From NCBI GenBank assembly GCA_028688145.1, contig JAQTYU010000001.1, positions 124,001 through 188,000 of the forward strand: a DNA stretch of 64,000 nucleotides, in the 5' to 3' direction. The notes beneath the pieces were generated by a model, which was given only the letters and a program-made list of their open reading frames with translations, was not told where the DNA came from and did not search any database. Shown here in pieces: positions 1-64,000 of the stretch. The stretch is from Thiotrichaceae bacterium (GTDB taxonomy: Bacteria > Pseudomonadota > Gammaproteobacteria > Beggiatoales > Beggiatoaceae). The position numbers were made by a program, and so were the translations under genes. How positions within the stretch are numbered: the first letter of the stretch is position 1; each line of letters begins with the position of its first letter.

Positions 1-647
1 GTTACACCACTGATAAACTGTTTGGAACTCTTTGCAACGTCAATTTTCTTAGGACTGGCTTCGGGGGTGTACGTGACTTGTAAACCCTGTGCAAAAGTAA
101 TAAATTTCCCTTTTGATGCAAGGGTTTTATTTACGCCCGCATCAGAGTATTCCACCAGTGCAGAAATACTCTTATCAGTCAGACCACTGATAGTCAACGC
201 AGAAACCGTCAACACACAAGCACTACCCAAAGTAGCAGAAGTGGTATTACCTACTGGTGTGATTTGGAACGTGGCATTAATGAAGCCTGCGCCGCCCACG
301 GTCTTAGAAGCACTCACGGAGTAAACTCCTGCTCCATCAGCGGAATTCTTACACATAAACTTCAGACCCGTTAATGTACTAGTCCCAAATTTGGCACCAT
401 TTGACAGGTTAATCTTGACGAACACAGGGTTCGTTGGAGAGACTTTAACACCTGCGGGTAAAAGGCTAACAATACCTTGGTCTCCAGCTGCAATTTTCAG
501 GGCAGTGGTAGTCGTGGGTAATTCTTTAGCATACACCAACGCACTATCAGAACCAGCAGCTGTCAGTGTGATAGTTGCAAAAGAGACATTGTGATGAGCG
601 GCCAGCAGCGTGGTTACAGCCAAAGCCAAAATACGGTTGTTTTTCAT
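1..647 (-). CDS. Exported protein, paralog of the next gene (3' end beyond left edge)
   Basis: Reading the minus strand from ATG at 645-647 gives an open frame that runs off the left edge (about 215 codons). The protein begins MKNNRILALAVTTLLAAHHN and has a typical signal peptide. It shares with the 681-2177 protein the pattern 'PTNPVFVKINLSNGAKF', a following 'FMCK', and later 'CVLTVSAL..SGLT..SALV.Y.D', so the two are tandem duplicates. A TGGAG motif lies about 8 bases before the ATG. I do not recognise a named family; the Ala/Thr/Ser/Gly-rich, beta-type composition and signal peptide suggest a secreted or surface protein. It is probably co-transcribed with its neighbour, whose stop lies 34 bp upstream. 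Confidence 0.75.
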   Translation of the reverse strand, partial: MKNNRILALAVTTLLAAHHNVSFATITLTAAGSDSALVYAKELPTTTTALKIAAGDQGIVSLLPAGVKVSPTNPVFVKINLSNGAKFGTSTLTGLKFMCKNSADGAGVYSVSASKTVGGAGFINATFQITPVGNTTSATLGSACVLTVSALTISGLTDKSISALVEYSDAGVNKTLASKGKFITFAQGLQVTYTPEASPKKIDVAKSSKQFISGV

Positions 648-680
648 TGTGATAACTCCAAAATCGGTGATCAGGTACGA

Positions 681-2177
681 TTAGTCTTTGGTGGAACCGC
701 TGGCATTGATCAGTGTACCCGTGAGGTCACGGATAGTACCCATCGCCTTAAATTTGTCTGCATTAGCATCCAAACGTAATGTGGCCTTACCCGTCCAAGT
801 ACCAAATAAAGTTACTAATGCAGGTGCATCTAACACTTGAACACTAAAGCCTGGCAATGCGGCATTAACAACTTGACTCGTACCAACAGCCTTCCCATCT
901 GCAGTATACAAACTACCCGTCACTTTGATAGGCTGTGTATTGGGGTTATACAAACGCACAAAAGCCTTTTCTGCACCAGTAGGTGCTGGGAGGTTCAACA
1001 GACGAACAGTCGTGCCATTTTGTTTGATGGTTGCCAAACTGTTTGCACCATTGTAGGGTGTAAACACAGGCGTAAAGTTACTCTTAGCCGTACCCGTTAA
1101 GCTGGCAGTAATCGTCCCTTGATCAATTGCCTTAGTACCATCAACAATCAAACAAACACTAAAACCTGCTGACAAAACGTTTGCAGCTACACCAGCGATG
1201 GTGACAGAGTTCGTTCCAGCCAAGGTGGCTGATTTATACATCGTAGCAGCACAGCCTGCTGCCCCCGTCATCAATTTAATACTGGTTCCTGCTGCTAAAG
1301 CTGCACCTTCCAATACGAGATTCGCCGTGGATACCGCAACTGACGCAGCTACAGGTTCATAAAGAGCGGCTGTTCCTGCATAACGTGTGACATGGATATC
1401 TGTGCTTGACTGATAGAACATGCCATATTTCACAAAACCCAGATAAGCCGTCTTGGGAGAGGCACTGGCGGTAGGAGTAGCTGAGGAAATCTTCGTACCC
1501 GTGGTAAACAACTTGGATTCTAAGCCCACGTTTGCAGTCACCTGAGAACTAGCAGTGCTTACTCTAAGTTGAGTACCCGTGGCAAAACTAATAACCGTGC
1601 CGTTATGACCTGCACTTAACTGAGTAACACCGTCTTTATAACGGACTAAGGCAGACACGGTGAGACCTGCTGCGGGTACACCGACATAGCTAGAAGCGAC
1701 CAAAGTGCACAGCCCACTGGTTGCCGTTGTCGTGAAACCAAGAGGTAAGGAGAATGATACAGAAGACGTACCTTTACCACCTACTTGGAAGTTCGCTGAA
1801 ACGGTTGCGGCAGCAGCACCACTCAGGCCCTTACACATCAACACAGGGTTATTAGTACCACCAAATTTCGCACCCTTTGCTAAAGTAACTTTCACAAACA
1901 TGGTGTTTGTGGCATTTACCAAGTAGGAAGGTTGTGTTGGGAACGTGACATTCAAGTCACCACCCACTCCAAGAGCAGGAGCTACTACACCTGCAGCCGC
2001 GTTCAAAAACACGCCAGCAGTCTCAGCGTTACGTTCTTTGGCAAAATACACAGGTTTTTGGGTGCTGGCAGAACCACCAATTACCACACCTATTGCTGGT
2101 ACAGCTAATGCATTGATGCTCGCGGAACCCAGTGCTGTGGCGATGGCAAGACCAAGCAAGGTTTTATTCATTTTCAT
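681..2177 (-). CDS. Exported Ala/Thr-rich protein of unknown function
   Basis: About 498 residues from the ATG at 2175-2177, which follows a TGGAG ribosome site; an in-frame extension up to 2249 lacks a site and would put residues before the signal peptide, so I reject it. The N-terminus MKMNKTLLGLAIATALGSAS is a signal peptide ending near NALA. The rest is low-complexity beta-rich sequence with few Cys (paired around 'MCKG' and 'GLCTLV', then 'GCAATM' and 'VCLIVDG'), which may form disulphides in the periplasm. The C-terminal part ('FVRLYNPNTQPIKVTGSLYT') resembles a small beta-sandwich. It follows the nonulosonate/Maf operon on the same strand, so it could be a glycosylated surface protein, but that is only inferred from position. 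Confidence 0.75.
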   Translation of the reverse strand: MKMNKTLLGLAIATALGSASINALAVPAIGVVIGGSASTQKPVYFAKERNAETAGVFLNAAAGVVAPALGVGGDLNVTFPTQPSYLVNATNTMFVKVTLAKGAKFGGTNNPVLMCKGLSGAAAATVSANFQVGGKGTSSVSFSLPLGFTTTATSGLCTLVASSYVGVPAAGLTVSALVRYKDGVTQLSAGHNGTVISFATGTQLRVSTASSQVTANVGLESKLFTTGTKISSATPTASASPKTAYLGFVKYGMFYQSSTDIHVTRYAGTAALYEPVAASVAVSTANLVLEGAALAAGTSIKLMTGAAGCAATMYKSATLAGTNSVTIAGVAANVLSAGFSVCLIVDGTKAIDQGTITASLTGTAKSNFTPVFTPYNGANSLATIKQNGTTVRLLNLPAPTGAEKAFVRLYNPNTQPIKVTGSLYTADGKAVGTSQVVNAALPGFSVQVLDAPALVTLFGTWTGKATLRLDANADKFKAMGTIRDLTGTLINASGSTKD

Positions 2178-2311
2178 GTCGTGTACTCCATAGATAATTT
2201 CAAATAATATGGAAAGCTGGTCGAAAAAGAGACTTTTATTTACTCCCAATCTCCACTACACCGCTTATAGTAATACAGTCTAAAACACTTAAGTTAGCAT
2301 GTAAAGATAAT

Positions 2312-2326
2312 CGGATAAATTATCCG
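2312..2326. promoter_or_regulatory. 15-bp palindrome upstream of exported-protein genes
   Basis: CGGATAAATTATCCG is a perfect 7+1+7 palindrome in the 270-bp gap between the Maf gene (ends 2448) and the exported-protein start (2177). It could be an operator. The same gap holds a weak hairpin near 2400-2432 (TAGCCTAAC / GGTTAGCTA) followed, on the minus strand, by a T-rich run; this may terminate the nonulosonate operon. No clear sigma-70 boxes were identified. Confidence 0.3.
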
Positions 2327-2447
2327 CACGAAACGACGCTCTGTAGACAAACCAGTCTTTCCCATTAGGTTTTGATATTGTAAATCTATTAAAAACAATA
2401 GCCTAACAAAATAAAGATAGGTGGTTAGCTATTTTAGATAAGTGGAC

Positions 2448-4454
2448 TTAACAAGGCGACGTACTGTCTACTTCAATGACAGACTCTTCCTCCATTGCGA
2501 CCAACTCAGTTGGCCATTTTACTTCTTCTAGTGTCTCCAACAAAACCTTTAAACCTATGTCATAGGCTTTTTGGGTCTCTTGTGGAGATTTGGTGAAAAT
2601 AATAACGCGATACCACTCCGTTAATAAATCTTGGACAAATTTCATGTAGGCTTCAGCACGCAAGTCACCAACTTCTTGTGCAAGACAAGCGTGTAATGTG
2701 CTAGACCACGCATTGTCTAAGTGGATAGCAAAGTTTGTCCAATCAAATTTTTTAAGACGCAGACTTTGTTCCAATTGCGTGCGCAAAATATCCAAAAGCT
2801 CATTACCCGGCGTTTTATAAAAACTCCAGACACCCTGTTTTTCACCACTAAAACTTATTGTGAACTGAACTATATCAGCTTGTTTTTCAGGATAATCTGT
2901 CAACTCCAATTCATGACTGTGCTTTGCCTCAGAACCGTCGATTTTTGCCCCATCGGAAAGATTATAAGTTGATGTTTCAATCAAAGTTCCCAATGCTGCT
3001 TCCACGTTATTACGAGCCGTATTTAGGTAGGCATTGGTATAAATCTGACCTTGGCTTTCCATAAAGTTGCTTGCCACCATCACTGCATTTTCAGCCAAGG
3101 TCGTTGAAGCTTTATTGTCCTGATATGCCCAATAATCGACTGCGTGATCTTTGGCTACATCACGAAACCCCAAGTCTAAGCCTACAATGTAGAGTTGTTT
3201 AGGTTTTGCAAACGTGGCAACAGCCGCCATCAAATTACCGGTGGTGGGGTGTGTATACGTGATAGGATGATCAAATTTAACAGGATTCGCCTTATAGAAT
3301 TCATTAACTAATAAGACATGTTGAAATTTTGCCAATGATTCTGGACGAGCCTTGTAATACGATACGAAAGGAACATCATAGTACAAATCCAATTTTTCCA
3401 ACAAAGAGTCTTCTAACTCGGTATCCAAACTGAATTGGAAATCAGGGCGAATACCTGCTTTCTTCAAAGTACGTACAGCAGAGTGTGCTGCAAAAATAAT
3501 AAGTTTATCTTGATTTACTTTTAACCAAGTTAATTCTTTATCCAGAGAAGGTCCGCTGGCAACAATCGCAATACGGCTATTTTGAGACAAATTACGTGGT
3601 GTATCATTGATAGGTCGTTGTGCTAACAAATTGCTCATGCCATAGGTGAGGTTTCGTACTTCGCGATCGAAAGGCACAAAAATCTCAATAAGGGCGCGCC
3701 ATCGAATATTAAATTTATCGATAATCGCACTAAATTCTTCAGATGGATACGCGGGTAAAAAACGCAACCAAGCGGTTGCTGTAATTTGTGCTTTATCAAT
3801 CAATAGTGATGGGGGATTTTCGGGCATATCTGGACCTATATGCAGAACTAAACGTCCGAAACGTTTTTCTAATGCTGCATAATCCAGAAAACAACAGGAC
3901 AAACCAAATCGATCTAGATCGGGTTCTAACATAACAATGTCACGAATTTCTACATGACTTAAATAATGAGCGATGTGTAAACCCGTAAAAATACCTAAAA
4001 ATACCGTGACTCCAGAATAACGCCGACCATCTTTTAAACGAGGCAGACTAATTTCACCTGTTGCCATACGTTGAATCACAAAAGGTAGTTCTTTATGCAT
4101 ACGTTCAACAAATTGAATTAAACGTTGCCCATGCTCAATTCCGGGCATATAACTATGTAACACTTCGAGTTTATCAATCCATCCCGTATGGTGAGGTGAA
4201 CCAAACTGTGTTAGGTATTCATAAAATTTTCCAGGGGGATGACAAGTTTGTCCTGTTCTTTTATCAATAATCTCTAAAAAATCAGGAGTTACTTGTATTT
4301 CATAACCACCCGTCCCTGAGTCTCTAATAAAATTGGCAAGTTCTTCATTATATTTTCTAAAGAATGCAATATTTTTCTCTTGCATCTCTAAAATCATTTT
4401 TAAACGTTTTTTCGGCGTTGCCTTAACAAGTTGTGCAACAATATCTAAACTCAT
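2448..4454 (-). CDS. Maf-type (DUF115) glycosyltransferase, nonulosonate transfer to protein
   Basis: 668 residues. The central segment 'IAIVASGPSLDKELTWLK' followed by 'IIFAAHSAVRTLKKAGIRPD' and 'SLDTE' is the DUF115 (MAF_flag10) core found in motility-associated factors, which transfer pseudaminic or legionaminic acid to flagellin Ser/Thr. The large flanking alpha-rich regions match the family's size. Its start overlaps the stop of the CMP-nonulosonate synthetase by 4 bp (ATGA), so it is the last gene of the sugar operon. No flagellin or flagellar gene is in the window; if the host is a glider, the acceptor would be another surface protein. Family call is firm, acceptor unknown. Confidence 0.8.
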   Translation of the reverse strand: MSLDIVAQLVKATPKKRLKMILEMQEKNIAFFRKYNEELANFIRDSGTGGYEIQVTPDFLEIIDKRTGQTCHPPGKFYEYLTQFGSPHHTGWIDKLEVLHSYMPGIEHGQRLIQFVERMHKELPFVIQRMATGEISLPRLKDGRRYSGVTVFLGIFTGLHIAHYLSHVEIRDIVMLEPDLDRFGLSCCFLDYAALEKRFGRLVLHIGPDMPENPPSLLIDKAQITATAWLRFLPAYPSEEFSAIIDKFNIRWRALIEIFVPFDREVRNLTYGMSNLLAQRPINDTPRNLSQNSRIAIVASGPSLDKELTWLKVNQDKLIIFAAHSAVRTLKKAGIRPDFQFSLDTELEDSLLEKLDLYYDVPFVSYYKARPESLAKFQHVLLVNEFYKANPVKFDHPITYTHPTTGNLMAAVATFAKPKQLYIVGLDLGFRDVAKDHAVDYWAYQDNKASTTLAENAVMVASNFMESQGQIYTNAYLNTARNNVEAALGTLIETSTYNLSDGAKIDGSEAKHSHELELTDYPEKQADIVQFTISFSGEKQGVWSFYKTPGNELLDILRTQLEQSLRLKKFDWTNFAIHLDNAWSSTLHACLAQEVGDLRAEAYMKFVQDLLTEWYRVIIFTKSPQETQKAYDIGLKVLLETLEEVKWPTELVAMEEESVIEVDSTSPC

Positions 4455-5158
4455 TTATATACCTTTACCTGTTTGGATAAGAGCTGAGCCATATATTCAC
4501 ATAGCTGAAAATCTAGTTCCGTATCAATATCAAAAGAACGTTCTTTCGGCATGAGGTAAGCGTGTGTGGCAGCAGTAAGAAAAGTTTTTTGTTCTAAAAA
4601 AGCCGAGCTGTTTGCAACGTAAATAGCCCCATTTAAAGTAACCATTTGAGGTAAAAGTTGCCGTCTGCTTGGAATATCGGAAAAAACTGCTTTCAAACAG
4701 TTTGTTTCTGTGAGTAAGAAACTCCAATAAGGATGTTTCTCGGGGGTAGTCACGCTGACACAAAACTCAGCACCCTGCATCATGGTTTGACTAATCGCAG
4801 CATCAATGTCTTCAGCCGTTCGCAAAGGAGATGTGGGTTGTAACACAACGACATAGTCATATTTTTCCGTGAGCGTTTCTAAAGCATGAACAATCACATC
4901 AATGCCTGTGGTTTCATCCTGAGCAAGTTCAATAGGACGGATGAAAGGAACTTCGCAACCACCCTCACGCGCTATTTGAATAATCTCTGAATCTTCGCTG
5001 CTCAAAATAACACGGTCTATGTATTGTGATTTTTGTGCGTTCTCAATGCTCCATTGAATCAATGGTTTTCCTAAAAGAAGACGGATATTTTTACGAGGCA
5101 CACCTTTTGAACCACCACGCGCTGGGATAATGGCTAGGATTTTTTTTTGTTGATACAT
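4451..5158 (-). CDS. neuA: CMP-nonulosonate (legionaminic/sialic type) cytidylyltransferase
   Basis: About 235 residues from the ATG at 5156-5158. The N-terminal 'ILAIIPARGGSKGVPRKNI' is the CTP-binding signature of CMP-NeuAc/CMP-legionaminic acid synthetases, followed by 'VVLQPTSPLRTAEDID' and 'FDIDTELDFQL', both conserved in the family. The enzyme activates the nine-carbon acid with CTP in the cytoplasm. A GTG at 5168-5170 is an alternative start just after the neuD stop. Whether the sugar is legionaminic or sialic acid cannot be read from this gene alone; the ptmE-like gene in the operon favours legionaminic acid (LegF/PtmB). Confidence 0.85.
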   Translation of the reverse strand: MYQQKKILAIIPARGGSKGVPRKNIRLLLGKPLIQWSIENAQKSQYIDRVILSSEDSEIIQIAREGGCEVPFIRPIELAQDETTGIDVIVHALETLTEKYDYVVVLQPTSPLRTAEDIDAAISQTMMQGAEFCVSVTTPEKHPYWSFLLTETNCLKAVFSDIPSRRQLLPQMVTLNGAIYVANSSAFLEQKTFLTAATHAYLMPKERSFDIDTELDFQLCEYMAQLLSKQVKVYK

Positions 5159-5174
5159 GAAAGCGCACACTATT

Positions 5175-5831
5175 TCATAGATGATGAATAATTCTAGCAG
5201 GAATACCCGCGACTAGTACATTAGGAGGAACATCTTTAACAACAACCGCACCAGCAGCAATGGTCGCATTTTTTCCAATAGAAAGACCTTGGATAATAGT
5301 TGCTCCTGCGCCGATATGGACTCCCTCTCCTAGGACTGTCTGTCCACAAACGATAGAACCTGTTGCTAAATGACAATGATCATGAATAACACAGTCATGT
5401 TCAACAATAGCTCGTGTATTTACTAGCACATTATTACCTAATCTTGCTTGATTAGCCACAATAGACCCTGCTAATAATTGTGTACCGTAACCAAGAACAG
5501 CAGAAATGCTTTTGTATGCAGTGATATGCGCAAGACTTAAAAATGAGTAATTATTTTGGAAAAATAAGTTAAATACGTTTGAGCGGCTGGTTGTTTGCTG
5601 CGTAGAACCCAATCCATTTACCAGAATGACTGACTGTGGATCATATTTAAAAATGCTCGAGTCATTACCTAAAACGGGCACACCCGCTACATCAGAACCC
5701 CATTTTTCAGTATAAACATCGGTCATGCCTAATATGGGATAGTTTTGGTTGTTTAATATCTCTAAAAGCACACGAGCATGACCACCACTCCCTAGTATAA
5801 TGACATTTTTAGGAGAGTTGTTCATCAGCAT
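5175..5831 (-). CDS. neuD: NeuD/PglD-like sugar O- or N-acetyltransferase
   Basis: 218 residues. The start 'NVIILGSGGHARVLLEIL' is the Rossmann-like PglD_N domain, followed by a left-handed beta-helix of hexapeptide repeats ('GNNVLVNTRAIVEHDCVI', 'GEGVHIGAGATIIQGLSIG', 'IAAGAVVVKDVPPN'). His in 'VEHDCVIHDH' matches the catalytic His of PglD/NeuD. The family acetylates bacillosamine or sialic-acid precursors. It overlaps the 3' end of neuB by about 20 bp, so translation is coupled. Substrate could be a nonulosonate hydroxyl or the C4 amine of the bacillosamine precursor; no separate LegH is seen, so this gene might fill that role. Confidence 0.8.
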   Translation of the reverse strand: MLMNNSPKNVIILGSGGHARVLLEILNNQNYPILGMTDVYTEKWGSDVAGVPVLGNDSSIFKYDPQSVILVNGLGSTQQTTSRSNVFNLFFQNNYSFLSLAHITAYKSISAVLGYGTQLLAGSIVANQARLGNNVLVNTRAIVEHDCVIHDHCHLATGSIVCGQTVLGEGVHIGAGATIIQGLSIGKNATIAAGAVVVKDVPPNVLVAGIPARIIHHL

Positions 5832-6897
5832 TATAATCTTTCGTCGCTACCCGTCCCAAATAATCCCAATAACTAAATGGAGAAATACCCGTATTTGGAC
5901 GCTTAGCTGTCAGGTTTTCCTCTGTAAATATTTCACCTTTTCGCACAACAGAGAGAGTGGTTAAACTTTTTCTTGCGACAATCCTGTTTTCTAGCTCTAT
6001 TGGAAATGGATACTTATGCCCAGAACCTAAAGCCTGCTCTACTTCACGGATTTGTGAGACCATCATTTTTAATTCATCGGGAGAAATAGATGCTTTATGG
6101 TCAGGCCCTGGAAGATTTTTATCTAAGGTAAAGTGCTTTTCAATAATCCTCGCTCCGCGTGCAACGGCAGCCACGGGGATATGAATACCCTGTGTGTGAT
6201 CAGAAAATCCTACCCTAACCCCAAAAACAGTTTGCAAACTGTTGATAACTCGTAAATTAACCATATTCACAGGAGCTGGATATTCTGTTGTACACTGTAG
6301 CAGTGCTACTTTAGCCCGTAAAATTGCTTGACCTTCTTCAGAACTATAAGCTGTTAAAAAACTTTTAAGAGAGGGTTGTTCAATACTATCTAAATAACCA
6401 AAAGCTAATACACTCAAGGCTAATTCAATATCTTGCAGTGATGACATTCCTGTAGAAAGAATAATCGGCAATTGGGATTGCGCCACTTTTAACAAAAAAG
6501 GGGCATTGTTAATCTCTCCTGAAGAAATCTTCAAAAGTTTCAAACCCAGTGCTTCCACTAAAAACTGTAGACTGGGTTCATCAAAAGGGGTTGAAAGAAA
6601 TTCTATATTTTTTTGTTGGCAGTATTTCAACAATGTAAAATGCGCTTCTTCACTCAATTCAAGTTTTTTTAGCATCTCGAATTGTGATTCGTCTTTAGCG
6701 GTGCTTAATAATTGATAACCTGCTTTAGGTGCTTGAGCACTCACTAAGCTTTCTGTTTTGAAGGTTTGAAATTTAATTGCATTTACACCGGCTTGAGCCG
6801 CAACATCAATTAATTGCATTGCCATATCCAATGAACCATTATGATTCACACCTGCTTCTGCAATGATATAAGTGCGTTGTCCTAAGATTTTATCCAC
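5809..6897 (-). CDS. neuB: N-acetylneuraminate / legionaminate synthase
   Basis: About 362 residues. 'TYIIAEAGVNHNGSLDMA' and 'GVNAIKFQTFKTESLV' begin the NeuB TIM barrel; 'GFSDHTQG', 'IIEKHFTLDK' and 'GPDHKASISP' are conserved active-site segments; the last 60 residues form the SAF (antifreeze-like) domain ('RKSLTTLSVVRKGEIFTEEN'). It condenses PEP with a 6-deoxy- or N-acetyl-mannosamine type sugar. I chose the GTG at 6895-6897 because GGAG (6907-6910) is 9 nt away; an ATG at 6904-6906 directly abuts that GGAG and a further upstream frame to 6999 overlaps ptmE too far. It overlaps the end of the ptmE-like gene by 8 bp. Confidence 0.85.
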   Translation of the reverse strand: MDKILGQRTYIIAEAGVNHNGSLDMAMQLIDVAAQAGVNAIKFQTFKTESLVSAQAPKAGYQLLSTAKDESQFEMLKKLELSEEAHFTLLKYCQQKNIEFLSTPFDEPSLQFLVEALGLKLLKISSGEINNAPFLLKVAQSQLPIILSTGMSSLQDIELALSVLAFGYLDSIEQPSLKSFLTAYSSEEGQAILRAKVALLQCTTEYPAPVNMVNLRVINSLQTVFGVRVGFSDHTQGIHIPVAAVARGARIIEKHFTLDKNLPGPDHKASISPDELKMMVSQIREVEQALGSGHKYPFPIELENRIVARKSLTTLSVVRKGEIFTEENLTAKRPNTGISPFSYWDYLGRVATKDYNADEQLS

Positions 6898-7951
6898 TGA
6901 ATGCATCTCCAAATTCCAATTGCGCCCTTTCCAAATCAGCCAATTGCCCAATGTCAATCCAATATTCACGCACGGGAAATGCCGCACATTCCCCAGCATT
7001 GGCTAATACTTTTTCAAACAGTGTCGGCATATCAAAGAAACTATTTTTGGGAATCAACGTCAATGCTTCAGGTTGTAACACATAAATCCCTGCATTCACA
7101 AAAAAGCGTTGTATCGGTTTTTCTTGAATCCCCACGATTTTATGAGTATCAATCTCGACTACGCCATAAGGCACTTGGAAATCATACTCGCGCACGCACA
7201 TTGTGGCCGTTGCGGCATGTTCGTGATGAAAATCTAATAATTTTCGGTAATCAACCTTGGTGAGCAAATCCCCATTCATCACAATCAGCGGATGTTCAAG
7301 TTGTTCAGGTAACAAGGTTAATGCGCCTGCCGTACCTAAACGGGTATTTTCATGTAAATATTCAATACTGACCGCAAACGCAGAACCATCTCCAAAATAC
7401 GCTTCAATCATTTCCGCTTTGTAATTCACGGAAAGATAAAACTTTTTAAAGCCTTGGTCTCTAAAATTTTCGATAATGGTTTGTAAAACAGGTTTGCTAC
7501 CAACTTTCAATAGTGGTTTGGGACAATGTTCCGTTAAAGGACGCAAACGTGTACCCAATCCACCCGCCATTAACACCACGGCATTCGGGCGCGTGCCTGT
7601 CGGTTGCAATAATAGAGATTCTAAAATCGCTAAATCAACAACAACGCCTTCAAAATTAAGAATTGGAATTTGATGTTTGCGGGTGTGTTGCATCAGGGCA
7701 AGCACTTGTTCGGTGCTGTCGTGCGCTTGGGCAACCGTGGGACTGGCATTCATGATACTGTGAATTGCCGCGTCTAAACTAATGCCTTTTAGGATGGCAC
7801 GACGAATATCCCCATCGGTTGCTGTTCCCAATAAGCAACCCTTCTCATCAATGACGAGTGCGATTTGTAAGGAGCTTTGGTCAATAATTTGAATGGTGTC
7901 GCGAATCGAATCTGTGGGCGCGACGCGAGTATTTTGCCAATTTTTGGTCAT
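6890..7951 (-). CDS. CBS-domain sugar-1-phosphate nucleotidyltransferase (PtmE/LgmE type)
   Basis: 353 residues. Residues 1-110 form a CBS pair ('IALVIDEKGCLLGTATDGDI'; 'HQIPILNFEGVVVDLAIL'); from about 120 the nucleotidyltransferase fold starts with 'NAVVLMAGGLGTRLRPLTEH' and 'PKPLLKVGSKP', then 'VMNGDLLTKVDY' (metal Asp) and 'EKPIQRFFVNAGIYVL'. This CBS plus NTP-transferase architecture is that of Campylobacter PtmE, which makes GDP-glucosamine for legionaminic acid. Its presence beside neuC/neuB favours the GDP-linked legionaminic route over UDP-sialic acid synthesis. PtmF, PtmA, LegB and LegC are not in the window. Confidence 0.8.
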   Translation of the reverse strand: MTKNWQNTRVAPTDSIRDTIQIIDQSSLQIALVIDEKGCLLGTATDGDIRRAILKGISLDAAIHSIMNASPTVAQAHDSTEQVLALMQHTRKHQIPILNFEGVVVDLAILESLLLQPTGTRPNAVVLMAGGLGTRLRPLTEHCPKPLLKVGSKPVLQTIIENFRDQGFKKFYLSVNYKAEMIEAYFGDGSAFAVSIEYLHENTRLGTAGALTLLPEQLEHPLIVMNGDLLTKVDYRKLLDFHHEHAATATMCVREYDFQVPYGVVEIDTHKIVGIQEKPIQRFFVNAGIYVLQPEALTLIPKNSFFDMPTLFEKVLANAGECAAFPVREYWIDIGQLADLERAQLEFGDAFSG

Positions 7952-7954
7952 AAT

Positions 7955-9118
7955 TTACGGGGCTAGGTCATAAAACTTTTTCATGAGTATATCATGTAAA
8001 TTGTAGTTTTTTAGTACCTCTTTGATTTTCAAACTCGCCCCTGCTTGACCATACAGGGAAACTACATTGGGTAATTGTATTTGAAATTCAGCAGATAAGG
8101 CATAATTAATCGCATGTTTAATCGCTGAAGTTTCCTCACTGGAATCAATCACTGAAGCCGCTTTTAATCGCCCTTGTTGCCGTTCACCAATATTGACCGT
8201 AGGTTTATGCAAAGCAGGCACTTCAATCAAACCACTGGATGAATTACCAATCACCACATCCACCAGTTTAATAGCACTTAAATATTTCAACTGACCTAAA
8301 GACGTTGTGAGATAAACCCGTTCAGGTTGTGCAGCAGCGTATTCTTCTAACAATTGATTAATGATGCGTCCACCTGCATCCGCATTTGCCTTGGTAAAAA
8401 TAATATTTGCTTGGGGAAATACGTCTAAGGCATTTAATAAAGCTTGTGCACTGGCTTTAGCTGAAGTCTGACTAAGTGTCACGGGATGATAAGTGACTAA
8501 AAAATTAAGCGGGGCAAGTTTAAAATCCAGAGCAGTTTCAAATTGTTCACGGTTTAATAAATTTAAACGCTTTAAGTTGTCTAGGGCAACGCCGCCCACA
8601 TTAAACACCCTTTCAGGCGATTCGCCTAACTGGATGACACGTTGCCGATACACCTCTGCCGCGACAAAGTGCAAATGTGACATCTTAGTAATGCTGTGCC
8701 GAATCGCTTCATCCATCGCGCCCTCGGTGGTTTCACCGCCGTGTAAATGGGCAACAGGAATATTTAATGCCATTGCCGCTTGAACCGCCGCGAAAATTTC
8801 GTAGCGATCTCCCAAAACCACAACAATATCGGGTTTAAGATTTGCCAAAGCATCCGCAAAACTGAGAACGCCCAAACCAATCGATTTCGCAATGCCAATC
8901 GGCGTATCGCTAGAAAGCAACATTTCAACTTTAGCGGCAATGTGAAAACCATCTTGTTCAATGTTGCGATAGGTCAAACCAAACTCAGGGGATAAGTGCA
9001 TTCCCGTGACCACAAGCTGGAGTTCTAATGCTGTATCAGCTTGAATTTCTTGCAATAACCAATAGAGCAATCCATATTCAGCACGGCTACCCGTGATTAC
9101 GGCAAGTTTACGAGGCAT
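7955..9118 (-). CDS. neuC: Hydrolysing NDP-N-acetyl sugar 2-epimerase (NeuC/LegG)
   Basis: 387 residues. 'RKLAVITGSRAEYGLLYWLL' is the start signature; 'VVVLGDRYEIFAAVQAA' and 'VAHLHGGETTEGAMDEAIRH' hold the Asp and Glu/His residues used for 2-epimerisation with hydrolysis; 'VVIGNSSSGLIEVPALHKP' and 'NIGERQQGR' complete the nucleotide site. It yields ManNAc or 2,4-diacetamido-trideoxymannose for NeuB. It is the first gene of the operon; nifA ends only 30 bp upstream on the same strand, so some read-through from nifLA is possible. Sugar specificity (UDP-GlcNAc or GDP-diNAc-bacillosamine) is not decided by sequence here. Confidence 0.85.
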   Translation of the reverse strand: MPRKLAVITGSRAEYGLLYWLLQEIQADTALELQLVVTGMHLSPEFGLTYRNIEQDGFHIAAKVEMLLSSDTPIGIAKSIGLGVLSFADALANLKPDIVVVLGDRYEIFAAVQAAMALNIPVAHLHGGETTEGAMDEAIRHSITKMSHLHFVAAEVYRQRVIQLGESPERVFNVGGVALDNLKRLNLLNREQFETALDFKLAPLNFLVTYHPVTLSQTSAKASAQALLNALDVFPQANIIFTKANADAGGRIINQLLEEYAAAQPERVYLTTSLGQLKYLSAIKLVDVVIGNSSSGLIEVPALHKPTVNIGERQQGRLKAASVIDSSEETSAIKHAINYALSAEFQIQLPNVVSLYGQAGASLKIKEVLKNYNLHDILMKKFYDLAP

Positions 9119-9148
9119 GGGATACTTTTTAGATTTGGTCAGAAGAGC

Positions 9149-10729
9149 TTAAATATTCCGCATCTTAATATTCAAAGTTTGAATACGATACGCAATTTGA
9201 CGGGGGGTCATATCGAGTAAACGAGCGGCTTTTGCTTGCACCCAGCCCGCTTGTTCCAAGGCTGAAATCACACGTTCACGTTCATCGACATTGGGATCAT
9301 TTAAATCCATTTTATGGGGCACCGCAGTGACAGGACTTGCCACACTGACATGATCTTGAACTTCTTCTTCCAAGCCCGTCAATGCCAACACCGAACGGTC
9401 AATTACACCGTCTTCACTCATGATGGCGGCGCGTTCCAGACGATTTTCCAATTCACGCACGTTGCCAGACCAGCGATGACGCATCAATAAACGAATCGCG
9501 CTATCGGTGACTTGCAAACTACGCCCTTGTTTTTTCGCGATTTTATTGATTAAGAAATTTGATAATTCGGGAATGTCTTCAATGCGATCTTTCAACGGCG
9601 GCAAAGTAATTGGCATCACGTTCAAACGATAATACAAATCTTCACGGAACTTGCCTTCTTCAACCGCTTGTTCTAAATCAACGTTAGTCGCTGCGATAAT
9701 CCGCACATCGACTTTAATGGTGCGATTGCCGCCGACGCGTTCGATTTCGCCTTCTTGCAACACCCGCAATAATTTGGCTTGGAAAGTGGGCGGAATTTCC
9801 CCAATTTCATCAAGGAATAAAGTGCCGCCGTCAGCGCGTTCAAAACGCCCTTTGTGCTGATTTAATGCGCCACTGAATGCGCCTTTTTCGTGCCCAAACA
9901 ATTCAGATTCTAAAAGATTTTCAGGTAGAGCCGCACAATTGACTTTGATAAATTCGTAATTATTGCGGGGCGAATTATAGTGAATCGCATTGGCGATTAA
10001 TTCTTTACCCGTGCCCGACTCGCCACGAATTAACACGGTGGTGTTCCATTTGGCGACTTGGCGCACCATGTCAAACACGCGCTGCATGGTGCTGGCGTGT
10101 CCAATCATGTTGTCAAAACCATAACTGCCGCGCACTGTGCGCCGCAAGCGGTCACGTTCATCCGCCAAATCACGTTTTTCACGTTCCACTTCGCGCGCCA
10201 AACGCAAAGTTTGTCCGACTAAATTCGCGACCATTTCCATAAACCGCGCACGGTCAGGCAGCAATCCATCGTTCCCCGTATTGGGTTGCGCAGCAATCAC
10301 GCCAATCGGTTCTTCTTCACCTGCCAAACGAATAGGCACACCAATCAGCGGAAGTTCACGCTCGTATAAACCTAAACGATCCATGAAAGTAGATTCATCG
10401 GCAAGTCGTTCAAAAATCACGGTATTGCCGACGGCTAATACTTTACCTAATACGCCTTCGCCAAAACGATAGCGGGTGTCGCGTTGAATAATTTTATCTT
10501 GGGTGTGAACTGCGGTAATCCCTAAACTGCCATCTTCGGCACGCAATGAAACCAAACCGTGACACATGCCCGTGTTTTCATGCAATACCCGTAACACCCC
10601 GTGCAAAGTTTCTTGCAAATTGAGCGAATGGCTGAGCACTTGCCCAACATGAAACAAGGCTTCCAATTCCGCTTCAATCAGATTGGCGCGGGTGGACAGT
10701 GTGATTTTTTGATCAACTGGTGCAGACAC
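9149..10729 (-). CDS. nifA: Nif-specific sigma-54 activator NifA
   Basis: 526 residues in three parts: a GAF domain (about 25-190, 'ETLHGVLRVLHENTGMCHGL'), an AAA+ sigma-54 activator domain (about 205-440) with Walker A 'GESGTGKE', the sigma-54 contact loop 'GAFSGA' and Walker B 'GGTLFLDEI', and a C-terminal HTH ('QAKAARLLDMTPRQIAYRIQ'). There is no Cys-x4-Cys interdomain linker, the form expected for a NifA controlled by NifL rather than by direct oxygen sensing. The start is GTG (10727-10729), immediately after the nifL TAA, so the two are translationally coupled. It should act at the TGT-N10-ACA sites found upstream of rnfA and nifB. Confidence 0.93.
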   Translation of the reverse strand: MSAPVDQKITLSTRANLIEAELEALFHVGQVLSHSLNLQETLHGVLRVLHENTGMCHGLVSLRAEDGSLGITAVHTQDKIIQRDTRYRFGEGVLGKVLAVGNTVIFERLADESTFMDRLGLYERELPLIGVPIRLAGEEEPIGVIAAQPNTGNDGLLPDRARFMEMVANLVGQTLRLAREVEREKRDLADERDRLRRTVRGSYGFDNMIGHASTMQRVFDMVRQVAKWNTTVLIRGESGTGKELIANAIHYNSPRNNYEFIKVNCAALPENLLESELFGHEKGAFSGALNQHKGRFERADGGTLFLDEIGEIPPTFQAKLLRVLQEGEIERVGGNRTIKVDVRIIAATNVDLEQAVEEGKFREDLYYRLNVMPITLPPLKDRIEDIPELSNFLINKIAKKQGRSLQVTDSAIRLLMRHRWSGNVRELENRLERAAIMSEDGVIDRSVLALTGLEEEVQDHVSVASPVTAVPHKMDLNDPNVDERERVISALEQAGWVQAKAARLLDMTPRQIAYRIQTLNIKMRNI

Positions 10730-12496
<1,767 letters not shown>

Positions 12497-12523
12497 CATT
12501 CTCAACTGATAAAGCCGCGATAA

Positions 12524-12802
12524 TTAATCATCGTCATCATCGTCCCCAAAGCGGCGGGGGACAGTTTTAGGGTCAGCAATGATAGGGCGGTAAATTTCAA
12601 CCCGATCACTGTCTTTCAATGGGGTGTTGAGTTTGACAATTTTGCCAAAAATCCCCACTTTTTGAGTTTCTAAATTCACATCGGGAAAGCGTTTTAATAA
12701 ACCTGATTGTTTAATCGCATCTTCGACTGTACTGCCTTCGGGAACTTCTAAACGCAACCACACTTGGTTCTCGTTATTTGAGTACGTGACTCCAACGTTC
12801 AT
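12524..12802 (-). CDS. rnfH: RnfH-family (ubiquitin-like fold) protein
   Basis: About 92 residues from the ATG at 12800-12802, which follows AAAGGAAA at good spacing; an upstream in-frame ATG at 12871 would add 23 unsupported residues. 'WLRLEVPEGSTVEDAIKQSG' and 'VGIFGKIVKLNTPLKDSDRV' with 'EIYRPIIADPK' are the beta-grasp RnfH signature. The tail 'RRFGDDDDDD' is very acidic. The family sits at the end of nif-linked rnf operons; its biochemical role is not settled. It lies 175 bp after rnfE with a hairpin element between them. Confidence 0.88.
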   Translation of the reverse strand: MNVGVTYSNNENQVWLRLEVPEGSTVEDAIKQSGLLKRFPDVNLETQKVGIFGKIVKLNTPLKDSDRVEIYRPIIADPKTVPRRFGDDDDDD

Positions 12803-12910
12803 CAAATTTCCTTTATCGTCTTGGGAACTTCCCCTTTCAGGGAGTTCGGTTGTACCCGCATGCGTTAACATGTTACTATTTCCAGTAAGCTCTTTATTTA
12901 CAAAGAAACT

Positions 12911-12976
12911 ATCCAGCGACCTCTACCTGTCGATGGATTGATCACTCGACAGATGAGGTCGAGTCTGGATTGAAAC
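12911..12976 (+). repeat. Hairpin repeat element, copy B
   Basis: Runs from ATCCAGCGACCTC to GAGGTCGAGTCTGGAT plus TGAAAC. GACCTC / GAGGTC and CTGTCGA / TCGACAG form a long hairpin. It aligns closely with copy A at 45340-45405 and, with a symmetric deletion, with copy C at 36588-36641. It lies between rnfE and rnfH inside the operon and could stabilise or process the transcript. Confidence 0.7.
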
Positions 12977-12977
12977 C

Positions 12978-13670
12978 TTACGCATGACCTTGGATTTGAA
13001 CTAATGAAGCACTGTGAGCTGCCCGTTCCAGACGTGCATCGATCAAACGCTTACCAGCTAACAAGAAGCCCATCATTAAGAAGCCGCCGGGAGGCAGAAT
13101 CATCAGTAAATAGCCATGATAGTCATGAATAATCACCATTTCCAAGAACTTAAAGGCATCACCCAATAATAACGAGGCATAGGCAAATAAAGTGCCACTG
13201 CCAATAATTTCTCGGCACGCGCCCATTAAAGTCAGTGCCCAAGTGAAGCCCAAGCCCATCATTAAGCCGTCTAACATTGAAGGCAGCACAGGATTATGGA
13301 AGGCGAAACTTTCGGCGCGTCCTAACACCACGCAGTTGGTCACAATCAGCGGAATGAACAAGCCCAGCACCTTGTATAAATCGTGCATGTAGGCATTAAT
13401 CAACATATCTGCCACGGTGACAATGGCTGCAATTAACACGATAAACGCAGGAATCCGAATTTCTGGGGTAATCAGTTTACGCGCGGCGGACACTGCACCA
13501 TTGCTCAGCATCATCACGGCGGCGGTGGACAGCCCCATCCCTAAACCGTTGGTCGCGGAAGTGGTCACAGCGAGCAAAGGGCAGAGTGCGAGCTGTTGGG
13601 CAAAAGCGACATTGTTGCCCCATAAACCATCATAGCTGATGGTTTTAAATGAACTAGAGCCTGAAGACAT
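12978..13670 (-). CDS. rnfE: Rnf complex membrane subunit RnfE
   Basis: 230 residues, six hydrophobic helices. 'LLAVTTSATNGLGMGLSTAA' and 'LFIPLIVTNCVVLGRAESFA' followed by 'DGLMMGLGFTWALTLMGACR' are the RnfE/NqrD signature; the two Cys of 'TNCVVLG' and the N-terminal 'ALCPLLAVT' correspond to the membrane Fe-S ligand positions shared with RnfA. Rnf uses ion motive force (or generates it) while moving electrons between NADH and ferredoxin/flavodoxin; next to nif it supplies low-potential electrons to nitrogenase. Spaced 12 bp from rnfG. Confidence 0.93.
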   Translation of the reverse strand: MSSGSSSFKTISYDGLWGNNVAFAQQLALCPLLAVTTSATNGLGMGLSTAAVMMLSNGAVSAARKLITPEIRIPAFIVLIAAIVTVADMLINAYMHDLYKVLGLFIPLIVTNCVVLGRAESFAFHNPVLPSMLDGLMMGLGFTWALTLMGACREIIGSGTLFAYASLLLGDAFKFLEMVIIHDYHGYLLMILPPGGFLMMGFLLAGKRLIDARLERAAHSASLVQIQGHA

Positions 13671-13682
13671 GATTAAAACTCC

Positions 13683-14318
13683 TTATTTAGCAGGGGTTGA
13701 GGTCAACAATTCTTGACGATGTGCGTTAAAGAAATCTAAGCCTTGCTTGATTGCTTTCACCACAGCACGGGGGGTAATGGTTGCGCCAGAGAACTGGTCA
13801 AACATGCCGCCGTCTTTTTTCACATGCCAGCCTTTTTCATCGGGATTGCTTAAAGATAAGCCATTGAATTTGGTAATCCACGGATCACGTAACACTTCAA
13901 TCTTATCGCCTAAGCCGGGCGTTTCAGTGTGAGACAAAACGCGCACCCCTAAAATTTTTCCCTCGCCATCGACTGCCATAATCAGCCGAATTGTGCCTGA
14001 ATATCCTGAACCTGAAGTTTCAAACACCGCCCCAGAAAAACTAGTCCCTTGACGCGCAATGTAAACTTTGACAGGTGCAGTGCCCATGTTGGTATCGCTC
14101 ACCTCGACTGAACTACTTAATAAATCATTGTCATGCAATTTCTCGGGCATCACTTGCGCCAAACTGGCTTTCTTATCATCAGCCAAAACTTTGGCAATGG
14201 CGGGGGCGGTGGCAACACTGCTATACGCCAAGGCAATGCTAGCAGCCAAACCGATTAAACCCAGCATCACGCTGTGATAACCGACGTATTCCTGCATTTT
14301 CTTTAAAAAAGCTTCCAT
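13683..14318 (-). CDS. rnfG: Rnf complex FMN-binding subunit RnfG
   Basis: 211 residues with one N-terminal transmembrane helix ('HSVMLGLIGLAASIALAYSS') and a periplasmic FMN_bind domain. 'DGGMFDQFSGATITPRAVV' contains S-G-A-T, where the Thr carries covalently bound FMN; 'VLSHTETPGLGDKIEVL' is the other conserved FMN-domain motif. Located between rnfD and rnfE in standard order. Confidence 0.93.
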   Translation of the reverse strand: MEAFLKKMQEYVGYHSVMLGLIGLAASIALAYSSVATAPAIAKVLADDKKASLAQVMPEKLHDNDLLSSSVEVSDTNMGTAPVKVYIARQGTSFSGAVFETSGSGYSGTIRLIMAVDGEGKILGVRVLSHTETPGLGDKIEVLRDPWITKFNGLSLSNPDEKGWHVKKDGGMFDQFSGATITPRAVVKAIKQGLDFFNAHRQELLTSTPAK

Positions 14319-14334
14319 TTATATTCCTGCTCCC

Positions 14335-15405
14335 TTACTTGGACGCTTCAATCGGTGCGCCAGAACGCAGACGACCGTAAATGCGTGGGCGAGTGTAGTG
14401 ATCAATTAAGGGACTGAGTGCGTTCATAATTAACACTGCAAAACCCACCCCTTCAGGGAATGCGCCCCAGGTCCGAATCACGTAGGCAATCGTGCCGCAA
14501 CCAATCCCGAAGATAATCTTGCCAACGGGGGTGGCGGGAGAAGTCACGTAATCGGTGGCGATGAAAAATGCGGTTAAAATCATGCCGCCATTTAACAAGT
14601 GAAAATCCACGCCTTCGTAACGGTCAGGATTAATCAAGTTAAAAACTAAGGCCCACACAAATGCGCTACCCAACATGCTCACAGGAATATGCCAAGTAAT
14701 GATTTTTCTAAACAGCAGGTACAAACCACCGAGCAGAATTAATAAGGCAGAGGTTTCACCCAAGCTACCACTGGTCCAGCCATTGAAAGCTTCCCAGATG
14801 CTGTAATGGCTGTGGATTAAAATCTCAGGCACTTTGTGCCCTAAGGTCAATTCCGTTTTCAAATTTCCCAGTAAAGAGGCACTGCTGACCGCGTCTAAAT
14901 GCGGAATCGTGCCCCCGAAAGTAATCGCTAAGCTGTCCATGAAACTGGGCGCGTTGGCAGAAAACATCGGGATAGGATTAATCCAGGTGGTCATTTGCAA
15001 GGGGAAAGCCACCAGCAACATGACCCGCGCTAACATCGCAGGATTGAACACGTTTTGCCCAATGCCGCCAAACACTTGTTTGCCGATGACGATGGAGAAT
15101 AAACCGCCCATCACCGCAATCCACCAAGGGGCCCAAGGCGGCAAAGTCAAGGCAACTAACCAGCCTGTTAAAATCGCAGAGCCGTCAAATAAGAAGGGAC
15201 GCACGGGACGACCCATCATCGCAAGCCCCGCCGCTTCCGCAAACACGGCGGTTAAAATCGTTAAAACAAATAAATTTAAGGCAGGAAAACCAAATAAATA
15301 AATCCCAAACAACGTCGTGGGCACTAATGCCAACATCACTTGTCCCATGATCCACGGAACTGTGGGGCGGGCGTGGGTGTGGGGCCCTGAAACTAAATTA
15401 CTCAT
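14335..15405 (-). CDS. rnfD: Rnf complex membrane subunit RnfD
   Basis: 356 residues, multiple hydrophobic helices. 'SGPHTHARPTVPWIMGQVML' starts the NqrB/RnfD family; 'FFIATDYVTSPATPVG' holds the S/T-x-A-T type site where FMN is covalently attached. The start overlaps the rnfC stop by 4 bp (ATGA), implying coupled translation. Confidence 0.93.
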   Translation of the reverse strand: MSNLVSGPHTHARPTVPWIMGQVMLALVPTTLFGIYLFGFPALNLFVLTILTAVFAEAAGLAMMGRPVRPFLFDGSAILTGWLVALTLPPWAPWWIAVMGGLFSIVIGKQVFGGIGQNVFNPAMLARVMLLVAFPLQMTTWINPIPMFSANAPSFMDSLAITFGGTIPHLDAVSSASLLGNLKTELTLGHKVPEILIHSHYSIWEAFNGWTSGSLGETSALLILLGGLYLLFRKIITWHIPVSMLGSAFVWALVFNLINPDRYEGVDFHLLNGGMILTAFFIATDYVTSPATPVGKIIFGIGCGTIAYVIRTWGAFPEGVGFAVLIMNALSPLIDHYTRPRIYGRLRSGAPIEASK

Positions 15406-16859
15406 GCTGATGCCTCGCTTGCTTTTTGAGCCTTTGCCGCTTTACGGGCTGCCGCAGCCGCAGCGCGGGCTGCAATTTCTGCGTCAAGCCGTTGTTTACG
15501 GGTTTCCACCAATTTACGGGTTTCTTCTGCCTTGTGTTTGGCGCGTTGTTGGGCGGCGAGTTCGTCTTTGGCGTAATTAAAATATTGAACCAAAGGAATT
15601 TGGGATGGGCACACATAGGCGCAGCAACCGCACGCAATACAATCCACTAAACCAAACTTAATCGCGCCTTCTAATTCGCCACTGCGAATATTGGACGCCA
15701 TTTCTAAGGGCACTAAACCTGAGGGGCAGGCATCAACGCAGCTTGCACACCGAATGCAGGGCATGGTGGGCTTGGGCGTGATTTCATCTAGCGTGAGTCC
15801 GATAATGCCACTCGTGCCTTTAACCACAGGCACATCGAGAGAAGGCATCACTAAGCCCATCATGGGGCCACCCATGACGAGACGGGCGGGCTTTTCTTTA
15901 AAGCCGCCACAGAATTCAATAACATCTGAAAGTAGTGCACCAATCGGCACTTCTACGTTTTGCGGTTCAGTCATCGCACCACCGCCAACGGTGACAATCC
16001 GTGAAATCAGGGCTTGCCCATGACGCACAGCTTTATGAATCGCAACCACCGTTCCCACGTTGTGCACGAGTACACCCACGTCCGCACTGCGTCCATCGGC
16101 GGGCACTTCAACGCCTGTGATGGTGGTAATCATGTGTTGTGCTGAACCCATAGGATACTGCGCAGGCACAGGAACAACGGTAATATTGTCGTAAGGTTGA
16201 CAAGCTTCGGTCAAAATCGCGATAGCTTCGGGTTTGTTATCTTCAATAGCGATGTAAGTATTTTTGGGTTGCAGAGCACGCATAACGATGCGAATCCCAT
16301 CGATCAATTCGATGGAACGTTCTCGCATTAAACGGTCGTCACACGTTAAATAAGGCTCGCACTCGCCGCCATTCACGATAAAAGTATGAATGTCGCTTCT
16401 CATCCCTAAACGCAGTTTAACTGCGGCGGGGAAAGTTGCGCCGCCCATCCCTACTACGCCCGCAGCACCGACACGGGTTGAGATTTCAGCGGGGTCTAAT
16501 TCAAAAGGATCAGCGGGGGTATTGCATTCAATCCAACGATCTTCGCCATCCGCTTCAATCGTAATCGTTCTGACAGGTAAGCCTGAAGGATGGGGTGCAG
16601 AAAATTCACCAATCGCGACCACTGTGCCTGAAGTTGGCGCGTGCACGGGGGCAGAAATATTGCCTTGACTGTGGGCAAGTAATTGTCCTTTCAGGACATG
16701 TTGTCCGATTTCAACTTGAGGTTCTGCGGCAGCCCCGACATGTTGTTGTAAAGGGACATACAACATTTTGGGCATGGGCATGACCCGAATCGTCTTGTGA
16801 GCGGTGTGGTGCTTGTTAGCCTCTGGGTGCACCCCGCCACGAAAATGAAATAGTTTCAT
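15402..16859 (-). CDS. rnfC: Rnf complex NADH/FMN and 2[4Fe-4S] subunit RnfC
   Basis: 485 residues. 'FRGGVHPEANKHHTAH' is the N-terminal signature; 'GAAGVVGMGGATFPAAVKL' and 'FIVNGGECEPYLTCDDRLM' form the FMN/NADH (complex I 51-kDa-like) site; near residues 375-425 two clusters are bound by 'CIRCASCVDACPSG' and 'CIACGCCAYVCPSQ'. The C-terminal 60 residues are a charged, Ala-rich helix, shorter than the long repeat tail of E. coli RsxC and like nif-linked RnfC. It is 61 bp after rnfB. Confidence 0.94.
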   Translation of the reverse strand: MKLFHFRGGVHPEANKHHTAHKTIRVMPMPKMLYVPLQQHVGAAAEPQVEIGQHVLKGQLLAHSQGNISAPVHAPTSGTVVAIGEFSAPHPSGLPVRTITIEADGEDRWIECNTPADPFELDPAEISTRVGAAGVVGMGGATFPAAVKLRLGMRSDIHTFIVNGGECEPYLTCDDRLMRERSIELIDGIRIVMRALQPKNTYIAIEDNKPEAIAILTEACQPYDNITVVPVPAQYPMGSAQHMITTITGVEVPADGRSADVGVLVHNVGTVVAIHKAVRHGQALISRIVTVGGGAMTEPQNVEVPIGALLSDVIEFCGGFKEKPARLVMGGPMMGLVMPSLDVPVVKGTSGIIGLTLDEITPKPTMPCIRCASCVDACPSGLVPLEMASNIRSGELEGAIKFGLVDCIACGCCAYVCPSQIPLVQYFNYAKDELAAQQRAKHKAEETRKLVETRKQRLDAEIAARAAAAAARKAAKAQKASEASA

Positions 16860-16920
16860 AATGACTCTTTCTCACGGGTTGTAGGAGTTTGCTCGTTAAG
16901 AGCGGTTTACATCAATAAAA

Positions 16921-17460
16921 CTAGGCGGCTGCCAATCCAGCTTCGGGTTTGGTCCACTTCCAAGTGCGCAAGGTTTCTTTAATGGGGTGGAGTTGTAAAC
17001 ATTCCGTGGGGCAAACATCGACACATGCGCCGCAGCCTGTGCAGGCATCTTGAATCACGAGGTGTAATTGCTTAGGTGCGCCAACAATCGCATCGGTGGG
17101 GCAAGATTTGAAACAACGAGTGCAACCAATACAAGTCGCTTCATTGACACGGGCTAACATCGGAACATGGTCGGCTAAATCGGAAAGGTTGACTGCAACC
17201 CCTAGTTTTGAGGCTAAATCTTCAGCCAACGCTCTGCCACCGGGAGGGCAAATCGTGATGGGAGCATCACCGCGCACAATCGCTTCTGCGGCAGGACGGC
17301 AACCGGGATAACCGCATTGTCCACATTGTGAACCAGGCATCATTGCAGAAACTTCTTCAATGATAGGACTGACTTCAACTTTCAAAATCCGTGCGGCGTA
17401 ACCTAAACCAAAGCCTAAGCTGATTCCCAACACGGTTAAACTCACAACAGCTGCAAACAT
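16921..17460 (-). CDS. rnfB: Rnf complex ferredoxin-type subunit RnfB
   Basis: 179 residues. An N-terminal helix anchors the protein; 'SQCGQCGYPGCRPAAEAI' with a later 'CPPGG' binds the first cluster; 'CIGCTRCFKSCPTDAIVGA' and 'CTGCGACVDVCPTECLQL' bind two [4Fe-4S] clusters. It passes electrons between the membrane subunits and soluble ferredoxin. Start ATG at 17460, spaced 40 bp from rnfA. Confidence 0.94.
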   Translation of the reverse strand: MFAAVVSLTVLGISLGFGLGYAARILKVEVSPIIEEVSAMMPGSQCGQCGYPGCRPAAEAIVRGDAPITICPPGGRALAEDLASKLGVAVNLSDLADHVPMLARVNEATCIGCTRCFKSCPTDAIVGAPKQLHLVIQDACTGCGACVDVCPTECLQLHPIKETLRTWKWTKPEAGLAAA

Positions 17461-17500
17461 GATGTTTTCTCCTGTTAAATTTCGAGGTCTTAGAAATTCG

Positions 17501-18082
17501 TTATTTGAAACTCAAACCGCCAAAGCCCATAAATGCCATTGCAAGCAGACCTGCGGTAATAAAGCCAATCGGAGAGCCTGCAAAGGTGGCGGGCACGGTG
17601 GCAATGGCTAAACGTTCACGTAAGCCTGCAAAAATCACTAGAACTAAGGTGAAACCGACCGCAGAACCAAAACCATACATCACGCTTTGAATAAAGCCAT
17701 GATGAGATTGCACGCTTAATAAGGGAATCCCTAACACTGCGCAGTTGGTGGTGATTAAGGGCAAGAAAATCCCGAGTTTTTGATAGAGCACGGGGCTGGT
17801 TTTATGAATAAACATTTCAGTTAATTGTACTAAAGCGGCAATTACCACAATAAACGAAAGAATTCTTAGAAAGCCAATGTCATAAGGGGTGATGATGAAA
17901 TGTTCTAATGCCCAGCTTGCAACTTGTCCCGCAGTGATCACGAAAGTGGTCGCAAGTCCCATGCTTAATGCAGTATCCAGCTTGTTGGAAACGCCCATGA
18001 AGGGGCATAAGCCTAAGAATTTACTTAACACCACGTTGTTGATCAGCACAGTCGTGAGCAGTAGCAACAGGTATTCAGTCAT
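17501..18082 (-). CDS. rnfA: Rnf complex membrane subunit RnfA
   Basis: 193 residues, six transmembrane helices. '[20 protein letters not shown]' and '[20 protein letters not shown]' hold the two Cys that ligate the membrane-embedded Fe-S centre with RnfE. AAGGAC precedes the ATG at 18082. It is the first gene of rnfABCDGEH and lies 45 nt downstream of the transcription start predicted from the sigma-54 promoter at 18138-18151. Confidence 0.94.
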
Positions 18083-18137
18083 AGTGGATTGTCCTTAATG
18101 AGAGGATTGAATATACGAGGGTTTCAATAGGGGGTTA

Positions 18138-18151
18138 GCATCAAACATGCC
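18138..18151 (-). promoter_or_regulatory. Sigma-54 promoter of the rnf operon
   Basis: Minus strand reads TGGCATGTTTGATGCT: GG and GC separated by exactly 10 bp, close to the TGGCAC-N5-TTGC consensus (ATGC in place of TTGC). The predicted start is about 18127, upstream of rnfA (ATG 18082). Confidence 0.7.
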
Positions 18152-18249
18152 ATTACATTTTTAAGAGATTTTCATGATTAAAATTAAATACTTACTCAAT
18201 CATGCCGCACTGCAATATTGTAGACCTACACCTGCTATAACAAGGGTTT

Positions 18250-18265
18250 TGTCGTAAAGGCTACA
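18250..18265. promoter_or_regulatory. NifA upstream activator site
   Basis: TGTCGTAAAGGCTACA is an exact TGT-N10-ACA, the NifA binding consensus. It is about 100 bp upstream of the -24 GG of the rnf sigma-54 promoter, the usual distance for NifA. Confidence 0.65.
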
Positions 18266-18539
18266 AGTTTTCGAGGTGAGCGTTTTAGATGTAAAACTAG
18301 CGAGGAGGTTTTTTGAACGACAATGCGCTAAACACTTAATTTATAGTAGGAATTATGTCGTTGGCAGCAAAAAATTAACATAGGTTAAATATAATAAATT
18401 GCGGATTAATGCGATTTAAATCCAAAATCAAAGATATAAGCAAATTAAGTAGTATGTTGCAGAGCGCAATAAATGAAGGGGAATTGTTGAGTATAAAAAA
18501 CTTTTTTGAGCGTTTTTAAAAAGGTGATGAGTCGTAAGA

Positions 18540-18627
18540 ATAGGATGTGCCGACGAGAGGAGGCGCATCAATCGAAGTTCATCGTTCTCTCACGAATTAA
18601 TGCGCTTCGTTCCTCAGCACATCCTAT
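18540..18627. repeat. Palindromic MITE-like element in the rnf-dnaE gap
   Basis: Left arm 18540-18572 starts ATAGGATGTGCCGACGAGAG; right arm 18596-18627 is its imperfect inverse ending AGCACATCCTAT. A single arm of the same family is at 35961-35993. The rest of the 800-bp gap 18083-18888 holds the rnf promoter signals and the dnaE promoter; I see no gene in it. Confidence 0.65.
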
Positions 18628-18837
18628 GAGCTACAGCGTGGGAATACGGGAAACTAAGTCTCTTTTTACCCTGTCCCAAAATTTTATTTTCAATCAAGCC
18701 TAGACAGCCATCATAGTTTAAAAGCCAAACTATCAAGAGATTAGTTAATAAAATCAATAGGTTTATAACACTATTTGCTGTAATGATATTTCAAAAAATG
18801 AGCATAAAGAGGCGGTTAAAGTTCATAAATAGGTACA

Positions 18838-18846
18838 TGGTATAAT
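18838..18846 (+). promoter_or_regulatory. Putative extended -10 promoter for dnaE
   Basis: TGGTATAAT is a perfect extended -10 (TGnTATAAT) 43 bp before the dnaE ATG. A -35 candidate TTAAAG at 18816-18821 is weak and 19 bp away, as extended -10 promoters tolerate. Confidence 0.45.
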
Positions 18847-18888
18847 TAGAAAATCCTCTCCAGTTTGTCTTGTGAAGTCCTCCTTATC

Positions 18889-21800
18889 ATGTCAACACGC
18901 TTTGTTCATCTTCTTGTACACACAGAATATTCCCTTGTTGATAGCTTGGTTCGCATTGGCGGATTGATTAAAGCCGTGCGTGCAGCCGACATGCCCGCCT
19001 GTGCGATTACCGATCACAGCAACTTATTTGCCTTGGTGAAATTTTACCGTGCCGCGCAATCAGCAGGGGTGAAACCGATTATCGGCGTGGATTTGAAAAT
19101 CCGTGAACCTGATAATAATGTCAGTCGTTTAGTGCTGTTGTGTCAAAATCTAGTGGGCTATCGCAATTTGACCCGTATCGTGTCGCGTTCCTACACCGAA
19201 GGGCAAGTTTTAGATGTGCCCTATGTGCAACGTGCGTGGCTAGAAGGCAGCACCGACGGCTTAATTGCACTCTCAGGCGGAAGATTGGGCGACGTGGGCA
19301 AAGCCTTAGTTGCAGGACATTACGAATCTGCAAAACAACACTTGCAAAACTGGGATAAATTATTTCCGCAGCGTTTTTATTTAGAGCTGCAACGCACTGG
19401 GCGACCCGAGGAAGAAGATTATATTCACGCCGCAGTGACACTTGCCACCGAAATGCAAATGCCTGTGGTCGCGACCAATGACGTGTGTTTTTTACACAGC
19501 GAAGATTTCAAAGAACACGAAGTGCGGGTGTGTATTCACACCGGGCACACGCTAGTTGACCCGCGCCGCCCACAGTTATACAGCCCGCAGCAATATTTAC
19601 GCACGCCTGAAGAAATGGCTGAATTATTTTCCGACATTCCTGAAGCCTTGGAAAACACTTGGCTGATTGCGCAGCGTTGCAATTTAGAGCTGACTTTAGG
19701 CAAAAACTTCCTACCTGATTTCCCCATTCCTGACCCGAATTTAACCCCTGATGCTTATTTTCGGCAATGTTCCGAACAAGGTTTAGAAGCGCGGCTACAA
19801 AAGCTGTTTGGCAACCGTCCCAATTTTGTGGAATTACGCGCCCCTTACGATGAACGCCTTGAAATTGAACTCAAAGTGATTGAGCAAATGGGCTTTGCGG
19901 GCTACTTCTTAATCGTGGCAGATTTTATTCAATGGGCAAAAGATCACAATATTCCCGTCGGACCTGGACGGGGTTCAGGCGCAGGCTCTTTAGTCGCTTA
20001 TGCTTTAAAAATTACCGATTTAGACCCACTGCCCTACGATTTGCTGTTTGAACGTTTCTTGAATCCTGAACGGGTTTCCATGCCCGACTTTGATATTGAC
20101 TTTTGCATGGACCAGCGCGATGACGTGATTCAATATGTGGCGGATCGTTATGGGCGCGACAAGGTTTCACAAATCATCACTTATGGTTCGATGGCGGCAA
20201 AAGCGGTGGTGCGCGACGTGGGACGGGCGTTAAATCATCCATACGGCTTTGTGGACAAAATCGCCAAATTAATCCCGTTTGAACTTGGGATAACGCTCGA
20301 CAAAGCTTTAGAACAAGAACCCGCCTTAAAAGCCCGTTACGAGCAAGAAGAAGAAGTTAAAGAACTGATCGATACGGGGCGAAAATTAGAAGGTTTAACC
20401 CGTAACGTGGGCAAACATGCGGGCGGCGTGGTGATTGCGCCCTCGACTTTGACCGATTTCACCCCGCTGTATTGCGAACAAGACAGCCCGAATTTAGTCA
20501 CCCAATTTGACAAAGATGATGTCGAAGCCGTGGGCTTGGTGAAGTTCGACTTTTTGGGCTTGCGCAACCTCACCGTTATCAAATGGGCTTTAGAAATTAT
20601 CAATCGCTTCAGTGCTGAACCGATTGATATTTTAGCAATTCCGCTGGATGACGCGAAAACCTTCAAATTGCTGCGAAATGCGGAAACGACTGCGGTGTTT
20701 CAGCTCGAATCGCGCGGGATGAAAGACTTAATTAAACGCCTGCAACCTGACTGTTTTGAAGACATTGTGGCATTGGTCGCGCTGTTCCGTCCCGGTCCTT
20801 TGCAATCAGGCATGGTGGACGACTTTATTAATCGCAAACACCGCCGTGTCGAAATTGAGTATTTACATTCTTATTTAAACAATAATCAAGCCGTAGTTGC
20901 TGTATTAAAGCCAACTTATGGGGTTATCGTTTATCAAGAACAGGTGATGCAGATTGCACAGGTGCTTTCAGGCTATACGCTAGGCGGTGCAGATTTATTA
21001 CGCCGTGCAATGGGTAAAAAGAAGCCTGAAGAAATGGCTAAGCAACGTTCTGGTTTTGTCGAAGGGGCAGAAAAAAATAATATTCCCCCTGAAGTTTCCA
21101 GTTATGTGTTCGATTTAGTCGAAAAATTCGCGGCTTATGGTTTTAATAAATCACACAGTGCGGCATACGCTTTAGTTTCTTATCAAACCGCGTGGCTGAA
21201 AGCGCATTATCCTGCGGCATTTATGGCGGCTGCCTTGTCTTCGGACATGGACAACACCGATAAAGTGGTGATTTTAGTCAATGAATGTCGGGACATGGGC
21301 GTGAAATTGTTGCCGCCCGACATTAACGAATGTGAATACATGTTCACCGTCCCCGACAACACCCAGCGCGTGATTTATTACGGCTTGGGCGCGATTAAAG
21401 GCTTGGGCGAGGCAGCGATTAAAAATGCGTTTGAAGAGCGTAAGCGCAACGGTAAATTTAAAGATTTATTCGATTTTTGTAAACGCGTGGATTTACGCAA
21501 AGTCAATCGGCGCGCCTTAGAAGCGATGATTAAAGCGGGAGCTTTAGATAATTTAGGGGCGCATCGGGCAGCTTTGATGCAAACCTTAGAAAAAGCGATT
21601 AAAACCGCTGAGCAGCACAGCGCGGCACAAAGTCGCGGGCAAAATGATATTTTTGGTTCTCTGTCGGCGGTTTCACAAAATCAAGTGCGCGAAGAGGCGG
21701 CGAGTTTTTCCAATGTGGCGGAATGGTCTGCTAAAGAACGCTTAACCGCTGAAAAAGACAGTTTAGGGATTTATCTCAGCGGGCATCCTATTGATGAATA

Positions 21801-22371
21801 TCAGGCAGAATTAGCGCAATTAATTCGGACTTCGCTGGCAAATGTACGCCCTGCGGAACGGCAAACGGTGCGGGTTGCGGGGATTATTGCGGAAATTCGT
21901 CATATTAATAGCCGTCGTGGGCGTTTTGCTTCGGTGCGTTTAGAAGACAGTACCGATAAATTGGAAGTGATGATTTTTTCTGAACTTTATCAAACCAAAC
22001 AAGATGTGCTAGTGGTGGACCAATTGCTGATTGCTGAGGGCGAAGTGCGTGAAGATGCGTTTAACGGCGGTTTTAGTTTGAATGCGCAGAAAGTCTTAAG
22101 TATTGCCCAAGCCCGTGAAGAATATGCGCGCAAGATTTTGGTGGAAATTGAAGGGGAAACCAAGGAATCGCGCAACGGTTTGGCAAAGCATTTGGTGGAA
22201 ATTCTCAGCCCACATCGCCAAGGGCGTTGTCCGTTTGCGATTGAATACATGCGCCGTGATGCCAAAGTGGAAATTACTTTGGGGAATGGCTGGCAACTGC
22301 GTCCTTCGCCTGAATTATTGAGCCAGTTAAAAAATTTACTGGGCAATGATAAGGTGCGTTTGCAGTATTGA
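18889..22371 (+). CDS. dnaE: DNA polymerase III alpha subunit
   Basis: About 1160 residues, the normal DnaE1 length. The N-terminal PHP domain begins 'RFVHLLVHTEYSLVDS' and includes 'ACAITDHSNLFALVKFY'; the polymerase palm has 'PVGPGRGSGAGSLVAYAL' and the catalytic 'MPDFDIDFCMDQRDDVIQYV'; 'GYGFNKSHSAAYA'-like 'AYGFNKSHSAAYALVSYQTA' marks the fingers; the C-terminal OB fold ('VRVAGIIAEIRHINSRRGRF') precedes the tau-binding region. The ATG at 18889 is used; the in-frame TTG at 18865 only adds eight residues. It stands alone here. Confidence 0.96.
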   Translation: MSTRFVHLLVHTEYSLVDSLVRIGGLIKAVRAADMPACAITDHSNLFALVKFYRAAQSAGVKPIIGVDLKIREPDNNVSRLVLLCQNLVGYRNLTRIVSRSYTEGQVLDVPYVQRAWLEGSTDGLIALSGGRLGDVGKALVAGHYESAKQHLQNWDKLFPQRFYLELQRTGRPEEEDYIHAAVTLATEMQMPVVATNDVCFLHSEDFKEHEVRVCIHTGHTLVDPRRPQLYSPQQYLRTPEEMAELFSDIPEALENTWLIAQRCNLELTLGKNFLPDFPIPDPNLTPDAYFRQCSEQGLEARLQKLFGNRPNFVELRAPYDERLEIELKVIEQMGFAGYFLIVADFIQWAKDHNIPVGPGRGSGAGSLVAYALKITDLDPLPYDLLFERFLNPERVSMPDFDIDFCMDQRDDVIQYVADRYGRDKVSQIITYGSMAAKAVVRDVGRALNHPYGFVDKIAKLIPFELGITLDKALEQEPALKARYEQEEEVKELIDTGRKLEGLTRNVGKHAGGVVIAPSTLTDFTPLYCEQDSPNLVTQFDKDDVEAVGLVKFDFLGLRNLTVIKWALEIINRFSAEPIDILAIPLDDAKTFKLLRNAETTAVFQLESRGMKDLIKRLQPDCFEDIVALVALFRPGPLQSGMVDDFINRKHRRVEIEYLHSYLNNNQAVVAVLKPTYGVIVYQEQVMQIAQVLSGYTLGGADLLRRAMGKKKPEEMAKQRSGFVEGAEKNNIPPEVSSYVFDLVEKFAAYGFNKSHSAAYALVSYQTAWLKAHYPAAFMAAALSSDMDNTDKVVILVNECRDMGVKLLPPDINECEYMFTVPDNTQRVIYYGLGAIKGLGEAAIKNAFEERKRNGKFKDLFDFCKRVDLRKVNRRALEAMIKAGALDNLGAHRAALMQTLEKAIKTAEQHSAAQSRGQNDIFGSLSAVSQNQVREEAASFSNVAEWSAKERLTAEKDSLGIYLSGHPIDEYQAELAQLIRTSLANVRPAERQTVRVAGIIAEIRHINSRRGRFASVRLEDSTDKLEVMIFSELYQTKQDVLVVDQLLIAEGEVREDAFNGGFSLNAQKVLSIAQAREEYARKILVEIEGETKESRNGLAKHLVEILSPHRQGRCPFAIEYMRRDAKVEITLGNGWQLRPSPELLSQLKNLLGNDKVRLQY

Positions 22372-22375
22372 TGTT

Positions 22376-22600
22376 ATGCTGATAAATGCAAACAGTCGCT
22401 GCGCTAATAGGACTTTCCGTCAAGTTAATTTATACCAAAATAACTTGTATGGCGTTCATCTGCATGACTGCGTATTTATTGCTGGGGACATGGATGAAGT
22501 TAATTTAGAATCTGTAATAATTACACAGTGTTACCCAATCTGGTATAACGTGGAGTATTCTCGAAATGTGGTACTGCGCCCATGCGATTTTTTACTTTAA
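22376..22600 (+). CDS. Small pentapeptide-repeat fragment
   Basis: A 74-codon frame starting 5 bp after the dnaE stop. From 'TFRQVNLYQNNLYGVHLHDC' to 'VNLESVII' hydrophobic residues F, L, L, L, F, M, L, I occur every fifth position, giving about eight pentapeptide repeats (a right-handed quadrilateral beta-helix unit). It is too short for a full pentapeptide protein and its end overlaps the next gene by 35 bp in another frame. It may be a remnant of a larger gene or a small real protein. Confidence 0.35.
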   Translation: MLINANSRCANRTFRQVNLYQNNLYGVHLHDCVFIAGDMDEVNLESVIITQCYPIWYNVEYSRNVVLRPCDFLL

Positions 22601-22979
22601 GCTAAAATACAAGGAAGAACAAGAATCCTATTTCATACATGAGAATGTCTATCTTGTCCAAGCAAATGATGCTGATGAAGCCATGGAAAAGTCTCTTGAA
22701 TATGCAAGAGAAGAAGAAGATAGTACTAAGAATGATTCTTTGGTGCTCAATGGAAAAGAACCTGTATGTTTTATTTTTGCAGGTATCAGAAAGTTAATCA
22801 CAGTGGACATGTCTGCAGGTATCAGAAAGTTAAGCGATGAAGATGCTGCCCTAATTAGTGATGAAGATACCCCCATTAGCGGGTGTGAACTAACCTATTC
22901 CGAATTAGAAGTTGACACGTTAGAAGAGGTTGAAAAACTAGCGAATGGGGAGTTTGTTGACGTGCTTTATAGGATGTGA
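22566..22979 (+). CDS. DUF4288 domain protein
   Basis: 137 residues. 'MWYCAHAIFYFKLKY' then 'YFIHENVYLVQANDADEAME' and 'KSLEYAREEEDS' fit the DUF4288 pattern (W-Y-x-A-H, E-x-V/I-x-L-V-x-A-x-x-x-x-E-A). In the middle a 19-bp DNA motif (GCAGGTATCAGAAAGTTAA) occurs twice 36 bp apart, giving a repeated 'AGIRKL', an apparent recent in-frame duplication. The family has no known function. No strong ribosome site was found; it may be coupled to the small frame before it. Confidence 0.65.
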   Translation: MWYCAHAIFYFKLKYKEEQESYFIHENVYLVQANDADEAMEKSLEYAREEEDSTKNDSLVLNGKEPVCFIFAGIRKLITVDMSAGIRKLSDEDAALISDEDTPISGCELTYSELEVDTLEEVEKLANGEFVDVLYRM

Positions 22980-23020
22980 GCAAGTCAATAGCCCATATCG
23001 AGCAGCAGCAAGAAATTACC

Positions 23021-23060
23021 GAACCGCAATTCATGATAAACAATCTACGAATTACGGTTC
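23021..23060. repeat. Short inverted repeat related to the 59.5-kb MITE
   Basis: GAACCGCAATTC (23021-23032) and GAATTACGGTTC (23049-23060) form an imperfect hairpin between the DUF4288 gene and the end of the TIR-WD40 gene. The arm matches the ends of the element at 59432-59627. Confidence 0.5.
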
Positions 23061-23088
23061 AAACAAAAGACACATTAAGAAAGCGCAA

Positions 23089-25947
23089 TTACTGACATAT
23101 CGTCCGCTCCGAATCAGATAAGTTCACATTATTTTGCAAATAATTATGAAGAATCTTACAGGCTTGAGAAGTTAAATCATTGAGTTTTGAAGTCGTTAAA
23201 TCACTGTCTTCTTTTAACGCATCCAAAGTCCATACGATCACGGTCATATCTGAACTCGCCGTTGCTAATGCTCGCTCCTTGGGCTTAAAAGCAAGCGCGC
23301 GAATCCAGCCTGTGTGTTCTTTCAAAACGTGGTGCATTTTACCCGTTTCAGCATCCCATAAACGCAAAGTATCATCCGCGCCCCCCGAAGCAATTAGCTT
23401 ATCATCAAAACTAAAACGCGCATCCCACACCCAATCATGATGCCCTTCCAGCGTTTTTAAGAGCTTTCCATCGGCAACCGACCAAACTCTCACCAAACGA
23501 TCCGAGCTAGCAGAAACCACTTTTTTGCTATCCGCACTAAATGAAGATCGATTCACCCAATCATTATGGGGCAGGATATACAACAAATTTCCCTCAATAT
23601 CCCAAATTCTAGCAGTACTGTCCGCACTACTAGAAACCACACGTTGACCATCAGGGCTGAAATTAGCGTCATTCACCACATCAGTGTGACCGACAAAAGA
23701 GCGAATAAATTCCCCCGAAGTTTTCCATAATTTCAAAGTATTATCCGCACTGGCAGATAAAATATATTTTCCATCGGGACTAAAACGCACACTTTTCACT
23801 GAAGCCCCCTGCGCAACCCAAGCTTTCACATAACCCGTCATTTTAAGCGGATCATCGTGACTGCTGTCTTCAGGATGCGCCCAGATCACAATCGTATTGT
23901 CATAACCCGCGCCCACTAAAAAATTCCCATCGGGACTAAAATCAATGGTACGTAAACCCGCTACATAACGGATACGACGTTGTACCAAGCCTGATTTATT
24001 CCATAAAATTACAGTCTTATCACTGCCAGTTGAAGCGAGCCATTCGCCATTCGGACTGTAGGTCACATCTTTAAGACTGGCAGTATGTCCTTGAAGAATT
24101 TCGACAATATTGCCGCCTAAACTAAAAATCCTCACCGATTTATCCGCACTGGCAGTTATAATTTGCTTGCCATCAGGACTAAAGTTTAAGCCTTGCACTG
24201 CGCCCGTATGTCCGCGAAAGGTTTTTAATAAAGTGCCATCATGATTCCATAATTTCACCATCCCATCCGCACTGGCAGAGGCGAAAATATCCCCATTCGG
24301 ACTAAAACGCACGCTATACACCCAATTGCTGTGCGCTGTGCTCAAAGCATCTTGTTTCGATGATAATGTCCAACCCTCAGGATTTTGCGCAGGATTCGGA
24401 TTTTTCCAAAGCTTAATCGAATTATCAGCACTGGCACTGACCAACAAGGTGCTGTCTTGATTGAAACTAACCCCATACACCCGATCTTCATGCCCACTCA
24501 GCATTTGGACTAATTTATAATTATTCGCTAAATCCCAGATTCCAATATGATTATCCGAGCTTGCCGAAGCCAACCAACGCCCATCTTTGCTAATACTTAA
24601 ATCTTCAACTGCGCCTTGGTGTGCTTTTAATTCATATAACATTTTGGCGGTGGCAATGTCCCACACTTTAATACTATGATCATTACCGCCTGAAAACAGT
24701 AATCGCCCATCAGGACTGAATAACACGCAATGCACACTGCTGCCATGTCGCAAGCGTTTAATTTCATTGCCTTCACTGTCGTAAAGATACACCCAGCCGC
24801 TGCGGGTGCTCACCGCTAATTGTTCGCCATCACGACTGAAATCAACACTAAAGATGATATTTTGAGGCGTTTCTGAAAACTCAATCGATTTTATAAAGTG
24901 TCCATCGTGCTGCCATAGCCGTAAACTACCGTCATAACTGACAGAAGCAATCAGGTCTTTTTTTGGATTGATGGCGACTTTCAAAACCGCATTACTATGC
25001 CCTTCGAGCCGATTAATTTCATAGTTGGCGTAAAGTGCTTCATGCAAAGCAGCCTGTACTGTAGTTTTTAGAGACTGTTCATCTTGCAATTGTTTAGCAC
25101 TGTGCACCTCTGCCTCAATCACAGGCGCAAGTTTATGCATCTTTTTTGCCGCCTCCACGCTTGCCAATAAACTGCCTAATTGATCATCTTTCAACAAACG
25201 CGCTTTGCCCAAGGCACTGAGGGCAACAATATGATTTTTTTCAGCATTATTTTTAGCATTGACCGCATCACGGCGTTGATATTCTGCAAACGCTGCTAGA
25301 AATAAGGTGATAATAAATCCCGTCACAATCGCGGTAAAAATACGTTTTTGACGCGTAATTTTGAGTTGCTCACTACTCACGACATATTCAACATGCAGCG
25401 GTAACGGCTTAGGATCATTTAAAAAATGCGTACTTAGCCATTGTTGCGCTGCTTGCAAATCGCGCCCCACTAATAAAAAACTTTTATCGCGCCCCTGTTT
25501 ATCCCATTCCAAAGCACGGTTTAATAAGCGAGTGTGGGTGTGTAAATGGTCTAAATCTGTGTTTAAAGTATTTAATAAATCTTGGAAAGACTTTTCAAAA
25601 TCATCCTTCTCTCGAAAATAAATCCAATTTAAGGCCGCAATCGCAGGGTGCACCGTGCAATCGCTCAAATTATCATTTTGAATAATCGGCACAATACGCT
25701 TGCCGCGTTTCAGCGCGTGTTCAATTTCTTTCCCACACACTTCAGATTGCAAGGACTCAGGGGTAATAATAAAAATGAAGGTATTCGCATGTTCAATCCC
25801 CGACTCAATTTCTTTCCACCATTCCGAACTGAGCGGAATACCTTCCCAGTCGACCCAAATTTTACGCGCGGCTATTTTTAAAGAATCGGCTAATTTTTGT
25901 ACAAAGGCTTTATTTTTGCGCGAATACGAGATAAATGCGTCGCTCAT
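23089..25947 (-). CDS. TIR domain - transmembrane helix - WD40 (14 repeats) protein
   Basis: 952 residues. Residues 1-130 are a bacterial TIR domain: 'DAFISYSRKNKAFVQKLADS', 'IWVDWEGIPLSSEWWKEIES' (Glu46 aligns with the catalytic Glu of TIR NADases) and 'FIFIITPESLQSEVCGKEI'. A single helix at about 203-222 ('IFTAIVTGFIITLFLAAFA') may anchor it, followed by an alpha-helical linker to about 315. From there I count 14 WD40 repeats to about residue 915 ('GHTGAVQGLNFSPDGKQIIT' type), enough for two seven-blade propellers. WD40 is a likely sensor scaffold; TIR may cleave NAD+ or make a cyclic ADP-ribose signal. The upstream gene on the same strand is a TRPM-like SLOG/SLATT protein, 115 bp away, suggesting a defence or stress-signalling pair. 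Confidence 0.9.
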   Translation of the reverse strand: MSDAFISYSRKNKAFVQKLADSLKIAARKIWVDWEGIPLSSEWWKEIESGIEHANTFIFIITPESLQSEVCGKEIEHALKRGKRIVPIIQNDNLSDCTVHPAIAALNWIYFREKDDFEKSFQDLLNTLNTDLDHLHTHTRLLNRALEWDKQGRDKSFLLVGRDLQAAQQWLSTHFLNDPKPLPLHVEYVVSSEQLKITRQKRIFTAIVTGFIITLFLAAFAEYQRRDAVNAKNNAEKNHIVALSALGKARLLKDDQLGSLLASVEAAKKMHKLAPVIEAEVHSAKQLQDEQSLKTTVQAALHEALYANYEINRLEGHSNAVLKVAINPKKDLIASVSYDGSLRLWQHDGHFIKSIEFSETPQNIIFSVDFSRDGEQLAVSTRSGWVYLYDSEGNEIKRLRHGSSVHCVLFSPDGRLLFSGGNDHSIKVWDIATAKMLYELKAHQGAVEDLSISKDGRWLASASSDNHIGIWDLANNYKLVQMLSGHEDRVYGVSFNQDSTLLVSASADNSIKLWKNPNPAQNPEGWTLSSKQDALSTAHSNWVYSVRFSPNGDIFASASADGMVKLWNHDGTLLKTFRGHTGAVQGLNFSPDGKQIITASADKSVRIFSLGGNIVEILQGHTASLKDVTYSPNGEWLASTGSDKTVILWNKSGLVQRRIRYVAGLRTIDFSPDGNFLVGAGYDNTIVIWAHPEDSSHDDPLKMTGYVKAWVAQGASVKSVRFSPDGKYILSASADNTLKLWKTSGEFIRSFVGHTDVVNDANFSPDGQRVVSSSADSTARIWDIEGNLLYILPHNDWVNRSSFSADSKKVVSASSDRLVRVWSVADGKLLKTLEGHHDWVWDARFSFDDKLIASGGADDTLRLWDAETGKMHHVLKEHTGWIRALAFKPKERALATASSDMTVIVWTLDALKEDSDLTTSKLNDLTSQACKILHNYLQNNVNLSDSERTICQ

Positions 25948-26020
25948 GCTGTGAACCTATCCTACCTAAATGAATGTATGGAAATACGCTAATCAATAAA
26001 TCAGGTCGCGTTTTTAACGC

Positions 26021-26060
26021 TAAACTGCACCCCTAAATTTTTCATCAGGGGCGCAGTTTA
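26021..26060. terminator. Hairpin between the SLOG-SLATT and TIR-WD40 genes
   Basis: TAAACTGCACCCCT and AGGGGCGCAGTTTA form a 14-bp stem (one mismatch) with a 12-nt loop, directly after the SLOG-SLATT stop. No strong T-run follows on the minus strand, so it may reduce rather than stop read-through into the TIR gene. Confidence 0.45.
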
Positions 26061-26062
26061 GT

Positions 26063-27958
26063 TTAAGACTTGGGAGAATCGCTTGGCGGCGGGCTGGAAG
26101 AAGAAGCCACGGTTTCAAGCGATGATTCAACGGAAATCGTGCTGTTTGTCACGGTGGTTTGAATGCTTTGTGAGCTGCTGTTAGCCGCGTATTTATCGTC
26201 TTCTTTGGGCGTTTGCTGTTTTTTAAGCTCGGTCATCGCTTCCTGCATTTCTTGCACCCAACTGCTGAATTCACTGCGCAAAATGCCTTCAGTATTGCTG
26301 ACCATTGCATCAATATTTTTCTGCTGCGCTTGTTGAGCAGGCGGCAAAGCAACCCACCAACTGCGTACATTCATTAAGCCTATTGCCGCTTGGTTATATT
26401 TCATCAATTTCTCTTCGATACGTTGATATTGTAAATAGGTACCCAAGGCGGCAGTGATTACAGTACTCAAGGCAACCCAGATTTCATAATTAATTGCTGC
26501 TAAGAATGTGCCCCCTCCCCCAATAATGTAAATTGCCCATTGTAGGTGGTGTAATTTGCGTTCTAATGTTCCCGTTTTATTCACATAAAAATTCAGTTGA
26601 TCTTCTAAACGCACTTGCAGATAGGACTCTGGAGTCAGGCTTAAAAAGCCCTTGTCCTGTTTGGCCGTAGAATAAATGGGGGGTAAACTGCCTTCATAGG
26701 CTTTCAGGGCAGATAAATTCACTTCGGTTTGCATCAATTGTGTGCTGAAATTTTGCATCTTTTCAGCCAATTTCATTTCACGGCTCATTTCAAGTGTTTG
26801 TGTTCTACTATAAATTTCAGCCTGCGCCCGATAACGAAAAATTTCACTTTTCAAAGATTCCGCACAACCACGCAGCAATATCCATTTATTGCCCGCATTA
26901 AAGCGGTTTGAAATCGCGAGCAAGGCAGTCATGGTAACGGGTACTAGCATAATCATGTTACGCAAACAGGTACTGACAAAATCCTCGTCAATTTGTGCGG
27001 AGGTTAAACCTAATTTTTGCGCCCAAGTGGTTTGTAGCAGCACTAATAAGGTCCCCAAAACCCCTGCAAATAAAATTGCAGATTGAATCGATTCAAAATG
27101 CTTTTGATGGCGTTTTGCATTTAAATCATAAATGGCAAACTGTTCCCATGCGGATTTCAAGGTATTGTCGCCGCGTAACAGTCGATAAACTAAGCGTTCA
27201 AATTCGTTTAAACTGCCTTCCAAAGGGAATAAATACAGCTCGCCATCATCGATGATTTCGGCAAGCAAAGGGTCTTCAATAAATTCGGGGGGATTAAGTT
27301 TGCATTGTGCGAGTTCGTCTGCAAAACGCCCGCTGCCTTGCACGATAAGAATCGGAATGCCTAAACGTACACTGTGTAAAATCTCTTGTTTACAAATGTT
27401 GCCACCGTTGACCAGCAACGTTAAGGCGGGCAAAGTTTTGGTGTAAATTTCGGCTAAGTGATACATTAACGGCGTTTCACAGCCCCAACCCTCATTATTT
27501 TCACAGTGCGTGTCAAGTAACACAAAATGGGTGTGATTGGGTTCAAGCGGCGCGGAATCTTCGCCCGTCACCGCCACAGGCTGATCGGGATAAGTCACCT
27601 TTCCAAAAGGCGCAACGCCTAAAATCGGCGTTTTATGCCCGCGTGCTGTAACCCCTTCCCCCAACATCGCCATCACCCCTGATTGCGTGCCGCCATCAAT
27701 TAATAAAGCTTGAGTTTCTGAAGCCACTTGGGCAACGCCACGACTGAATAATTGCGTCAGCCGTGCATTGTTGTCCATTTTGCCAGCACCCCCTGCAAGC
27801 AAAATCAGATTTTTTGGGGTAGGCATTTGGAGCGCGTCTAAAATTAATTGCGGATCAGCGTGAGTGCTCACCCGTACCGCAGAGGCTATATTTCCATTGG
27901 GAAATTTAATGCTGTGTAACGTTGATAACAACGGGTTGGGAGTGATGTTATCCATCAT
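26063..27958 (-). CDS. TRPM-like SLOG (LSDAT) + SLATT/DUF4231 membrane protein
   Basis: 631 residues. Residues 25-250 are an LSDAT/SLOG Rossmann-like domain: 'NLILLAGGAGKMDNNARLTQ' , 'ALLIDGGTQSGVMAMLGEGV' and 'LIVQGSGRFADELAQ', the last close to the GSGRxAD of TRPM channels. Two helix pairs follow at about 293-309/334-350 and 474-490/494-511, the second with 'LEDQLNFYVNKTGTLERKLH' before it, as in SLATT (DUF4231) 2-TM effectors. The tail is Ser/Thr-rich. SLOG domains bind nucleotide-type ligands and SLATT is a predicted pore-forming effector, so this looks like a ligand-gated membrane effector. It is upstream of, and collinear with, the TIR gene. Start ATG at 27958 or 27955. Confidence 0.82.
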   Translation of the reverse strand: MMDNITPNPLLSTLHSIKFPNGNIASAVRVSTHADPQLILDALQMPTPKNLILLAGGAGKMDNNARLTQLFSRGVAQVASETQALLIDGGTQSGVMAMLGEGVTARGHKTPILGVAPFGKVTYPDQPVAVTGEDSAPLEPNHTHFVLLDTHCENNEGWGCETPLMYHLAEIYTKTLPALTLLVNGGNICKQEILHSVRLGIPILIVQGSGRFADELAQCKLNPPEFIEDPLLAEIIDDGELYLFPLEGSLNEFERLVYRLLRGDNTLKSAWEQFAIYDLNAKRHQKHFESIQSAILFAGVLGTLLVLLQTTWAQKLGLTSAQIDEDFVSTCLRNMIMLVPVTMTALLAISNRFNAGNKWILLRGCAESLKSEIFRYRAQAEIYSRTQTLEMSREMKLAEKMQNFSTQLMQTEVNLSALKAYEGSLPPIYSTAKQDKGFLSLTPESYLQVRLEDQLNFYVNKTGTLERKLHHLQWAIYIIGGGGTFLAAINYEIWVALSTVITAALGTYLQYQRIEEKLMKYNQAAIGLMNVRSWWVALPPAQQAQQKNIDAMVSNTEGILRSEFSSWVQEMQEAMTELKKQQTPKEDDKYAANSSSQSIQTTVTNSTISVESSLETVASSSSPPPSDSPKS

Positions 27959-28136
27959 ATATCCTCAAATCACGGTCGAAGGCTAGAAGGTGTGCGCTGA
28001 AAACAATATGCTATCATCATTGTAGACTGTGAATAATGTCAAGCATCCTTGTTTGAGAAGCTTAATGACTGCGCTTGATTCGCTGCCAATGACTTTTTAA
28101 AACAATTTAATCACCATCACAGGATGAATTTTACTT

Positions 28137-28391
28137 ATGCAGCACCGTTGGTCAATTACACTTTCGCTATTGGGAATATGGACAGTTTTATTGTTATTGA
28201 CGCTTTTCCTACACTGGAAAACCGCGATTTTTATCATGCCCATCGTCCTGATTATCTTATTGTTGTATATTTCATTTTGCCTTGTATTTGCTTTAAGAAA
28301 TGCGAATAAAAATAATTCCACAGACACCTTAGGAGAAACTAATCATCATGAGCGAGCCAAATACCTCAACCACTACGTCCCCAAAGACTAA
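28137..28391 (+). CDS. Small two-helix membrane protein
   Basis: 84 codons. 'SITLSLLGIWTVLLLLTLFL' and 'AIFIMPIVLIILLLYISFCL' are two clear transmembrane helices, followed by a polar tail. Its end overlaps the SPFH start by 44 bp in another frame, which suggests translational coupling. No family recognised. An alternative frame starting at 28124 has a better-placed AGGA but no membrane character, so I prefer this one. Confidence 0.5.
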   Translation: MQHRWSITLSLLGIWTVLLLLTLFLHWKTAIFIMPIVLIILLLYISFCLVFALRNANKNNSTDTLGETNHHERAKYLNHYVPKD

Positions 28392-29592
28392 AGCAGCCAC
28401 ACATAATTCCTCTTGGTGGGTGTTGGGAGGCGTGGGCGGGATTGTCATTTTGTTGCTGGCAATTACCTTGTTGTTATTTAAATTTGAAACCGTCGAAGGT
28501 AATCAAATCGGTGTGTTGGAAACTTGGATTGATGGGATTGATCCCAACCCCTATCCCACGAAAACGTATTTTCTCTTTCCGGGTTTTTCCAAGAAAATCT
28601 ACACATATCCCTTATCATTACAGGTTTTTGTGATGAATGATCGCACCGATCAACAAGGCGAAACTGCCTCGGGACGGGAGCGGGATTCTTACCTTGTGCA
28701 ATCTTCCGAAGGGCAAGATATGCACATCTCATTGAATGTGCAATGGCGCATTGATCCTGTGAAAGTAATTGATATTCATAAAACGGTGCGCACAGGCATC
28801 GAAGAAAAAATGTTGCGTCCTGTAGTAATGCGGGTGGTGAAAGATCAAGCAACACGGCGCACGGCAATTGATGCGTATTCAGGCGTGGGTTTAGTTCAAT
28901 TACAAGCTGATATTTACACCGATTTAATTAATCCCGCAGGTGAACTGCGGCAGCGCGGGATTATTGTTGAAAACTTTGTGATTGAAGGGATTCGTTTAGA
29001 CCCGAAATATATCGGTGAAATCACAGAACGCCAAGTTGCCACCCAACGTAAATTGAAAGCCGACGAACAAACTAAAGCGGCTCAAGCAGAGGCTTTGCGT
29101 GCCGAAGCCGAGGCGCAAGCGGATTTAAAAAAGCGGATTGTGGAAGCAGAACGTGATAAACAAGTGGGCATTTTAAATGCGGAAAAAGAAGCGCAACAAC
29201 GCATTTTGTCTGCGGAAGCGGCTAAGAAACAAGTGATTTTGGATGCAGAAGCGCATCAGCAAAAATTAGTGTTGGAAGCGACGGGTACGCGGGATGCTAA
29301 GCTTTTGGAAGCACAGGGGATTTTAGCAATAGGGCAGTCGGAAGCAGAGGCGCAAAAGTTGCGTTTAAGTGCGTATGCTGTGCCCGGTGCGGATATTTTT
29401 GCCCGGGTTGAGATTGCACGCTGGTTTGCAAGTGGTCATCAAAATATCAAGGGCTATTTACCCAGCGACATGAATATTTATACTTTGGGCAGCAATTTCA
29501 GCAATGCGGTTGAAAATTTGGTGGGGGCGGGAACTTTACCGCCTTTGAAGGGAACAGCAGCACCTGTGGTTATACCGAAAGCTCCTCAATAA
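28348..29592 (+). CDS. SPFH (band 7/prohibitin-like) membrane protein
   Basis: 414 residues. A Thr/Ser-rich cytosolic start, one helix at about 23-45 ('WWVLGGVGGIVILLLAITLL'), then an SPFH domain ('ETVEGNQIGVLETWIDG', 'DMHISLNVQWRIDPVKVIDI', 'GIIVENFVIEGIRLDPKYIG') and a long Ala/Glu/Lys/Gln-rich coiled coil (about 220-330), as in flotillins and HflK/C. TTAGGAGA precedes the ATG. SPFH proteins build membrane rings or microdomains. It is divergent from the SLOG-SLATT gene, with about 180 bp between that gene and the small membrane ORF, and ends 8 bp before the CRISPR array. Confidence 0.85.
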   Translation: MSEPNTSTTTSPKTKAATHNSSWWVLGGVGGIVILLLAITLLLFKFETVEGNQIGVLETWIDGIDPNPYPTKTYFLFPGFSKKIYTYPLSLQVFVMNDRTDQQGETASGRERDSYLVQSSEGQDMHISLNVQWRIDPVKVIDIHKTVRTGIEEKMLRPVVMRVVKDQATRRTAIDAYSGVGLVQLQADIYTDLINPAGELRQRGIIVENFVIEGIRLDPKYIGEITERQVATQRKLKADEQTKAAQAEALRAEAEAQADLKKRIVEAERDKQVGILNAEKEAQQRILSAEAAKKQVILDAEAHQQKLVLEATGTRDAKLLEAQGILAIGQSEAEAQKLRLSAYAVPGADIFARVEIARWFASGHQNIKGYLPSDMNIYTLGSNFSNAVENLVGAGTLPPLKGTAAPVVIPKAPQ

Positions 29593-29600
29593 ATCGTTAA

Positions 29601-29630
29601 ATTTCACCAGCCCCGAAAGGCTGGTGAAAT
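29601..29630. repeat. Degenerate terminal CRISPR repeat (trailer end)
   Basis: Retains the stem-loop half of the repeat (CCAGCC-CCGAAA-GGCTGG, ending GTGAAAT), but the GTTTCAATCCATA half is replaced by ATTTCA, making a perfect 12-bp inverted repeat with a 6-nt loop. It is separated by a spacer-length 34 nt from the first canonical repeat. It may double as the terminator of the SPFH gene. Confidence 0.8.
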
Positions 29631-32600
29631 GCAGTTTTATTCCGTGCCAGTTTCTGAGCTTATTGTTTCAATCCATACCAGCCCCGAAAGGCTGGTGAAA
29701 TGCGGGCACAGAAGCCAATTCCGCAGGCTTATCCTTTGTTTCAATCCATACCAGCCCCGAAAGGCTGGTGAAATAACGGGTGGCAAACAACCCGATGCGA
29801 AAGATGCAGGTTTCAATCCATACCAGCCCCGAAAGGCTGGTGAAATTGTGACTTCGGCTAATCCCTTAGAGCGCGACATTGGTTTCAATCCATACCAGCC
29901 CCGAAAGGCTGGTGAAATTAGCAAAATCTAAGTCAAGTTTACGACATGTTAAAAGTTTCAATCCATACCAGCCCCGAAAGGCTGGTGAAATTCCATGAAC
30001 AGCGGTGTTTTAGTGCTACAAACTGGTTTCAATCCATACCAGCCCCGAAAGGCTGGTGAAATTAAACTGGCAGAATTTTTGACATCGCTGTTAGGCGTTT
30101 CAATCCATACCAGCCCCGAAAGGCTGGTGAAATCGATAAATAGCCTTTAACTTAGCTAAGAAATCAAGTGTTTCAATCCATACCAGCCCCGAAAGGCTGG
30201 TGAAATTGGTATTAGCAAGGTCAACCGTCATCAACTTATAGTTTCAATCCATACCAGCCCCGAAAGGCTGGTGAAATTGCTGTTGTCCCAGCAAAACGTA
30301 TAATCCGTTAGTTTCAATCCATACCAGCCCCGAAAGGCTGGTGAAATCCACCCGTGGCACTTGACATGATTGCAGCGATTGTTTCAATCCATACCAGCCC
30401 CGAAAGGCTGGTGAAATATCAACTACAGAGGAAGCAGTATAATGGCTGACATGTTTCAATCCATACCAGCCCCGAAAGGCTGGTGAAATAAGCGCACTCA
30501 TGATTTTCATTGTCTTGATTCATTTCGTTTCAATCCATACCAGCCCCGAAAGGCTGGTGAAATTAAAAACTTTCTTAACTGGTAGCGATGGTTTAAGTTT
30601 CAATCCATACCAGCCCCGAAAGGCTGGTGAAATGTGCGGAATAGTTGCTGGTGGTGTTGCCGTTAGCATCGTTTCAATCCATACCAGCCCCGAAAGGCTG
30701 GTGAAATGTCAACTGATATACATCCCCTACAGTGGTGCTGCCGGGTTTCAATCCATACCAGCCCCGAAAGGCTGGTGAAATGAGCTTGCTCCTATGAGTA
30801 GGCAAAAACCTACGATGTTTCAATCCATACCAGCCCCGAAAGGCTGGTGAAATACCGCAGTACCTACTCTATTAATACTTTTCCTAGTAGTTTCAATCCA
30901 TACCAGCCCCGAAAGGCTGGTGAAATCGGACATTGTCGCGATAGACAAATGCGGAATTAGCTTTGTTTCAATCCATACCAGCCCCGAAAGGCTGGTGAAA
31001 TCGCAAGTCTCCTGGACTTCACAAGCAACTCACCGTTTCAATCCATACCAGCCCCGAAAGGCTGGTGAAATTATAACTTGACTTCCAGTTGTCATACATC
31101 GGCAATGTTTCAATCCATACCAGCCCCGAAAGGCTGGTGAAATCATTAAACCCATTCGCTGGGCTTCTGTGCGCCGCAATGTTTCAATCCATACCAGCCC
31201 CGAAAGGCTGGTGAAATTGCCCTCAACATGATTCCCAGTAATTTCCACATTAGTTTCAATCCATACCAGCCCCGAAAGGCTGGTGAAATAAATGGCTTGT
31301 TGTCGCGCTGAATCATTGCGTCAACGTTTCAATCCATACCAGCCCCGAAAGGCTGGTGAAATGATGACAACATGACCGCATACGCAAAGTTGGTTTTGAT
31401 GGTTTCAATCCATACCAGCCCCGAAAGGCTGGTGAAATCTTGAGATTCAGATAAAAATCTTAATCCGTCTTGTTTCAATCCATACCAGCCCCGAAAGGCT
31501 GGTGAAATTGGTCAAACTGTCGCCAGCCGTTGCGAAGGTATAAGTTTCAATCCATACCAGCCCCGAAAGGCTGGTGAAATGCCTGTGGCAGTGGCTGCTA
31601 TGCCTAAGCCTGTAAGTTTCAATCCATACCAGCCCCGAAAGGCTGGTGAAATATTGAAATCGTGGCGAAGCGTAAAGAATCATTTTGGTTTCAATCCATA
31701 CCAGCCCCGAAAGGCTGGTGAAATTTAAATATGCTAACAAACAATGGGCTGGCGTGCTGTTTCAATCCATACCAGCCCCGAAAGGCTGGTGAAATCCCAT
31801 GTACACCCGCATGGGGAATGCCTATACCGTTTCAATCCATACCAGCCCCGAAAGGCTGGTGAAATCTCAAGGATTACGGCAACAGCTTAATGCTTAGCGC
31901 GGTTTCAATCCATACCAGCCCCGAAAGGCTGGTGAAATAAGTAGCCGAGGCATTCGGGGTTAAGTTTGAGGTCGTTTCAATCCATACCAGCCCCGAAAGG
32001 CTGGTGAAATCGGTGCATCCATCACAGTGAGTTATGACTACGGGTCTGTTTCAATCCATACCAGCCCCGAAAGGCTGGTGAAATATCAATGGTTAATGCA
32101 GAGATATTTTTGAGATTGGCATGTTTCAATCCATACCAGCCCCGAAAGGCTGGTGAAATTAGGTCATGCTTTCCACGCCAGCCTTACTGGACATCGGTTT
32201 CAATCCATACCAGCCCCGAAAGGCTGGTGAAATATGGACTCGCTTTTTTCAGCCCATTCAATCATCGCAAGGTTTCAATCCATACCAGCCCCGAAAGGCT
32301 GGTGAAATATCATGGCGATATGTACCGTGACTGACTTGGCAGTTGTTTCAATCCATACCAGCCCCGAAAGGCTGGTGAAATATTCAAGACGGGCTTAAAA
32401 CCGATTTAGACGCGATTAGTTTCAATCCATACCAGCCCCGAAAGGCTGGTGAAATCAGGCTTGCACTCCAAATGGGGATAGGGGTGTTGACTTAGAGTTT
32501 CAATCCATACCAGCCCCGAAAGGCTGGTGAAATTTGTTGGTGACTGCCATAACCCACAATAATCTTGGTTTCAATCCATACCAGCCCCGAAAGGCTGGTG

Positions 32601-32967
32601 AAATAATCCAAATTTCAAAATCTTACCAACTATGATGGTTGTTTCAATCCATACCAGCCCCGAAAGGCTGGTGAAATAGCAGCTCTGCTTTGCGAGGTTC
32701 GCAGTAAGCGAGTTTCAATCCATACCAGCCCCGAAAGGCTGGTGAAATCAGTGATGACACCGTGCCCGCAATGCTTACACCCGGTGTTTCAATCCATACC
32801 AGCCCCGAAAGGCTGGTGAAATCAAGTGGATTGCGTTGCGCTTATCGGGGGGCGATACGTTTCAATCCATACCAGCCCCGAAAGGCTGGTGAAATAGATT
32901 GACAACTATTTCCCGTCGCTCCGTGCCCATGTTTCAATCCATACCAGCCCCGAAAGGCTGGTGAAAT

Positions 32968-33002
32968 TTCATGTTTCAATCCCTGCCCGCCCCGAAGGGC
33001 GG
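32968..33002. other. CRISPR spacer that contains a different CRISPR repeat
   Basis: This 35-nt interval has exactly spacer length. After TTCAT it reads GTTTCAATCCCTGCCCGCCC then CGAAGGGCGG. That has the same design as the array's repeat (GTTTCAATCC, three bases, GC stem, CCGAA loop) with stem CCCGCC/GGCGGG instead of CCAGCC/GGCTGG. In crRNA sense it is a sister repeat's 3' end plus 5 nt (ATGAA) of that array's spacer. Confidence 0.75.
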
Positions 33003-33111
33003 GTTTCAATCCATACCAGCCCCGAAAGGCTGGTGAAATCTGATTTAACAGGCACTAAAACCGCCCAGGAACAGGTTTCAATCCATACCAGCCCCGAAAG
33101 GCTGGTGAAAT

Positions 33112-33300
33112 ACCATAATGGCAACCACATAATATATAAGCTTTATTTTGTTGTCTAGCGCGAACTGATTTTTAAAAGGGGAAATGAGAGAAATTTCAAG
33201 CAGGGAAAAAATAGAAATTATAAAAATCAAACAGATAAAGATGCGCGAACATCCCCGTATTTTTACCATCAATACAGGTTCGCGCTCTCAAAAGATATGC
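33112..33300 (-). promoter_or_regulatory. Putative CRISPR leader
   Basis: AT-rich sequence next to the last intact repeat on the side from which crRNA-sense transcription should start. It contains a 9-bp inverted repeat AGCGCGAAC (33157-33165) / GTTCGCGCT (33278-33286) and another GCGCGAAC at 33243. No ORF with support lies here. Confidence 0.5.
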
Positions 33301-33340
33301 AGCTTGCAATAGATAAACTGAAATGTACTCTTCGTAAATA

Positions 33341-33471
33341 GCAAGCCTAGGGTGGATAAGGCGCAAGCTGCTACCCATTTTTCAACCCAAAAAACTGCTC
33401 AATAATTATTTTTCCCGCCCAATTCCTCTTTCTCTGGCGCATGACGGCACCCTACGAAATATCTTGATTTC
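33341..33471 (-). repeat. Dispersed non-coding repeat, copy 1
   Basis: GCAAGCCTAGGGTGGATAAG through 'CGAAATATCTTGATTTCTAA' is the inverse complement, with scattered mismatches, of 38965-39111. Its far end is interrupted by the MITE at 33472. It is not coding in either copy. The gap 33112-33921 otherwise holds the CRISPR leader, this repeat and the MITE. Confidence 0.7.
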
Positions 33472-33663
33472 TAATTAACCTGAGTTCGGGATAAGAACAC
33501 TTAAGTCCTTTAAATAATAATAAGTTAAAAACTTATGATCTAAATTTATATGGAGTTGTTGGGTAATTGACAAAATTCGACATGTTTTTTAGATAAGATT
33601 TATTTTTAACTAACTATATTTATTGATTTTTTTGCTATTTTTATCCCGAACTCAGGTTAATTA
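33472..33663. mobile_element. MITE with 23-bp perfect terminal inverted repeats
   Basis: Left end TAATTAACCTGAGTTCGGGA (33472-33494 overall) is matched perfectly by the inverse ending CCGAACTCAGGTTAATTA at 33641-33663. About 190 bp, AT-rich, no ORF. A solo end of the same element is at 35935-35954. Confidence 0.75.
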
Positions 33664-33921
33664 ATTTATCCGTAGGCTAAGTTTCGTCAGCAAGAGACAT
33701 ATCCATAAACTATCCAAAATGTATGAATAAAAATAGTATGGTAATTTGTACAATGGGTCTAGTTTTAAGAATGGAAAATCCCCCCGTATTCCGCTGCACT
33801 CCATACGGACCACAATCCTTCAATCTCACAAATGCGCTATAATGCGCCCCATCTGCACTACATACATCACAACCCTCCAAAAACTGCCCACGATTTTCTT
33901 TCACAGGTCGAAATACGTGCT

Positions 33922-34377
33922 ATGTATAGAATCATCCTGCTGTTTAGCTTATTAATAAGCAGTGCTGTTGTCACTGCGATTGACAAAACCACCGCCGTTT
34001 TTAGCGATCCCAGCCAAGAAATTCGCTACAAAGCCCTGTCTGCGGAATTGCGCTGTGTGGTTTGTCAAAATCAATCACTGGCAGATTCCAACGCCGAGCT
34101 TGCCCAAGATTTACGCGACCAAGTCCGCACTTTAATTATTCAAGGACAAAGCGACGCGCAAATTGTCGAATTTTTAGTGTCGCGCTATGGTGATTTCGTG
34201 CTGTATCGTCCCCCGTTTAAAGCGTCTACCGCAGTGCTATGGATTGCGCCCGGCTTGTTATTATTATTCGGGATTGGAGTCTTAATTTATTTCATTCGCC
34301 GCCAACAAACCGCCCCCGCCCCGCAAAATTTAAGCAGCACTGAGCGCGATAAACTCAAGCATTTGCTAGACGAATAA
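33922..34377 (+). CDS. ccmH: Cytochrome c maturation protein CcmH (thiol-disulphide subunit)
   Basis: About 151 residues from ATG 33922. Signal-like start 'MYRIILLFSLLISSAVVTAI'; periplasmic domain with 'AELRCVVCQNQSLADSNAEL', the conserved R-C-x-x-C-Q motif that reduces apocytochrome c; 'VLWIAPGLLLLFGIGVLIYF' is the membrane anchor. The in-frame extension to 33832 lacks a signal sequence. Followed after 15 bp by ccmI. The other ccm genes are not next to it, so the usual ccmABCDEFGHI operon is split in this genome. Confidence 0.92.
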   Translation: MYRIILLFSLLISSAVVTAIDKTTAVFSDPSQEIRYKALSAELRCVVCQNQSLADSNAELAQDLRDQVRTLIIQGQSDAQIVEFLVSRYGDFVLYRPPFKASTAVLWIAPGLLLLFGIGVLIYFIRRQQTAPAPQNLSSTERDKLKHLLDE

Positions 34378-34392
34378 GGATTAAGATTAACC

Positions 34393-35640
34393 ATGCTGAT
34401 ATTGTTTTGGATTACCGCCGCCGCCTTAACCGCACTCGCGCTCGCTTTCGTGATGCCCGCCTTGTTGAAAACCACCCAGCCTATTTCCCAAATTGGGCAA
34501 CGCGCCACCAATATTGCGATTTATAAAGAACGGCTCGCCGAATTAGAAGCCGAAAATTTAAGCCCAGAATTGCGGGAACTTGCCAAATTAGAATTAGACC
34601 AAACTTTATTACACGATGTGCAAGAGCCTGAAACTCAAATCACCGCCGCGCGTGGGCGTTGGGCAGGGATTGCCATCGGGATGATTTTGCCCGTGCTCGC
34701 GATTGGCGGTTATTTAAAATCTTCAGATTATTTGCTGGCAACTTCGGAAAAGCCCGTTCCTACGGATAAAGCTGCACAAAGCAAAATTCCGCCTAATTTG
34801 GAAGAAATGGTTCAAAAATTGGTGAAACGTTTGGAAGAAAAGCCTGATGATGCTAAGGGTTGGTACATGTTGGGGCGTTCTTACACCGTGTTAAATCGTT
34901 ATCCTGAAGCGATAGCTGCCTATACCAAAGCCCTTGCCTTGTCGGGCAACGAAAATCCGCAGTTATTTGTCGATTTTGCTGAAACATTGGGCATGAGTGC
35001 CAACGGAGATTTGGCGGGGAAACCCAGCGAATTGCTAAAAACCGCGCTTTCTTTAAATCCCGAGTTACCCAAAGGTTTATGGCTTGCAGGTTTAGCCGCC
35101 GCACAAAGTAAAGATTATGCAATGGCGGTGGAATATTGGCAGCGTTTACTGGCGCAAATTCCTGAAAATGAAACCGAAGATCGTCAAAGTTTGTTAGAAC
35201 AAATTAATGAAGCCAAACGTTTGATGAAACCCAGTGCATTGAATGCAATGGCAAATCCCAGCACGGCAACTTTACCTAATTTACCCAAAGCAGCGGGCGC
35301 GATACACTTGCAGGTTGAAGTCAGTCTTGCGGCGGAGGTGTTGGCAAAAGTCAATCCTACGGATACCGTATTTATTTATGCCCGCGCCAAACAAGGCACG
35401 CCCATGCCTTTGGCGGTGGTGAAAAAACAGGTGAAAGATTTGCCGCTGAAAATTACCTTGGATGACAGCATGGCAATGACTCCGAGCATGAAATTATCAA
35501 ACTTCAGTGAAGTCATGGTGATGGCGCGGGTGTCGAGCAGTGGAAATGCCTTGCCACAAGCAGGCGATTATGTGGGTCAAGTTGAGACTGCGAAACTGGG
35601 TGAAACAGTTGTGGTGAATATTAGTCGCTTGTTGCAGTAG
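34393..35640 (+). CDS. ccmI: Cytochrome c biogenesis protein CcmI (CycH), TPR chaperone
   Basis: 415 residues. N-terminal helix 'LILFWITAAALTALALAFVM' and a second one near residue 95 ('WAGIAIGMILPVLAIGGYL') bracket a cytoplasmic heptad region ('YKERLAELEAENLSPELREL'); a periplasmic TPR domain follows ('DDAKGWYMLGRSYTVLNRYP'), then a C-terminal beta domain ('PTDTVFIYARAKQGTPMPLA'). It delivers apocytochrome c to the haem lyase. AAGGA precedes the ATG. Confidence 0.9.
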   Translation: MLILFWITAAALTALALAFVMPALLKTTQPISQIGQRATNIAIYKERLAELEAENLSPELRELAKLELDQTLLHDVQEPETQITAARGRWAGIAIGMILPVLAIGGYLKSSDYLLATSEKPVPTDKAAQSKIPPNLEEMVQKLVKRLEEKPDDAKGWYMLGRSYTVLNRYPEAIAAYTKALALSGNENPQLFVDFAETLGMSANGDLAGKPSELLKTALSLNPELPKGLWLAGLAAAQSKDYAMAVEYWQRLLAQIPENETEDRQSLLEQINEAKRLMKPSALNAMANPSTATLPNLPKAAGAIHLQVEVSLAAEVLAKVNPTDTVFIYARAKQGTPMPLAVVKKQVKDLPLKITLDDSMAMTPSMKLSNFSEVMVMARVSSSGNALPQAGDYVGQVETAKLGETVVVNISRLLQ

Positions 35641-35656
35641 TAAAATGTTGGAACGA

Positions 35657-35924
35657 AAAAATTTAGTAGTAGGGTGGAATAGCGTAGCGTATTCCACCTT
35701 GAAACGTGATAACTCTAGACGTGACGCAGTTGAATCAAGAACGCACTCATTTGTCTCGTTCCATCGCTCCAGCGTTGGAATGACTACCTCGTCGCTCCAG
35801 CAGCGAGGATTTTACAAGCTTCTGCCGTACAATGAGGGTCTTATCGATTCAACTGTGTCATGCCTAGAGCTATCACCTTGCATGGTGGAATACGCTACGC
35901 TATTCCACCCTACTACTAAATTTT
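35657..35924. mobile_element. MITE-like element with about 85-bp terminal inverted repeats
   Basis: The left end (AAAATTTAGTAGTAGGGTGG, 'AATAGCGTAGCGTATTCCAC') is repeated in inverse at the right end, 'GTGGAATACGCTACGCTATT' to 'CTACTAAATTTT'. Inside, CTCTAGACGTGACGCAGTTG and its inverse partner continue the pairing. About 268 bp, no supported ORF, directly after ccmI. Confidence 0.7.
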
Positions 35925-35934
35925 CTACTCTTTC

Positions 35935-35954
35935 TTATCCCGAACTCAGGTTAA
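35935..35954. repeat. Solo end of the 33.5-kb MITE
   Basis: TTATCCCGAACTCAGGTTAA is identical to the right terminal repeat at 33641-33660. No matching left end lies nearby. Confidence 0.7.
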
Positions 35955-35960
35955 ATAGGC

Positions 35961-35993
35961 ATTGATGCGCCTCCTTTCGTCGGCACATCCTAT
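35961..35993. repeat. Single arm of the 18.5-kb palindromic element
   Basis: ATTGATGCGCCTCCTTTCGT and on to GGCACATCCTAT is the inverse of the arm at 18540-18572 with one difference in the middle. The three repeat families at 35657-35993 follow each other within 340 bp. Confidence 0.7.
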
Positions 35994-36013
35994 TGTTCTA
36001 GCCGTCTTAAACG

Positions 36014-36055
36014 AAAAAATCCTCCCCATTTTCAATAAAGTAGGGAGGATTTTTT
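36014..36055. terminator. Bidirectional terminator between ccmI and bfr
   Basis: AAAAAATCCTCCC and GGGAGGATTTTTT are perfect 13-bp complements with a 16-nt loop, giving a U-tract in both directions. It serves the convergent ccmHI (+) and bfr (-) units. Confidence 0.8.
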
Positions 36056-36081
36056 ATAGAGAAGCAGCTTATTAAACTAAC

Positions 36082-36558
36082 TTAGCTGGCATCGCCCATC
36101 ATCGATTGCAGGTAGTTTTTAATGCCCACACGTTCGATTAAATCGAGTTGAGTTTCCAACCAATCAACGTGTTCTTCTTCGCTTTCCAGAATATCATCCA
36201 ACAATTCACGGGTTACGTAATCTTGGCAAGACTCGCAATAAGCAATCGCTTCACGCAACAAAGGAATTGCGATTAATTCCAGCTTGAGATCGCATTGCAA
36301 CATTTCTTGAGGATTTTCCCCAATCATCAGCTTGCCCAAGTCTTGCAGATTTGGCAGCCCTTCTAAAAACAGAATCCGCTCAATGATTTTGTCCGCATGT
36401 TTCATCTCATCGATGGATTCATGATATTCATGTTCATTCAGCTTCATTAAGCCCCAATTCTTGTACATGCGCGCATGTAAAAAATATTGGTTGATTGCCG
36501 TCAATTCATTCAGCAATGCCTTGTTTAAAAACTCGAGAACTTTTTTATCGCCTTTCAT
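36082..36558 (-). CDS. bfr: Bacterioferritin
   Basis: 158 residues, the standard length. '[20 protein letters not shown]' (Glu18), '[20 protein letters not shown]' (Glu51, haem-ligand Met52, His54), '[10 protein letters not shown]' (Glu94) and '[20 protein letters not shown]' (Glu127, His130) supply the ferroxidase site and haem site, so it should form an active 24-mer iron store. AAGGA lies before the ATG. Upstream (36588-36641) is hairpin element C. Confidence 0.95.
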
Positions 36559-36587
36559 TATGCGGTGTCCTTATGCAGTCATGTTAT

Positions 36588-36641
36588 GTTTCTATTCAGA
36601 CTCGACTGTCGAGTGAAAAAGCCATCGACAAGTCGGTGGGG
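36588..36641 (-). repeat. Hairpin repeat element, copy C, upstream of bfr
   Basis: Minus strand reads 'CCCACCGACTTGTCGATGGC' , then CACTCGACAGTCGAGTCTGA and ATAGAAAC. It matches copy B (12911-12976) except that both inner GACCTC / GAGGTC arm pieces are missing, a symmetric loss that keeps the hairpin. Its GAAAC end faces bfr, 30 bp before the start codon. Confidence 0.55.
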
Positions 36642-36693
36642 GAAACTGTTGCTTACAAACCCACTATAGCTTGAAAGCCCTAATTGTCAATTC

Positions 36694-38565
36694 TTAATCA
36701 GCGTGCAATTGGCTGAGGCGGCGGCTAATCGCGTGTTGAATGCCAGCTTTGTCTAAGCCCGAATCTGCCAATAAAATCGGGGTGTTGCCATGCTCTAAGA
36801 AACTGTCCGCAAGCCCCAAATTTAACACAGCAATATGACATTGATGCGCATGTAAACACTCATTCACCGCGCTGCCCGCGCCGCCCATAATTGCATTTTC
36901 TTCAACAGTGACAATCAATTCATGCGTGGCAGCTTGTTGTAAAATCATGTCAACATCCAGCGGTTTCACAAAACGCATGTTAATCACCGTAGCATCCAAT
37001 TCTTCCGCAGCAGCAAGCGCAGGATGTAATAAAGTGCCAAATGCCAAAATTGCGACGCGCTTGCCTTGACGACGCAATTCAGCCTTGCCAATCGGGAGCG
37101 GCGTTAATTCTTTATTAACCGTCACCCCAATGCCATTGCCACGCGGATAACGCACCGCACTACAGCCATCGCGATATAAAAAGCCCGTGGTCAACATTTG
37201 CCGACATTCATTTTCATCACTCGGGGTCATCAGCAGCAGGTTAGGAATACAGCGTAAATAACTCAAATCAAACGCGCCCGCATGAGTTGCGCCGTCTGCC
37301 CCGACTAAGCCTGCACGGTCAATCGCAAATAACACGGGTAGATTTTGCAAAGCCACATCATGAATAAATTGGTCATAAGCGCGTTGCAAGAAAGTCGAAT
37401 AAATCGCGACCACGGGTTTTAAACCATCGCAGGCAAGCCCCGCTGCTAAAGTCACACTGTGTTGTTCAGCAATGCCCACGTCAAAATAACGTTCGGGATA
37501 TTGTTCGGAAAATTTCACCAGCCCTGAACCTTCGCGCATCGCGGGGGTGATGCCGATTAACTTATCATCTTGCGCCGCCATGTCGCACAGCCATTGCCCA
37601 AAAATTTGGGTGTAAGTCGGAATCGTGGCAGCTTTAGCAAGCATTTCCCCGGTTTTCACATCAAAGGCACTTACGCCGTGATATACGCAAGGGTCATCTT
37701 CTGCCACCGCAAAGCCTTTGCCTTTTTTAGTGACGACGTGCAGAAATTGCGGCCCTTTCAGGGCTTTCATATTGTGTAAGGTGCGGAGCAGGGCGGGTAA
37801 ATCGTGCCCGTCAATCGGGCCGATGTAATTGAAACCTAATTCTTCAAATAAAGTGCCGGGGACTACCATACCCTTAACATGCTCTTCAGTACGCCGTGCG
37901 AGTTCGCAGACGCTGGGCATTTTTGACAACACTTTTTTACTATTTTCACGCACCGAGCTGTAAAAACGGCTGGATAATAATTTCGCCAAATAATTGGACA
38001 TGCCGCCCACATTGGGGGAAATCGACATGTCGTTGTCATTTAAAATCACGAGAATATCGACACCGACATCACTGGCATGATTCAAGGCTTCAAATGCCAT
38101 GCCTGCGGTGAGTGCGCCATCTCCAATGACAGCAATCGCTTTACGCTCGCTGCCCAATTGTTTTGCCGCGATTGCCATACCTAAGGCTGCACTGATTGAA
38201 GTGCTCGAATGTCCCACCCCAAAACAATCATAGGGGCTTTCTGCGCGGCGCGGGAAACCTGAAATCCCTTGATATTGTCGCAAGCTGGACATGGCTTCGC
38301 GCCGCCCCGTGAGAATTTTGTGGGGATAACTTTGATGTCCCACATCCCACACTAAACGGTCTTCGGGAGTATTAAACACATAATGCAGTGCAATGGTTAA
38401 TTCCACCGTGCCCAGATTGGAGGCTAAATGCCCTCCGGTGCGGCTTAAGGTATCGAGTAAAAATCCACGCAACTCTTCGGCAAGCTGCGGCAAATCTCGT
38501 TCAGGCAATTCACGCAATTGGGCGGGTGAATCGATTTTCTCTAACAAGGGGAAAGATGGATTCAT
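36694..38565 (-). CDS. dxs: 1-deoxy-D-xylulose-5-phosphate synthase
   Basis: 623 residues. '[20 protein letters not shown]' (His49-type), '[17 protein letters not shown]', the thiamine diphosphate motif '[18 protein letters not shown]' with '.NDNDMSIS' , and '[18 protein letters not shown]' with the catalytic Glu are all present. It condenses pyruvate and glyceraldehyde 3-phosphate in the MEP isoprenoid pathway. Stands alone; no clear ribosome site before the ATG. Confidence 0.96.
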
Positions 38566-38964
38566 TGGATAATAATCTTAATGGATAGGATAAGGTGACA
38601 GTATTTCATGGTGCAACGGGGCGTTGAATTCAGCCGTGATGCGAGCCGCAGGGGGGCTTGAGATTACCGTAAAACAGGCGATTACCCAATGCGGGAAGCC
38701 TATTATTTTCGTCGAGTGCACTAGAGCTAAAACTGTCAACTATAGCGTATTAGGCGGTTTTTTCAAAGATAAGAATAGTTGAGTGAGTTTAACCTATTGA
38801 AAAGATTTGAAGCACGTTGCGCTTACTTTCCATAATAAATAAGGCGGTTAAAAAATCAACTGCGCCCTAACCCCACAACGTGGGCTAAAAATCAATAGTT
38901 ATAAGGTGTTTTGATGAACGTCTTTGAGTAGCCCGTATGTAGCGCAGCGAAATGCGGGAAATTC

Positions 38965-39111
38965 ATTAGAAATTAAGATATTTCGTGGGATGCATAAGCG
39001 TAGCCCCATGCACCAGAGAAAGAGGAATTGGGTGGGGAAAATAATTATTGAGCGGTTTGTTTGGGTTGAAAGGTGGATGGCGGCTTGTGCCTTATCCACC
39101 CTATGCTTGCT
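38965..39111 (+). repeat. Dispersed non-coding repeat, copy 2
   Basis: ATTAGAAATTAAGATATTTC through 'GCCTTATCCACCCTATGCTT' is the inverse complement of 33341-33471 with scattered substitutions. The remaining part of the gap 38566-39193 shows no gene, promoter or terminator I can support. Confidence 0.7.
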
Positions 39112-39193
39112 GTCGCCAAACCAGTGTATCTAAGGTGATTTGTACTGTGTCCTGTCGTATAAACAAAGGCAGCCAGTTAATGACTGGTACAAG

Positions 39194-40024
39194 TTAAAAA
39201 ATGGGGAGCTTGGTTTTCATAAATTTTATAACGACTGCGTCCCACGGCATTCCCAACAGGAACAAACGCTCTAACTCTGCCAAAGCCTCATCAGTATTCT
39301 GTTTCTCATCAAATAGTATATCTAATACCTTATTTTTTATCGCATTAAAAGAGACGGAACGATTCACATGTTGAGGATAGCGGGTTTCTTTGCCTGATAA
39401 GAAACACTGACTACTCTCTGTTAATATCGCCTCAAGCCCTGTTAAATACACACTCGAATAGAAGTCCTGATACACAGATTCTGCTGACTTTCCTGTGAAG
39501 TTCTCTAAACCTAAACGAGTTTTCAAGATTCCAAAGAAAGTCTCAATGCCCCAACGTAAACGGTAAAGCTCTTTAAAATCTGCGGTTGGGTATAAAGTTT
39601 CATCACACAAACTGGTCACTAACACCTCAAATTGTCCCTTTAGACGCACACGCACAAACTCGATTAAGTACGTCGTACATCACACTCGCCATGCCATAGG
39701 CATGTTTACCTTCGACTTTTGCCTTATTACTGTAAGATATTTCTCCAAATTCTCCAATGACGCTGGGTGTGGAAGCATGACATCGACCACAGCTTTCTGG
39801 TTGAGTTCGATAAAGGCTGTATGTTTGAGCTGCATTCTGCGCTGACTAAAAGCACTATGACTGACGGGAGAGACTCCCCAATGGAGACTCATCTCATTTA
39901 ACAACAACTGTATGGACTTCACGCCCTTTTGTAATAACAGTGTCATTAACAAGGGGAAACTTAGCTTTCTGTCCCTTGTGAAGTCTGTAGTATGGGTGCG
40001 GTGTTGCGCTTTGAAACTATCCAT
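39194..40024 (-). pseudogene. Decayed IS4-family transposase
   Basis: The N-terminal part ('DFTRDRKLSFPLLMTLLLQK', 'SAFSQRRMQLKHTAF') is in one frame from ATG 40024; at 'VMLP' the frame shifts, since the sense continues as 'TPSVIGEFGEISYSNKAKVE' and 'GKHAYGMASVMYDVLNRV' in the next frame. It then jumps to 'RLKGQFEVLVTSLCDETLYP' and the catalytic Glu block 'ELYRLRWGIETFFGILKTRL' in the first frame. About 150-200 central residues with the two catalytic Asp are missing. So there is at least one frameshift and one large internal deletion; it cannot be active. I could not find a convincing pair of terminal inverted repeats. Confidence 0.8.
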
Positions 40025-40251
40025 GTGAATGAGTTCGTTACTTTGGATTAACGTTGAGTTTTTTTAACATCGGAGATTCTCCTGTTCGTTTTAGATCTCA
40101 CTATAGTTCTTTTTACTTAACTTAATCGCAGTGAAGTGCCATTTGGGAACGAGGGAAATTAAGCAGGATTAATTTCTAATACCGAGAAAGGATTAAACTG
40201 TTTTTCTTTTGACTCTTGATTCAGACACGAAGCGAGCTAAAATCTTTTCCT

Positions 40252-40602
40252 CTAAATATGAATGCGGAGCATCTCAAGAAATTTGACCATGCCTAAATAG
40301 GCTATCACGGTGATTACACAAGCTGCGCTCAAACTGAGCCAAAAACCAAACCCCATACGGAGTAGCGGCGGCAACACGAGAAATAAAACCAGTGAGGGCA
40401 AAACTAACCAAAAAATGCTCTGAGACATTTCGGCGATTTTCTGAACATCTTGAGAGTCAAGATAAATCCAGATAAATGCAAAGACTGAAGTAATGGGCAA
40501 AGATGCAAGTAGTGCCGCTAAAAAAGAAGAGCGTTTTACCAGTTCGGAAACTGAGGTTAAAATAATTGCAGAAAGTATGATTTTAAAAGCGTACTGCCAC
40601 AT
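40252..40602 (-). CDS. DUF3147 family inner-membrane protein
   Basis: 116 residues with four hydrophobic helices. 'IILSAIILTSVSELVKRSSF', 'LAALLASLPITSVFAFIWIY', 'LVLPSLVLFLVLPPLLRMGF' match the DUF3147 pattern (S-E-x-x-K-R, L-P-x-T-S). Function unknown. It stands alone between the transposase remnant and rlmB. Confidence 0.75.
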   Translation of the reverse strand: MWQYAFKIILSAIILTSVSELVKRSSFLAALLASLPITSVFAFIWIYLDSQDVQKIAEMSQSIFWLVLPSLVLFLVLPPLLRMGFGFWLSLSAACVITVIAYLGMVKFLEMLRIHI

Positions 40603-40690
40603 ACAACCCCCAGTTTAAAATTGGCATTATTTTAAACTGTTCATTTTACAGAAATGCTATCCACTCAGTCACACAAACTGTAAGCGAGTT

Positions 40691-41428
40691 TCAAACACGT
40701 TGTCGCACCGCTTCATACAAACAAATCCCCGTCGCCACTGAAACATTAAGACTTTCAACCGTCCCAAACATCGGAATTCTCACCAAACTATCGCAGGCTT
40801 CTTGGGTTAAACGCCGTAATCCTGTACCTTCTGTGCCCATCACAATCGCTAACGCGCCCGTGAGTTTTACCGAATATAAATCTTGCTCAGTCTCACCCGT
40901 GGTGCCGACCAACCACACCCCTTGTTCTTTTAAAAACTTCAAAGTGCGGGCTAAATTCGTGACTTGAATCACAGGCAATTTTTCAGCCGCGCCACAGGCG
41001 ACTTTAAACACCGTGGGCGACAAACCGCAGGCACGATCTTTGGGCACAATCAGCGCGTGAACGCCCGCAGCATCCGCAGTGCGCAAACACGCGCCCAGAT
41101 TATGCGGGTCTTGTACGCCATCGAGCACTAATAAAAACGGGGGAACTTGAAGTGTTGCCAATAATTCGGCGAGACTGTTTTCATCTTGAATCGGCAAGGC
41201 TTTGCAGCGCAGCACAATCCCTTGATGATTGCCTTGTTCTGCAAGTTTATCTAAGGTTTTTTTGGGCACAACATGCACAGGAATGCCTTGCGTGGTGGCT
41301 TCTGTGGCATAAGACGCAAATTCTGCTTCACGCCCCTGTTGTAACCATAATTCGATAATGCGGGTGGTGTCGTAATCAAAAACTTGGCGTGCGGCATGAA
41401 TGCCAAACAAATATTCATTGTGGCGCAT
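40691..41428 (-). CDS. rlmB: 23S rRNA (guanosine-2'-O-)-methyltransferase RlmB
   Basis: About 245 residues from ATG 41428; the longer frame to 41551 reads through the tRNA-Arg gene edge and is not used. 'MRHNEYLFGIHAARQVF' is the substrate-binding domain start; the SpoU/TrmH knot has 'LVLDGVQDPHNLGACLRTAD', 'IVMGTEGTGLRRLTQEAC' and 'RIPMFGTVESLNVSVATGIC', all three SPOUT motifs. It methylates G2251 of 23S rRNA in E. coli. Confidence 0.93.
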   Translation of the reverse strand: MRHNEYLFGIHAARQVFDYDTTRIIELWLQQGREAEFASYATEATTQGIPVHVVPKKTLDKLAEQGNHQGIVLRCKALPIQDENSLAELLATLQVPPFLLVLDGVQDPHNLGACLRTADAAGVHALIVPKDRACGLSPTVFKVACGAAEKLPVIQVTNLARTLKFLKEQGVWLVGTTGETEQDLYSVKLTGALAIVMGTEGTGLRRLTQEACDSLVRIPMFGTVESLNVSVATGICLYEAVRQRV

Positions 41429-41515
41429 AGCGAGAAACTTATGAAATTGCTGTGAACAGCGAGGGAAATTTTTAGGAGTTTTGCAGAGAGGTTCTGCACT
41501 TTGAAGCTTTAGAAG

Positions 41516-41592
41516 TGGCGCGCCCGAAGAGATTCGAACTCCTGACCGCATGGTTCGTAGCCATGTACTCTATCCAGCTGAGCTACGGGCGC
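41516..41592 (-). tRNA. tRNA-Arg (anticodon ACG)
   Basis: 77 nt with acceptor GCGCCCG / CGGGCGC, D-arm TAGCTCAGCTGGATAGAG, anticodon stem CATGG / CCATG around CTACGAA (ACG), T-arm GGAGTTCGAATCTC, discriminator G and encoded CCA. Confidence 0.96.
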
Positions 41593-41636
41593 ACTAAAAA
41601 CTGACATTATGCGTTGTTTTTATTTCTCTGTCAAGG

Positions 41637-41727
41637 TGGCGGAGAGAAAGGGATTCGAACCCTTGATAGGCTTTTGACCTATACTCCCTTAGCAGGGGAG
41701 CACCTTCGGCCACTCGGTCATCTCTCC
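41637..41727 (-). tRNA. tRNA-Ser (anticodon GCT)
   Basis: 91 nt with acceptor GGAGAGA / TCTCTCC, anticodon loop CTGCTAA (GCT), the long variable arm typical of tRNA-Ser (TATAGGTCAAAAGCCTATC), T-loop GTTCGAATC and encoded CCA. Confidence 0.96.
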
Positions 41728-42162
41728 ATGACATTAACAACGTCAGGAACAGCATTCTAATGGAACTTAAACAGAAAAGCAAGCCCAAAAAGATGCTTGT
41801 GTTATCGTGGGTCATTGAGATGCATAATGACCCCAAAATAAACAACGTCTCTACGTTAAGCGATGAGCTTGCAACAACGACTTTCGCTATTAAACCGAAA
41901 CTGTTTGAAAGTATAATTGAAAAGTGCAGTTTCTTAAACCTGTTTGCCGTAGGATAAATAACGTCTCTGTTTTTGGAGTAATGACTATTATTTTTATATA
42001 GATTACTATGGCTTATGCGTAAGAACATAAAACAATCACTGAGAACGTCACAATGCGGCTAAGACCACTGTTCCCGTGATAGGTATCTCGTAATGTGTGC
42101 GAGATTATGATATTAACAACCATTAGTTATTTTTTCTTTTTCCATGCAATAGTGGCACGAAA
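41728..42162. other. Gap between tRNA-Ser and cheY, no feature seen
   Basis: 435 bp without a supported gene. A 65-codon plus-strand frame at 41760-41957 and minus frames over the tRNAs have no ribosome site or recognisable content. The sequence must hold the cheY promoter, but I cannot place it. Confidence 0.5.
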
Positions 42163-42525
42163 ATGGCGTACATATTAATTAGTGATGATTCGGTTGCAAT
42201 GCGGCAGATGTTGAAGGCTGCTTTATTGGTTGAAGATCACCAAGTTGTTGAAGCAGATGATGGGCTAGTCGCCTTAAGTCTCGCCAAAACTCACCTGTTT
42301 GATTTGGTCATTACTGACGTAAACATGCCTATGTTAGATGGTTTAAGCTTAGTGCGTGAGTTACGAAGTTTAACTGACTATCAGTTTAAGCCGATCTTAG
42401 TCTTAACCACAGAATCTGATCCTGATAAGAAAAAATTAGCAAAAGCAGCAGGGGCAACGGGTTGGCTAGTGAAACCCTTTGATCCCGATAAATTATTAGC
42501 TGCGGTCAAAAAAGTATTGGGGTAA
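42163..42525 (+). CDS. cheY: CheY-type single-domain response regulator
   Basis: 120 residues. 'ILISDDSVAMRQML' gives the acidic pair, 'LFDLVITDVNMPMLDG' the phospho-acceptor Asp52, 'LVLTTESD' the Thr switch and 'GWLVKPFDPDKL' the conserved Lys104. No output domain. First gene of cheY-cheA-cheW. Without flagella in view, it probably targets a type IV pilus or gliding motor. Confidence 0.88.
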   Translation: MAYILISDDSVAMRQMLKAALLVEDHQVVEADDGLVALSLAKTHLFDLVITDVNMPMLDGLSLVRELRSLTDYQFKPILVLTTESDPDKKKLAKAAGATGWLVKPFDPDKLLAAVKKVLG

Positions 42526-42529
42526 CGCC

Positions 42530-44680
42530 ATGAGTGTAGATATGACAGAGGTTCGACAACTGTTTTTCGAGGAAAGTTTTGAAAACCTCGATATGATGGA
42601 GTCGAGCTTATTAGATTTAGAAATTGGTGCGGTCGATAAAGAATTAATCAATACGATTTTTCGCGCAGCACATTCGATTAAAGGCGGCGCAGGGATTTTT
42701 AAATTTGAGCATGTCATTAATTTTGCACATACGGTAGAAACCTTATTAGACGAATTACGTAATGATCAGCATATTGTCACCCAACATTTAATTGATTTAC
42801 TGCTACGCGGGGTTGATACCTTGCGTGCCTTACTCAAGGCTTTGCAGACGGGACAAGAGTACAATCCAGAGGCAGTGCTGGTTTGTCAGCAAGAATTCAC
42901 AGCCTTGCTAATCACCCCGATGTCGCCGCCTCCAGAACACGCGCATCCACACCCTGAGAACACTCACGCGCCCGTCACTGCGCCTGAAGTGATACCTGTA
43001 GGTTGGCACATTCGCTTTAAACCTTATCCACGTTTATTGCAAACGGGAAATGATCCGATTAACTTGTTTCGTGCCTTGGATGCTTTGGGTGAGTTACAAA
43101 TCTGTGCCGACAGCTCACAATTGCCCACGTTTGCGGATTTAGACTTTCAAAACTGTTATTTAAGTTGGGATTTGCTGCTCACGGGAGCGGTAGAACAAAC
43201 CGCCATCACCGAAATTTTTGAATGGGTCGAAGGTGATTGTGATTTAGAAATGATTCCTTTAGACAAGGAAAGCTTGGCAGAAACGCGCATCGTGATGGAT
43301 AAAGCACTCGAAGCCAGCCTTGCGAAGCTTGCTAAAGTGCCTGAAAAAATCATCTCGCCAGCACCCAGCGAAACACCTGTAAATCCGAAGCTATCCAGTA
43401 TTCCCATTGTCAACGAAGTGCTGGAAAAGCCCGCCCACAACGAACATCTCAGCAGTCATATTAATGAAGCCAGTTCGATTCGGGTTGGGATTGATAAAAT
43501 CGACGCATTGATTAACATTGTCGGGGAATTGGTGATCACGCAATCCATGCTGGATCAGGTCGGTGAGGATTTTAACCTTGCACGTTTGGAACAATTACGT
43601 AGCGGTTTAGCGCAATTAGAACGCAACACTCGTGAATTGCAAGAAAGTGTGATGCGGATTCGGATGTTGCCGATCAGTTATTCTTTCAACCGTTTTCCGC
43701 GCCTCGTGCATGATTTGAGCACCCAACTCGGCAAAAAAGTCGAAATCAAACTTTCGGGCGAACAAACCGAACTTGATAAAACCGTGTTGGAAAAAATGAG
43801 TGATCCGCTGGTGCATTTAGTGCGCAATGCTTTGGATCATGGGATTGAAATGCCTGAACAACGCCGCGCTGCGGGTAAACCTGAAACAGGTATCTTAAAG
43901 CTTCATGCCTTTCACCAAGGCGGCAACATCATGATTCAAATCAGCGATGATGGAGCGGGATTTAATCTGGAACGTATTCAGCAAAAAGCGATTGATAAAG
44001 GCTTATTACATCCCGATGAAAACCCCACGGTAGAACAGCTCTACGAATTTATTTTTCATCCCGGTTTTTCAACTGCACAACAAGTCAGTGATTTATCGGG
44101 GCGCGGTGTGGGCATGGATGTGGTGCGGCGTAATATTCGTGATTTGGGCGGCACGATTGAAATTAAATCTGAAATCGGCAAAGGCTCACGCTTCAGTATT
44201 CGTTTACCGTTGACCTTGGCGATTTTGGATGGGCAATTGGTGCGCGTTGGCAATCGCATTTATATTTTATCCTTGCTTTCGATTATTGAATCTTTGCGAA
44301 TTCAACCGAATTTATTAAGCGTGTTGGCGGGCAAGGCGGAAGTCTATCGCGTGCGCGATGAATATATTCCGATTTTGCGGCTTTATGCCTTGTTTAATAT
44401 CATTCCCAGCACCACCCAACTGGAACAAGGCATTTTAGTGATCGTGGAAGGTGAGGGGCAAAAAATTGGGCTTTTTGTCGATGAATTATTGTCACAACAA
44501 CAGATTGTGATTAAAAGTCTCGAAACCAATTACAAACAAATTCACGGGATTTCAGGCGCGACGATTTTAGGGGATGGCAGCGTGGCTTTAATCCTTGATG
44601 TGGCGGGCTTGATTCGACAATTTTACAGCAGCAACCGTGTCCATACTTTTTCTGAACTGAGCGTAGGAGCGATGACATGA
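42530..44680 (+). CDS. cheA: Chemotaxis histidine kinase CheA
   Basis: 716 residues. P1/Hpt with 'TIFRAAHSIKGGAGIFKFEH' (phospho-His48); a Pro/His-rich linker near 130-155; a middle region up to about 310; dimerisation domain ('VGIDKIDALINIVGELVITQ'); GHKL kinase with 'VHLVRNALDHGIEMPEQRR', 'ISDDGAGFNLE', 'GRGVGMDVVRRNI'; and a C-terminal CheW-like P5 ('AILDGQLVRVGNRIYILSLL'). No receiver is fused. 4 bp after cheY; overlaps cheW by 4 bp. Confidence 0.94.
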   Translation: MSVDMTEVRQLFFEESFENLDMMESSLLDLEIGAVDKELINTIFRAAHSIKGGAGIFKFEHVINFAHTVETLLDELRNDQHIVTQHLIDLLLRGVDTLRALLKALQTGQEYNPEAVLVCQQEFTALLITPMSPPPEHAHPHPENTHAPVTAPEVIPVGWHIRFKPYPRLLQTGNDPINLFRALDALGELQICADSSQLPTFADLDFQNCYLSWDLLLTGAVEQTAITEIFEWVEGDCDLEMIPLDKESLAETRIVMDKALEASLAKLAKVPEKIISPAPSETPVNPKLSSIPIVNEVLEKPAHNEHLSSHINEASSIRVGIDKIDALINIVGELVITQSMLDQVGEDFNLARLEQLRSGLAQLERNTRELQESVMRIRMLPISYSFNRFPRLVHDLSTQLGKKVEIKLSGEQTELDKTVLEKMSDPLVHLVRNALDHGIEMPEQRRAAGKPETGILKLHAFHQGGNIMIQISDDGAGFNLERIQQKAIDKGLLHPDENPTVEQLYEFIFHPGFSTAQQVSDLSGRGVGMDVVRRNIRDLGGTIEIKSEIGKGSRFSIRLPLTLAILDGQLVRVGNRIYILSLLSIIESLRIQPNLLSVLAGKAEVYRVRDEYIPILRLYALFNIIPSTTQLEQGILVIVEGEGQKIGLFVDELLSQQQIVIKSLETNYKQIHGISGATILGDGSVALILDVAGLIRQFYSSNRVHTFSELSVGAMT

Positions 44681-45162
44681 ATAACGAAGAGACAAAAATC
44701 GCTAATAAATATCTCACTTTCGTGCTGGCGACGGAAGAGTATGCCGTGGATATTTTGCGAGTCCAAGAAATTAAAGGCTGGAATAAACCCACGCCCATTC
44801 CCAATACCCCCGAATATTTATGCGGCGTGATTAATTTACGCGGCACGATTGTTCCCATTATTGACCTGCGTTTACGCTTTGGATTAGAACGTCTGCCTTA
44901 TGGACAAATGACTGTCATTGTGGTGGTGCGGGTTATCAGTGGGAATAAAGAGCGTATCATGGGGATTGTGGTCGATGCAGTCTCCGATGTATATGATATT
45001 AATGAGGCTGATGTCAAACCTACGCCCGAATTTGGCAGCGTAATCAATATTGAGTTTGTCAAAGGTTTGGCGAATGTTTGTGAGAAAATGATCATCATTT
45101 TGGAAATCGATGCGCTATTAAACTCTGACGAATTAGCCATTATCGAGCAAAGCCATCATTGA
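44677..45162 (+). CDS. cheW: Chemotaxis adaptor CheW
   Basis: 161 residues. 'KYLTFVLATEEYAVDILRVQ', 'PNTPEYLCGVINLRGTIVPI' and 'IDLRLRFGLE' are the CheW signature. It couples CheA to chemoreceptors. CheR and CheB are not in the window. Confidence 0.94.
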   Translation: MNNEETKIANKYLTFVLATEEYAVDILRVQEIKGWNKPTPIPNTPEYLCGVINLRGTIVPIIDLRLRFGLERLPYGQMTVIVVVRVISGNKERIMGIVVDAVSDVYDINEADVKPTPEFGSVINIEFVKGLANVCEKMIIILEIDALLNSDELAIIEQSHH

Positions 45163-45339
45163 TAAGCTGCTGCACTTTTGATCCGAACTTTTCTCTGCTT
45201 ATCGTCATTCTTTCCATGAAAATGGAGAGGAACATTCGTCAGATTTCCTTGCTGGTTTGAGACATCCGCCTTTATGGGGATTTTTTGACAACGATACGCC
45301 AGTATCCTTTACTGTAACCTCCTCGTTCATGGTGAGGCA

Positions 45340-45405
45340 CAATCCATCGACCTCTATCTGTCGGTGGGTTTCACCTAGCGGATGAGGTCGGGTGTGGATT
45401 GAAAC
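45340..45405 (+). repeat. Hairpin repeat element, copy A, abutting the receptor start codon
   Basis: Starts CAATCCATCGACCTCTATCT and ends GAGGTCGGGTGTGGATTGAAAC-like (45383-45405); CAATCCA/TGGATTG, CGACCTC/GAGGTCG and GGTG/CACC fold into one long hairpin. Bases 45368-45405 (GTTTCACCTAGCG to TGGATTGAAAC) resemble the crRNA-sense CRISPR repeat (ATTTCACCAGCC to TGGATTGAAAC) at about 28 of 36 aligned positions by eye. The next base is the A of the ATG. Confidence 0.7.
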
Positions 45406-48006
45406 ATGCAATTTCTTGCGAATTTAAAGATCAAATACAAACTTGTCCTGATGTTATTTTTCCCCATGTTAGGACTGCTTTATTTTTCCCTAGACAACGT
45501 CTCCGAGAAAGCAAAAACCTATGAGGAGATGGCGGGTTTAGAGCAGTTAGCGGGTTTGATGGTTAAAGTCAGTGATTTAGTACATCAATTTCAACGTGAA
45601 CGCGGCGTGAGTGGATTTTATTTAATATCGCCGCAACCCCATTTATTACAAGAGCTGGCGCAAGAACGCGTCACCACCAATACCGCACTCAATAATTTGC
45701 AGCAAACCGCACAAACTTTAGATACGCATTATTTTGGGGATAGTTTCCGCATTGCCTTGGCGGAAATTTTAAAAGACGCGATTGAGGTTCATAAATACCG
45801 CGAACAAGTCGATCAACTCGCTCTGACTGAGCCTGAAGTGATCCGTGTTTACAGCGAATTAAATAATCAATTGATTAGCTTTATTGGGAAACTCACGAGT
45901 TATGGCAACAATAAAGGATTATTGAAAGGCGAATTGGCGTACATGAACCTGCTCACTGCCAAAGAAAATGCGGGTTTAGAACGTTCTTTGCTGACTCGTA
46001 TTTTTAAACAGCGTTACTTTGAACGCGGACAGTTTAAACAGTTTGTGATGCTGACCATCACCCAAGATTTATTTTTAGGGCGTAGTCTCAATCTTTATCT
46101 GGACGAAGAACAACGCGCCATTTTTAAAACCCGTTTGGCAGACAACATCCTTCAAGAAACTGAACGTTTGCGCAAATTGGTCTATTCGGCGGAATCAGAA
46201 GGTTTGATTAAAGAGGCAGACCCTGAGCATTGGTTCAAAGTACAAACGAAGAAGATAGAAATCCTCAAACAGTTAGAAGATATTTTAGGGCAAAGTATTT
46301 ACCAGAAAGCGACCTTTGTTAAAAATGATGCTTATCAAGATTTTATCCTGATTAGTGCGGGAACTGTGCTTATTTTCAGTTTGGCAGGCTTCTTGGCTTA
46401 TTTGATTCTCAAAGGCATCACCACCCGACTTAGCAATGCAGTGGGGGCGGCGTATTCGATAGCGGATGGGAATTTAGAAAATACGATTCATGTCGATAGT
46501 CTTGATGAAACGGGTAAATTACTCAAAGCCTTTTCCAAAATGCAGCGACAATTACGCGCCCGTCGTACCGAAGATAAACGTATTGCTGATGAAGCCTTGC
46601 GTTTAAATCGTGCCTTAGATGTGGTGACGACTAATGTCTTAATTGCGGATAATAATCACCAAATAATTTACTTAAATAATGCGGCAAGACAATTATTTGC
46701 TCGTGAACAATACAGTATTTCTAAAGACTTACCTAATTTTGATGTTGAGCGTTTACTGGGTGAGAAAATTGATCTGTTCCACAAAAATCCGCAACAGATT
46801 AACCAACACCTTGATCAATTATTAAGCAGTTATAAGTTTACAATTAACTTGGGGAATTTGATTTTAGATTCCACCATCACCCCCGTGATCAATAGCAACA
46901 ACGAACGCATTGGCACGGTCACGGAATTAACGGATCGCAGTTTAGAATTAGCCACCGAGCAAGAAATTAGCACCGTGTTAGCCGCAGCTTTACAGGGCGA
47001 TTTCAAACAACGCTTATCTCTGGAACATAAAACAGGATTTTTCCTGAATTTTAGCGAAAGTTTGAACCGTATTTTAGACACCAATCAGGCTATTTTTGAA
47101 GAAACTTTGCAGACTTTTGCCGCCTTGGCGAAAGGTGATTTAACCAAAGGTATCCGTAATCAATACTTGGGGGCGTTTGGACAACTGAAGCAAGATGCCA
47201 ACACCACTATCCAAAAATTGACCGCCGTGATGCAGACCATACAACAAACCGCACAGCGCGTGAATTCGACCGCAGCAGACATTGCGCAGGGCACCTCCAG
47301 TCTTAATCAGCGCACCGAGCAACAAGCTGCCTCTTTAGAAGAAACCGCCGCCAGCATGGAGCAAATGACCAGCACCGTGCAGCGCAATGCAGAACATGCG
47401 CATCAAGCAGCCCAGTTGGCAAAAGTGGCAAAGCAACAAGCAGAACAAGGCGGGGTGGTGATTAATAAAACCATTACCGCAATTCAGGCAATGAGCCAAA
47501 GCAGTCGCCAAGTGGCCGATATTATCGGAGTCATTGATGAAATTGCCTTTCAGACGAATTTATTAGCCCTGAATGCGGCGGTGGAAGCGGCGCGGGCGGG
47601 CGAGCATGGGCGCGGTTTTGCGGTGGTTGCCACTGAAGTGCGTAATTTGGCGCAACGCAGTGCAGCGGCGGCAAAAGAGATTAAAATCTTAATTAATCAC
47701 AGTGTAAGCACGGTCAATGAAGGCACTTTGTTGGCGAGTGAATCGGGGCACACTTTGGGTGAAATTCTCAAGGCGGTGCAACAGGTACATGAAATTATTG
47801 CTGAAATTGCCGCCGCTTCTATGGAGCAAACATTAGGGATTAATCAAGTTCATCTGGTGATTAATCAATTAGAAGAAATTACCCAACAAAATGCCAACTT
47901 AGCCCAAGCTTCAAACGTCGCCAGTGATGTGATGAAGCAGCAAGCCCAGAATTTAATGACACAAGTCAGCTTTTTCCAAATCCAGAATTCACAACAGCCG
48001 ATTTAA
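45406..48006 (+). CDS. Chemoreceptor with NIT sensor, HAMP and PAS domains
   Basis: 866 residues. TM1 about 13-30; the periplasmic part has '[20 protein letters not shown]' and a four-helix pattern typical of NIT (nitrate/nitrite-sensing type) domains; TM2 about 312-336 ('[20 protein letters not shown]'); HAMP to about 390; a PAS at about 400-510 ('[20 protein letters not shown]'); a signalling hairpin with '[20 protein letters not shown]' and '[20 protein letters not shown]'. No C-terminal pentapeptide for CheR docking. It lies 243 bp after cheW and shares its strand. The ligand is not proven; nitrate or nitrite is a reasonable guess for this type of bacterium. Confidence 0.88.
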
Positions 48007-48157
48007 TCGATATTACCCGCTTAACTCGATGTAACAAGTGATTATCCCTGATTTAAATCTGAGATCAGAACTGATGCGTTTTAAAAACCTATCGGCTCTT
48101 TTAAGAAAGATCATGGGAGTGCTTGCCCTTTTTCTTATTTAATCTGAGACCTCAACT

Positions 48158-51100
48158 ATGACCCGTTGGTTTTTTCTCTTCCTCCTGTTCAGCTTGTCTC
48201 ACCTCCTGAGTGCCGCAGAAACCATTCCCGCCGAGACCACTTCCCTGAGTATTGATCCGCTCAATACTTCGATTATGAGTCCTGAACTGATTAGCCAACG
48301 TCAAGCAAGTTTAGCCGAGCTTGAGGCAAACTTAGCGCGAAAAAATGCCAAGTTGCAGACAGAACAGCAAGAATTACCCGCTAAAATCACCTTGCTGGAT
48401 GTCAATAAAGTTAATCAGAAAACCTTAGAAAATGCGATTTTAGAACGTGACACGGCACAAATTGAAGTCAAAAATGCAGAAGTGGAAGTTCAAAATTCTG
48501 AAAATGCACAGCGTGAACGTGTTAATTTAATTACCAAATTACAAAACGACCTGACTGTTTTACGCAGAATACCTGCCCCCGCCGATCAAGTCGATGCACA
48601 AACTCAGCAAATTGCCGAACTCGAAAAAAACATTGCCTTACAAAAAACTACCCGCGAATTAGACGATCGTCAATTACATATTAATAAGCAACGCAGTGAT
48701 TTGGCAGTTAGGCGTTTAGCTTATACAGAACAATGGGTTGCTGCGATTCAAAAGCTGTATCAAACCCGTCAAAAACAAGACTTAGCTGAACAAAATCAAC
48801 AAGAATGGCAACATTATTTAGAAGAAACGGCGGACTTACGCGCTCAATTAGAAAAAACCCAACTGCCGATACAACGCTATCTTTTAGAAATTAAATTGCA
48901 ACTGGCGGAAGAAAATCAGCAAAAACGGGCGCGTCAATTAAAGCTGCAAAATATTAAAAATCAGTTAGCTGAATTCGAGAGCATTAGCACACAACAAACT
49001 TCAAGAATCTCGCAGGAGATGATTAGACAAGTGGATGTGGTGGCGCATGAAATCCAAGATGCGAGCAATATTTTGGAAAGTAAGCTCAATATTTTGAATC
49101 AACAATTACAAGCCACTAAAAAGAATAATGAAGTTTTGACGGGCTCAGAGTTAAAAATTGGGAATGAGATTGAGAAAAATCTCGATAGCACGATTAAAGA
49201 ATTAACGCCGCAAATGGTGTTGATTGGTGAACTCAATTCGACTGCAACCCAGTATTTGAGCACTTTGACGACACGTTATCAAACCCGCTTGCGTGAAATG
49301 TTGTTGCGACACCGCATTCTGCCTAAAAATTGGGCAGAATGGCAGGATATTTTTAACGAAATCAGTATGCTCCCGACGATATTTTTGCAACAAGTGCTCA
49401 CCTCCACCCAAGGTTTTATTCAAACTTTTCAACGCATGAGCGCGGGTTCTGTGGTGATGTTAGGTTTGGGAAGTGTGCTGTGGCTTGCGGTGTTTTTATG
49501 GATTTACAGTTTACTCGGAGATTTGCTTAAACAATTAGATCATCCGAATGCCGTCAGGGTGCAAAGTGAGGTTTGGTTGCGCCTACTGCGCATGAATTTA
49601 ATGGGTTTAGCGATTACAGGCATTATTTTACTGGTCACTTGGATTGCCCAGCCGCGCCATTCCAGCCTCTTGCTCACCCATACGCTAGTGTTTTTATGGT
49701 TAGGGGTGAAGTTTCCCTTAAATCTTTCGCATTTGATTTTAGCAGGTCGCTATCTTTCCAATATTCGGCAACGTTCTAAAATTTACCAGCAATTGCGCTG
49801 GAGCGTGATTGCGACAGGAACGTTTACGGCAATTACTTCCATCGTGCATTTATTGCCGATTTCTTTGATCTTACGCGATTTATTCGACAGCGTGTTCATG
49901 TTGATGTTATCCGTCACCACTTTTCCCGTGTTATTTATTCGACGCATTACCTTGGCAATGCTAGAAGATAGCTTAAAAGGCTATTGGCTTTCTGTGGTGA
50001 GTTTGAGCAGCTTATTATTGCCCTTATCAATTTTTGCCGTCGCGGTGCTGGGTTTGGTAGGCTACATCAATTTGGGCTGGACGGTTGCAAAATTGCTCAG
50101 CCTATTTTTATGCGTGTTCACACTGTGGCTGATTATGCGCGGCTTGCTGTCTGACCTGATTGGTTTGTTGAAAAATTTTGCCCTGCAACACAGTCAATAT
50201 GGTTTGTTATGGACGCAAGATATTATTCCTTTATTGCATAAACTCTTAGACACTGCCTTGATTTTGCTGGGAATTGCTTGCTTTTTTTGGATTAATGGCT
50301 GGTATAGCGATGTAGCAGTCATGGAAAATGTCAGAAGTTTTTGGCATTACCCCTTGCTGAAAATGTTACGCATACAAGTCACCATTGGTAACTTGTTGCT
50401 ATTGGGTTTCAGTCTGTGGCTGATTTTTTGGTTTGGACGTTGGGCGCGTCAAATTACCTATCGTTGGATTTATTCTAATATCAGTGACTTAGGGGTTAGA
50501 AATAGCTTATCGGTCTTTACTCAATATGCGGTGATTTTAATTGGTTTATTAGTCACCTTGCGGCTGGTTGGGGTGGATTTAACCACACTCACGGTGTTTG
50601 CAGGCGCGTTGGGGGTGGGGATTGGGTTTGGGCTACAAAATATTGCCAATAATTTCATCAGCGGGATTTTATTATTGATTGAACGTCCCTTGCGCACGGG
50701 CGATGTGGTCAATATTTCCCAATTTGAAGGCACGGTTACTCACATCGGTATCCGTTCCTTGACCTTGACCACGGCAGAAAATCAAGAAGTGATCATGCCC
50801 AATTCGGAATTATTGTCGCGGGCGTTTGTGAATTTGACCCACAGCGATTCCAGCGTGCGCACGACTTTGTACATCAGCACCAGTTATGACGATGATCCTC
50901 ATGAAGTCGTGCAGATATTACGAGATATTTTGTATGAAACTTCGGATGTGTTGAAAGAGCCGCCTGCCCAAGCTTTGTTGTGGGATTTTGGGGATTTTTC
51001 GGTGAAATTTCGGATTGATTTCTTCGTGAATTTACAACAGGCTAGTCGTAGTCAGGTGCGTTCACGTCTATTTATGACGATTTGGGATCGTTTTAAAACA

Positions 51101-51217
51101 GCGGGAATTACCATGCCCTATCCGCGTCGTGAAATTTACATGAAATCGGGTCATCTGGGAAATGTTGAAGAACCGACTGAAGAATTGAATGAAGTTGTGC
51201 CAAGGTCACCTAGGTAG
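48158..51217 (+). CDS. Large MscS-family mechanosensitive channel (MscK/KefA-like)
   Basis: 1019 residues. Signal peptide ('MTRWFFLFLLFSLSHLLSAA'), a long periplasmic coiled-coil region (about 45-400, Gln/Glu/Leu-rich), around ten membrane helices (430-800), then the MscS pore and beta domain: 'TVFAGALGVGIGFGLQNIAN' and 'NFISGILLLIERPLRTGDVV', 'EGTVTHIGIRSLTLTTAENQ', 'IMPNSELLSRAFVNLTHSD'. This is the size and layout of MscK/YjeP. It releases solutes on hypo-osmotic shock. Confidence 0.92.
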   Translation: MTRWFFLFLLFSLSHLLSAAETIPAETTSLSIDPLNTSIMSPELISQRQASLAELEANLARKNAKLQTEQQELPAKITLLDVNKVNQKTLENAILERDTAQIEVKNAEVEVQNSENAQRERVNLITKLQNDLTVLRRIPAPADQVDAQTQQIAELEKNIALQKTTRELDDRQLHINKQRSDLAVRRLAYTEQWVAAIQKLYQTRQKQDLAEQNQQEWQHYLEETADLRAQLEKTQLPIQRYLLEIKLQLAEENQQKRARQLKLQNIKNQLAEFESISTQQTSRISQEMIRQVDVVAHEIQDASNILESKLNILNQQLQATKKNNEVLTGSELKIGNEIEKNLDSTIKELTPQMVLIGELNSTATQYLSTLTTRYQTRLREMLLRHRILPKNWAEWQDIFNEISMLPTIFLQQVLTSTQGFIQTFQRMSAGSVVMLGLGSVLWLAVFLWIYSLLGDLLKQLDHPNAVRVQSEVWLRLLRMNLMGLAITGIILLVTWIAQPRHSSLLLTHTLVFLWLGVKFPLNLSHLILAGRYLSNIRQRSKIYQQLRWSVIATGTFTAITSIVHLLPISLILRDLFDSVFMLMLSVTTFPVLFIRRITLAMLEDSLKGYWLSVVSLSSLLLPLSIFAVAVLGLVGYINLGWTVAKLLSLFLCVFTLWLIMRGLLSDLIGLLKNFALQHSQYGLLWTQDIIPLLHKLLDTALILLGIACFFWINGWYSDVAVMENVRSFWHYPLLKMLRIQVTIGNLLLLGFSLWLIFWFGRWARQITYRWIYSNISDLGVRNSLSVFTQYAVILIGLLVTLRLVGVDLTTLTVFAGALGVGIGFGLQNIANNFISGILLLIERPLRTGDVVNISQFEGTVTHIGIRSLTLTTAENQEVIMPNSELLSRAFVNLTHSDSSVRTTLYISTSYDDDPHEVVQILRDILYETSDVLKEPPAQALLWDFGDFSVKFRIDFFVNLQQASRSQVRSRLFMTIWDRFKTAGITMPYPRREIYMKSGHLGNVEEPTEELNEVVPRSPR

Positions 51218-51223
51218 CTGTGT

Positions 51224-51252
51224 AGTTTGGGTTGCCATTGACAACCCAAACT
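51224..51252. terminator. Hairpin between convergent genes
   Basis: AGTTTGGGTTG and CAACCCAAACT are perfect 11-bp complements with a 7-nt loop between the MscS channel gene (+) and the exported-protein operon (-). No clear T-run follows. Confidence 0.55.
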
Positions 51253-51270
51253 TACGCATTCTACAAATTA

Positions 51271-53418
51271 CTATTCAATAACAGTCGTTAAAGGTAGTTT
51301 GGTGATAAACGACTCACCTGTTTCTAAACGATACCCTACAAAAACTTGTAGATGACCTTTGGCTGAGAAATTACCTTTAAACAAGGGCAACTCGTTGATG
51401 GTTTCCAGTTGGATGTTCTTACGAAATGCTAATAGGCTGGCAGGCTTTCCATCCCATTCTCGAACCGTACCTTTATCATCTAACACACTGAATAAAATAG
51501 GCTCACTGTCAGCGGTTTTTTGATAAGTGGCATATACGATCATGTCAGCGTTTTTGCCAACATGGGTAGCATCAGGCGCAGTTCTCATGCTGATTTCAAC
51601 AGGAACGCTTTGTTTATGTGCAACATGAGACTTGAAGTCTTCTTTATTGACTTTGATGCCTGCCGCAATGCGCGTTTTTGTCGTAATCGATTTGCCTTGT
51701 GCGTCTGTGGCATTGGTTTCTTGTAAGGGCAATACGGAGGGACTTACAATGACAGTTGCACCCTTTTCGATGATGACATTTTCACCCAATTGGACATTTA
51801 TCACGATACTGCCTGCGCGAATCGTCAGATTACTCAAAACAGAAGTGCCTGTAATATCCCCTATAACCATGCCATCTACATTGCCACCTGATAAGTGTGC
51901 ATTGGCTTCTAATCTTATATCTCGAACCACACCACCCACTTTGCTGGCATTGGTGATGTTTCCTCCCACTATTCCACCACTGAATTGACCACCCACGAAG
52001 GTAATGTCTCTGGTTGTACCCTGATTGATGATATAGCCTGTTAATGAGCCTCCTGTTAAGACAGCACCTTCTGCAACGGTAGAGTTAGAAATCATGCCTG
52101 CACTGATTGCATTCCCTTTAAGCGTTAGCCCAGAGACACTAACATCTTTTTCAATGTTTGCGTTTTCAATGGTCCGATTTTGTCCAGCACAAGAAAAACT
52201 CAGGGTTGTCGAAGTTGGACAATCAGGTGCTGAAATAACAGGTTTTGGTAATACAGCGGAATCAGTTGAACCCGTACTTGCTTGTGTGGAAACATTGCCT
52301 TTGCCAATTGCCAAGCTGGTGATACTTTCCGTTGTGGAGAAACTTCCTTGTTGTACGCCTTCACTGTCGAAAATTCGCACTTCTTTGCCATTCACTTCAG
52401 CAACGATAATTTCTGCTATGCCATCACCGTTAATGTCACCGACAGCAATCAGTAAGCCATTGTTTCCTGAAAATGCGTCAAACTCCGTTAGCAACTGGTT
52501 ATCGGTATAAACTTCAATGCGACTGCCTGCACTTGCCATCGCTACAACAATTTCAGGCACACCATCCCCATCAAGGTCTCCCACACCGACATTGACCCCG
52601 TGAACAACGTTGGGTGTTGTTCCTCCCGTCGTTGTCGGAGAGCTTTGAGCACATTCACCCAAGGTATCACCATGTTTCAAATGTGCTTTGATTGCAGGCG
52701 CAGGTAAATACAGTGTGTTTTTGCCTTTGTGACAAATTGCGGTTTTACCTTGATTGTTAGAAGACGTAGAACTCGATGTAGTCGTGCTCGAACTATTTGT
52801 AGCACTGCCGAAAACTTTGAGTGGGCTACCATTGATAGTGATTTCATCGGCTGTTTTTAAGCCGATGATGACATCTGGTGTGCCATCGCCATTAACATCT
52901 ACCGTAATGTTTCCAGTTGAAGCAGCGACTTGTCCAGTAAATGCCTTACCGTCTGGGGTGTAAGCTAGCTGAGGATTTTGGCTTGTACCCACAAGGATCA
53001 GCGTTTCGCCCGCCACACTTTTCCGTAAATAAACAAAAATGGTATCACCACCCACATAGCCATTATCATCTGCTTGTGCGCCGATAGCGACTACTCGGTC
53101 TTCTGTGATAATGTCAGGTGCTCGATAAATGACTGCCCTTAAATCATCGCTGTTTTTTAGCAATTGTCCTGTTGGGGTGCACCACACCAAGTTAGTTTGA
53201 CCTTGTGCCACGATTTCTGCTTTCAGTCGGAGGGTTTCACCCGCTTTCAGTTGTGGCAAGGTCTGCCCAAGGATTTTAATCGTGGGCGGTGTTATTTCTG
53301 GTGGTGCTTCTCGATAGGAATAGGATTCACCCAAACAAGACTCCACGGCTTGAGCCTGTGAAGTAAGCGGAAACATGGCTAATAACAAGCTACTCATTTT
53401 TAACGTTTTCGTTAACAT
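51271..53418 (-). CDS. Exported FG-GAP / beta-helix protein
   Basis: 715 residues with signal peptide ('MSSLLLAMFPLTSQAQAVES' region). FG-GAP-like Ca-binding repeats: 'DVNGDGTPDVIIGLKT', 'GVGDLDGDGVPEIVVAMASA', 'VGDINGDGIAEIIVAE'. A segment 'AICHKGKNTLYLPAPAIKAH' with 'LKHGDTLGEC' is a His/Cys motif seen in exported proteins. Residues about 420-560 form a regular Gly/Asn/Ile repeat ('GGSLTGYIINQGTTRDITFV') like a beta-helix. Third gene of a minus-strand operon, 12 bp after the SLH/IPT-like gene. Probably a surface protein. Confidence 0.75.
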   Translation of the reverse strand: MLTKTLKMSSLLLAMFPLTSQAQAVESCLGESYSYREAPPEITPPTIKILGQTLPQLKAGETLRLKAEIVAQGQTNLVWCTPTGQLLKNSDDLRAVIYRAPDIITEDRVVAIGAQADDNGYVGGDTIFVYLRKSVAGETLILVGTSQNPQLAYTPDGKAFTGQVAASTGNITVDVNGDGTPDVIIGLKTADEITINGSPLKVFGSATNSSSTTTSSSTSSNNQGKTAICHKGKNTLYLPAPAIKAHLKHGDTLGECAQSSPTTTGGTTPNVVHGVNVGVGDLDGDGVPEIVVAMASAGSRIEVYTDNQLLTEFDAFSGNNGLLIAVGDINGDGIAEIIVAEVNGKEVRIFDSEGVQQGSFSTTESITSLAIGKGNVSTQASTGSTDSAVLPKPVISAPDCPTSTTLSFSCAGQNRTIENANIEKDVSVSGLTLKGNAISAGMISNSTVAEGAVLTGGSLTGYIINQGTTRDITFVGGQFSGGIVGGNITNASKVGGVVRDIRLEANAHLSGGNVDGMVIGDITGTSVLSNLTIRAGSIVINVQLGENVIIEKGATVIVSPSVLPLQETNATDAQGKSITTKTRIAAGIKVNKEDFKSHVAHKQSVPVEISMRTAPDATHVGKNADMIVYATYQKTADSEPILFSVLDDKGTVREWDGKPASLLAFRKNIQLETINELPLFKGNFSAKGHLQVFVGYRLETGESFITKLPLTTVIE

Positions 53419-53430
53419 GATTTGTTTCCC

Positions 53431-55629
53431 TTACTGAACGGTTACGGTGGAGTTGTACAACTCTCTGCCTGGTGTGATAACAGTATCATCAGGTGCTTTT
53501 ACGTCGGGTTCAGCTTTGATGATAATGGACATCGATCCAGTGTCTGTAGGTGTACATTGGAAAGTACGTATATTGGCATTACCCGCAAACATCTGCAAAC
53601 CTGTACAAGTCTTAATCCAAGCTGCTGTTGTATCGAGTAGGCTCGCCCCAGTAATTGTAAAGACGGTGGGCTGCTTCGATGTCACTGTGGAGGGTGTCAC
53701 ACTATCGACTTTTGGCGTTCCCCAACGATAATCAATGTTAAATTTAAGCAGTTCTCTACCATCATTGTTATCCTTCACGACACCACTATGCGTGGTTGCT
53801 TTGTAACCTGGTGTACAACGGAATTGTCTACGTTCTGCCGTGCCCCCTACAATTTGTGGAACAGAGGATGTGCCTTGATTAGGACTAGAACATTCATCGA
53901 GGTACAAAGCGGTTTTATCTGATAAACAGCTGCCTGTGACGGTGAATGTGATTTCTTCACCTAAACGCACAAATACTGAAGGGTCAATACTGCTTACACT
54001 GCTGGACGTGCAGTTTTGTGGCGGCGTAGTGGGTGTGACGACATTGGTCGGTGGCGTAGAAGTATCACCGGGTAAAGTGACAGGCGCGACAACGCCTTCA
54101 ACCTGAACAGTGCTGCTGTACAATAATTTACCTGTGCTGTCTGTCATTTTCGCAGTTTTACTTCCAATGAGCGTTGGGGTGCATTGATAAGTTTGTTTGT
54201 CTGCGGCATGACTTAAGCGGGTGATATTGCTGCAATCTTGTATAGACAATGACATGGTTTCAGCTAAGTTGAGACCATGCACGGTAAATATGGTGCTTTG
54301 GTTCAATTGGGCTTTGTAGGGGGAGACAGTTAATACTAGGGCTTTCGTTGCTGTGTCGCCCATGTCTGTACATGCCATTACACCAAATTTAGCAATGCAA
54401 AGCATTTGTGCCATTTCTGAACGTTTGAGGGCACTGCCAGGTTGGAAAGTGCCGTCTTTGTAGCCTTGTGCAATACGAGCAGCTTGAACCGCGTAGATAT
54501 AAGGGTAGTACCATTGCTGTTTATCTGTGACATCAGAGTAAACTTTGTTAGGGGCTTTGCCTTGTTGATAGTCAATTGCCAATTGTTTGAGGTCTGGATA
54601 TGCTAACACCAATACTTTTGAGGCTTCTGCACGGGTGATGGCTTTGTCGGGGCAGAATAGATTTTTAGTGGTGTCGCAGCCTTGAATCAGTCCTAACGTT
54701 TTAGCATATTGAACTTCTGGCGCATACCATTTGTCTTTGCTCACGTCGGCAAAGGGGTCAGCGGTCAGGGGCGATGGGGTTTTGCCTTGTTCTAAGGAAC
54801 GGACGAGGGCTGTCGTGAATTCGGCTCGATTTGCGTCATTGTTGGTGCCAAAAGTGGCTGATATGCCGTTGTTGTAGCCTTCAATAATGCCTTCTTTCCA
54901 CAGTTTGATGATGGGTTTAGTCGCCCATTGGTTGGGGCATACATCTTTGAAGGGGAAGCAACCGACATAAATTTCTTGTCCGTTGGCATCACGCACATTC
55001 AGTCTGACAGGTTGTGATAAGCTGTCAAAAGTAGTGCCCGTGGCTTGATACAGGTTGAAAGTTACACCATCGGGAGTCCATGTGGCTTGAATGGGTTGAC
55101 CGTTGAGTGTGATAGTTCCTGCTGTACTGAGGTTGATACTCGGCAAATTGCTTGTGAGCGTCACAGTGCCAAGACGTGGGTCTGTATTGGTAGCAGTGGC
55201 TGGTTGCACTGGAATCGTGACTGTTGCTACGTTGATGTAACCCAGTGTATCTCCTACCAAAATTAAAAATTTAACTTGGCTGATTGAGGCATCATTCGGT
55301 GGCGTAAAACTAACTGTTGCATAGTTATTTGTCACGCTGTCTGCGGTTTCTGCAAAAGTGCCTGAATCTGCACACCACACAAAGAAGGGATAACCGCCAT
55401 TTTGTGTGTCAACAGTGGCTTTTGTATTCAATGTGATTGCTTGACCTTGCACAAACTTGGTGGGTAGGCTGGCAATTTGCACTGAGGGTAACACAACATT
55501 TGGTAACGGGTTTTGTTGTTCGTATTCGTTACCAATGCAAATAGCCTTCACTTGAGTTGTGATAAGTGCCAAACTAACTAACAGCATTACCCCAAACACA
55601 GTCCAAAAACAAGAGAGTTGTTTTTTCAT
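53431..55629 (-). CDS. Exported SLH-domain protein with three IPT-like modules
   Basis: About 732 residues from ATG 55629, placed by AAGGAG 8 nt upstream; the in-frame GTG at 55638 only overlaps the previous stop. Signal peptide 'MKKQLSCFWTVFGVMLLVSL'. Three SLH domains near residues 230-420 ('PFADVSKDKWYAPEVQYAKT', 'CPDKAITRAEASKVLVLAYP', 'GYKDGTFQPGSALKRSEMAQ'). Then three similar modules with 'STIFTVHGLNLAETMSLSIQ', 'EITFTVTGSCLSDKTALYLD', 'TVFTITGASLLDTTAAWIKT', each followed by a paired Cys and '.QFRCTP'. SLH domains anchor proteins to cell-wall polymers in other phyla; in a Gram-negative gammaproteobacterium their target is unclear. Confidence 0.82.
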   Translation of the reverse strand: MKKQLSCFWTVFGVMLLVSLALITTQVKAICIGNEYEQQNPLPNVVLPSVQIASLPTKFVQGQAITLNTKATVDTQNGGYPFFVWCADSGTFAETADSVTNNYATVSFTPPNDASISQVKFLILVGDTLGYINVATVTIPVQPATATNTDPRLGTVTLTSNLPSINLSTAGTITLNGQPIQATWTPDGVTFNLYQATGTTFDSLSQPVRLNVRDANGQEIYVGCFPFKDVCPNQWATKPIIKLWKEGIIEGYNNGISATFGTNNDANRAEFTTALVRSLEQGKTPSPLTADPFADVSKDKWYAPEVQYAKTLGLIQGCDTTKNLFCPDKAITRAEASKVLVLAYPDLKQLAIDYQQGKAPNKVYSDVTDKQQWYYPYIYAVQAARIAQGYKDGTFQPGSALKRSEMAQMLCIAKFGVMACTDMGDTATKALVLTVSPYKAQLNQSTIFTVHGLNLAETMSLSIQDCSNITRLSHAADKQTYQCTPTLIGSKTAKMTDSTGKLLYSSTVQVEGVVAPVTLPGDTSTPPTNVVTPTTPPQNCTSSSVSSIDPSVFVRLGEEITFTVTGSCLSDKTALYLDECSSPNQGTSSVPQIVGGTAERRQFRCTPGYKATTHSGVVKDNNDGRELLKFNIDYRWGTPKVDSVTPSTVTSKQPTVFTITGASLLDTTAAWIKTCTGLQMFAGNANIRTFQCTPTDTGSMSIIIKAEPDVKAPDDTVITPGRELYNSTVTVQ

Positions 55630-55634
55630 AAAGT

Positions 55635-58517
55635 TCACTCCTTATCACAACTACTTGTAGGTAAACTATGTTTGTCAGCATACACACGACATCCCACTAT
55701 CGCAGCTTCGGCACGCTTCATATTATCTGCTGGATAGAAACCAGTAATGACACCTTTACGATCTTCTCTACCCGTAATGTACCCCTTATTTTTGATACCA
55801 TAGACAAAACCGCAATACCATTCTGATGGGGCTTTCATGTCAGGGAAAGATAGATCAGTTTTGTCATCACACTTTTTATCTTTTTCTTTCGTCTCCAAAG
55901 TTGATACAAAAGTGTTGTAGATTATTTTTGCAGCCTCTGCTCTAGTTATAGAGTTTTCGGGCTTGAAATCGGTCTTAGTTTGTGGAGATGATGGATATCC
56001 TTCAACAATCTTCTCGTTTTTAGCATATACGATATATTTGCAATTCGGGGTCGCGGATGATACATCCTTGAATACATTGTCACATTCTGTGTCTTCAAAA
56101 TTATCTGGTTTACCATAAACATCAATAACCATCTTCAAGAAATCGGCGCGGGTAATATTGTCAGAACCCTGAAATTTATACTCTGTCTTGGTCATATCAA
56201 TCCCCCAAACACCCAACAACTGAATGGCTTTTTTTGCCCAAGTAGCAGAAGGAGAATTAGGATCAGTTTTCAAATCTTGATAGAGATAAATCGCACCATT
56301 GTAATCCTTAACGATTTTCTTCTGGAGTCCGACCATAGCAGTATCATCACTTAGTAATTTGTTAAGATTAAATGTCTTATCTTGGATTGCCTTATCCTTA
56401 ACTACTTTAATAGCCAATGCAGCCGCCATTCCCATATTCAGACGGGTCGGATCCATGCGTAGGGTGCTGTAGCCTTCTGGTGTTGCTGAAACAGCAAGAG
56501 GCACAATCATATTGGGCAAATCTTTAGGAATCATGATGCCTAATGGAATGAGACCTGGTCCCGTAGACAGATCATTAACTTTGAACGTACCTGCTGGTTC
56601 ACCTACATTTGTGGCATGAGAATCCATCGTGTAAGTAACTACACCAATGCTATGTTTTTTCTTTGTTTCAGTTTGAACGGGTCTGGCAGTCGTAGTCTTT
56701 TTGAATGCATCCTCCTCCTTGTTAAATACTTCTTCTCCCTTAATGCGACGACCCTCACGGACATATAATCTTGCAGGAAAATTACCACGAAGAGGATCCT
56801 CGTCCATTGTCAAACCAACATTACTATGTTGACCATTTTGTTGACCATTTTGTTGAACATGGTACAAAAAACATAAAGTATGGTTGACATAACGCTCTAC
56901 TACACTACGACGCTTTATGTCAGAATCATAGATGGATTTTGCATAGCCTGATGGTCTCCCTGTTTTATAGGTATCACAATCAAGTAGTTCATCTCCTAAT
57001 TTTGATATGTTTCCGCTGTAACAAGTGGGATCTGTGTCCTTTACAGTTAATAGAACTTTCTTTATCTGATCCAGAGAAACAGTTCCTATTCCTTCATGAT
57101 GTTTGACCTGATATATATCTTTATCTTTATCAGATTCAAGAGCACTCTTCCCTAAGTTTCCTGACTCAAAAGTCCATGAAGGGTCCTTACCATCATTTTT
57201 TTTCCAGATAGATTCCGTTGTATAAATACCTTCCACACCCCCTTCTGTAGTGCAACCAATAGGAGGGGTATTCATGTAACTCCAATTGTTATTCTTATCA
57301 TCGTACGTCCTCACACTCATGATATAGCTATAAAGCTGAGGAGGGTTTCTTGTGCAGAAAACGTTCCCGTTGGTTTCATTTTTTGTGGGGTTGCATTTTA
57401 ATGGGCTATCACTAGTAGTCTGAACAGTCTCACCAGCTGCTGCAGCAACATCTCCACTGTCTGTCGCATCCACAATATACTTCGCGGTATACGTTGCTTT
57501 TTGTCCAGTTACGTTATTCTCGGTTGTTATTTGGTAGTCATTTGGTCTTGTGATGCTACTGAATGACGTATTGAGTTGAACTTTGAGTCCTTTTCCCACT
57601 GCACCTGTTATTAAAGAATACACAGCTTCTCGTATCACTGAAGGGCGGTAAACTAAGCCACCGCCATAAACTGTTTTTTCAGTAGATGACTTATCTGAAT
57701 ACTCTCTAAGTAACGTAGGCTTTGTGAGTACTATTTGGCGCAACTCTTCCATTAATCCATAAGATAACTTACTTTCAGCCGTTACCTTTATCTCGCTTAG
57801 GCTTGGAAATCCTAAATCCCCAAACTCAGCCAATCCTAAATCTGTCTTACCAATGCCATTCGTGAACATTCCTCCCAAAAGGCTAGAAGACTCAAGTAAA
57901 CAAGTTTTTAAGCCTTCTCGTGCTGCTGTCACCGCTGCACCAATACCTGCCGATGTGCCATCAACAACGATTACGTCATAAAGAATGCTAGGTAAGCAGC
58001 CATTTTTAGAAACTAAAGTTTCAAATTCATTGTCAAAGGCAGCAGGCTGTCCAGGAGATATAATTTGTATTAGCTCATTTGACTGAGCCCATGATGTGGT
58101 ATTCTGAGGAACTGTATTTCCAGCACCAGTAACACCAGACGGAATAATTCTAACTTTATAAATTCCAGAATCAGAGAAGAAGGAACTAATATATTTTTTG
58201 TTGTTTTTATCAGTTGTAACATTCAACTCAGAATCAACGCCTAAAACTGGGAATTTACCATCTTGGCTTGATCGCAAATTAACAGTTTGTAACTTAACTT
58301 TCTTATCCTTATCAGAAAGACCTATTACTTCCCATTGAACTGTCGCTCCTACATAACTTCCGATAGAAGTGCGTTTCAACTCAACAGCTTGTACTGCTGT
58401 TGCATTTATAGATAAGCCCAGTACAGCAATCAACATAAACAATCGTTGAACAATACGAGTCTTTGGCGAAATATGTTCCCGCCACCAATGAAACCACCAA
58501 AACAACAGAACTTTCAT
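55635..58517 (-). CDS. Exported FAD-dependent oxidoreductase fused to SLH domains
   Basis: About 960 residues from ATG 58517, which has GGAG 8 nt upstream. N-terminal helix near residues 25-45 ('RLFMLIAVLGLSINATAVQA') acts as signal or anchor. After a beta domain (about 50-170), 'LYDVIVVDGTSAGIGAAVTA' and 'AREGLKTCLLESSSLLGGMF' are the FAD-binding start of the FAD_oxidored family (PF12831), with 'AKYIVDATDSGDVAAAAGE' and 'LNMGMAAALAIKVV' further on. The last 230 residues carry three SLH domains ('NITRADFLKMVIDVYG', 'SITRAEAAKIIYNTFV', 'GFYPADNMKRAEAAIVG'). The substrate is unknown. First gene of the operon; a 4-bp-scale stop/start overlap leads into the SLH/IPT-like gene. Confidence 0.82.
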   Translation of the reverse strand: MKVLLFWWFHWWREHISPKTRIVQRLFMLIAVLGLSINATAVQAVELKRTSIGSYVGATVQWEVIGLSDKDKKVKLQTVNLRSSQDGKFPVLGVDSELNVTTDKNNKKYISSFFSDSGIYKVRIIPSGVTGAGNTVPQNTTSWAQSNELIQIISPGQPAAFDNEFETLVSKNGCLPSILYDVIVVDGTSAGIGAAVTAAREGLKTCLLESSSLLGGMFTNGIGKTDLGLAEFGDLGFPSLSEIKVTAESKLSYGLMEELRQIVLTKPTLLREYSDKSSTEKTVYGGGLVYRPSVIREAVYSLITGAVGKGLKVQLNTSFSSITRPNDYQITTENNVTGQKATYTAKYIVDATDSGDVAAAAGETVQTTSDSPLKCNPTKNETNGNVFCTRNPPQLYSYIMSVRTYDDKNNNWSYMNTPPIGCTTEGGVEGIYTTESIWKKNDGKDPSWTFESGNLGKSALESDKDKDIYQVKHHEGIGTVSLDQIKKVLLTVKDTDPTCYSGNISKLGDELLDCDTYKTGRPSGYAKSIYDSDIKRRSVVERYVNHTLCFLYHVQQNGQQNGQHSNVGLTMDEDPLRGNFPARLYVREGRRIKGEEVFNKEEDAFKKTTTARPVQTETKKKHSIGVVTYTMDSHATNVGEPAGTFKVNDLSTGPGLIPLGIMIPKDLPNMIVPLAVSATPEGYSTLRMDPTRLNMGMAAALAIKVVKDKAIQDKTFNLNKLLSDDTAMVGLQKKIVKDYNGAIYLYQDLKTDPNSPSATWAKKAIQLLGVWGIDMTKTEYKFQGSDNITRADFLKMVIDVYGKPDNFEDTECDNVFKDVSSATPNCKYIVYAKNEKIVEGYPSSPQTKTDFKPENSITRAEAAKIIYNTFVSTLETKEKDKKCDDKTDLSFPDMKAPSEWYCGFVYGIKNKGYITGREDRKGVITGFYPADNMKRAEAAIVGCRVYADKHSLPTSSCDKE

Positions 58518-58781
58518 AACAATCTCTCCCCCAATGTGGCACATCAATTTAGGCTAATGTGAAAAACAGCCTACTGCAATATTTACAAATCATAACAAGA
58601 CGATAGATATGCTCATTTCTATCAGATTTCCCTTAAAGAAGTCAAGCTTTTTTGTCTCAACCACACAAATTTAGTTTGCACGATTCTCCCACACCACCCA
58701 AAAAATGCTTTGGGTGTAAATTGCGTTTAGAAAAATCTTAAAGCCTTTGTTGTATCAAATTTTATACATTATACTTTTGAC

Positions 58782-59126
58782 ATGATGAAACCTAACAAAG
58801 CGATTAAATGGATAGGCACAAGTCTTGAAGATATAAAGAAATTTCCTGAACCCACAAAACGAGAAGTCGGGTTTCAGTTGAGTAAAGTGCAACAAGGCGA
58901 AGACCCCGATAATTGGAAACCTTTTTACATCGTTGGTGCAGGCGTAAAAGAAATTCGCATCAGCGAGGACAATGGCACTTATCGCGTCATGTACGTAGCG
59001 AAATTTGAAGAAGCCATTTATGTATTACATGCCTTTCAAAAAAAATCGCAAACCACCAGCAAACATGACAAAGACATCGTAAGCACACGTTATAACGCGA
59101 TTATCGCCCAAAGGAACAAATCATGA
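58782..59126 (+). CDS. HigB/RelE-type toxin (phage Gp49-like)
   Basis: 114 residues. 'IKWIGTSLEDIKKFPEPTKR', 'KPFYIVGAGVKEIRISEDNG', 'YRVMYVAKFEEAIYVLHAFQ' and 'KKSQTTSKHDKDI' match the Gp49-like HigB branch of the RelE/ParE fold, a ribosome-dependent mRNA endonuclease. Toxin precedes antitoxin, as in HigBA, and the genes overlap by 4 bp (ATGA). AT-rich TATACATTATAC just upstream may be the promoter and operator. Confidence 0.85.
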   Translation: MMKPNKAIKWIGTSLEDIKKFPEPTKREVGFQLSKVQQGEDPDNWKPFYIVGAGVKEIRISEDNGTYRVMYVAKFEEAIYVLHAFQKKSQTTSKHDKDIVSTRYNAIIAQRNKS

Positions 59127-59419
59127 GCATCGATGTAGAAATTCGACACATTACCCCAGCAGAAGGCAATATCTTTGAGGATTTAGGTTTTGCACCAGCG
59201 GAAGCCATGAAACTCAAGATTAAAGCCGATTTAATGATTCAGCTCACCCAGTGGATGAAAGCAAGCAATCTAAAACAATCAGATGCCGCAAAACTGCTTA
59301 AAATCTCACGCCCGCGTGTTTCCAATGTGATACATGGCAAAGTTGAAAAATTCACCATTGATGCACTGGTCGATATGGTTGAATTAACAGGGCATCGTGT
59401 TCAGATAAATATTTCCTAG
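59123..59419 (+). CDS. HigA-type XRE-family antitoxin
   Basis: 98 residues. 'NIFEDLGFAPAEAMKLKIKA' is the start typical of this antitoxin group, and 'LKQSDAAKLLKISRPRVSNV' with 'IHGKVEKFTIDALVDMVELT' is the Xre helix-turn-helix. It should bind the toxin and repress the operon. Confidence 0.87.
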   Translation: MSIDVEIRHITPAEGNIFEDLGFAPAEAMKLKIKADLMIQLTQWMKASNLKQSDAAKLLKISRPRVSNVIHGKVEKFTIDALVDMVELTGHRVQINIS

Positions 59420-59431
59420 GTCGTTACATCT

Positions 59432-59627
59432 GTCTGAACCACAATTCACACAATTACCCCAATTTACACAATTTCTATTCCTTTCATTCCTAAACTCTGC
59501 TTGGGAATGAGGATAATATTGACTGGGTTCAAAATGCTCACTCTTGTCAGAACCGCAATTATAAACATTAAAAATTATCGTATTTAATTGTGTTAATTAC
59601 GGTAATTGCGTGAATTATGGTTTAGAC
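59432..59627. mobile_element. MITE-like element with about 42-bp terminal inverted repeats
   Basis: GTCTGAACCACAATTCACAC (left, from 59432) and the inverse ending AATTATGGTTTAGAC (right, to 59627) pair over about 42 bp at 36 positions by eye. AT-rich, non-coding. Arms also occur at 23021-23060. It lies right after the toxin-antitoxin pair. Confidence 0.65.
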
Positions 59628-59636
59628 AAAACCCAC

Positions 59637-60506
59637 TCAACGCTTATTCTTCAATCCCAACTGCCCCGCCCAATCCCGTGCAAACTGCCACGCACTGCGC
59701 CCACTGCGCGAGCCACGCATCAAAGCCCATTGCAAGGCAGCCGTGCGAGTTTTTGGGCGATTCAGTTTTTCAACGCCCAATTCCCGTAACCAGTAAAACA
59801 CAATGTCTAAATACTCATCTTGGTTAAACGGATAAAACGACAGCCACAAGCCAAAGCGTTCCGACAGCGAAATTTTTTCTTCCACCGAATCACCCTGATG
59901 AATTTCCCCATCGATATTTTTCGCCTCCAAATTATCACCCAAATATTCGGGCAACAAGTGGCGGCGATTAGACGTTGCATAAATCAACACATTTTCAGGC
60001 GACGCGCTGACCGAGCCATCGAGCACGCTTTTCAACGCCTTATAACTCGCATCCTCTTTTTCAAAAGATAAATCATCGCAAAACAAAATAAAGCGTTCAG
60101 GGCGTTGGTATAAACTCTCGACAATGTCGGGCAAGTCGATCAAATCATGCGGTTCAACTTCAATCAAGCGCAAGCCTTTGACCGCATAACTGTTTAACAA
60201 CGCTTTGATAACCGATGATTTTCCCGTGCCCCGCGAACCCCATAACAACACATTATTGGCAGGTAAGCCTTTCAAAAACTGCTGGGTATTGCGATCAATC
60301 AAAGCTTTTTGGGTATCAATCCCTTGCAAATCCGCCACCCGAATTTTGTGCGGATGAATCACCGGATGAAATCCTGATTTATGCCAACGTGCCGCAATCA
60401 CTGAACTCCAATCAGGCATAACCGCTGGGGCAGGCAGATGGTTTTCTAAACGCCCTAATAAACTCTCAGCACGGCTGAGTAAATGTGCAAATTCGTTATT
60501 CATCAT
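59637..60506 (-). CDS. DUF815-family AAA+ ATPase
   Basis: 289 residues. Walker A 'LLWGSRGTGKSSVIKALLNS', Walker B 'ERFILFCDDLSFEKEDASYK', sensor 'NVLIYATSNRRHLLPEY' and the ending 'SGRSAWQFARDWAGQLG' fit DUF815. Usual length for the family. Role unknown. Divergent from nifB with a 227-bp gap holding the nifB control region. Confidence 0.85.
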   Translation of the reverse strand: MMNNEFAHLLSRAESLLGRLENHLPAPAVMPDWSSVIAARWHKSGFHPVIHPHKIRVADLQGIDTQKALIDRNTQQFLKGLPANNVLLWGSRGTGKSSVIKALLNSYAVKGLRLIEVEPHDLIDLPDIVESLYQRPERFILFCDDLSFEKEDASYKALKSVLDGSVSASPENVLIYATSNRRHLLPEYLGDNLEAKNIDGEIHQGDSVEEKISLSERFGLWLSFYPFNQDEYLDIVFYWLRELGVEKLNRPKTRTAALQWALMRGSRSGRSAWQFARDWAGQLGLKNKR

Positions 60507-60565
60507 TATTCGCTGCTAGAAGAGATAAAGCCCATATTTTCCGCTGTTGTTAAAACAAAGCAAGA

Positions 60566-60581
60566 TGTATGTTTACTCACA
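60566..60581. promoter_or_regulatory. NifA upstream activator site 1 for nifB
   Basis: TGTATGTTTACTCACA is an exact TGT-N10-ACA, 85 bp before the -24 GG of the nifB promoter. Confidence 0.7.
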
Positions 60582-60598
60582 AGCGGGCTGAAAATGTC

Positions 60599-60614
60599 TG
60601 TAAGCTTTGCGACA
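60599..60614. promoter_or_regulatory. NifA upstream activator site 2 for nifB
   Basis: TGTAAGCTTTGCGACA is a second exact TGT-N10-ACA, 33 bp (about three helical turns) from the first, so both would lie on the same DNA face. Confidence 0.65.
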
Positions 60615-60665
60615 AATGACAAGTATTCCAATAGATTATATTTATAAATCATAAAGATAAAAGCA

Positions 60666-60679
60666 GGCACGCTCTTTGC
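60666..60679 (+). promoter_or_regulatory. Sigma-54 promoter of the nifB operon
   Basis: AGGCACGCTCTTTGCT matches TGGCACG-N4-TTGC in all but the first base; GG and GC are exactly 10 bp apart. Predicted start about 60691. Confidence 0.85.
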
Positions 60680-60733
60680 TCTATAGAAAAGCAACTCTTT
60701 CTCGTCCGTTCCCAATCTCAGAGGAATATTGCC

Positions 60734-62236
60734 ATGATGGAATTGCCAGTCATAGGACAAAGTGTCGCCGCCCCTGCGAAAGGGGGCTGTGCTTCCAGCT
60801 CATGCGGAAGCAGTGACGACCAACTTTCGCATTTGCCCGAAAGCATTCGCGAAAAAGTCCACAATCATCCGTGTTACTCCGAAGAAGCGCATCATTATTA
60901 TGCGCGGATGCACGTTGCCGTTGCGCCTGCTTGTAATATTCAATGCCATTATTGCAACCGTAAATATGATTGTGCCAACGAATCACGCCCCGGCGTTGTT
61001 TCCGAATTATTAACGCCTGACCAAGCGATCAAGAAAACGCTGGCAGTCGCAGCCACGATTCCGCAAATGACGGTGTTAGGCATCGCAGGACCTGGCGACC
61101 CCTTAGCAAGCCCCGAACGTACCTTTAAGACCTTTGAAGAATTATCCCGCACCGCGCCTGATATTAAATTGTGCGTGTCTACCAATGGCTTAATGTTACC
61201 CGAATATGTTGATGAAATTGCTAAGCACAATATCGATCACGTCACCATCACTATTAACTGTGTCGATCCTGAAGTCGGTGCGAAAATCTATCCTTGGATT
61301 TTCTGGAAAAATAAACGCATCAAAGGCATTAAAGGCGCGGCAATCCTGATTGAACAGCAACAAAAAGGCTTAGAAATGCTGGTTGCACGCGGCATTCTGG
61401 TCAAAGTCAATTCAGTGATGATTCCTGGTGTGAATGACGAACACTTGAAAGAAGTGAGCAAGATTGTCAAATCGAAAGGCGCATTTTTACACAACGTGAT
61501 GCCTTTAATCGCTGAAGCCGAACATGGTACTTTCTACGGAATCATGGGGCAACGTGGTCCCACTTCCGCAGAATTACGTGGTTTACAAGACGCTTGCGAA
61601 GGCGACATGAACATGATGCGTCATTGCCGTCAATGTCGTGCTGATGCAGTGGGCTTGTTGGGTGAAGATCGTGGCGATGAATTTAGCTTAGATAAGATTG
61701 AAGCGATGAATATCGATTACGCCTCAGCGATGGAATACCGCGCTCAGGTTCATGCTGAAATCGAAGCGAAATTACAAGCCAAGCAAGAACAAAAAGCACA
61801 ATTTGTGCCTTTATCTTCCTTGCATCCGCAACGTAAATATCGCTCTGTCTTAATGGCAGTGGCAACCCAAGGTAGCGGTGTGATTAACCAACACTTTGGA
61901 CATGCAAAAGAATTTTTGATTTACGAAGCCTCTAGTGATGATGTGCGTTTTGTCGGACACAGCAAGACTGAATTGTATTGCTCAGGTGGCGACAGTTGTG
62001 GCGATGAAGAAACCACGCTGCAAAAAATCATCCGCGCTTTGGAAGGCTGTGAAGTGGTGCTCTGTTCCAAGATTGGTTATGAACCTTGGGGCGCATTAGA
62101 AGCCGCTGGTATCCAGCCCAATGGCGAGCACGCGATGGAACCCATCGAAGAAGCGGTGATGGCGGTTTATCAAGAAATGATTGCTGCAGGTAAATTGGAT
62201 GAAACTGAAGATGTGGCATACGCTCACGCTTCGTAA
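60734..62236 (+). CDS. nifB: Nitrogenase cofactor biosynthesis radical SAM protein NifB
   Basis: 500 residues. 'ACNIQCHYCNRKYDCANESR' is the radical SAM CxxxCxxC; 'VLGIAGPGDPLASPERTF', 'CVSTNGLMLPEY' and 'RHCRQCRADAVGLLGEDRG' are further NifB motifs and cluster ligands. Residues about 375-480 form the NifX/NafY-like domain ('SVLMAVATQGSGVINQHFGH'). It builds the 8Fe core of FeMo-co. AGAGGA precedes ATG; M1 or M2 may start. Confidence 0.96.
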   Translation: MMELPVIGQSVAAPAKGGCASSSCGSSDDQLSHLPESIREKVHNHPCYSEEAHHYYARMHVAVAPACNIQCHYCNRKYDCANESRPGVVSELLTPDQAIKKTLAVAATIPQMTVLGIAGPGDPLASPERTFKTFEELSRTAPDIKLCVSTNGLMLPEYVDEIAKHNIDHVTITINCVDPEVGAKIYPWIFWKNKRIKGIKGAAILIEQQQKGLEMLVARGILVKVNSVMIPGVNDEHLKEVSKIVKSKGAFLHNVMPLIAEAEHGTFYGIMGQRGPTSAELRGLQDACEGDMNMMRHCRQCRADAVGLLGEDRGDEFSLDKIEAMNIDYASAMEYRAQVHAEIEAKLQAKQEQKAQFVPLSSLHPQRKYRSVLMAVATQGSGVINQHFGHAKEFLIYEASSDDVRFVGHSKTELYCSGGDSCGDEETTLQKIIRALEGCEVVLCSKIGYEPWGALEAAGIQPNGEHAMEPIEEAVMAVYQEMIAAGKLDETEDVAYAHAS

Positions 62237-62267
62237 GTGATTAAGTAATAAACTGCGTTCATTATTC

Positions 62268-62300
62268 AGGACTGGCAGTCCTTTAAGGACTGCCAGTCCT
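62268..62300. terminator. Perfect 15-bp hairpin between nifB and ferredoxin
   Basis: AGGACTGGCAGTCCT and AGGACTGCCAGTCCT are perfect inverse complements with a 3-nt loop; outer pieces ACTGCG (about 62252) and CGCAGT (about 62313) extend the fold. No T-run follows, so an mRNA-stabilising or processing role in the operon is as likely as termination. Confidence 0.5.
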
Positions 62301-62383
62301 TGAAACGAGAGGCGCAGTCTTAACGAACAGAATTTTTTAACCGTGTCAGTCCCAGTCAATATTAGGGTAAGGGGTCACTTAAA

Positions 62384-62662
62384 ATGGCGTTACAAATTAT
62401 CAGTGCCTGTGTGAATTGTTGGGCGTGTGCACCTTTGTGCCCCAGTCAGGCGATTTATGAAGCAAGTCCGCATTTTTTGATTGACCCCAAAAAATGCACC
62501 GAATGCGATGGCGATTTCACCGAAACCCAATGCGCGAGTATTTGCCCGATTGAAGGCGCGATTTTGAACAGCCAAGGTATGGAAGTGAATCCAGCGGGTT
62601 CATTGACAGGTATTCCGCCTGAAAAATGGCAAAGCGTCATGGCTGAAATTCGTGCACGGTAA
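62384..62662 (+). CDS. fdxN: nif-associated 2[4Fe-4S] ferredoxin
   Basis: 92 residues. First cluster 'CVNCWACAPLCPSQAI'; second 'CTECDGDFTETQCASICP', with the eight-residue insertion between Cys pairs typical of FdxN/bacterial nif ferredoxins. It likely passes electrons to NifB or nitrogenase. Same operon as nifB. Confidence 0.88.
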   Translation: MALQIISACVNCWACAPLCPSQAIYEASPHFLIDPKKCTECDGDFTETQCASICPIEGAILNSQGMEVNPAGSLTGIPPEKWQSVMAEIRAR

Positions 62663-62696
62663 GTTTTGAACACGAATGACCACAGGATAACGCACC

Positions 62697-63125
62697 ATGA
62701 CAGATGTGATTTTTTATGAAAAAGTCGGCTGCGGCAACAATACTAAGCAAAAAGCTTGGTTGCGTGCCGCAGGACATAATGTCATCGCGAAGGATTTGCT
62801 GACAGAACCGTGGACAAAGGAAAGTTTAGAACCCTATTTGGCGGGGCTTGCAGTTGCCGATTGGTTTAACCGCGCCGCGCCCAAAGTGAAAAATGGTGAA
62901 GTTATTCCCGAACAGCTTTCAGCAGAACAGGCTTTAGCTTTGTTACTGGCAGAACCCTTGTTAATTCGTCGTCCACTGATGCAAGTGGCTGACGAATATC
63001 GCATGGGTTTTGACGCGGAAACGGTCAGCGCGTGGTTAGATGTGGCAGGACTTCCGCAAGGCGAAAATTTGGAAGCCTGCCCGCGCACACAACACCCCTG
63101 CGCCACGCCCGAGTCTGCCTCATGA
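62697..63125 (+). CDS. ArsC-family nitrogenase-associated protein
   Basis: 142 residues. 'VIFYEKVGCGNNTKQKAWLR' places one Cys in the glutaredoxin/ArsC-like active-site loop, then 'VIAKDLLTEPWTKESLEPYL' and 'AEPLLIRRPLMQV'. This is the ArsC-like nitrogenase-associated family (related to NifO). Biochemical role unsettled. It overlaps the flavodiiron protein start by 4 bp (ATGA). Confidence 0.85.
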   Translation: MTDVIFYEKVGCGNNTKQKAWLRAAGHNVIAKDLLTEPWTKESLEPYLAGLAVADWFNRAAPKVKNGEVIPEQLSAEQALALLLAEPLLIRRPLMQVADEYRMGFDAETVSAWLDVAGLPQGENLEACPRTQHPCATPESAS

Positions 63126-64000
63126 ATAAGTTCACGAGCATTGAAGCGGTGAATGTGACCGAGCGCGTGCATTGGATTGGCGCACTCGACCCCACCTTGC
63201 GCACGTTCGACATCATTCTGAAAACTGCAAACGGCACCAGTTATAACGCTTATGCAGTGCGTGGCAGTGAAGGTGTTGCGATTATCGACACCGTGAAAGA
63301 AGAATTCTCGGATGAGTTTTTCACCCGCTTGGAACAAGTGGCACGTTATGACGAAATCAAAGTGATTGTGTTAAATCACTTAGAGCCTGATCACACAGGG
63401 GCTTTGCCCGAATTATTGAAACGTGCTCCACAGGCGCGTTTGTATATTTCATTTCGCGCACAGAGCATGATTAAAGGTCTGCTCAAAGCGGATACGGAAT
63501 TAGAATTTACCCCGGTCACGACGGATGACACGGTGTCTCTAGGCGACAGAAACTTACGTTTTCTGAATACGCCTTATTTGCATTGGCCTGATACCCAATG
63601 CACTTATTTAGAAGAAGAAGCCATTTTATTTTCAGGTGATGCTTTCGGCTGTCATTTCTGTGATGCGCGTTTATTCAATGAGTTAGTTGGCGATTTTCGC
63701 TTTTCCTTTGAATATTATTACGCCCACATCATGCGTCCGTTTAAGCAATATGTGCTGGAAGCGGTGGAATTGGTTGAAAAATTACCGCTGAAAACCATTG
63801 CGCCAACTCATGGCCCAATCTTGCGACATAACCCCTTGCGTTATGTGCAGCGTTATCACGAATTATCTAGCCCCCGTTTGCACCGTGAGGTCAACGGCGG
63901 TGATAAAACCTTATTGATTTTTTATATCAGTTCTTATGGTAATACCGCTCGCATGGCAGAAGCGGTCTATGAAGGCGCGAACACAGTCGAAGGGCTGCGT
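63122..64000 (+). CDS. Flavodiiron protein (A-type flavoprotein), cut by the right edge
   Basis: 293 codons seen. The metallo-beta-lactamase-like domain has the diiron ligands 'LNHLEPDHTGALPE' (H-x-E-x-D-H), 'LHWPDTQCTY', 'FSGDAFGCHF' and 'IAPTHGPIL'. The flavodoxin domain starts near residue 265 with the FMN loop 'FYISSYGNTARMAEAVYE'. Such proteins reduce O2 to water or NO to N2O. Placement in the nifB operon suggests scavenging of O2 near nitrogenase. The 3' end is outside. Confidence 0.92.
   Translation, partial: MNKFTSIEAVNVTERVHWIGALDPTLRTFDIILKTANGTSYNAYAVRGSEGVAIIDTVKEEFSDEFFTRLEQVARYDEIKVIVLNHLEPDHTGALPELLKRAPQARLYISFRAQSMIKGLLKADTELEFTPVTTDDTVSLGDRNLRFLNTPYLHWPDTQCTYLEEEAILFSGDAFGCHFCDARLFNELVGDFRFSFEYYYAHIMRPFKQYVLEAVELVEKLPLKTIAPTHGPILRHNPLRYVQRYHELSSPRLHREVNGGDKTLLIFYISSYGNTARMAEAVYEGANTVEGLR

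What the first reader, a model, noticed from the sequence alone, without database searches (positions are those of the whole stretch)
32968..33002. A CRISPR spacer that is itself a piece of another CRISPR array
The 35-nt spacer is TTCAT plus 30 nt with the exact design of the resident repeat but a different stem (CCCGCC/GGCGGG). In crRNA sense it spans a sister array's repeat end and its first spacer bases. It is near the presumed leader, so recent. It suggests acquisition from another CRISPR locus, either in this genome (self-targeting) or on an invading plasmid or phage. The alternative is recombination between arrays that happened to keep spacer length.
Basis: seen in the sequence. Interest (0 to 1): 0.72.

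Follow-up and report, generated by a model that had tools for sequence, protein, structure and literature searches.

The report
CRISPR spacer matching a phage-borne repeat
A bacterium's immune memory holds one entry that is a piece of a foreign CRISPR repeat, most likely taken from a virus that carries a repeat look-alike, a kind of sequence known from other viruses to jam this immune system, so the host may have recorded the virus's own counter-weapon.

Summary
Window 32968-33002 is a normal-length (35 nt) spacer, second from the leader, in a 48-spacer type I-C array. In crRNA sense it is CCGCCCTTCGGGGCGGGCAGGGATTGAAAC + ATGAA: a hairpin plus handle of another repeat, then 5 nt of what follows it. 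It is the only one of 304 spacers in the genome with this design, by a wide margin.

No sister array exists in this genome. No copy with 3 or fewer mismatches was found in 369 gammaproteobacterial genomes, and no exact repeat piece in the viral scan. The closest in-genome sequence is phage-borne: a Mu-like prophage carries a one-spacer mini-array whose repeat matches the spacer at 30/35. At least 31 other resident spacers hit the same phage family, mostly with PAM TTC/TTT. A solitary repeat in an IMG/VR contig matches 31/35, including ATGA after the handle.

Best reading (about 0.6): ordinary acquisition from a repeat unit carried by a related Mu-like phage, a candidate RNA anti-CRISPR or mini-array. 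Acquisition from a foreign bacterial array remains possible. The exact donor was not found and its PAM is unknown.

In passing: this prophage and a relative both sit inside CRISPR repeats.

The parts
32968..33002 (-). focal spacer, crRNA sense CCGCCCTTCGGGGCGGGCAGGGATTGAAACATGAA: 30 nt of a foreign repeat (hairpin + handle) plus 5 nt of its downstream neighbour
32973..33002 (-). repeat-derived part of the spacer; folds into CCGCCC/GGGCGG with a UUCG loop (-12.4 kcal/mol)
32968..32972 (-). ATGAA, the 5 nt that followed the handle in the donor
   Evidence: compare ATGAT after the handle in viral contig L095
32931..32967 (-). flanking resident repeat, perfect copy
33003..33039 (-). flanking resident repeat, perfect copy
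33040..33074 (-). spacer 1, leader-proximal neighbour
29594..33111 (-). whole type I-C-associated array, 49 repeats (the last one degenerate) and 48 spacers
33112..33261 (-). leader, conserved at four arrays of this genome

Best explanation
[quoted passage not shown] the piece happened to be a CRISPR-repeat-like unit carried by that phage (a mini-array repeat or solitary repeat unit, the type of sequence known as an RNA anti-CRISPR when tested in other systems) plus the 5 nt after it. Shown: the spacer is a foreign repeat end plus neighbour; the resident prophage carries such a unit in an accessory stretch of its early region; this phage family is a major target of the resident arrays. Inferred: that the donor was this phage family, that the phage unit acts on the I-C effector, and that the spacer now guides cutting of the unit's DNA. 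A further inference: because the captured piece keeps its hairpin and handle, the pre-crRNA could be cut by Cas5c inside the spacer, leaving a 5-nt guide, so the spacer may be a poor guide or even a small decoy in the host's own array.
For: Resident prophage repeat GTTCATCCGCCCTTCGGGGCGGGTATGGATTGAAAC at C14:284582-284616(-) (L034) matches the spacer 30/35, closer than the resident repeat plus spacer (27/35). 32 of 304 spacers including this one match the prophage or its relative at 6 mismatches or fewer, 0 of 304 shuffled; others of the same quality (4-5 mismatches) have PAM TTC; overall TTC 16, TTT 9. The prophage is Mu-like: MuA, MuB, Mor-like, head genes. The repeat unit lies in L034 2305-3182, a stretch missing from the 88-92% identical relative, in sense with the early genes and next to two small ORFs without a PHROG match. 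Solitary units of the same design occur in at least nine viral contigs, one of which (L095) matches 31/35 and is followed by ATGA. RacrIC1, a phage solitary repeat, inhibits type I-C (PMC10651486). Cas operon is I-C: Cas5c, Cas8c, Cas7, Cas4, Cas1c, Cas2 by reading.
Against: The exact donor is not found in viral contigs, phages, plasmids or genomes. Most of the 30/35 is stem and handle, which many repeats share; the three-base linker (CAG against TAT) and the 5-nt flank (ATGAA against AAGTT) differ. Next to the prophage unit the PAM would be CAT, not TTC (TTC is 2 nt further out).
Confidence: 0.6

Rival explanations
1. The spacer was taken from the CRISPR array of another bacterium (DNA taken up from a dead neighbour, or an array on a plasmid), not from a phage.
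For: Arrays whose repeats carry CCGCCCTTCGGGGCGGG and end in GGATTGAAAC exist in unrelated MAGs.
Against: None of these has the CAG linker or the ATGAA flank; none in 96 relatives or 369 class members at 3 mismatches or fewer; none on plasmids. At least 31 other resident spacers trace to the Mu-like phages.
Confidence: 0.25
2. Recombination or an in-place rearrangement between arrays placed part of another repeat here by chance at spacer length.
For: Repeats are shared among five arrays, so recombination between them is possible in principle.
Against: No donor array with this repeat in the genome; both flanking repeats perfect and the spacer length typical.
Confidence: 0.05
3. A resident repeat was duplicated and then mutated in place, or the assembly is wrong at this point.
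For: 25 of 30 letters agree with the resident repeat.
Against: Five changes in 30 with compensation in the stem while neighbouring repeats are perfect; the foreign flank TTCAT; contig of 737 kb.
Confidence: 0.05

Closest known systems
RNA anti-CRISPRs (Racr) / solitary repeat units, Camara-Wilpert et al. 2023 (PMC10651486)
   Same: Phage-borne mimic of a host repeat, hairpin plus handle, here in a prophage accessory stretch of the early region; a I-C Racr is known.
   Different: The prophage unit is a two-copy, one-spacer mini-array with a degenerate second repeat, untested; and the focal item is a host spacer apparently taken from such a unit, which I did not find described in the papers searched.
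Virus-borne mini-CRISPR arrays, Medvedeva et al. 2019 (PMC6858448)
   Same: Viral repeat-spacer-repeat unit without cas genes.
   Different: No leader seen; the 33-nt spacer of the prophage matched nothing but itself in the loci held; it is itself hairpin-like.
Self-targeting and prophage-targeting spacers
   Same: Spacer matches a resident prophage imperfectly.
   Different: The matched site is itself a CRISPR repeat unit.
Prophage integration into CRISPR loci in Streptococcus pyogenes (Varble et al. 2021, known here only through the citation in PMC10651486)
   Same: Prophage sits inside a CRISPR repeat.
   Different: Here a Mu-like transposing phage, 6-bp target duplications, two different offsets in the repeat.

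Membership tests
spacer of a type I-C CRISPR array | flanked on both sides by intact repeats of one family | tested here: met
spacer of a type I-C CRISPR array | length within the array's distribution | tested here: met
   35 nt, the commonest length
spacer of a type I-C CRISPR array | type I-C cas genes in the genome, adaptation genes included | tested here: met
   Cas2 read
spacer of a type I-C CRISPR array | protospacer with PAM TTC | tested here: inconclusive
   donor not found; nearest site has CAT, TTC 2 nt out
RNA anti-CRISPR / solitary repeat unit (the prophage unit) | repeat-like hairpin and handle on a mobile element without cas genes | tested here: inconclusive
   hairpin and handle on a Mu-like prophage shown; the whole prophage was not scanned for cas genes, but the genome's only Cas1 lies elsewhere
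RNA anti-CRISPR / solitary repeat unit (the prophage unit) | single copy, no neighbouring repeat within 100 bp | tested here: not met
   a degenerate second copy lies 33 nt away
RNA anti-CRISPR / solitary repeat unit (the prophage unit) | inhibits the host CRISPR-Cas system | not testable with these tools
   needs an infection or interference assay
virus-borne mini-CRISPR array (the prophage unit) | one or two spacers between host-like repeats | tested here: met
   one 33-nt spacer, first repeat host-like, second degenerate
virus-borne mini-CRISPR array (the prophage unit) | spacer matches a related virus | tested here: inconclusive
   no exact match to its 24-nt core in 296 loci other than itself

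The most novel reading that the evidence does not exclude
The host has acquired a spacer against a phage's RNA anti-CRISPR, and the captured repeat works against the host because Cas5c cuts inside the spacer, so the acquisition plants a small anti-CRISPR decoy in the host's own most expressed array positions.
Probability: 0.2. Interest if true: 0.8.

Novelty: new variant of a known kind. Interest (0 to 1): 0.6.

Why it matters
If right, adaptation can sample the repeat mimics that phages use against CRISPR-Cas, and a spacer of this kind carries its own processing signal. That makes two questions testable: whether a repeat-bearing spacer can guide interference at all, and whether it acts as a decoy. 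It also points to a Mu-like phage family that carries repeat mimics, is heavily targeted, and is found inserted in CRISPR repeats of its host.

Tried and rejected
Sister array in the own genome: pattern scans with up to 2-3 mismatches and a scan for non-resident handles gave only the prophage unit and other families. Exact repeat piece in viral contigs (none), phages and plasmids (only short or weak matches). Linker-free scan of 84,980 species genomes: five stretches, none with the CAG linker. Spacer 3' end with free linker in viral contigs: three chance-like hits. Full spacer at 3 mismatches or fewer in 369 genomes: only itself. Relatives of two prophage proteins in viral contigs: none, and only the already known contig. 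The dispersed elements of this genome were considered as donors and rejected: their stems differ. A structure prediction was not used, since no protein decides the question.

Full report
What is there. The window holds a 48-spacer array (29594-33111, crRNA on the minus strand) with 37-nt repeats ATTTCACCAGCCTTTCGGGGCTGGTATGGATTGAAAC. Four arrays of this genome share a leader, which places the window array's leader at 33112 and up, so the focal spacer is second from the leader. The genome has five array stretches with 304 spacers, one Cas1 and a type I-C operon next to one array (Cas2 by reading).

The spacer. In crRNA sense it reads CCGCCCTTCGGGGCGGGCAGGGATTGAAAC then ATGAA. Its match to the resident repeat scores 20; the next best of 304 spacers scores 10 and 2000 shuffles reach 10. 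Rfam's CRISPR-DR9 model overlaps it at E 0.017, below the family's own cut-off. It differs from the resident repeat at 5 of 30 positions by direct reading, with a compensated stem pair, while both flanking repeats are perfect.

Where it does not come from. No array with this repeat is present in the genome. The 30-nt piece with a free linker has no match in viral contigs, and in species genomes it gives five stretches, none with the right linker. The whole spacer at 3 mismatches or fewer is found only at itself in 369 class members. Phage and plasmid collections gave nothing convincing.

What it resembles. A prophage on contig C14 carries two repeat-like units 33 nt apart; the better one, GTTCATCCGCCCTTCGGGGCGGGTATGGATTGAAAC, matches the spacer 30/35. 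The prophage is Mu-like (MuA, MuB, Mor-like activator, head proteins). The unit is in a stretch absent from a relative that is 88-92% identical elsewhere, in the sense of the early genes. Of 304 resident spacers, 32 (the focal one included) match this prophage or the relative at 6 mismatches or fewer, none of 304 shuffled ones do, and the flanking triplet is TTC in 16 and TTT in 9. By match quality the focal spacer behaves like the other phage-derived spacers, except that its flank in the resident prophage is CAT with TTC 2 nt further out. Since the stem and handle are shared by many repeats, this identification is likely but not proven.

Phage repeats of this design are not rare. Among viral contigs, at least nine carry single units of stem, TTCG loop, stem and GGATTGAAAC. 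One of them (L095) matches the spacer 31/35 and is followed by ATGAT, against ATGAA in the spacer. Another (L096/L290) stands just before a small gene that reads like a helix-turn-helix regulator (by eye). Phage solitary repeats act as RNA anti-CRISPRs, and one was shown to inhibit type I-C (PMC10651486).

Mechanism. Most likely the adaptation machinery took a 35-bp fragment from a Mu-like phage strain whose repeat unit differed slightly from the resident prophage's. The crRNA would then match the phage's repeat unit. Two consequences are inferred only: the spacer could direct cleavage of phages with that unit, and its internal hairpin and handle could attract Cas5c and spoil the crRNA. Folding of the array segment gives many competing hairpins and does not decide this.

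Other structures met on the way. The prophage lies inside a CRISPR repeat of the C14 array, with a 6-bp duplication GGTATG, and the relative lies inside a repeat of another array with the duplication CTTTCG; joining the flanks restores an intact repeat in both. The relative was found by a search for repeats, so it is not an unbiased sample. In Pseudomonas, Mu-like phage rearrangements centred on the CRISPR locus arise under self-targeting selection (PMC11406979), so selection is an alternative to targeting. The genome also has about 38 dispersed elements whose last 10-14 nt equal the CRISPR handle; they look like small mobile elements and are not the donor.

Limits. No reads, no metagenome scan, donor not found, no test of activity.

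Noticed in passing
G000:C14:277476-313390 (L033, L034, L035) and IMGVR_UViG_3300009419_000038 (L047, L048, L294, L295): Two related Mu-like prophages are each inserted inside a CRISPR repeat, at different offsets, with 6-bp target duplications GGTATG and CTTTCG; the first splits an array into 70 and 13 spacers. Only one copy of the transposase gene is in the genome.
   Followed up: partly
window 12798-12976 (+), 45235-45405 (+), 36588-36653 (-); about 38 copies genome-wide: Dispersed structured element, left end next to TTCAT in most copies, no evident target duplication, right end GRGTNTGGATTGAAAC like the CRISPR handle. Two alternative hairpins are supported by paired changes. Absent from 44 relatives. 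Looks like a small mobile element; the transposase is unknown.
   Followed up: partly
L073 1478-1516 (G000:C15 near 29928): A solitary repeat ATTTCACCCATCTTTCGGGATGGGTATGGATTGAAAC with a changed but complementary stem, flanked by near-copies of GGACGTTACCAATAAT.
   Followed up: no
L034 3459-3473 (-) and L048 5657-5680 (+): The last 15 nt of the repeat, GGTATGGATTGAAAC, occur inside an open reading frame of both Mu-like phages.
   Followed up: no
L084, L085, L095, L096, L097, L104, L122, L129, L165: Viral contigs with single or two far-apart repeat units of stem-TTCG-stem-GGATTGAAAC design, candidate RNA anti-CRISPRs.
   Followed up: partly
L034 2550-2582 (-): The one spacer of the prophage mini-array contains an inverted repeat GGGAG..CTCCC, so it may be a structural hairpin rather than a guide.
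   Followed up: no
L036, spacers 28 and 56 of the C28 array: Two spacers both begin CCATACCAGCCT, 11-12 nt of the repeat in antisense; spacer 28 otherwise matches the Mu-like phage.
   Followed up: no
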